Source: a virus
Strand: one strand, 5' to 3'
IMG/VR virus record: IMGVR_UViG_3300034062_001556
Location: 1-25,188 of that record
DNA: 25,188 nt
The notes beneath the pieces were generated by a model. It saw only the letters and a list, made by a program, of their open reading frames with translations. It was not told where the DNA came from and made no database searches. Shown piece after piece: positions 1 to 25,188 of the stretch (within the stretch, counting starts at the first letter, position 1; each line of letters starts with the position of its first letter). Made by a program: the position numbers and the translations under genes.

Positions 1-96
1 CTTAAGTTCAAACATATCCATGAACTTCTTGCCTGCCCTGCGGTTCTCTTCTGCAATCTCAAGGACTGGGCGCAGCGTCTTAATGTCGTGTGTCAT
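1..96 (-). CDS. Hypothetical protein, truncated at the left window edge
   Basis: An open frame starts with ATG at 96 and runs off the left edge after 32 codons. The visible peptide begins MTHDIKTLRPVLEIAEENR and is charged and helical-looking, with no motif I recognise. The start is supported by an ATGA overlap with the stop codon of the DNA polymerase (93-95) and by a ribosome site (ACGAGGT) a few bases upstream inside the polymerase gene. It is therefore probably translated by coupling to the polymerase and belongs to the replication run. Function is unknown because most of the protein lies outside the window. Confidence 0.6.
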   Translation of the reverse strand, partial: MTHDIKTLRPVLEIAEENRRAGKKFMDMFELK

Positions 97-2027
97 GAGT
101 ACCTCGTTGTTGTGACACCCTCAGCGCCAAGGGGCAAGCCCTCGGCCCAGACGGGCGGTGTGCACATGATCTGGTGCATCCGGGCGGCCACGGTCTCAGC
201 GTCAGACGCTGCGCACTCGACCACGATCTCGTCATGGACGTGAGCGACAACGCCATCGAGCTGGCGCAGGGACTCGCGCAGGATGTCGTTGGCCGTTGCC
301 TGCACCACGTTCTCACAGGCCAGACCCTTCCAAAGACGGGCGCGTGGCCACTCCTTGGCGTCTGCTGCTGGTTTCCATGCTGCTTTGGTGTAGGTCACGT
401 TGCCCTGCTCGTCGAACTTGGCGTTTGGGTAGCAAAGTACCCGGCCGGACGGGAGAGCATACCAAAGGGTCTGACCGTCGAACAAGTACACAATGCGTCC
501 GGCCTTAAATTCATGCCCTTTGTTTCTCATCGCCCGCAGGTAGGCGTCCTCCAGCACGTTGCCGTGCTGCATGGCCCACGGGTTGGCCTTGCGCCAGCCG
601 TCCACGGCCCGCTGCACCTCGCCGGGCGACAGGTGGATGCCGTAGGCCCTGCCGAACACAGCGAACGCGCCCACGCCGCCCAGAAACCCGAGGGCCAGCT
701 CCTGCACCTTGCCGATCTGCCGCTGGTCGCCTGTCACCTCGGCGTAGTCCACACGGAAGGTGGCCGCAGCGTTGACCTTGTACGGGTCAAGGCCCGAGCG
801 GAACACGTCCAGCTTGGCCTCACCGGCCTTGCAGTTGGACAGCCAAGGGTGCACACGGCCCTCGATGGCCGACCAGTCGTAGGCGATCAGGACATTGCCG
901 GGCGCGGCCACGATGGCGGGGCGCAGCATCGTCTTCAGGACGTCCGTGATCCTGGCCCCGAACTGTGGAACAATTTTGTGGCCTCGAACCATAGCTGTGC
1001 GGACGGCGTCGGGTTCCCTTGCGCTCTTACGTGGGAAATTATGGACTTGAGCGCCGTAGGATGAAGCACGCCCTGTTGCACTGCCTCCAGCAAAAACGAG
1101 GGCACCTCGGACTCGGTGGTCTTCCTCGTCTGCCAGGCTCGCAAGGCGGCTGAACTTCGCAACGCTCGACGCCCAGAGGTCATCGGCGCACTGTATAACT
1201 TCGGCCACATCGGGCGGAACTTCATCGGGGTTCTCCATCGCGAGCAGGTTGGCCCGCACGTTCTTGTCAATCGAATACTTCTCGCCGGTCCACATCAGCT
1301 TCTTGGCTTCGTCACCAACGCGGGCCAGCACCCACTCGCGCATCTTGGGGCTGCGCACGCTGGTGATCTCACCACCTGTCACCTCTGTGACGATCTGCTG
1401 AATCTCGACCATCTCGTCAGCGGCGAACTTCACTGCCGAGTGGCACAGGGGCACGTCCACCAAGATGCCACGGTCGTTGATCCGCTCGTTGACGTGGTAG
1501 TCAGCCAGCTCGACGTCGGACAGTGGCCGCAGGGCTTGGCTGATCGCCCGCATGGCGCGCACGTCCTGCTCGCAGTAGGCCACCATCTCAGCCATCAGCG
1601 CAGCGTCCTCGCGGAACTGGCCGTTGGACTGCGGCACAGACAGCAGACGGATCAGCTGGCTGCCACGGTGGTCCTTGCGCATGTCAGCGCCAGCGAAGCG
1701 GCCCACGTCTTCGAGCGAGCCAGGGGCACAGTTGGCGCGGGCCTGCGTGGCGGTGCAGTAGAACTGCTCGAGCTCGAAGTTGATCTGGAGCACGTACCAA
1801 AAGATCAGCCGCTCGAAGGCGGCGTTGTGCGCGTAGATCAGGCCGGTATGATCGCGCACAGCGGCTGGGAATTCCTGAGAGGGAAGCCATGTCTGCACTT
1901 CCCCATCGTCGAAGGCGTAGGACATCATCAAGACGTCAGTCGTGCTGTCCTGCGCGTAGTTGTAGACACCTTTTGCCTTGAGATCGCAGCGGCTGCGCGT
2001 CTCGAAGTCAAGCCATAGTTTGGTCAT
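93..2027 (-). CDS. DNA polymerase, family A, with 3'-5' proofreading exonuclease
   Basis: Replicative phage DNA polymerase of the Pol I (A) family, 644 aa from ATG 2027. The exonuclease domain shows Exo I (DFET, residues 7-10), Exo II (HNAAFE, about 67-72) and Exo III (YCEQD, 151-155). The polymerase domain shows a TGRLSS-like primer/template segment (GRASSYGAQVHNFPR, about 319-333), motif A (YDWSAIEGR, catalytic D384), a motif B-like segment (RQIGKVQELALGFLGG, 436-451) and motif C (HVHDE, about 596-600). There is no 5'-3' exonuclease domain, as is usual for phage members. An upstream GTG (2054) extends the frame by nine residues, but neither start has a clear ribosome site. ATG 2027 puts the Exo I motif in the usual place near the N-terminus. 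An 87-nt gap separates it from the upstream gene. Confidence 0.95.
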   Translation of the reverse strand: MTKLWLDFETRSRCDLKAKGVYNYAQDSTTDVLMMSYAFDDGEVQTWLPSQEFPAAVRDHTGLIYAHNAAFERLIFWYVLQINFELEQFYCTATQARANCAPGSLEDVGRFAGADMRKDHRGSQLIRLLSVPQSNGQFREDAALMAEMVAYCEQDVRAMRAISQALRPLSDVELADYHVNERINDRGILVDVPLCHSAVKFAADEMVEIQQIVTEVTGGEITSVRSPKMREWVLARVGDEAKKLMWTGEKYSIDKNVRANLLAMENPDEVPPDVAEVIQCADDLWASSVAKFSRLASLADEEDHRVRGALVFAGGSATGRASSYGAQVHNFPRKSAREPDAVRTAMVRGHKIVPQFGARITDVLKTMLRPAIVAAPGNVLIAYDWSAIEGRVHPWLSNCKAGEAKLDVFRSGLDPYKVNAAATFRVDYAEVTGDQRQIGKVQELALGFLGGVGAFAVFGRAYGIHLSPGEVQRAVDGWRKANPWAMQHGNVLEDAYLRAMRNKGHEFKAGRIVYLFDGQTLWYALPSGRVLCYPNAKFDEQGNVTYTKAAWKPAADAKEWPRARLWKGLACENVVQATANDILRESLRQLDGVVAHVHDEIVVECAASDAETVAARMHQIMCTPPVWAEGLPLGAEGVTTTRYS

Positions 2028-2114
2028 AAAAAGGTGGGGCGACTTAAAGGGCACTTAAAGTTGGAACGCGTCCAACAGCGTCTAGCAGCTTCCCAGTGCC
2101 GCCCCGATTCTTAC
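2028..2114 (-). promoter_or_regulatory. Leader upstream of the polymerase with direct and inverted repeats
   Basis: This is one of the few untranslated gaps of any size in the window (87 nt). It holds the 8-mer ACTTAAAG twice (2042-2049 and 2053-2060), one helical turn apart. Next to these is an inverted repeat with 5-bp arms, TTGGA/TCCAA (2061-2075). I find no convincing sigma70 promoter and no Shine-Dalgarno site before the polymerase ATG. The repeats could be a protein-binding site, a phage-polymerase promoter or an RNA element controlling polymerase synthesis. That is inference; the repeats themselves are directly visible. Confidence 0.3.
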
Positions 2115-2747
2115 TTAGGCTGCGCGGCGGCGGCGGGTAGGTGCTTCTTCGGCTGTTGGTGCAGCTTCAGGCGCTTCGCCGTCCATCGACACCCACTCGA
2201 CAATCTCAAACACCGGGGTGTAGATTTTGCCGTAGGACTTGTGGGCGTAGCTGTCCTTGCGCAGGCGCACGATGGCGACTGGCTTGGACTGGTCCTTCTC
2301 CACCTGATCAGCCAAGGCCACAGCCAAGGTCTGCACTGCACGCTTACCGCCCACAGATGTGACGGTGTAGCGGCACTCAGTGCCCTTGTCTTCGCCCGAG
2401 ACGCATTGCAGGCTCATGCCCACTTGCGACTCCCAGCCCTTCTTCGCACCGGCTGGCGCTGCGTCGAGTTCTGGCAGGGGGTTGGCCACGCTGGTCATCT
2501 TCTCGCCGAGCACTTCGCCGTCGCCCCAGGCGATGAAGCCGTGGACGAAGGAGAACGGGTTGACGGCCCATGTGCTGTCGGCTTCGATTTCGGTCTGCTC
2601 TGCGCCGAACACCCAGTGGCCACCTTTGTCCATCTTGATGATGGCCACGCCGCCAGCAGCGCTGACGTCAGTGGAGATGTTGCGCAGGGCGCTGGACAGT
2701 GTAGAGACTGCGGGGAGGTTTGCTTTGGAGAATGTTGCGAGTTGCAT
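2115..2747 (-). CDS. Conserved-type replication-region protein, 210 aa, function unknown
   Basis: A 210-aa protein between the DNA polymerase and the DUF2800-type nuclease. I do not recognise a named family. The body is a mixed alpha/beta soluble domain with many aromatic residues (HWVFG, FSFVHGFIAWGDG). The C-terminus has an acidic/alanine-rich stretch and then a basic end (RRRR, Ala-Ala). In comparable phage modules a single-strand DNA-binding protein often occupies this slot, so a DNA-binding accessory role is a reasonable guess, but no OB-fold signature is demonstrable by eye. The start at 2747 has a GAAAG ribosome site. The gap to the upstream gene is only about 10 nt, so the two are probably co-transcribed. 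Confidence 0.75.
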   Translation of the reverse strand: MQLATFSKANLPAVSTLSSALRNISTDVSAAGGVAIIKMDKGGHWVFGAEQTEIEADSTWAVNPFSFVHGFIAWGDGEVLGEKMTSVANPLPELDAAPAGAKKGWESQVGMSLQCVSGEDKGTECRYTVTSVGGKRAVQTLAVALADQVEKDQSKPVAIVRLRKDSYAHKSYGKIYTPVFEIVEWVSMDGEAPEAAPTAEEAPTRRRRAA

Positions 2748-2756
2748 CGTTTACTT

Positions 2757-3875
2757 TCATTGGAGTTTAGAAAGGGTGGCCCGGAGGTCGCCCAACTGGA
2801 GAATGGCTGGCCGGGGATCGCTCTCCGGGACCATCGTGGTGCCCGACGACACTGACTTGACGAGACCGTCAGGCAGTGCTGTCTTGCTCTTTTTGAGTTC
2901 CTTCTCCGCCTGCGCAGGAGAAATCAACTCTTGTTTCATTGGCTCGATGCCAAGGCCCATCAGCGCGGCCTCAGCCTGCGCCTCATCGGCCCACTGGCGC
3001 TGCGCACGCTTTTGCACCAGCTTGTAGCCGGGCACGGGCATGTTCTTCTCAAGCAGCTGCATGGCTAGGCCACGCAGGTCTTTGATCCAGTCTTCGAGAA
3101 GGTCTGCATTCTTCAGGTAACGACCGAGCGTGTCAACATCTATTTCTTTGAGCTGTGTCACCAAGGCGCGGTCCACAGCGCCGGTCATCTTGGGGCAGAT
3201 CGGCTTGGCTGCGCACCAGCGGCAGTGATCGCCGTGTTGTATTTTCGCGTCTGGCAGCTGCGCGGCGGCGACGGCCTTGACCAGATCACGCTCGAACTGC
3301 TCGATGCGGGCCTTGTCGGTCACCCAGCGGCGCACTATAGGTGGCTGCACGATGATCAGCTCGATCTCGTCAGCACCCTCGAACGCCCATGCTGTCTCTG
3401 GTGTGCGCATGGCAGCGGCTGCGTAGAACATCAGCTGCTCGTTCTCTTCAGCCGTCACGACAACGCCGTCGCCGAACTTCCAATCTAGAACGACAGCGCG
3501 ATTGCCCATGCGCCCCACAAGATCAGTGCTTCCAAACACGCCAGGCAGAAGGCTGCCAAAGCCAACACGAGTTTCAACTTCATACATCAGCTCCTTCTTG
3601 GGGTCGATCTCATCGAGCAGCTCCAAGGCCACGACGAGCTTCTCGTCGAGCAGCTCTTGCGTGAGCACTTGGTCTTTGTAGGTCTTGCCGAGCCAGTCGG
3701 TGATCGGCTTGCCGTCTTGGTCGAGGAACTCGCTGATCACGTCGTGCAGCAAGGTGCCACGGTCTGCGTGCTCGCTCGATGGCTTGGGTGGCATCTTGTT
3801 GACGAGCGCCACGCTGCCAGGGCAGGACATGACGCGCTTGGCGGTGCTACCGCCGACGATATTACTGTGCTGCAT
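2757..3875 (-). CDS. DUF2800-type PD-(D/E)XK nuclease with Fe-S cysteines (RecB/Cas4-like)
   Basis: A 372-aa nuclease of the RecB/Cas4-like class that phages carry in replication modules (DUF2800 type). Visible motifs in order: Cys18 (SCPGS), a RecB motif with His44 and Glu49 (GTLLHDVISEF), Asp118, the catalytic core VLDWK (Asp131, Lys133), QLMFY (Gln147, Tyr151), then Cys218, Cys221 and Cys227 (HCRWCAAKPICP). One N-terminal and three C-terminal cysteines are the pattern of a 4Fe-4S clamp as in Cas4 and AddB. The open frame extends upstream to 4085, but that part is a shadow of the neighbouring gene. ATG 3875 has GGAG seven bases ahead and overlaps the upstream stop by 14 nt. It probably resects or processes DNA ends during replication or recombination; the exact polarity cannot be read from the sequence. 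Confidence 0.88.
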   Translation of the reverse strand: MQHSNIVGGSTAKRVMSCPGSVALVNKMPPKPSSEHADRGTLLHDVISEFLDQDGKPITDWLGKTYKDQVLTQELLDEKLVVALELLDEIDPKKELMYEVETRVGFGSLLPGVFGSTDLVGRMGNRAVVLDWKFGDGVVVTAEENEQLMFYAAAAMRTPETAWAFEGADEIELIIVQPPIVRRWVTDKARIEQFERDLVKAVAAAQLPDAKIQHGDHCRWCAAKPICPKMTGAVDRALVTQLKEIDVDTLGRYLKNADLLEDWIKDLRGLAMQLLEKNMPVPGYKLVQKRAQRQWADEAQAEAALMGLGIEPMKQELISPAQAEKELKKSKTALPDGLVKSVSSGTTMVPESDPRPAILQLGDLRATLSKLQ

Positions 3876-4152
3876 TTGTGTACTCCAAGGCTTGCAGTTT
3901 GCTGATTCGGTCGTTGATCTCGGTGACCATCTTGTGATAGTCGGCCATGACTTTTTGTTTGTGCTTTTCCAAAGCTGCGATCTTCTGTGCGCGGGGATCG
4001 TAGTTGTCTGGCACTTCGATCTCGATCTCTTGCGCGCCAACGTAGGTGCGGTGTTCGTCGTCAGCAACCTTGGCGTAAAAAACAAGGTACTCGCCTTTTT
4101 CTTCCCAATGGTATTGGCTGTAAAAAATGTGGACAGTGGTTTTGACTTTCAT
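3862..4152 (-). CDS. Hypothetical small protein with C-terminal coiled coil
   Basis: A 96-aa protein that is the first gene of the minus-strand replication run. The N-terminal half looks like a beta-rich domain (KTTVHIFYSQYHWEEKGEY). The C-terminal half (about residues 53-90, RAQKIAALEKHKQKVMADY) is a predicted amphipathic coiled coil. No family recognised. The start ATG 4152 has a CTGGAG ribosome site at good spacing and lies directly downstream of the minus-strand promoter at 4183-4212. Its 3' end overlaps the nuclease start by 14 nt, so it is likely the leader gene of that operon and possibly a regulator or adaptor. Confidence 0.75.
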   Translation of the reverse strand: MKVKTTVHIFYSQYHWEEKGEYLVFYAKVADDEHRTYVGAQEIEIEVPDNYDPRAQKIAALEKHKQKVMADYHKMVTEINDRISKLQALEYTNAAQ

Positions 4153-4182
4153 GTGAACTCCAGTTTAGTTGATGGAGCCTCA

Positions 4183-4212
4183 AGCATATCACAGAAAAAA
4201 TTTGTTGTGCAA
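4183..4212 (-). promoter_or_regulatory. Sigma70-like promoter for the minus-strand replication run
   Basis: Read on the minus strand, TTGCAC (4207-4212) acts as a -35 element and TATGCT (4183-4188) as a -10. The spacing is 18 bp, and a TG one base before the -10 makes an extended -10 element. The predicted start is about 25-30 nt before ATG 4152, with the ribosome site between. This is inferred from consensus matching by eye. Confidence 0.5.
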
Positions 4213-4233
4213 ATCTTTTTTTTCAGGTATTAT
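4205..4233 (+). promoter_or_regulatory. Sigma70-like promoter for the plus-strand run, overlapping the opposite promoter
   Basis: TATTAT (4228-4233) is a good -10. At 17-bp spacing the weak -35 is TTGTGC (4205-4210), which overlaps the -35 of the divergent promoter. The -10 lies only 7 bp before ATG 4241, so the transcript would begin at or next to the start codon of the VRR-NUC gene, giving a leaderless or nearly leaderless message. Assignment is by consensus matching only. Confidence 0.45.
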
Positions 4234-4240
4234 TCGTGCC

Positions 4241-4525
4241 ATGCTAGAAAAACAAGTTGAAGCCTACCTGATCAAGCGCGTCAAAGACGTGGGTGGTCGG
4301 GCGTACAAGTTCACCAGCCCTGCGCATCGGGGCGTGGCAGACCGAATCGTGTGCCTACCCAATGGGCAGACATGGTTCGTCGAGGTCAAAACTGAGGGCG
4401 GCAGGCTCTCGGAGTTGCAAAAGGTCTTCGCCAGTGACATGGCGAAGATGAATCAGAAATACACGTGTCTATGGAACAAGGAGCAAATTGATGAATTTAT
4501 TACGAGTCACTATGGAAGAGGATGA
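4241..4525 (+). CDS. VRR-NUC domain nuclease
   Basis: A 94-aa stand-alone VRR-NUC protein, the compact PD-(D/E)XK-fold nuclease found in many phages. It matches the family layout: an N-terminal helix (MLEKQVEAYLIKRVK), the G-V-A-D-R element with Asp34, the catalytic EVK (Glu48, Lys50), and Gln60 in the following helix. Family members resolve branched or flap DNA; the exact substrate here is not known. The frame opens further upstream, but the family normally starts with this helix, so ATG 4241 is chosen. The only ribosome-like site (AGGT) is 12 nt away, which is weak and agrees with the near-leaderless promoter. The 3' end overlaps the next gene by 35 nt. Confidence 0.88.
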   Translation: MLEKQVEAYLIKRVKDVGGRAYKFTSPAHRGVADRIVCLPNGQTWFVEVKTEGGRLSELQKVFASDMAKMNQKYTCLWNKEQIDEFITSHYGRG

Positions 4526-4799
4526 AGCGTTTGACTCGCTGACGAACACGCTGACCGAGCGCGGCAAACGCTACGGAAAGTTCAAGGATCACGCCAACGT
4601 CACCCAGCAGCTCAAGAGCGTAATGTTCGGCTTCAACCCAAGCCTGCGTTTGGAGAATGACCAGCGCGAGGCGTTGGAAATGATCGCGCACAAGCTGGGC
4701 CGCATCATCAACGGCGACCCTGACTACGCCGACAGCTGGCACGACATCGCGGGCTACGCGCAGTTGGTCGCGGATCGTCTGAACGGTATTGAGCGATGA
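4491..4799 (+). CDS. DUF6378-type conserved phage protein
   Basis: A 102-aa protein resembling the DUF6378 family of small phage and bacterial proteins of unknown function. The characteristic parts are an N-terminal RGKRYGKFKDHANV segment and the helical block QREALEMIAHKLGRIINGDP followed by YADSWHDIAGYAQLV. Conserved His and Asp residues (DHAN, SWHDIAGY) suggest a small helical domain that may bind a metal or nucleotide, which is inference. ATG 4491 has a perfect AAGGAG seven bases upstream, inside the VRR-NUC gene. The stop codon overlaps the helicase start as ATGA, so it is coupled to the helicase. Confidence 0.8.
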   Translation: MNLLRVTMEEDEAFDSLTNTLTERGKRYGKFKDHANVTQQLKSVMFGFNPSLRLENDQREALEMIAHKLGRIINGDPDYADSWHDIAGYAQLVADRLNGIER

Positions 4800-6082
4800 A
4801 GCTGCGTGATTACCAAGAGCAGGCGGCTGACTTCCTGTACGAGCACGACCGGGCGATGATCCTCGCGCCTGTCGGTGCAGGCAAGACAGCCATCACGCTC
4901 ACGGCCATGCAGGACATGCTGCTGGACGGCCACGTGCGGCGCTGGCTGGTGTTGGCACCTAAGCGCGTCTGCACGGACGTCTGGCCTGTCGAGCAGCCCA
5001 AGTGGGCCGCTGGCGTCACGCTGGCCGTGGCCGTGGGCACGCCTAAGCAGCGCTTGGCAGCCTTGCACGGCGGCGCGCAAGTGATCGTGACCAATTACGA
5101 CAACATCCAGTGGCTGGCCGAGCAGGACGTGCTGTCGTTTGACGGCATCGTGTTCGACGAGCTGACCAAGCTGAAGAACCCGTCCGGCGCACGCTTCAAG
5201 GCGCTCAACAAAGTGATCGGCAACCTGAACACACGCTGGGGCCTGACCGGCTCGTTCACCAGCAACGGCCTCGAAGACGTGTTCGGTCAGTGCAAGATCG
5301 TGGACCAGGCGCTGCTGGGCCGGGCCAAGGGCGTCTTCATGCAGCAGTACTTCGTCTGCACCAACCGCGAGTTTGGCGACTGGACCCCGCGCCGTGGGGC
5401 GCTGGAGCAGGTCATGGCCAAGATCAAGCCAGCCACGTTCGTGCTGGAGCCCGGCGAGTACAAGGACAAGCTGCCGCCGCTGCACACCGTGGAGCTGCAC
5501 TGCCAGATGGACATGGCCGACTACAACAAGCTCAAAAAAGACTTCGTGCTTCTGACGCACGACGTGGTGGCCGTCAACGCCGCCGTGGTCACGCAGAAGT
5601 TGCAGCAGATGTCGTCGGGCTTCCTGTACACCGACAACGGCCCGGTCTGGACGTCGCCGCACAAGTTCGACCGGCTCGAAGAATTACTAGAGGAGAACCA
5701 ACATGCCAACACCCTTATCGTCTACCAGTACAAAGAAGAGCTTGCCGAGCTTAAGCGACGGCTGCCCAGGCTTGTCACGCTCGATGATGATGGCGCTATC
5801 GAGCGCTGGAACCGAGGAGAGGTCGAGCTGCTCGCCGTACACCCTAAGTCTGCCGGTCATGGTCTCAACCTCCAACATGGGGGCTGTCATGTGGTCTTCT
5901 TATCACTGCCGTGGAGCTTGGAGCTGTACGAGCAGACCGTCGGACGTCTGCACCGATCCGGCCAGCAGCGCCCTGTGTGGTGCTATGTCATGCTGACCGA
6001 CAAGACCGTGGACGCGAAGATTTGGACCGCGCTCCATGATAAGCAAGACCTGTCCACCATCGCCTTGGAGGCACTGAAATGA
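4796..6082 (+). CDS. SNF2-family DEAD/DEAH-type helicase
   Basis: A 428-aa superfamily 2 ATPase of the SNF2 type. Motifs in order: Q-like RDYQ (4-7), Walker A APVGAGKT (24-31), motif Ia LVLAPKR (51-57), Walker B FDELT (120-124, DEL in place of DEAH), motif III TGSFTSNG (151-158), motif V HPKSAGHGLNLQ (349-360) and motif VI EQTVGRLHRSGQ (379-390) with both arginines. It is short, carrying only the two RecA-like lobes with small insertions, as in other phage copies. Such proteins translocate on duplex DNA and remodel protein-DNA or branched DNA; here the partner is probably the nuclease/polymerase set. ATGA overlaps occur at both ends, which couples it to both neighbours. Confidence 0.93.
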   Translation: MKLRDYQEQAADFLYEHDRAMILAPVGAGKTAITLTAMQDMLLDGHVRRWLVLAPKRVCTDVWPVEQPKWAAGVTLAVAVGTPKQRLAALHGGAQVIVTNYDNIQWLAEQDVLSFDGIVFDELTKLKNPSGARFKALNKVIGNLNTRWGLTGSFTSNGLEDVFGQCKIVDQALLGRAKGVFMQQYFVCTNREFGDWTPRRGALEQVMAKIKPATFVLEPGEYKDKLPPLHTVELHCQMDMADYNKLKKDFVLLTHDVVAVNAAVVTQKLQQMSSGFLYTDNGPVWTSPHKFDRLEELLEENQHANTLIVYQYKEELAELKRRLPRLVTLDDDGAIERWNRGEVELLAVHPKSAGHGLNLQHGGCHVVFLSLPWSLELYEQTVGRLHRSGQQRPVWCYVMLTDKTVDAKIWTALHDKQDLSTIALEALK

Positions 6083-6213
6083 AATGGATCGACCAACTCT
6101 TTGACTGGTTCATGCCCGTAGAGCAAACCGCAGACCCCCTTTGCACCTACTGCAAGGGCTTGGGCTATGACGCAAGCGGGTACGCCTGTACCTGCGTGAA
6201 GGAGAAAGAATGA
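6079..6213 (+). CDS. Small zinc-knuckle protein (44 aa)
   Basis: A 44-aa ORF between the helicase and the next gene, with ATGA overlaps at both ends. The N-terminus MKWIDQLFDWFMPV is an amphipathic or hydrophobic helix. It is followed by Cys22-x2-Cys25 in a CTYCKGLGY context and Cys37-x-Cys39, which together look like a four-cysteine zinc site resembling a half DnaJ zinc finger. Function unknown; perhaps a small adaptor binding a host protein. Support comes from coupling on both sides and the conserved-looking cysteine set. Confidence 0.65.
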   Translation: MKWIDQLFDWFMPVEQTADPLCTYCKGLGYDASGYACTCVKEKE

Positions 6214-6398
6214 AGCCGAAATTTATGCAACTGCTTGAGACTTGCATCATTGATGGCGTAACTCTTGGGCACACCAGAGCTTACAAACACAACGACTCGC
6301 CAAGCAAAGCGGACATTAACGAAGCCATTGTTAATGCTGTGTTATTGGAAATCCACGAGTGGTTTGATTTTGATGAAGCCACAGGAGAGCAACAATGA
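6210..6398 (+). CDS. Small acidic hypothetical protein (62 aa)
   Basis: A 62-aa protein starting at ATG 6210 with GGAG (GGAGAAAGA) just upstream, and overlapping the previous stop as ATGA. It has a predicted helical N-terminus (MKPKFMQLLETCIIDG) and an acidic end (HEWFDFDEATGEQQ). I do not recognise a family with certainty, though similar short proteins with an EWFDF-type tail occur in podovirus early regions as far as I recall. No catalytic motif is visible. It ends in an ATGA overlap with the membrane peptide that follows. Confidence 0.65.
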   Translation: MKPKFMQLLETCIIDGVTLGHTRAYKHNDSPSKADINEAIVNAVLLEIHEWFDFDEATGEQQ

Positions 6399-6475
6399 TC
6401 TACGCACTGATCGCCGTGCTGATTGCACAGGCTGTTTACATCTACGTTGTGGCTGGAGGTTCGCATGACCTGTAA
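6395..6475 (+). CDS. Tiny membrane peptide (26 aa)
   Basis: A 26-aa ORF with ATG 6395, AGGAGAG upstream and an ATGA overlap with the preceding gene. The sequence MIYALIAVLIAQAVYIYVV is almost entirely hydrophobic, so a single membrane span is expected, with a short polar tail (AGGSHDL). Function is unknown; phage micro-proteins of this type often modify host membrane functions, but nothing here shows that. It overlaps the next ORF by 11 nt, and that ORF's ribosome site lies inside it. Confidence 0.5.
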   Translation: MIYALIAVLIAQAVYIYVVAGGSHDL

Positions 6476-6572
6476 ACACAACTGGCAGCCAACCAACTGC
6501 GGCATCAAGTACCACTACCAATGCACACGTTGCCACAAGTCGATCTTTGCAACACTCAAGGAGAAGTCATGA
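6465..6572 (+). CDS. Small Cys/His zinc-ribbon-like protein (35 aa)
   Basis: A 35-aa ORF starting at ATG 6465 with a strong GGAGG ribosome site and ending in an ATGA overlap with the winged-helix-like gene. Cys3, His5, Cys12, Cys20, Cys23 and His24 make a compact Cys/His-rich peptide (YQCTRCHKSIF), consistent with one small zinc site. It is the second zinc-knuckle micro-protein in 400 bp. No family assigned. Confidence 0.55.
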   Translation: MTCKHNWQPTNCGIKYHYQCTRCHKSIFATLKEKS

Positions 6573-6874
6573 CCCCAGTCAGACAAAAGAAAATACGCAC
6601 GCTGCTGCGCTCAAGGCCGAGCGGCATGACACCCATTGAGATCGCCGCTGAGACAGGCTTGCACGTCGCCAACGTCAGGACATCACTGAGAACGATGCCC
6701 GACGTGTACGTGGACCGCTGGCGCTTAGGCAAGCGCGGCCAGTACGAGAAGGTCTGGATCGCTGTGCCTGTGCCCGAAGATTGCCCTCACCCCAAGGATC
6801 GCCTGAAGTGGGGCGTCCACCACAAGAAACCAAAGACCCAGTGGGTCATCGTCCAACAAGGAGCTATGCAGTGA
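6569..6874 (+). CDS. Winged-helix/HTH-like protein, copy 1
   Basis: A 101-aa basic protein from ATG 6569 (AAGGAG upstream, ATGA overlap with the previous ORF). Residues about 4-50 look like a helix-turn-helix: an RQKKIRTLLRSRPSGMT helix, IEIAAETGLHVANV turn and recognition helix, then MPDVYVDRWRL as the wing. The C-terminal half is basic (HHKKPKTQW) and could contact DNA or RNA. It is clearly related to the 7189-7506 protein, which shares the GMT-x-[IV]-E-[IL] and MPDVY-[VI]-DRW blocks with the same spacing. Likely a small transcription regulator or DNA-binding factor; its target is unknown. Confidence 0.7.
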   Translation: MTPVRQKKIRTLLRSRPSGMTPIEIAAETGLHVANVRTSLRTMPDVYVDRWRLGKRGQYEKVWIAVPVPEDCPHPKDRLKWGVHHKKPKTQWVIVQQGAMQ

Positions 6875-7032
6875 AACGAATCGACCAATGGAAAGCCAAA
6901 CTCAAAGCCGCCAAGAGCGACATCAAGCACAAGACGCGGCAACTCAACGCGGCAACCCGCAGCTACAACCGCACCAAGACCCTCATTGAATCACTGGAGA
7001 AGAAAATTGAAGTACACCTGGCGAAGTCTTAA
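6871..7032 (+). CDS. Small basic coiled-coil protein (53 aa)
   Basis: A 53-aa protein starting with GTG 6871, placed 8 nt after AAGGAG and overlapping the previous stop as GTGA. The whole chain is one charged helix (RIDQWKAKLKAAKSDIKHK, then IESLEKKIEVHLA), rich in lysine, and likely coiled coil. It may bind nucleic acid or bridge partners; no family recognised. The frame also opens earlier from 6781, but that part is the shadow of the winged-helix-like gene. Confidence 0.6.
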   Translation: MKRIDQWKAKLKAAKSDIKHKTRQLNAATRSYNRTKTLIESLEKKIEVHLAKS

Positions 7033-7192
7033 CGAAGCGTTCCCGGCCATGCCCGAAGAACAGGTCAAAGCGCTGCTCGACGAGGAGCTGGCCACTCAGC
7101 GCCGCCCGCGCTGGGTCGAGCGGCTGCACCAGCGCTACAACACCCTGCGCGTGGCCCGTGAGCGCGCCGAGCTGCTCGCCAGCCTGACATGA
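7007..7192 (+). CDS. Small helical protein with TTG start (61 aa)
   Basis: A 61-aa protein. The likely start is TTG 7007, which sits 7 nt after GGAG (6996-6999) within the end of the coiled-coil gene. An earlier TTG (6986) lacks a ribosome site. The sequence starts MKYTWRSLNEAFPAMPEEQ and continues as charged helices (RPRWVERLHQRYNTLRVARE), resembling a recurrent small early phage protein with an ERLHQRY block, though I cannot name it. It ends in an ATGA overlap with the second winged-helix-like gene. Confidence 0.6.
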   Translation: MKYTWRSLNEAFPAMPEEQVKALLDEELATQRRPRWVERLHQRYNTLRVARERAELLASLT

Positions 7193-7506
7193 GTGACTTT
7201 CGCGCATGGGAGACGCGCAACCTGATCAAGTTTGCTCAGGAAGCCAACGCACGCCTACAAGAAATCGAAACAATGAAAACACACGCCCCTAAAGTAAGAG
7301 AACGATTGGCCGCCACACCCGACGGCATGACACTGGTTGAGCTGAACGACGCCACCGGCATCCGCAAGGACACCTTGCGCAACACGGTCGAGTCTATGCC
7401 CGACGTCTACATCGACCGCTGGGAGGGTCCGTACCGTGGCCAGTGGGCTGCGGTCTACTGCATCCATCTGGCCCCACCCAACTGCCCGAGGCCAGACCAT
7501 GCGTAA
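7189..7506 (+). CDS. Winged-helix/HTH-like protein, copy 2, with extra N-terminal segment
   Basis: A 105-aa protein from ATG 7189 (ATGA overlap). Residues 1-28 (MSDFRAWETRNLIKFAQEAN) form a separate helical segment that in my recollection occurs on its own or on other small phage proteins. From residue 30 (MKTHAPKVRERLAATPDGMT) it matches the 6569-6874 protein through the HTH-like part and the MPDVYIDRW wing. The overall look is a fusion of a short helix module to a duplicated winged-helix-like domain. An internal ATG at residue 30 lacks a good ribosome site, so the long form is favoured. Probable DNA-binding function, unproven. Confidence 0.68.
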   Translation: MSDFRAWETRNLIKFAQEANARLQEIETMKTHAPKVRERLAATPDGMTLVELNDATGIRKDTLRNTVESMPDVYIDRWEGPYRGQWAAVYCIHLAPPNCPRPDHA

Positions 7507-7969
7507 GCGCAGCAAGTACCGCCCAAAGGCGCAGCTGCACGACCCGCTGACGTGGGTGATCGCCGGGCTGCGGCCCGTGCTGACGGCCACCGAGGTCATG
7601 GACAACGTGCGGATCAAGAACCACCTAGCCCTGCGCTGCGTGGTGGAGGGCACTGCCACCCGCAAGGACATGGACGTGCTCATCGAGGCGTTCAACATCA
7701 CAGAGGCGCTGGCGCGGGTCGATCCAGCCCTTGGCCGCGACTGGGCGGCGGAGATCAAGGCAGGGCAGGACGCGCTGCTGTCGATGTGCAAGCGAGGCGT
7801 CAGCTTAGGCGACCGCTTCGTGTTCACTGGGGCCGAGCTGAACGCGGCCAACACCGTCATGGAACTGCATGACGCGCAGCTGGAGCGCTGCACCGTCGCT
7901 CAGATGGAAAAGGCCATCGGCGAAGTCGTCAAGGACATCAGAAACAAGAAAGCGAGAGCCGTCGTATGA
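7499..7969 (+). CDS. Hypothetical phage protein, 156 aa
   Basis: A 156-aa basic-to-neutral protein from ATG 7499 (overlaps the previous gene by 8 nt; CGAGG ribosome site upstream). Predicted largely helical: MRKRSKYRPKAQLHDPLTWV, a central ALRCVVEGTATRKDMDVLIE helix pair, and a C-terminal charged helix ending in KKARAVV. Similar proteins of this length beginning RKRSKYRPK sit in early regions of betaproteobacterial phages as far as I remember, with no function assigned. ATGA overlap with the next gene. Confidence 0.7.
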   Translation: MRKRSKYRPKAQLHDPLTWVIAGLRPVLTATEVMDNVRIKNHLALRCVVEGTATRKDMDVLIEAFNITEALARVDPALGRDWAAEIKAGQDALLSMCKRGVSLGDRFVFTGAELNAANTVMELHDAQLERCTVAQMEKAIGEVVKDIRNKKARAVV

Positions 7970-8148
7970 ACATCCTCAAGAACCTATTTCGCACCCCAAG
8001 CATCGAGGCTGTTGCCCTGCGCGAGCTGGAGGCCGCCAAGCGCGATCTGTTGCAGATGCAGGACACGCAAGAATACGCTGCCAAGATGGTGGAGTACCAC
8101 CAGGGCAAGATCGAGCGCCTGACGGCCTATCTGAGGGATGCGGCATGA
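7966..8148 (+). CDS. Small coiled-coil protein (60 aa)
   Basis: A 60-aa protein with ATGA overlaps at both ends. After an N-terminal MNILKNLFRTPSIEAVAL segment, almost the whole chain is a charged amphipathic helix (LRELEAAKRDLLQMQDTQE and EYHQGKIERLTAYLRD), typical of a small coiled-coil protein. No motif for activity. It belongs to the packed early micro-gene chain. Confidence 0.65.
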   Translation: MNILKNLFRTPSIEAVALRELEAAKRDLLQMQDTQEYAAKMVEYHQGKIERLTAYLRDAA

Positions 8149-8294
8149 CCGCCCGGATAGGCAAGAAGATGAAAGCCGCCGAGCCACTGCCAGAGTCAGT
8201 CTGGCGGTATTGGCTGGGGCGGCTTGCTTACATCGTGCTGGTGGCCTTGGCGGCCAACCTGATAATGGTCGGGCTGCTGGCGCTTATGCGTTGA
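8145..8294 (+). CDS. Small single-span membrane protein (49 aa)
   Basis: A 49-aa protein, the last gene of the plus-strand run. It has a basic, cytoplasm-facing N-terminus (MTARIGKKMKAAEPLPE) and one transmembrane helix (about residues 26-46, LAYIVLVALAANLIMVGLLA). The positive-inside rule puts the N-terminus in the cytoplasm. Its 3' end overlaps the convergent endolysin gene by 11 bp. A role in lysis or in membrane modification is possible but not shown. Confidence 0.6.
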   Translation: MTARIGKKMKAAEPLPESVWRYWLGRLAYIVLVALAANLIMVGLLALMR

Positions 8295-8883
8295 GCACTT
8301 CCAAGGCGTGGTTGATGTGCTTGACGCGGTCGTCCAAGCCAATGACGCCGCCGTTGATCTTCTTGGTCATGCCGGTGTAGTCCTTGGCGTCGGCTTCCTT
8401 GTTCAGGCCGCGCTTGTTCCAGTACCAAGCAGCTGACAGCGCAGCGTACTTGGGCGCCAGCACCAGGTCGGGGCTGTGGATGAAGTCGATGCCCAGCGCG
8501 TCGCCGCACAGTGTGTAGTTGTCCTTGCCGGTGAGCTGGATGAGGCCACGGCCCTTGTACAGGCTGCCCTCGCCAGTCTCTTCGGTGCCGTTGCCCATGC
8601 GGCCGCCGTAGACCTTGTTGGCGATCTTGTCAGGATCGCGGTGGTAGGGCTTTGCAGCCTCCAGCGTGGGGAAGCGACTGGGCCAGACGCGGCACAGGCC
8701 CTCGGCGCTGTAGTTCAGGTTCTCTTGCAAGGTCTTGAAGTTGCCGGACTCATGGGCGCACTGGCCGATGAACGCCGCCATCCGCAGGGGCGTGTTGATC
8801 TCGTAGCGCTGGAAAGCCTCGTTCAGGGGCTCCAGCCAGTCTTCGGCGATGTGCAGTTCTTTGAGCTGTTCGGCGGTGATCAC
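8284..8883 (-). CDS. Endolysin, glycoside hydrolase family 19 (chitinase/lysozyme-like)
   Basis: A 199-aa peptidoglycan-degrading lysin of the GH19 fold. The proposed catalytic acid lies in CAHESGNF (Glu45), followed by the conserved SLYKGRGLIQLTGKDNY block (about 107-123) and a NGG-type C-terminal element (KINGGVIG). The single domain without a wall-binding module is typical of Gram-negative phages. There is no signal peptide, so export depends on the holin. The start is GTG 8883, with AAAGG upstream and a GTGA overlap with the holin stop. It is the last gene of the late run and overlaps the convergent early membrane-protein gene by 11 bp. Confidence 0.93.
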   Translation of the reverse strand: MITAEQLKELHIAEDWLEPLNEAFQRYEINTPLRMAAFIGQCAHESGNFKTLQENLNYSAEGLCRVWPSRFPTLEAAKPYHRDPDKIANKVYGGRMGNGTEETGEGSLYKGRGLIQLTGKDNYTLCGDALGIDFIHSPDLVLAPKYAALSAAWYWNKRGLNKEADAKDYTGMTKKINGGVIGLDDRVKHINHALEVLNA

Positions 8884-9299
8884 TGTTTGCCTTTCAGGAT
8901 GTCTTTCTGTTGGCTAGAGTTGGACGAGCCGAGCCAGAAGTTGTAAACGGACGCGGTCTCACGGGCCAGCACACCAAGCAGCATCATCATGATGTCTGAA
9001 CCTGTCAATGTCAGCACGCCAAAAGCCGATCCCAGCAGCAGGCTGAAAAAGCCCACCACGGTGATGATCGACAAGAACGCAGGCATGAACGACTTGTTGG
9101 TCTTCTGCATGTCGCGGGCGTCCGCAGTATTTGCGCTGGCGATCTCAAACAGCTTGGTGTCGTTGGCCATCTTGGCCAGCTCACCGTTCTGCTGCATTTG
9201 CGCCAGTTCGGCCTGAGCCTTGGCCTTGGCCTCGGGATCAGGCACAAACTTGTCGACCAGCTTCCCGCCGACTTCGAGTAATGCTGCGAGTGGAAGCAT
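8880..9299 (-). CDS. Holin, 3TM-type (GTA_holin_3TM-like)
   Basis: A 139-aa membrane protein directly upstream of, and translationally coupled to, the endolysin. It starts MLPLAALLEVGGKLVDKFVP, has an acidic/Gln-rich amphipathic stretch (KAKAQAELAQMQQNGE), then two hydrophobic spans (about 71-96, FMPAFLSIITVVGFFSLLLG, and about 102-124, MMMLLGVLARETASVYNFW). This arrangement, with the N-terminal segment as a possible third span, matches the 3TM holin family that accompanies GH19 and other lysins. An AGGAG site lies inside the stop region of the preceding virion gene. It times lysis by permeabilising the inner membrane. Confidence 0.85.
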   Translation of the reverse strand: MLPLAALLEVGGKLVDKFVPDPEAKAKAQAELAQMQQNGELAKMANDTKLFEIASANTADARDMQKTNKSFMPAFLSIITVVGFFSLLLGSAFGVLTLTGSDIMMMLLGVLARETASVYNFWLGSSNSSQQKDILKGKQ

Positions 9300-9302
9300 G
9301 GC

Positions 9303-10889
9303 TTACTCCTGAATGCCCGGCTGGGTCATGATCGTGCTGAGCAAACCGCGATTGAATTGCGATGGCGGTGGCGCAGCGGTTGTGCCCGACAGTAAACCGC
9401 CGATGGTTTGGTCTGCGGCTTGACGGCGCAGCAGCGCTTGCAGCTTGTCAGCCGTGAAACCACCCGCTGCGATAGGCGCGGTAAACATCAGCGTTTCGGG
9501 GCTGGCTATGCCGCCGCCGATACCACCCGCAGCGATCAGTTGGCTGCGCTGGGGGTTGAACTTAGCCGCCAAGGTCAACAGCGGGTCAAGCGAGCTACCT
9601 TTGGCGACCGACTTGATGGCGTTGCGCTCGGCTTCATTGAACAGCGCCATCTTGTTCTTGTTGGCCGCAAGCGCGATAAAGCCCTGCCGGATCAACTCGC
9701 TCTCAGACGCCGTGGGGTTGAGCGCTCGTGTCTCCGCAACATTTAAGATGTTTTCGAGCATGGACGCGCGGCTCAGATTACGCCAGTCCTTGCGGGCGCT
9801 GGCGATAGTCTTGACGGCCTCGTCGATACCGCCCGCGCCTGCGCTGACGTCGCGGGGCTTGAGGGCCGCGACGTGCTCGTCGATGCCTGCGATCAGTTCG
9901 CTGCCCAAGCGGCGCACGTTGGCGTCCGTATCACCCTTCAAGGTGTTGGCCAAGCTGCGCATCTTATCGACGTTATCGAACGTCACGTCTCCGCGAGCAG
10001 CGATACTTTCGATCTTGGATAAGACGTTTTTAACCGGCGCGGCGTTCTCGGGGATGTAGTCTTTGGCGTCCAAGCGCGTCTTGAGCTTGTCAACCAAGCT
10101 GTTGGCGTTGTCTGACGTCAGTTTGATGCCCAAGTCGCTGACCTTGGTGTACGAGCGCTGCGCGTTTTGGCGCACTTGTTCCATTGTGGGGACGGTCTGC
10201 TTGCCGGTCGCCACACGATTGGCGATGTTGCCCGCGCTGCTGCCGACTGCGCCGGACACGCCGATGCTGGCAACCAGCGCAGCTAAGTCGCTGCCGGTCA
10301 ACGCTTTGACGTCTTCAGCCACGGGCTGCGCTACGACCGGCGCAGCAGTGGCAGCGGGCAACTGTTGCGCCAAGTTTGCGCCGAATACGGTCCTTGGCAG
10401 CGCAGCGGCCATGCCACCAGCCGACACAAGACCCTGCATTCCTGCTTGGGCCGCACGCTCAGAGGTAGTTTGCGGCTCAGGCACGCCAAGCTGTGTCAAC
10501 GCTTGGCTTTGCGTTTGGGACAGGGTAGGGATTCGGGTTTCAGAACCTGTGGCCATAAGGGCCAAGTTTCCTAACCCGCTTGCGAAATCACCCACAATGT
10601 TCGCAGGTGCGGACAACCCCTGGACAACAGCGCGGCCAGCCAAGCCAGCTTGACGTCTGAGTTGATCGGCCATGCTTGGTTGCGCGGGTGCGGGAGCTGC
10701 TGCTGGCGCTGCTGTCGGAGCCGCTGCTGGCGCAGGGAACCGCGCAGCCAAACGCGCTGTCTCAGCGTCTGCCTCTGATGCAGGCGCCGCGCCACCCAAA
10801 CTGGCTTTGATACGGGCCAGCGCAGCCTCATTTGAGAGGCCGTCAGGCAACTCGTATGAAACGCCTTTGTATTCGTAGACAGTGGGCAT
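9303..10889 (-). CDS. Probable internal virion / DNA-ejection protein 1
   Basis: A 528-aa protein. Its N-terminal domain (TVYEYKGVSYELPDGLSNEA, about 1-33) is a short module common at the start of podovirus internal proteins. Then follows a Pro/Ala-rich linker (about 48-72), glycine-rich and hydrophobic helical segments (SDLAALVASIGVSGAVGSSA), and a long helical region. The low-complexity linker and membrane-active-looking helices fit proteins packed in the head and released to form a conduit for DNA entry. I cannot assign a specific homologue (for example T7 gp14, gp15 or gp16 equivalents). Placement next to two similar proteins and upstream of lysis supports the call. Confidence 0.65.
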   Translation of the reverse strand: MPTVYEYKGVSYELPDGLSNEAALARIKASLGGAAPASEADAETARLAARFPAPAAAPTAAPAAAPAPAQPSMADQLRRQAGLAGRAVVQGLSAPANIVGDFASGLGNLALMATGSETRIPTLSQTQSQALTQLGVPEPQTTSERAAQAGMQGLVSAGGMAAALPRTVFGANLAQQLPAATAAPVVAQPVAEDVKALTGSDLAALVASIGVSGAVGSSAGNIANRVATGKQTVPTMEQVRQNAQRSYTKVSDLGIKLTSDNANSLVDKLKTRLDAKDYIPENAAPVKNVLSKIESIAARGDVTFDNVDKMRSLANTLKGDTDANVRRLGSELIAGIDEHVAALKPRDVSAGAGGIDEAVKTIASARKDWRNLSRASMLENILNVAETRALNPTASESELIRQGFIALAANKNKMALFNEAERNAIKSVAKGSSLDPLLTLAAKFNPQRSQLIAAGGIGGGIASPETLMFTAPIAAGGFTADKLQALLRRQAADQTIGGLLSGTTAAPPPSQFNRGLLSTIMTQPGIQE

Positions 10890-10891
10890 AT

Positions 10892-12145
10892 TCAGTCCAA
10901 TTTGATTGGGTTTTGCGGTGTGCCAGCTTGTGCGCCGTAGTACGGGTCCACGCCTTGCGATTTACGACGGCTGTCAATGCGTTTTTGGGCGTTGACCCGC
11001 GCTTTGTCGGTCGTCTTGACGAAGTTGCTCAGCGCATCCAGCGTGGTCTGCGTGTCGTTCTTGCCAAAGGCAGCGATCAGTTCGTTGGCAAAGCGCAACA
11101 CGTCCTTGTCGGTCTGCACGCCTTTGGCAGCATCCGTCTTCAAGTTGGTGGCTTCTTGCACGGACCGTTGCAGTTGCGCGTAAGCGCGGCTCTCGGGCGT
11201 AGAGTTGCCAGCAGCGTTTTGCGCTTGGTAGCGCAGGTTGTTGATAGGGCCAAGCTGCAAAGGCGGCTTCTTGGTTGTCGGATCGGGCGTCAGCGAAGCC
11301 ACCGCAGGCTGCAAAGCCTCGGACCGCGCTGTCAGTGAATCGACCAGCTCCAGTTCTTTGTCTTCTTCCTTCTGCAGCGACGCAGGCAGCGTTTTGGGGC
11401 CTTTAAGCGTGGTTGCGAGTGCTGCCAAGCCGCGCTTGTTTTGCGCTTGCAGTTGTGCAATCTGGAGCTGAGTTGCGCCTGCTTGACGAGCAGCCTCAAG
11501 CCTAGCGTCCGCCGCGACTTTTGCAGCTTCAATACGGGCGTCGTTTGCGGCTTTGGCCGCGTCAGCGCGTGCCTCGCGGTCCGCGTCGCGTGTTGCAGCG
11601 GTTGTCAGCGCTGTGAGCACCTTGTCTGGATCACCATACTTGACCACGACAGCGCGGATGTCCGCTTCGGTAGCACCTGCGGGGAGTTTGGAGAGTTCGT
11701 CGCGCAGTTTGGTCTCTTGATCAAGGCTCAACTGCACCTTTTGCGCTTGTGCTTGCGACGCGGTTGCAGCAGCCCCGCGCTGCGCCACTAAGGCGTTGCT
11801 TTCTTGCAACTTGCGGTACTCGCCTTGCAGCATCATCGCGCCTTGCGGATCACCTGCTTGCGACAGCGCGGCGATAGCACGCTCGATAGACGCGGGGTCG
11901 TTCGGGTTGAGCTGGCTTGCGATCTGCTGACGCGCTGTGATGCGCTGCAACTCGGGGTCTTGCGCGCCCAGAGCACCTGCAACCGCGCCGCCTAACATGT
12001 TGGCCCCACGGCCAATGGCGAAGTTCGCCTGCTGGAACGGGTCGAGCTGGGCGTACTGCAACGCTTGCGCGTCGGCACGCTGCTGCTGGGCCAACTGGTA
12101 AGACTCCGGCGTGACGCCGAACAGGGATTGCACAATTTCTGCCAT
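10892..12145 (-). CDS. Probable internal virion / DNA-ejection protein 2, Ala/Gln-rich coiled coil
   Basis: A 417-aa protein that is strongly Ala/Gln/Lys-rich. A long coiled-coil stretch spans about 125-260 (for example REARADAAKAANDARIEAAK and DARLEAARQAGATQL). N-terminal residues 1-80 form a separate helical domain (MAEIVQSLFGVTPESYQLA). A C-terminal basic tail ends in DPYYGAQAGTPQNPIKLD. The length, composition and position agree with an internal core or ejection protein. GGAG is seven bases before ATG 12145 and only 2 nt separate it from the next gene, so the three internal proteins are one unit. Confidence 0.65.
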   Translation of the reverse strand: MAEIVQSLFGVTPESYQLAQQQRADAQALQYAQLDPFQQANFAIGRGANMLGGAVAGALGAQDPELQRITARQQIASQLNPNDPASIERAIAALSQAGDPQGAMMLQGEYRKLQESNALVAQRGAAATASQAQAQKVQLSLDQETKLRDELSKLPAGATEADIRAVVVKYGDPDKVLTALTTAATRDADREARADAAKAANDARIEAAKVAADARLEAARQAGATQLQIAQLQAQNKRGLAALATTLKGPKTLPASLQKEEDKELELVDSLTARSEALQPAVASLTPDPTTKKPPLQLGPINNLRYQAQNAAGNSTPESRAYAQLQRSVQEATNLKTDAAKGVQTDKDVLRFANELIAAFGKNDTQTTLDALSNFVKTTDKARVNAQKRIDSRRKSQGVDPYYGAQAGTPQNPIKLD

Positions 12146-12147
12146 GA

Positions 12148-13221
12148 TTAATCTCCTGAACCGCCGGTGCCGTAGAAAAAGCTGGATTGAGGTGTACCAG
12201 CAAAGCCACCACTCATGGTCGCTGGGTTGTAGACGGTGTTGCCCATCGAGTTTGTGTTGCTGAACATCCGCCCAAAAGCGTCTGTCAAGGGCTTGCTCTG
12301 GCTTGCGCCCACCAAAGCTGTGGCAAACGGATTGTAGGCGTCAGCACGGGCCTGTGTGCCCGCAGCAGCAATGCCGCCTTGCAGCAACGCCTGAGCGCCG
12401 GTTGGGTTGGCCATCCGGCCGCCCAACTGAGCGCCGATGTCCAATGCGGATTGGCCAAGCGTCTCCAGACCAGTGGCACCTTTCAGATATGCCTCATAAG
12501 GTGATAGCGCGGCTACTTGGCCCTGATAACCACCCCGCATCAATTCGCCGCCTAAACCAAACAAACCAGCCCCAAAACGCGTTTGGTCCATGCCTGCCTG
12601 CTGGGCCTGCGCTGCCAGAGCTGCGTCCTGCTGGGCAATGGTGTTGTAGTACGCCTCCAGCTCAGGGTTGGCTGCGCCGAGACCTGCGCCGCCGTCAGGG
12701 CGAGCACCGGTTGCGCCCACAGCCAAGCCGCCACGGCCGGTGTTGAACAGTTGGTTCTGGAGCTGTGCAAGTTGACGCTCACGGCTAGGGGCCAGCAGGT
12801 TCTGCTGCGCGGTCATGTACTGCTGCGCGGCCTGCTCGGGCGACTGGGCGAGGTACTGCTGGCCAAGGCCGAACAGGCTCTGACCTGCTTGGCCCAGAGG
12901 TGCGAACTGGGCTTGCGCCTGCTCGGCTTGCGTGAGGCCACCCCCCGTCAAGCCCAAGAAGCGGTCCTGCAAGGCCCGCAGCTGTGGGTCGAGCGTGTAG
13001 CTGGCCCCAGACACGCGGCCGTCTTCGCCAGTGGTGAACTGCGACTGACCAAAACGCGTCGTGATGCCGACCGGGCGAAACCGCGACTCTTCAGCCGCCA
13101 TACGCGCCGCGTCACGTTGCGCCGCCGCCTGCGTGGCCGCCGCGTCTTCAGCGGAGTTACCGCCGATAATGCCGCCAAGCAGCCCCAAGCCACCTGCAAT
13201 TGCTCCACCAATCCAAGGCAT
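12148..13221 (-). CDS. Probable internal virion protein 3, glycine-rich with N-terminal hydrophobic segment
   Basis: A 357-aa protein starting MPWIGGAIAGGLGLLGGII, a glycine-rich hydrophobic segment that could insert in a membrane. After it comes a long Gln/Ala/Gly-rich helical body (AQFAPLGQAGQSLFGLGQQY). No family is named by motif, but small ejection proteins of podoviruses start in the same way. A TTG upstream (13233) would add four residues, but ATG 13221 has GGAG six bases away and is preferred. It is first in the set of three and lies directly after the cupin gene. Confidence 0.65.
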   Translation of the reverse strand: MPWIGGAIAGGLGLLGGIIGGNSAEDAAATQAAAQRDAARMAAEESRFRPVGITTRFGQSQFTTGEDGRVSGASYTLDPQLRALQDRFLGLTGGGLTQAEQAQAQFAPLGQAGQSLFGLGQQYLAQSPEQAAQQYMTAQQNLLAPSRERQLAQLQNQLFNTGRGGLAVGATGARPDGGAGLGAANPELEAYYNTIAQQDAALAAQAQQAGMDQTRFGAGLFGLGGELMRGGYQGQVAALSPYEAYLKGATGLETLGQSALDIGAQLGGRMANPTGAQALLQGGIAAAGTQARADAYNPFATALVGASQSKPLTDAFGRMFSNTNSMGNTVYNPATMSGGFAGTPQSSFFYGTGGSGD

Positions 13222-13222
13222 A

Positions 13223-13516
13223 TTAAGCTCCAATCAAAACGTCATCCACTTTTGACGGGTCTTTCTCGTCAGTGGCGTGAATACAAAACCAAACGCAATC
13301 CGTGATGGCCTTGACGCCGTGCGTCAGGCCAGCCTTGATCTCTATGCAGGCCGGGGCCTCGACAACCTCAATCTCTTCACCCTTCATCACCGCCACCTTG
13401 CCCGCAGCCAGGATCGACAGGTGGCTGAAGTCATGCGTGTGCTTCAGGATGGCCGTGCCTGCGGGGATAACCGCTTGTTTGGCGTACAGCCCATCGCTGA
13501 AGTGGTGCTCTATCAT
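13223..13516 (-). CDS. Small cupin-fold protein
   Basis: A 97-aa protein with a full cupin motif 1: Gly20-x5-His26-x-His28-x3-His32-x6-Gly39, i.e. the consensus G-x5-HxH-x3-E-x6-G with the glutamate replaced by histidine. Motif 2 is recognisable at KAGLTHGV (Gly63, His66), with Lys in place of the usual Pro. The four histidines could bind a metal. ATG 13516 overlaps the collar-fibre stop as ATGA; a GTG at 13531 is the alternative. A cupin among virion genes is unusual: it may be a structural or assembly factor or an accessory enzyme, and the substrate is unknown. Confidence 0.78.
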   Translation of the reverse strand: MIEHHFSDGLYAKQAVIPAGTAILKHTHDFSHLSILAAGKVAVMKGEEIEVVEAPACIEIKAGLTHGVKAITDCVWFCIHATDEKDPSKVDDVLIGA

Positions 13517-14217
13517 GCTGTCCGTTTCCACATGTACACGGTGATGTACGGCTGGTAGTTAGCGTTGGTGCCCGACGAACCAGATGATGCGACAGAAGTC
13601 GAAACCGTGATGCCTGTAGTCTTGCTGTCTGTGTTTGCGGAACTTGTCTGCGTAGGTGATGTAAGGGCCGACCACTTAGCACCCGGCGTTCCGCCCGCCC
13701 CAGTCGTGTTTTCAAGCGTTGTAGTGTGAAAGTGACCGGGATCGCTAACAGTAGAAGTAGCCGTGTGGTTGTGGCTAACAGTGACCGCGTTTGCGCTACC
13801 GCCAGTCTCTTCCGCCGTATCGAACAGCGCATTGCCGGAATCGAAGCCGACCATGACCCGACCAGCACCAAAAGCCGTCCAAGTGCCAAAGCCGAGCAGC
13901 GTGCCGGGATTGGTAGAGACAACGGCCGTGTAGATCGCGCCGACAGGGAATAGCGACGCTTTAACGGCCTGCACGAAGGCTGTAGTAGCCAGCGCAGTGC
14001 TGCTATCGGTCGAGGTCTGCGTCGTGCCAACGGTGCCTGTCGGCAGCGTTGGCGTGCCCGTAAACGTGGGTGACGCCAAGTCAGCTTTGGTCGCCACCGC
14101 TGTGGCGATGTTGTTGAACTCGGTGTCGATCTCAGTGCCCTTGACGATCTTGAGCGGGTCACCAGATGGCAACGCGTCCTTGGTCGCAAAGTTGGTGCTC
14201 TTGGTGTAGTTACTCAT
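13513..14217 (-). CDS. Tail fibre / collar-type protein with His-x-His motifs
   Basis: A 234-aa virion protein. N-terminal residues 1-45 hold an attachment-like segment (KIVKGTEIDTEFNNIATAV). Then come fibre repeats (ASPTFTGTPTLPTGTVG), a TTAFVQAVKASLFPVGAIY collar-type start, GFGTWTAFGAGRVMVGFD, and His-x-His elements (SHNHTATS and PGHFHTTT). It ends with NYQPYITVYMWKRTA, a common terminus of tail-collar and baseplate-wedge-like fibres. Paired HxH motifs bind metal in several trimeric phage fibres. ATGA overlaps with both neighbours. Confidence 0.85.
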   Translation of the reverse strand: MSNYTKSTNFATKDALPSGDPLKIVKGTEIDTEFNNIATAVATKADLASPTFTGTPTLPTGTVGTTQTSTDSSTALATTAFVQAVKASLFPVGAIYTAVVSTNPGTLLGFGTWTAFGAGRVMVGFDSGNALFDTAEETGGSANAVTVSHNHTATSTVSDPGHFHTTTLENTTGAGGTPGAKWSALTSPTQTSSANTDSKTTGITVSTSVASSGSSGTNANYQPYITVYMWKRTA

Positions 14218-15758
14218 GATATTTTCCCGTCCTTGGACTGAATCTCAATCCGTTGAATTGACAGCGGCGCGCCGTTGATGTTCGACTCGTAGCCTGTTTG
14301 CACGATTTTACCGCTACCACCCGCCGAAACGGACAGTGTCTGCAAGGCCACGCCCTCGGCGTACTCGGCGATATCGTACTCAGCAACGCCGTACTCCGAA
14401 ACGCCTTGTAATGGGATCAGGGCGTTAACAGACTGGTAGTTGGCAATGAAGTCAAAGCCCCACTTGATCGTCACGTACTGGTTGGTGCCGCCGATCACCA
14501 CGACTTTCAGCCGTTTGAGCAGAGACGTGACGTTGGCGTTGCCAAGGTCCGCGTGGTTCGTGTAGTACAGCATCCGATACAGCGAGGAGTGATCTTGGTA
14601 TGTGCCGTACTTGCCAACATAGCCGTTTTTGCCGATCAGCACATCGCCGTTGCGGCGCGAGAGCAGCGCTGTGGGCTCAATCGAGTCCCACTTGGTGACG
14701 CGGAATGAGCCGTCTTGTAGCTGCACGCGGGTGTCAAAGCAGTACACCTCTTTGACCGATGGGATCGTCAGCAGGTAGAACGCCTCTGTCTCAGAGTAGA
14801 CCGACTTGATGTTAGCTAGAGTCTCCCCCGCCACGACCTGCATCAGGTCGCTGCGCACGTTCTTGGACAGGTCACCCAGCGGGGCCGACTTCTCGATGAT
14901 CGTGCGGGCAAACGAGCGCACGCCCGAGTTGGACAGGAACAGCACGTCCTTGCCCGTGGACTGGACAGAATCACGGGCGATGCAGCCAATGCCTCCCACC
15001 GTGTCGGACAGCGACATGGTGGACGGCGTGGTGGCGTTGGCGTACACCAGAATCTGGCGTTTGCCGAAGATGATCAGGAAGCCGTTGTGCGCGGCCAGGC
15101 CCTGCACCTCGTCCGACCCGGAGGGCCAGACGCGGTCCACGTTCAGTGAACCCGCAGTGCCTGTGGTCCAGATATGGCCAGACAGCAGGTCAGAGAAGTA
15201 CACCACGTTCTTGACTGTGGCGGTGTTGGCCACCCACAGACGACCAAACGCTGACAGTACGATGTCGCCAGACGGCACGGTTCCAACGTAGCCCGACTTC
15301 TCGCTCACACGGCGGTAAGTCGTCGTGCTGACGGTCGGGTCGTAAATCAGCGGGTCATGGCCCGTCTGGAAGAAATAAGTGATGCCGTTGAGCGAAGCAA
15401 CAGACCAGTTGCTGGCTGTGATCGTTGGTGCTGTACCCCCACCCCCGTAGGTCAGCTCGACCACAGCGTTGGAGCCGTCCAGCTTAAACAGCTTGTTGTT
15501 GCCAGCGAACAGCACGGTGATCGTGCCGTCGGTCTGCACCAGCTCATGGATGACGCCGACATTGTTCGCGCCGAGGTTGCCGGACGAGCTGTTCACGCGG
15601 CTCCAGCCCTTGCGCGAGCCAACGCGGCCGTACTGGTCAATGATGCAGTTTGTAGCGACCAGCGCAAAGCCAGACGCCAAGTCCAGAGGCGAGTCTTGCG
15701 TGTTCAGGCCGAAGAAACCCGGCGCTGAGATTGCAGCAGTCTGGAGGACTTGGCTCAT
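14214..15758 (-). CDS. Nozzle-like tail protein (beta-propeller type)
   Basis: A 514-aa, beta-strand-rich protein starting after MSQVLQTAAISAPGFFGLNT with QDSPLDLASGFALVATNC and IIDQYGRVGSRKGW. This N-terminus is typical of podovirus tail nozzle or tail tubular B-like proteins. Repeated short blade-like elements (GDVLIGKNGYVGKYG, GFLIIFGKRQILVYAN) suggest a propeller. It sits directly downstream of the adaptor and upstream of the collar fibre, the expected place for a nozzle. It would form the lower tail tube through which DNA passes. Function assigned from context and sequence style. Confidence 0.72.
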   Translation of the reverse strand: MSQVLQTAAISAPGFFGLNTQDSPLDLASGFALVATNCIIDQYGRVGSRKGWSRVNSSSGNLGANNVGVIHELVQTDGTITVLFAGNNKLFKLDGSNAVVELTYGGGGTAPTITASNWSVASLNGITYFFQTGHDPLIYDPTVSTTTYRRVSEKSGYVGTVPSGDIVLSAFGRLWVANTATVKNVVYFSDLLSGHIWTTGTAGSLNVDRVWPSGSDEVQGLAAHNGFLIIFGKRQILVYANATTPSTMSLSDTVGGIGCIARDSVQSTGKDVLFLSNSGVRSFARTIIEKSAPLGDLSKNVRSDLMQVVAGETLANIKSVYSETEAFYLLTIPSVKEVYCFDTRVQLQDGSFRVTKWDSIEPTALLSRRNGDVLIGKNGYVGKYGTYQDHSSLYRMLYYTNHADLGNANVTSLLKRLKVVVIGGTNQYVTIKWGFDFIANYQSVNALIPLQGVSEYGVAEYDIAEYAEGVALQTLSVSAGGSGKIVQTGYESNINGAPLSIQRIEIQSKDGKIS

Positions 15759-16402
15759 ATTGCGATGAACTCTTGGTTCTCTGGATAGCGGGTGCCCTCC
15801 AGCGCAATGTAGTCGGCCAGCATGGACTTGTACAAGTTGTACGCCTCGGAGCTGTTCAGGCCGCCGTCCTCGCCGCGCTCGACCAGAGCACGGGCGTAGG
15901 CGTTTTGCACCACCAGCACGTCAGGCACCATCACCAGCGTGTTGTCAGCGGACAGAGGTGCTTGGGGCACAGTCAGGGAGAAAGGGATGTTGTAGACGTT
16001 GTCTGGACGGGCGTACAGCACCACCTTGGTGTCGCCGTTGCCGTCCACGCCGTCAAAGCTGTAGTATTCGGGGATGCCGCTGATCGCAGGCACGAAGTTC
16101 TGGAAACGGTTCATTTCCACGAAGCTGATGTTCTGCATCCCGACGTTGGCGGTCGTGTTAATGACGTCCATCACTTGGAACTTCTGGCCAGCGCCCGTCA
16201 GCGAGTAGATGTACGTGCCCGCCGTGGTGGTGATCGTGATCGTCTGGCCGAGCACGTTCCATCCATAAGAGTCCTCGATCTGGCGCTTCGCGTCGTTGAC
16301 GAACTTGCCGATCAAGGTCGAGTATTGGGTCTCAGTGCTCGTGGAGACCTGAGTCTCGCGCAGCCGGACCAGCACGTCGTTGATGAGTTGGAGGTAGGTC
16401 AT
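15755..16402 (-). CDS. Head-to-tail adaptor protein (tail tubular A-like)
   Basis: A 215-aa protein starting MTYLQLINDVLVRLRETQVS, a helical beginning shared by phage adaptor / tail tubular A-type proteins that dock on the portal. The region FVNDAKRQIEDSYGWNVL and a central beta-rich insertion (TITITTTAGTYIYSLTG) match that layout. The C-terminus is helical with ARALVERGEDGGLNSSEA and LYKSMLADYIALEG. The gene overlaps the nozzle start as ATGA and the upstream gene likewise, so these tail genes form a translationally coupled set. Confidence 0.8.
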   Translation of the reverse strand: MTYLQLINDVLVRLRETQVSTSTETQYSTLIGKFVNDAKRQIEDSYGWNVLGQTITITTTAGTYIYSLTGAGQKFQVMDVINTTANVGMQNISFVEMNRFQNFVPAISGIPEYYSFDGVDGNGDTKVVLYARPDNVYNIPFSLTVPQAPLSADNTLVMVPDVLVVQNAYARALVERGEDGGLNSSEAYNLYKSMLADYIALEGTRYPENQEFIAI

Positions 16403-16731
16403 TGGCGTGTCAACCCTATTTCTTCAAATGTGGCGATGATAGAAAACGCACTACCGGATTCTGGTGTGACGCGCAGCTGGTCACCCTCCTCAAAAACCAC
16501 ATATGCGTTGTCAAACTGGGTGTACGCCTTGCTGGTGTAGGTCACCGCAGTCAGAATGTCAATGCTGGTGGCTGCGCTTGCGTCGTACCACTGGACGGTC
16601 AAAGTCTTGGACCCACCCCCCGTGTTGTGGACGTACAGCAGGTTGAATTTGGCGTAATAGCCCGTCGGCACCGTGTAGAGGGTGCTGGTCGATCCCGCAG
16701 TGGGGTTGACGCCGACGGATACTGGTCTCAT
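16399..16731 (-). CDS. Small beta-rich virion-type protein (110 aa)
   Basis: A 110-aa protein from ATG 16731 (AGGAAC upstream, ATGA overlap with the preceding gene). It is almost all beta-strand and aromatic (TSTLYTVPTGYYAKFNLLYV, SKTLTVQWYDASAATSID), with no cysteine or charge clusters. A head-tail joining, decoration or stabilising protein is plausible from the position ahead of the adaptor. The longer frame starting at 16797 is a shadow of the upstream gene. Confidence 0.7.
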   Translation of the reverse strand: MRPVSVGVNPTAGSTSTLYTVPTGYYAKFNLLYVHNTGGGSKTLTVQWYDASAATSIDILTAVTYTSKAYTQFDNAYVVFEEGDQLRVTPESGSAFSIIATFEEIGLTRQ

Positions 16732-17021
16732 TTCTTGTTCCTGGCTGAGATGGCCTTGGCTTTCGCCTTGGCGTCTTCCTTGGACGATGCGCCCCAAGCC
16801 TTCAGTGACAAGAGCAGCCGGGTGGGCTTGCCATCTTTCATCTCAGGCCCAGGCATATTGCCCATGCGTGCTAAGAAGGAGGCCCTACGAGGGTTGTCGC
16901 CCGACTTCACGGGGGCTTTGAGATCACCCCCGGTTGACGCATTATAAGACGCCCGGCCCTTGGCATTCAAGCCCCCGGTCTTGGACTGTCCTTCTTTGCG
17001 CTGCCAGGCGGGCGTCTTCAT
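16728..17021 (-). CDS. DUF6321-type conserved phage protein
   Basis: A 97-aa, very basic protein resembling the DUF6321 family. The hallmarks are PAWQRKEGQSKTGGLNAKGR near the N-terminus, VKSGDNPRRASFLARMGNMP in the centre, and LLSLKAWGASSKEDA before a lysine-rich end. These are typically encoded next to head or tail genes in podoviruses; the function is not known. The basic charge and the RRASF/PGPEM segment might mean nucleic acid or capsid contact. ATGA overlaps on both sides. Confidence 0.82.
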   Translation of the reverse strand: MKTPAWQRKEGQSKTGGLNAKGRASYNASTGGDLKAPVKSGDNPRRASFLARMGNMPGPEMKDGKPTRLLLSLKAWGASSKEDAKAKAKAISARNKK

Positions 17022-17170
17022 TTTTTCTTCGCCTTGCCAGCCTGCGACAGCGCGATGGCGACCGCCTGCTTCTTGGACTTGACCACGGGGCCACCTTTGC
17101 CCGAGTGCAGGCCACCGGCCTTGTACTCGCGCATGACCTTGCTGATTTTCTTCTCAGCCTTGGTCTTCAT
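17018..17170 (-). CDS. DUF6496-type small basic protein (50 aa)
   Basis: A 50-aa, lysine-rich protein. After MKTKAEKKISKVMREYKAG it reads GLHSGKGGPVVKSKKQAVAI and ends in LSQAGKAKKK, the layout of DUF6496-type proteins (KISKVMxEYKxGxLHSG...VKSxKQAxAIALSxAG). Function unknown. The ATG at 17170 overlaps the stop of the gene upstream and its own stop overlaps the DUF6321 start, so it is embedded in a coupled run of three small basic proteins. Confidence 0.75.
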   Translation of the reverse strand: MKTKAEKKISKVMREYKAGGLHSGKGGPVVKSKKQAVAIALSQAGKAKKK

Positions 17171-17307
17171 TTCTTGGCCTTGTTGGTGGCGGTGCGCTGG
17201 CCACGCTTGGGCATGGGCTTTGGCTTGCCAATGGCCACCATGACGGTGACCGGCATGACTTTCTTGGCCTTTTGGCCGTCCTTCATCTTGGGTGCTTTAC
17301 CGTACAT
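17167..17307 (-). CDS. Small basic hypothetical protein (46 aa)
   Basis: A 46-aa protein from ATG 17307 with AAGGAG eight bases upstream (GGAGATCGCC). It is rich in Lys, Met and Pro (MYGKAPKMKDGQKAKKVMPV, KPKPMPKRGQRTATNKA) and has no predicted fold. It looks like a small nucleic-acid- or capsid-binding peptide and starts the set of three basic small proteins that ends with the DUF6321 gene. No family recognised. Confidence 0.6.
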   Translation of the reverse strand: MYGKAPKMKDGQKAKKVMPVTVMVAIGKPKPMPKRGQRTATNKAKK

Positions 17308-17318
17308 GGCGATCTCCT

Positions 17319-17531
17319 TTAAATTTCAACAGGTTTGCGAGCACGGCCCATCCGCTTGGCAGGGACTGGGGCCGTCATCGGTAGTTCTTTGTTCTCGGGC
17401 TCAACGGGCACCTCAGCGCCCTGATCATCGACACGCACATAGCCGCCGTGGCCGCGCATAGAGTCAATGTCATGCTGCTGCGTGAACGTCACCGTATTAC
17501 CACTTTGCAAGCATTTGAATGTAGCCATCAT
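17319..17531 (-). CDS. Small hypothetical protein (70 aa)
   Basis: A 70-aa protein with two adjacent ATGs (17531 and 17528), either of which may be the true start; the upstream AGAAAG is a weak ribosome site. The N-terminal half (MATFKCLQSGNTVTFTQQHD and SMRGHGGYVRVDD) is a short beta-like domain. The C-terminal half is Pro-rich and ends basic (PAKRMGRARKPVEI). It lies immediately after the 17547-17564 hairpin and is probably expressed by read-through. Function unknown. Confidence 0.65.
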   Translation of the reverse strand: MMATFKCLQSGNTVTFTQQHDIDSMRGHGGYVRVDDQGAEVPVEPENKELPMTAPVPAKRMGRARKPVEI

Positions 17532-17542
17532 TTTCTTTCTGT

Positions 17543-17564
17543 AGAAAGGGGGCCGAAGCCCCCT
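17543..17564 (-). terminator. Hairpin with UUCG tetraloop, probable (partial) terminator
   Basis: Read on the minus strand, AGGGGGC-TTCG-GCCCCCT forms a perfect 7-bp GC-rich stem closed by a C(UUCG)G tetraloop, followed by TTTCT. It lies between the 107-aa head gene and the 70-aa gene. The U-run is short, so partial rather than full termination is likely. Confidence 0.65.
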
Positions 17565-17569
17565 GTCGT

Positions 17570-17893
17570 TTAGACCATGCGGCCAATGACCAGTTTCACA
17601 GTCGTGGACGCCAAGTTGACGGCCGCGCCAGTGGTGTTTGTGCTGGCGATAGTCACAGTGTTGGCGGCGGAAACGTAGGCGCGGCGAACAACGCCTGCCT
17701 CGCTCACACCAGCCGACATGCCGATCACCATATCACCCAAGGCTACGCCGGGGATAGTCACAGTGTCGGTAGCCGCAGCTTGGTCTGCAATTTCAGCAGT
17801 GTCCAAGGTGCAGGTAACAGCCCAAGTATCAGAGAAGATACCTCGGAATTGGTCATTCCCGCGACGGGAAACGACAGCGGATGCAGCAGCCAT
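17570..17893 (-). CDS. Probable head decoration/stabilisation protein (107 aa)
   Basis: A 107-aa, beta-rich protein directly downstream of the major capsid gene. It has small-residue repeats (ATDTVTIPGVALGDMVIGMS, SAANTVTIASTNTTGAAVN) and no cysteine. This context and composition fit a capsid decoration or head-completion protein. Start ATG 17893 with AAGGAG upstream. It is flanked on both sides by GC-rich hairpins that probably adjust its dosage relative to the capsid protein. The assignment of function is inference. Confidence 0.68.
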   Translation of the reverse strand: MAAASAVVSRRGNDQFRGIFSDTWAVTCTLDTAEIADQAAATDTVTIPGVALGDMVIGMSAGVSEAGVVRRAYVSAANTVTIASTNTTGAAVNLASTTVKLVIGRMV

Positions 17894-17905
17894 TTGAATC
17901 TCCTT

Positions 17906-17935
17906 AAAAAGGCATCCCCCGGCCTAAGCCGGGGG
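17906..17935 (-). terminator. Hairpin behind the major capsid gene, probable partial terminator
   Basis: Minus-strand CCCCCGGC-TTAG-GCCGGGGG forms a perfect 8-bp stem (17916-17935), followed five bases later by TTTTT (17906-17910). The U-run runs straight into the AAGGAG ribosome site of the next gene. The position between capsid and decoration-type genes suggests an attenuator or mRNA-stabilising hairpin rather than a full stop. Confidence 0.65.
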
Positions 17936-17943
17936 AAGGGTCA

Positions 17944-18918
17944 TTAGGCTGGAACAGCCAAGGCGTAGGCAGCGGAGGCGTTAGCAGCCGATGGCGAAGC
18001 AGCGGTACGCAGGGCCTTCACACCGTAGATCGTGTCTGCGGTGAACAAGGTGCCCAAGTATTCCTGCTTGTACTGAGTCTGCGAGCGCACGCCCAACTGC
18101 TCAACCAGCACCATCGCATCGCGGTGGCCCATCAAGCAGATACGGTCAGCGCCGCTGTTACCAGCGCCGGTGTCGGCGTTGGAAGTAGCGAACACGGCCA
18201 TACCGTACAACTGACCGATTTCACCGTTGCGGATAGCGTCGCCGTTGCCGACGAATGCCTGCTCAGTGTAACGGGCCAGACCCATCAGGGTGTTGCGGCT
18301 CGAAGGAGGGATCAGGAAGAAACGGCCATCCATAGGGATGTCGTTGTCGTCCAGACGCTGGATGGTGCGGCGGATGGCGGCGTCAGTCAAAGCAGCAGCG
18401 TTGGAGCTGGCGCTGTTGTAGGCTGTGGTGCCGTCGGAGCCGACATAGGCTTTGGTGCTCGAGGCCGAAGTGGCGTAGTCGTCAGTGCCAACGGTTGCGC
18501 CGTTGAAAGCGCGGCCCAGTTGCACCAAGTCGGTGTCGATGCGACGAGCCAAGGCGTAACCGGCGTCTTCTGTGTAGAAAGAACGCAGGGAAGTCAGGGC
18601 TTGCACTTCGACGATGTCTTCGATCAAGCGGCTGTATTCGTAGTGCTTGTTGATGAGCACTTGAATGTTGGTGTCGCTCTCTGCGATCAGAGTCACGGCA
18701 TCAGTAGCAGCTTTGGCCGAGGCAGAGCCACGGGCTGGGCTAGGGATGTTGACGGTGTCACCCTTCTTGCCTTTGAAAGACATCTTCTTGACCAGGTTGG
18801 CCAAGACGAGGTTCTTTTTGTAGGCGGCAACAATTTCATCAGACCAGATTTCTGGAATAAAGTTAGCTGCGGAAGTGGTGGTTACTGCATTGGTGGGGGA
18901 AAAGGCGGTGTTTGCCAT
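17944..18918 (-). CDS. Major capsid protein (HK97-fold type)
   Basis: A 324-aa capsid protein. It shows an N-terminal arm (ANTAFSPTNAVTTTSAANFI and PEIWSDEIVAAYKKNLVLA), an E-loop-like segment (GKKGDTVNIPSP), a spine helix region (EVQALTSLRSFYTEDAGYAL, ARRIDTDLVQLG), a DDNDIPMDGRFFLIPP segment followed by an A-domain-like region, and a C-terminal TADTIYGVKALRTAA. GRFFLIPP with a helix before it is common in podovirus-type coat proteins. GGAG is 7 nt before ATG. The scaffold directly upstream and the small head gene directly downstream confirm the role. It assembles the icosahedral head. Confidence 0.9.
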   Translation of the reverse strand: MANTAFSPTNAVTTTSAANFIPEIWSDEIVAAYKKNLVLANLVKKMSFKGKKGDTVNIPSPARGSASAKAATDAVTLIAESDTNIQVLINKHYEYSRLIEDIVEVQALTSLRSFYTEDAGYALARRIDTDLVQLGRAFNGATVGTDDYATSASSTKAYVGSDGTTAYNSASSNAAALTDAAIRRTIQRLDDNDIPMDGRFFLIPPSSRNTLMGLARYTEQAFVGNGDAIRNGEIGQLYGMAVFATSNADTGAGNSGADRICLMGHRDAMVLVEQLGVRSQTQYKQEYLGTLFTADTIYGVKALRTAASPSAANASAAYALAVPA

Positions 18919-18939
18919 GTTAAATCTCCAAAAAGGTTA

Positions 18940-19680
18940 TTACCGGACTCGCCCTTCGGAATACGCCTGCATGATCTCGTCAGACAGTGTTTCGTATCTC
19001 GCTGGGTCTGTCATTTTCAGCCGAATAAGGTCGGCCCGTCGATAGACTCGTTTTGAACTCTCGCCAGAGCCACCAACATCGACTTGCGCAGCTTTCATGC
19101 TTTTGGTCCGTGCAGCAGTACCTGCCTGCTCGGTTTCCTTGGCCTTGACGCCGCGAAGTTGCTTGAAGGTGGACAACAGCTCGTTTGCCGAATCGTAGTC
19201 AAACTCAGCGTCTGCCTTGGCATACAGGCCCAAACGCACAGGTGAAGATTTCACCCAGCTTTGGAACTCAGAATCGTTGACCACTTGGGAGTAGTCAGGG
19301 TGATCCTGTGCCAGCTTTTGCTGAATCTGCATCCGTTTGAAATCTTGGCCAGCTTGTCTGGCCGCGAGAACGTCGGGGTGCCTATCAATCGTCGCTTGAA
19401 CTGCTTTTTGAGGATTCTCAAAAAAGTCAACTTCAGGTTCTTCCTCCTGAATACGTTGCTGCTTAGAACTGAGGTTCTGCTTGAGCAACTCGTCAGCCAA
19501 CTTACGGACCTCGCCGACCTCTTGGGCCTGCTTGCCAATCAGCTTTTCAGCCTCTTGGTGCATCCGTACGACTTCTTCCAGACTTTTGGCCCTGTATTTC
19601 TCAGGAAGCTCTTGGGATTCGGTCTTAGCTTCTTCAATTTCGAGTTCGCCTAGCGGCTCGGCTTCATTGTCAATCAACAT
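18940..19680 (-). CDS. Head scaffolding protein
   Basis: A 246-aa acidic, almost all-helical protein directly before the major capsid gene. It has a long central coiled coil (SLEEVVRMHQEAEKLIGKQA, LADELLKQNLSSKQQRI) and a basic C-terminal helical hook (RADLIRLKMTDPARYE, then DEIMQAYSEGRVR), the usual way a scaffold binds the coat protein. It is needed to form the procapsid and is then removed. ATG 19680 has AGGAAC upstream. Assignment comes from position and composition; there is no named motif. Confidence 0.82.
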   Translation of the reverse strand: MLIDNEAEPLGELEIEEAKTESQELPEKYRAKSLEEVVRMHQEAEKLIGKQAQEVGEVRKLADELLKQNLSSKQQRIQEEEPEVDFFENPQKAVQATIDRHPDVLAARQAGQDFKRMQIQQKLAQDHPDYSQVVNDSEFQSWVKSSPVRLGLYAKADAEFDYDSANELLSTFKQLRGVKAKETEQAGTAARTKSMKAAQVDVGGSGESSKRVYRRADLIRLKMTDPARYETLSDEIMQAYSEGRVR

Positions 19681-19731
19681 ATTTATGTTCCTGCCAAAAT
19701 GGTTGTAGGAGATTCAACTCGGCACAAGTGC

Positions 19732-19959
19732 TTATGAGTTGGCTTTGCGCTCGGCGGCTAACTTTTCCGTGTGACGGCGGCCAAACTGCGCATGTGCAGT
19801 GGGGAAATGGCCTGACCACCCTTCCAAGTTAAACGCCGGGGCGCTTATGATGCGACTGGCTGTACCGCCGCATCCACACGGCACTTCAGTGGTCTCATAA
19901 ACCACCAAAGCCTCCGTGCGCTGCCCGCATTCGCAGGCAAATTCAAACATTCTTCTCAT
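19732..19959 (-). CDS. FmdB-like zinc-ribbon protein
   Basis: A 75-aa protein. Its N-terminal part (FEFACECGQRTEALVV, then PCGCGGTASRII) contains two CxC pairs (Cys9/Cys11 and Cys28/Cys30), the pattern of the FmdB/CxxC-CxxC-SSSS regulatory zinc-ribbon family. The C-terminal part is basic (GRRHTEKLAAERKANS) and unrelated. ATG 19959 follows GAGG at good spacing inside the upstream gene, with a 17-nt overlap. Phage genomes often carry such a ribbon near capsid genes, but the function is not known. Confidence 0.75.
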   Translation of the reverse strand: MRRMFEFACECGQRTEALVVYETTEVPCGCGGTASRIISAPAFNLEGWSGHFPTAHAQFGRRHTEKLAAERKANS

Positions 19960-20182
19960 TCAAATCCTCATACGCTCGTTCGCTGACCCCTTTCAGGGTT
20001 TTCAGCCAAGTCAGGATAGAAATCTCGCCTTTGCGAAATTGTAGACTTTTTTCATCCGCAATGGTAGAGACATTGTTCATTGCGTCCAGCATGGTGTCAA
20101 TATCTTCCATCAAGTCGTGCCAGCCCTGCTGCGCAAACAGGTCAAACCTGGCTTCGTAGTACTTTTGCAGCTCAGGCGTCAT
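19943..20182 (-). CDS. Hypothetical phage protein (79 aa)
   Basis: A 79-aa helical, acidic protein (MTPELQKYYEARFDLFAQQG, DLMEDIDTMLDAMNNV, SILTWLKTLKGVSERAYEDL). No recognised family, although proteins of this size with an EARFDLFxxxGW block recur near head genes in podoviruses as far as I recall. The start ATG 20182 has GAGGAAC upstream and overlaps the membrane-protein gene by 11 nt. It overlaps the zinc-ribbon gene by 17 nt. It may be a small head-assembly or DNA-packaging helper, not shown. Confidence 0.68.
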   Translation of the reverse strand: MTPELQKYYEARFDLFAQQGWHDLMEDIDTMLDAMNNVSTIADEKSLQFRKGEISILTWLKTLKGVSERAYEDLNEKNV

Positions 20183-20468
20183 TGGGTTGTTCCTCTTCGG
20201 CGACTTTCTTGGCGACAGCGCTCACAGCCTTGCGGCCAGAAATACCACCCAATGTACCAACGCCCATGAATGCGATGGCCTTGAGAATCTCCAAGAACAC
20301 AGCGTCAATCGGGGCCAGCACTTCGGACTGCTCTTCAAAACCGATCAGCCACAGCACACCAAAAGCGATGCCCAGCACAAGAACGGTGATTGACTTGACG
20401 ACAAAAGCCCAGACACGGACCTCAATATCGTCAGCTGTCAGGCCTTTGTAAGAGTTAAATCCAAGCAT
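20172..20468 (-). CDS. Two-span membrane protein (98 aa)
   Basis: A 98-aa protein with hydrophobic segments at about 22-43 (FVVKSITVLVLGIAFGVLWL) and about 60-80 (LEILKAIAFMGVGTLGGISG). A loop of acidic character lies between them (GFEEQSEVLAPIDAVF), and the C-terminus is charged (KKVAEEEQPNDA). The layout resembles small holin-type proteins, but the true holin lies next to the endolysin, so this could be a second holin-like or antiholin-like protein, or a structural membrane protein. AAGGAG is 5 nt before ATG 20468. Confidence 0.65.
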   Translation of the reverse strand: MLGFNSYKGLTADDIEVRVWAFVVKSITVLVLGIAFGVLWLIGFEEQSEVLAPIDAVFLEILKAIAFMGVGTLGGISGRKAVSAVAKKVAEEEQPNDA

Positions 20469-20477
20469 GGTTTCTCC

Positions 20478-20981
20478 TTATTTGCTCAGTGGGTTGGTGG
20501 TAGCTCGCTTGAGCGAGTTCATCTCGGAACGCAAAGACGCAGCCGTGCTGTCCAAGTCTTGCTTGAGCGCTGCAAGTTTAGTCTGAATCTCGCGGTTCAT
20601 ACTTTCGACGGATGCCTTGGTCTCCCGGCTCATGGCCGCGCCCTCAGCAGCAGCGCCGGAGGCGATGGCCTTGGTCTCGCGGGACAGGGCAATGGCGTCA
20701 GACGCCTTCTCAGCGATCCGCACAGCCTGCTCAGCAATGGACAATTGGCGCTCTTTGACGGACTTCATCTCAATTTCAAAGGCTTGCACCTTCTCGCGCA
20801 AGGCGGTGTCATCGTAGGGCTTGTAGTCGTCCACAGCCTCGATGGTTTCAGTCATCTTGTTGTAGAAGGTCACTCCCGCGTAAGCGCCGCCACCGATCAC
20901 CGGCAGGGCCGTTAGGATCAAGCCAAGCATCATCTGCGGTGACAAGCTCAAGGAGAAAGTCTTGGGTTCTTCGGTAGTCAT
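20478..20981 (-). CDS. Membrane-anchored coiled-coil protein (167 aa)
   Basis: A 167-aa protein with a short cytoplasmic tail, one transmembrane helix (about 16-41, MMLGLILTALPVIGGGAYAG) and a long charged coiled coil over residues about 60-160 (REKVQAFEIEMKSVKERQLS, RAETKA-type repeats SRETKAIAS and SRETKASVE). It resembles i-spanin (Rz-type) architecture: N-terminal anchor plus coiled coil in the periplasm. It is not next to the lysis genes, though, so that is only one reading. ATG 20981 has AGGAG eight bases away. Its first 134 nt overlap the preceding gene out of frame. Confidence 0.68.
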   Translation of the reverse strand: MTTEEPKTFSLSLSPQMMLGLILTALPVIGGGAYAGVTFYNKMTETIEAVDDYKPYDDTALREKVQAFEIEMKSVKERQLSIAEQAVRIAEKASDAIALSRETKAIASGAAAEGAAMSRETKASVESMNREIQTKLAALKQDLDSTAASLRSEMNSLKRATTNPLSK

Positions 20982-21954
20982 CTGGTAGCTCCTGTTTCAA
21001 TACGATTTGTTCAACGATGTTTGGTTGCTTGGGCATTGCCCCGATCAGCGTCAGCCTTTGCACCAGCGCCGCCGCTTTCGCACCACTCCCGACAGTTGGA
21101 GCCGAGACAGATGCGCCCGGAGATGGGGCAGGTGTAGATGGCGACTCCGACTTTGGTGACTCTGGCGTATCGGTAGGTTGAGTCGTCATCGGCGCAGACA
21201 CCACGGGCGCAGTTACAGGCGCGATGGGGGTTGCGGGTGCAGACATGACTGGGCTGACCGGGCTGACCGGCGACAGCACGTTGGTCGGGTTTGTGACCGA
21301 TTTGACGCAGGTATTGGATGAAGTCACCCAAGAACCCCACACAGGCTGCCCATATGGATCGGGGCAGGTGCTGGTCATGGTCTGCGTGATGCTGCCCGTG
21401 AACCCCGCCTGACAGGCGAGCGTCTGAGTCTGCGTGCTTGGTTGACAAGTTGGTGAATTCCATTTGCAAGCATCCTGCGTCAACTGCCACTGCCCCCAGA
21501 CCGGCTGACCGTATGGGTCTTGGCAGGTGCTTTGGCGGGTGTATGTTTTGCTGCCGTTTTGGTTTTGGCCGCAAGATTCTTGGCGGGTTTCGCTACCGGC
21601 TTTGCAGGTCGGTGGGAGCGGGACGCAGGTGTCTGCGACTTTGAACCATCCGCTGTCGGTGGCTGTCCCTCCGATGCAGTTGTTTTCCCGCTTCCACGTT
21701 TGCGTTCCAGAATGATTGATCGGGCAAGGCCGCTGCTCAGTGATGGCTGAGTAGCTGCAAGCTGGAGGTGGAGGTGTGTATGCAGTGCAGTAGGCTTGCT
21801 GCCAAGAGGTGTTGTAGGCTCCGGGGGCACAGGCCCAGCAGGTTGCGTTGGCGTAGCAGTTACCCGTGACAGGGTTGCGCTGATCCGTGCAATAACACCC
21901 TTGAGCAAAGACATTACTTGTCCCCAGCAGGAGCAGGATCAGGAACTTTGCCAT
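20848..21954 (-). CDS. Secreted cysteine-rich repeat protein (TSP1-like), 368 aa
   Basis: A signal peptide (MAKFLILLLLGTSNVFA, cleavage likely before Gln18) is followed by a Cys cluster (20, 22, 33, 39, 42, 56) and then three tandem units at about 66-110, 117-163 and 170-216. In each unit the cysteines follow C-x10-C-x15-C-x16..18-C. Units 2 and 3 also share a DPYGQPVWGxW block. The W-x2-W...C arrangement recalls thrombospondin type 1 repeats. A Pro/Ser/Thr-rich linker (about 225-290) leads to a charged C-terminus. It probably works in the periplasm or outside the cell, possibly altering the host envelope, or could be part of the virion. The last 134 nt overlap the next gene; GAGG is 4 nt before ATG 21954. 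Confidence 0.75.
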   Translation of the reverse strand: MAKFLILLLLGTSNVFAQGCYCTDQRNPVTGNCYANATCWACAPGAYNTSWQQAYCTAYTPPPPACSYSAITEQRPCPINHSGTQTWKRENNCIGGTATDSGWFKVADTCVPLPPTCKAGSETRQESCGQNQNGSKTYTRQSTCQDPYGQPVWGQWQLTQDACKWNSPTCQPSTQTQTLACQAGFTGSITQTMTSTCPDPYGQPVWGSWVTSSNTCVKSVTNPTNVLSPVSPVSPVMSAPATPIAPVTAPVVSAPMTTQPTDTPESPKSESPSTPAPSPGASVSAPTVGSGAKAAALVQRLTLIGAMPKQPNIVEQIVLKQELPDDYRRTQDFLLELVTADDAWLDPNGPAGDRWRRLRGSDLLQQDD

Positions 21955-22357
21955 AGAGCCTCTTGAACCGTTCTGGATGCAGCTTTACCCAAGCCTCCCG
22001 TGCAGTGTCGCCAATCGATCCACCAATAGGGCAGGGAGACCCTGACATTTCCATTGCTTCCCAGACCCGGATGTCGGCGCACAGAATGGCAACAGCGCCC
22101 ACTTTCAGTCCTTGGTTTGACAGCTCACGGGCAAGTTTTATGCGTTCACAATTTGCGTCTGTGACTGTCATGCCACCAGCAAAGCCAATCACGGTGGAGC
22201 TGATCGCGCCCGAGACAGGTATCGCGCAGATGTCGCTACCCATTGCCGTGACCGATGGGGCCATTGCAGTGGGTGGCGGTTGGCCTTTGTAATTGATTGT
22301 CGTGTCTTGAGCCATTGCAGACGATGCAAAGGCCAAGAGAAAAAGTATGGCTCTCAT
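21914..22357 (-). CDS. Exported protein with signal peptide (147 aa)
   Basis: From ATG 22357 the protein has a clear signal peptide (MRAILFLLAFASSAMA, cleavage before Gln). The mature domain of about 130 aa has four cysteines (residues in DICAIP, ANCERIK, LCADIR, SPCPIGG) that may form two disulphides in the periplasm, plus helical segments (CERIKLARELSNQGLKVGA). The open frame also starts at a TTG 12 nt earlier, but ATG 22357 gives a normal signal peptide and an ATGA overlap with the upstream gene. No family recognised. It lies in the block of envelope-directed genes and overlaps the Cys-repeat gene by 41 nt. Confidence 0.72.
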   Translation of the reverse strand: MRAILFLLAFASSAMAQDTTINYKGQPPPTAMAPSVTAMGSDICAIPVSGAISSTVIGFAGGMTVTDANCERIKLARELSNQGLKVGAVAILCADIRVWEAMEMSGSPCPIGGSIGDTAREAWVKLHPERFKRLYGKVPDPAPAGDK

Positions 22358-22458
22358 CGCAGTACCCAATTAAGAATCGGCAAAATAGAAAAAGATACCC
22401 AGACAGTCAAAGCAGAAACGGCCACCGCAGCAATGAATGCGATGGCCCAGTCCTTCAT
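22354..22458 (-). CDS. Tiny membrane protein (34 aa)
   Basis: A 34-aa ORF with ATG 22458 (GGATACTCAA before it) and ATGA overlaps at both ends. Apart from the first four residues (MKDW) it is one hydrophobic helix (AIAFIAAVAVSALTVWVSFS, then ILPILNWVLR), so a single-span membrane peptide. It is paired with the 59-aa protein upstream, with which it could form a small membrane complex. Function unknown. Confidence 0.55.
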   Translation of the reverse strand: MKDWAIAFIAAVAVSALTVWVSFSILPILNWVLR

Positions 22459-22634
22459 TTGAGTATCCAAACGGCTGAGAAGATAGTCCCCGCCATTGAC
22501 AAAAGCATCACACCCGCTGTTTTCATCATGATGCCTTCAATGCGCTTTAGCCGAGCATTGATTTGCTCGTAGCGCAAAGCGCAGACTTCTTCGTGGGTTG
22601 ACAGCCGTGCTTCAGTAGCGTCAATGCTTGCCAT
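22455..22634 (-). CDS. XhlA-like small coiled-coil/membrane protein (59 aa)
   Basis: A 59-aa protein with ATG 22634 and GGGAG upstream. Residues about 1-35 are a charged amphipathic helix (TEARLSTHEEVCALRYEQIN, ARLKRIEGIM). Residues about 39-57 form one transmembrane helix (TAGVMLLSMAGTIFSAVWIL). This helix-then-span layout resembles XhlA-type holin-associated peptides and other phage membrane micro-proteins. Its stop overlaps the next start as ATGA. A role in holin regulation or a membrane complex is plausible, unproven. Confidence 0.62.
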   Translation of the reverse strand: MASIDATEARLSTHEEVCALRYEQINARLKRIEGIMMKTAGVMLLSMAGTIFSAVWILK

Positions 22635-22637
22635 CTA

Positions 22638-22943
22638 TCACTCCCAAGGTGTTCCGGTGGCAACTTTAGGAGCCTTCTGGTCAGCAATATTTGCATCCAG
22701 AGCAGCATCCACAGCAGTAACGCCTTCTTCGCCCAAGGATGCCTTTACCCACTGCACAACAGCAGCTTCTGTTAGGTCAGCATAAGGCACATAGTTGATA
22801 CCGTCTTCTTTGGTGAAGCTGGCTGTGCTGTATGTTGAGGCTGAGAACTCACCGTCAACTTGTGAGGCGTTCCAATGCACTACGGTGACGAAACCGTCAG
22901 CAGTGTTGCGATCCATTTGGGAGATTTTGAATGTGGTAGTCAT
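22638..22943 (-). CDS. Conserved-type phage protein downstream of the tail fibre (101 aa)
   Basis: A 101-aa protein with a beta-rich N-terminal part (TTTFKISQMDRNTADGFVTV, VHWNASQVDGEFSAS) and a helical C-terminal part (ADLTEAAVVQWVKASLGEEG). Proteins like this recur directly next to tail-fibre genes in aquatic phages as far as I recall (DUF7936-type), and no function is known. ATG 22943 has AAGGAAC upstream. It lies 11 nt after the tail-fibre stop. It may be a fibre chaperone or small virion protein; that is inference. Confidence 0.75.
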   Translation of the reverse strand: MTTTFKISQMDRNTADGFVTVVHWNASQVDGEFSASTYSTASFTKEDGINYVPYADLTEAAVVQWVKASLGEEGVTAVDAALDANIADQKAPKVATGTPWE

Positions 22944-22954
22944 GGTTGTTCCTT

Positions 22955-25188
22955 TCAGGGGTGGGTTGCTTTGTATGCGTCAAACTCGGCTTTGAGTTCT
23001 TGAATTGCCGCTGTGAGGGTGGCGACCAAAAAGCTGGTGTCGATGCCTTGGTAGACGGGCTTGCCTTCTGCATCCACTGCGTCTTTTTCGCCAGTAACAC
23101 AGTCAGGCACAACGGCTTGCAACTCATGGGCAATAAAGCCCTGACCATCAGAACCGTCAGCCTTCCATTTGTAAGTGCAGGGTTTAAGTTGCTGAACGAC
23201 AGACAAAGCGCCAGTCATTGGTGCTACGTCTTCTTTCAGGCGGTAATCGGAAGATGTGACATAGGAAGTTGCTGTCGAAGTGATGGCAATCTTTCCCACG
23301 TTTGTTGTAGACGTGTTGAAATAAATAGCATCGGCGTTAGATGTGTTTGCTGCTGTAAAAACAGCGCCTGAACCAATACCACCTCCCCATCCATTAACAA
23401 ACAGTGCCGTCCCTTGAGAGCCACCAATGCTGTTAATGCTTACGTGACCCCCTGCACTCGTAGTCCCCACCAGCAAGTTACCGCTGGAGTCGATACGGGC
23501 GCGTTCTGACTGAACCCCAAAACGATCTTTAGTAGCAAACGTAAGATTAGCGCCGCCGTCTGTTCCACCAGAGCCTACTGCTTTTATAGACGCTGTTTGA
23601 TCGGTTGTTCCAGATGAATTTGCCGCCTCCAACAGCAATTCACTTGTGGCGTTATTGCCGCTAGTGCGTAGCTCAATTTTTGCATTGCTTGCGTTTGTTA
23701 GTCTTAAATTGCCACCAGAAACATCCAGCTTTGCACTCGGAGAACTCGTCCCAATACCCAGATTCGTCCCATCAAACGTCAGCGCACTCCCCGTGGTCAG
23801 GACTTTGGAGCCGTTGAGGTAGGTGACTCCGTTGGCTGTGCCGCCGTTATGCGTAACAGTAGACGATGTTGTCAGGGTTGTTGCAGATACAGCAGCAGCC
23901 GTTGTGCCGCCAATCGCTGGAGGGCTGCTGAGGTCCAGCGTGCCGCCCAGGGTCAAGTTACCCGACGAGGTGACCGTACCTGACAGCGAGATGCCGTTGA
24001 CTGTGCCCGTGCCGCCGACGCTGGTCACCGTGCCATCGTACTGATCGTCCGACGCAATGGTGAAGTTAGGGTATGTGCCTGTGACCGTAGTTGTGCCCGA
24101 GCCAGTCAGAGCAACTGTCTGGTCAGGAGCTGCGTTGGTAATCGTGAAGTTCGGATATGTGCCCGAGGTGCTGATCCCAGTACCTGCGGTCAGCGCGACC
24201 GTCTGGTCAGGGGCCGCGTTGGTGATGGTGAAGTTCGGATAGGTGCCGCTGGTGCTGATCCCAGTACCTGCGGTCAGCGCGACCGTCTGGTCAGGGGCCG
24301 AGTTGGTCACCACTCCAGTGCTGGAGTCGTAGCTGATACCCGTGCCTGCACTGATGGCCGCACGGGCGCGGGCGTCAGTGTAGTATTGGTTCGTGCCTTC
24401 GCTGATGTTGGTCGTGCTCAGGCTGACCGCACCGGTCTGACCGTTGACCGAGGTCACCAAGTTCGACTGGTCAATCTTTTGCCACACGGTGCCATTGAAA
24501 ATCAGCCAGTCGCCGATCTGCCAGTCCGTGATGCCGTCTAGGTTGGTCGAGCCAGCTGTGGCCACCACATAGTAGTAGCCGTTGGTGCCTGTGCCAGACG
24601 CCAGTGTGGGCGTGTTGGTGCTCGCGTTCCAAGTGCCTTCATAGCTCAAGCCACCCACCGCGCTGCCCCAAGACAAGGCCGAACCATTGGTCGTCAGGAA
24701 CTTGCCTGCGTTGCCTGTCTGGTCAGGAATCAGGTTGTCGATCTGGGTCTGGAGGCTGGCCAGTGTATCGAGCACTTGCTGGCTGGTGCCGCCGCCGTTG
24801 GTGATCACCTTGATCTTCTCGGCCAGATCAGGGGCCACGACCTCACCCACGTTGATCGTGCGGCCCGACGACAGGCTGATGATCAGCGAGCCGTCGAAGT
24901 CGATGTGTGCGTCGGTAACAGAAACACCGTCGTCGCCGTCACGGCCGTCACGGCCGTTCAGGCCGTCAGCGCCGCGTGGCCCCGTGCCGCCGTCACGGCC
25001 TGGGCGGCCGTCTTTGCCGTCCTTGCCGTTGACGCCGTTGCGCCCGTCTTGGCCGTCCTTGATGGTGGCCACACGCTTTTCGATCTTGTTGCCGACCTCG
25101 TCGTAGCGGCTGCGGATGTCCGCCTCCATCTTCTTGAGGGCCTGCACCACGACTTGCACGTTCTCGCCGATGCGCTGCTTTTGCACCT
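22955..25188 (-). CDS. Tail fibre with collagen-like stalk and C-terminal S74 chaperone (partial at right edge)
   Basis: At least 743 aa, open to the right window edge; the GTG at 25186 is unlikely to be the true start. Order: coiled coil (about 1-40), collagen-like G-x-y repeats (45-87, GKDGKDGRPGRDGG), beta-rich shaft, three copies of a 28-aa repeat (about 296-378), further shaft domains, and a C-terminal S74 intramolecular chaperone beginning at SSDYRLKEDV (about residue 645). S74 domains fold the trimer and then cut themselves off before the Ser. It is the host-recognition fibre and the first late gene visible here. Confidence 0.88.
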   Translation of the reverse strand, partial: VQKQRIGENVQVVVQALKKMEADIRSRYDEVGNKIEKRVATIKDGQDGRNGVNGKDGKDGRPGRDGGTGPRGADGLNGRDGRDGDDGVSVTDAHIDFDGSLIISLSSGRTINVGEVVAPDLAEKIKVITNGGGTSQQVLDTLASLQTQIDNLIPDQTGNAGKFLTTNGSALSWGSAVGGLSYEGTWNASTNTPTLASGTGTNGYYYVVATAGSTNLDGITDWQIGDWLIFNGTVWQKIDQSNLVTSVNGQTGAVSLSTTNISEGTNQYYTDARARAAISAGTGISYDSSTGVVTNSAPDQTVALTAGTGISTSGTYPNFTITNAAPDQTVALTAGTGISTSGTYPNFTITNAAPDQTVALTGSGTTTVTGTYPNFTIASDDQYDGTVTSVGGTGTVNGISLSGTVTSSGNLTLGGTLDLSSPPAIGGTTAAAVSATTLTTSSTVTHNGGTANGVTYLNGSKVLTTGSALTFDGTNLGIGTSSPSAKLDVSGGNLRLTNASNAKIELRTSGNNATSELLLEAANSSGTTDQTASIKAVGSGGTDGGANLTFATKDRFGVQSERARIDSSGNLLVGTTSAGGHVSINSIGGSQGTALFVNGWGGGIGSGAVFTAANTSNADAIYFNTSTTNVGKIAITSTATSYVTSSDYRLKEDVAPMTGALSVVQQLKPCTYKWKADGSDGQGFIAHELQAVVPDCVTGEKDAVDAEGKPVYQGIDTSFLVATLTAAIQELKAEFDAYKATHP
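24051..24301 (-). repeat. 84-bp tandem repeats within the tail fibre gene
   Basis: Three in-frame copies of a 28-codon unit (APDQTVALTAGTGISTSG start) span about 24051-24301. The first two in reading order are nearly identical also at DNA level, whereas the third has diverged (GSGTTTVTGTYPNF). The period is exactly 84 bp. This looks like a beta-helical or shaft repeat that can change length by recombination. Confidence 0.85.
24926..25054 (-). repeat. Collagen-like G-x-y repeat region in the tail fibre
   Basis: Residues about 45-87 of the fibre are an almost unbroken series of Gly-x-y triplets rich in Asp, Arg and Lys. At DNA level this is a 9-bp-like low-complexity repeat (GCCGTC units). Collagen-like stalks form triple helices and make the fibre trimeric and stiff. 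Confidence 0.8.

Follow-up and report, generated by a model that had tools for sequence, protein, structure and literature searches.

A conserved three-gene cassette encoding an exported cysteine-module protein in phages of aquatic bacteria

The flagged gene and its two neighbors

The window, a 25,188-nt stretch of the virus record IMGVR_UViG_3300034062_001556, carries on its minus strand three overlapping genes, A, B, and C, and the protein flagged by the initial annotation is the product of B, the middle gene of this conserved cassette. Gene B (20848..21954, 368 aa) starts with an ATG preceded by AGAGG and encodes a signal peptide, an N-terminal cysteine-rich cap, three cysteine modules, a linker, and a C-terminal region. 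The signal peptide (residues 1-17, 21904..21954) was judged by eye to be of type I without a lipobox, reading MAKFLILLLLGTSNVFA up to a cleavage site before QGC, and a hydrophobic N-terminus is found in nearly all B relatives. The cap (residues 18-63, 21766..21903) contains six cysteines and is the fastest-changing part of the protein. It is followed by module 1 (C66-C110, 21625..21759), module 2 (C117-C163, 21466..21606, with DPYGQPVWGQW), and module 3 (C170-C216, 21307..21447, with DPYGQPVWGSW), and then by the TNPTNVLSPVSP segment and a Pro/Ser/Thr linker (21085..21291), which are predicted to be disordered (pLDDT 40-50 for most). The conserved C-terminal region (20851..21084), with the charged tail, comes last; the 3' end of B overlaps gene C by 134 nt, so that the final 44 codons of B double as the beginning of the C reading frame.

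B contains 18 cysteines, and the gaps counted from C66 (10-15-16, 6, 10-15-18, 6, and 10-15-18) define three four-cysteine modules, C-x10-C-x15-C-x16/18/18-C, with a repeat length of 51-53 residues. Three such units appeared in none of 20,000 composition-preserving shuffles of the cysteine-rich part of B. Among 133 modules from about 60 repeat-bearing relatives, the first gap is always x10, the second x15 or x16, and the last x14-19, and the number of modules per protein, counted with the strict pattern, ranges from 1-2 up to 5. The signal peptide, the three units of constant cysteine spacing, the DPYGQPVWGxW motif in two of them, the Pro/Ser/Thr linker, and the charged tail had all been described in the initial annotation, and all were recovered here; the six-cysteine cap and the overlap with the next gene were missing from it. 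Its proposal of an exported, very probably disulfide-bonded phage protein is supported, the signal peptide and the cysteine spacing being kept in related phages.

Gene A (21914..22357, minus strand, 147 aa) encodes an exported protein with the signal peptide MRAILFLLAFASSAMA and four conserved cysteines, and it overlaps gene B by 41 nt. Twelve columns are invariant among 81 A relatives, and the A domain lies within PHROG 20531 (function unknown; profile positions about 185-278), which covers this domain and says nothing on B or C. Gene C (20478..20981, minus strand, 167 aa), the ATG of which is preceded by AGGAG, encodes a protein with an N-terminal membrane anchor, a long helical/coiled-coil region, and the C-terminal sequence LKRATTNPLSK, whose N-P-L motif (NPLSK) is encoded at 20481..20495. 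The N-P-L end is present in 85 distinct C proteins, for the selection of which the motif itself served, and in only 13 (0.8%) of the 1560 further ORFs with a membrane anchor at these loci.

The order A-B-C with the C motif was observed at 100 of 103 loci having a complete B, where C was picked by its motif, an end of the form N-[P/R/K]-[L/M] within 700 nt, and where the loci are partly dependent, some being the same contig fetched twice. Of the three remaining loci, two are cut off by the contig end, and the third is that of HTVC115P, in which a motif-bearing C lies further on. When an HMM of freshwater C proteins was used, the syntenic marine C was the top match at 26 of 28 loci, and with the marine HMM the syntenic C was the top match at 56 of 57 freshwater loci, individual E-values often being modest. 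Judged from these sequence comparisons, the C proteins are one family. The flagged protein has to be viewed as a member of this set of three genes, which was unseen in the initial annotation.

Fold comparisons and distribution

In an AlphaFold2 model of B built with 50 relatives, most of the modules have pLDDT values of 93-97 and are predicted to consist of beta-strands, three per module, and the linker falls below 50. The outcome that would have refuted the initial annotation, prediction of an unstructured chain with no conserved homologues, was thus not obtained. Together the modules could make up an extended rod, and we infer that disulfide pairing takes place inside each module. The core of the A protein (pLDDT about 90) is predicted to comprise two long strands followed by helices. 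No significant fold match in the PDB was obtained for A or for B, and BFVD contained one real B relative, H6BJ76 (E 4e-8, 30% identity), which carries no name.

The initial annotation had likened the repeats to thrombospondin type 1 (TSP1) modules. A TSP1 repeat contains six cysteines forming three disulfides per about 60 residues and has a three-stranded fold with a Trp/Arg ladder. The B modules resemble it in W-x-x-W, ordered cysteines, and three predicted beta strands per unit, but differ in the number of cysteines, the order of W and Cys, and the profile match. The identification of B as a TSP1 repeat was rejected, since each 51-53-residue repeat has four cysteines rather than six, and since the Pfam search of 50 B proteins and the flagged protein (P0001) gave no match to the TSP family at E up to 1. 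Among the Foldseek and VIA matches listed for the B modules there is no TSP1 chain, a result that is still compatible with a TSP1-like fold.

Display of an adhesin or an aggregation factor outside the infected cell, a role that has been suggested for phage curli, would fit the rod-like modules and their weak structural likeness to repeats of the staphylococcal proteins SasG and Aap (VIA Z 4.0-4.3). These Z values, however, are within the background range, and no secretion pore was found in the phages by the CsgG search, so that such a function appears improbable. Type VIII secretion (curli) genes are reported from pelagiphages, some groups of which are related to cassette carriers (PMC9599517, PMC7029224, PMC9004378), and the phage curli clusters are likewise exported multi-gene sets in aquatic phages. 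A CsgG search of 14 viral contigs and of nine named phage records, Mosig included, was negative, and Pfam gave no match to Curlin or CsgF; the cassette as a curli or type VIII secretion system was rejected on the negative CsgG search.

B has no match in Pfam, PHROGs, or NCBIfam, and 50 of its relatives have none in Pfam, which agrees with the initial statement that no standard phage role is known for it. A scan of viral contigs yielded 18 relatives of B, beside which genes A and C recur, and a phage collection yielded one, MW202481.1, labeled 'transport protein tonB'. Gene A is more widespread, with relatives in at least 593 viral contigs; among cultured phages, it occurs in the Pelagibacter phages HTVC115P, HTVC023P, HTVC202P, HTVC033P, Baldr, and the T4-like Mosig, as well as the Roseobacter phages CRP-810 and CRP-207. 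Downstream of A, these phages encode a large exported protein (B) and, after it, a small anchored coiled-coil protein (C), an order shared by many unrelated aquatic phages. For CRP-810, GenBank names C (L021:6264-6686) 'lysozyme' and A (L021:4878-5633) 'OmpA family protein', names to which sequence comparisons give no support.

Among bacterial and archaeal genomes, gene A was found in 13 contigs, all of them metagenome-assembled or single-cell, and in no isolate genome; the mixed and improbable taxonomy of these contigs is that expected of phage contigs binned with metagenome-assembled genomes (MAGs). Three A-bearing phage contigs in archaeal and Flavobacteriaceae MAGs (L115, L116, and L119) are likely contamination. 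The cysteine modules are rare in bacteria, matching in two of 398 sampled genomes, one of them convincingly, and had no match in plasmids. The convincing match (L129:1-2676, minus strand) is a protein that has a prepilin-like N-terminus, carries the same cysteine modules, and measures at least 892 aa.

The cysteine modules are a feature of freshwater B. In marine phages, B is replaced by unrelated domains, and pelagiphage B proteins contain other domains together with acidic linkers. When freshwater and marine B were compared by hhalign, their C-terminal regions showed no homology (probability <1%), and an apparent match between two marine B sets was void because near-identical members were present in both. 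The B class is thus united across phages by position and architecture only. Three further B proteins at the same place (L101:1651-3732, L108:6579-8981, and L110:6474-8615) have a different cysteine repeat, QQC-x3-(N)PLY-x3-C-x-GY-x2-AY, and up to 32 cysteines.

Genomic surroundings and comparison with spanins

The cassette of the window sits among late genes, between tail fiber and scaffold. A tail-fiber-like protein that contains collagen repeats and, at its C-terminus, an S74 chaperone domain (22955-25186, minus strand) and a DUF7936/PHROG 7802 protein (22638-22943, minus strand), which lies between the tail fiber and gene A, precede it. This position would suit the virion adhesin offered by the initial annotation. 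On the other hand, A and B have signal peptides and C has a membrane anchor, all conserved throughout; the signal peptide speaks against an adhesin of the virion, which is unlikely, and a place for B in the particle is given very little probability.

C is followed, in the window and in many relatives, by a gene for a 98-aa two-TM protein (20172..20468, minus strand; PHROG 25359, unknown function) that is holin-like by look. In freshwater members, genes for small membrane proteins, for a 3-TM holin-like protein, or for an Rz-like spanin separate C from an endolysin gene that comes after them. Of the 76 non-redundant loci with room or a match, 58 have an endolysin that begins no more than 5 kb, and mostly no more than 1.5 kb, downstream of C, these loci being mutually related and not independent events. 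The downstream endolysins are of three unrelated kinds, GH19, GH24-type, and M15, which suggests that the place is kept and the enzyme exchanged; in the cultured phage HTVC023P, an M15 peptidase follows C directly. In MW202481.1, an SprT-like metalloprotease gene (L002:7093-7431) lies between C and the holin-like gene, and such a gene is perhaps also present in the L050-L083 group.

The C family shows, by sequence and hydropathy, the single N-terminal TM segment and putative periplasmic coiled coil by which i-spanins are recognized. A spanin-like mechanism, in which C would be an i-spanin analogue with B and A as its partners in a lipoprotein-free disruption of the outer membrane, would be a sharper form of the explanation that we prefer below. 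Lambda Rz/Rz1 and the cassette have in common an inner-membrane anchor with a coiled coil, a Pro-rich exported partner, overlapping genes, and a place in the lysis region; moreover, a search for Rz-like spanins with a profile found none in 12 of 17 cassette-bearing records, most of the 17 being fragments. In contrast to Rz/Rz1, the cassette comprises three genes without a lipoprotein, its exported partner lies upstream of C, an order opposite to that known for spanins, and it has a variable tip and is sometimes beside a real Rz-like gene. In a scan with the consensus of PMC6139136, a canonical lipobox was found in 0 of 55 and 0 of 34 B proteins and in 2 of 108 A proteins, and A or B as a lipoprotein or o-spanin was therefore rejected. 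AWAC, a functional lipobox (PMC6139136), occurs in two B proteins. C and an Rz-like spanin occur together in five of the 17 records, and C is therefore not simply the i-spanin of these phages. A spanin-like mechanism is accordingly rated quite unlikely.

Possible roles at the host envelope

The reading that we prefer, with a probability of about 0.4, is that A, B, and C form a Sec-exported, inner-membrane-tethered envelope complex that acts late, most likely in lysis or release. A and B would be carried to the periplasm by Sec and folded there with disulfides, and C would stand in the inner membrane and cross the periplasm, its N-P-L end docking A or the C-terminal region of B. The changeable tip of the B rod may then face the outer membrane, the peptidoglycan, or the cell exterior. 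With less certainty, the complex could be made late together with the neighboring lysis genes and help to breach or loosen the envelope at virion release. Contact among the three proteins is suggested by synteny, the kept N-P-L end, and the overlapping genes.

Linkage to lysis genes favors a role in release, and the changing tip of B favors binding of a variable surface target; the former is ranked somewhat above the latter. Several points argue against lysis. A fast-changing tip is not expected of a lysis protein, the GH19 endolysin and GTA-type 3-TM holin of the window (8284-9299) are about 11 kb off the cassette, and in several marine phages the cassette adjoins terminase or capsid genes.

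Shielding of the cell surface by B, one of the possibilities raised by the initial annotation, remains one of two live readings. Here the tip of B, held in the envelope by A and C, would bind a glycan of the cell surface or the receptor that the phage itself uses and block the uptake of virions by infected cells or debris, working like T5 Llp with a different build. Among 131 freshwater pairs with A 90-99% identical, median identity was lowest in the cap (69%), next lowest in the last module (77%), and higher in C (86%) and in the tail (87%), and the low conservation of the cap suggests that the tip of B is its changeable end. Receptor masking is further favored by the replacement of marine B by unrelated domains, with one weak match to the carbohydrate-binding family CBM_4_9 (E 0.02, below cut-off), by the tail-fiber gene two genes upstream of A in the window and tail-fiber PHROGs upstream in some relatives, and by the occurrence of the module family in the large bacterial protein with a prepilin-like start. 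However, linkage to tail fibers is not general, the exclusion proteins known so far are mostly products of one early gene each, and an outer-membrane route is not evident, neither a lipobox nor a CsgG pore being found in these phages. Llp is likewise a phage protein exported to the envelope, and binding of a surface target is imaginable for the cassette, but Llp is a small lipoprotein that acts alone on FhuA. Receptor masking is thus regarded as the main rival, a possible, if doubtful, explanation.

Returning to the preferred envelope complex, its boldest version is a lipoprotein-free, three-component trans-envelope machine that disrupts the outer membrane at lysis in many marine and freshwater phages, in which C would span the periplasm, its N-P-L end would engage A, and the rod of B would grip the outer layer. 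This version is considered unlikely; if true, the machine would account for the final step of lysis, so far missing, in many aquatic phages that apparently have no spanin. Spanins were unrecognized in 91 of 677 phages (PMC6139136), and the opening of the outer membrane by phages without recognizable spanins is a question that the cassette touches and that can be tested, since cultured cassette-carrying phages exist.

This exported set is common to phages whose hosts (SAR11, Roseobacter, and, judging by habitat, freshwater proteobacteria) are among the most abundant bacteria in water. One of its genes is strictly conserved, one has a fixed end, and the third is wholly replaced, and such conservation predicts strong selection on a step that takes place at the host envelope. 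What appears to be new is the cassette and its protein families, the role of which may prove to be a variant of lysis or exclusion. No paper describing the three genes was found in open-access text, and no mention of them was found in papers on pelagiphage lysis or on the phages HTVC115P and CRP-810. HTVC115P encodes two C paralogues (L023:6887-7249 and 7592-8020), of which the second alone has the N-P-L end.
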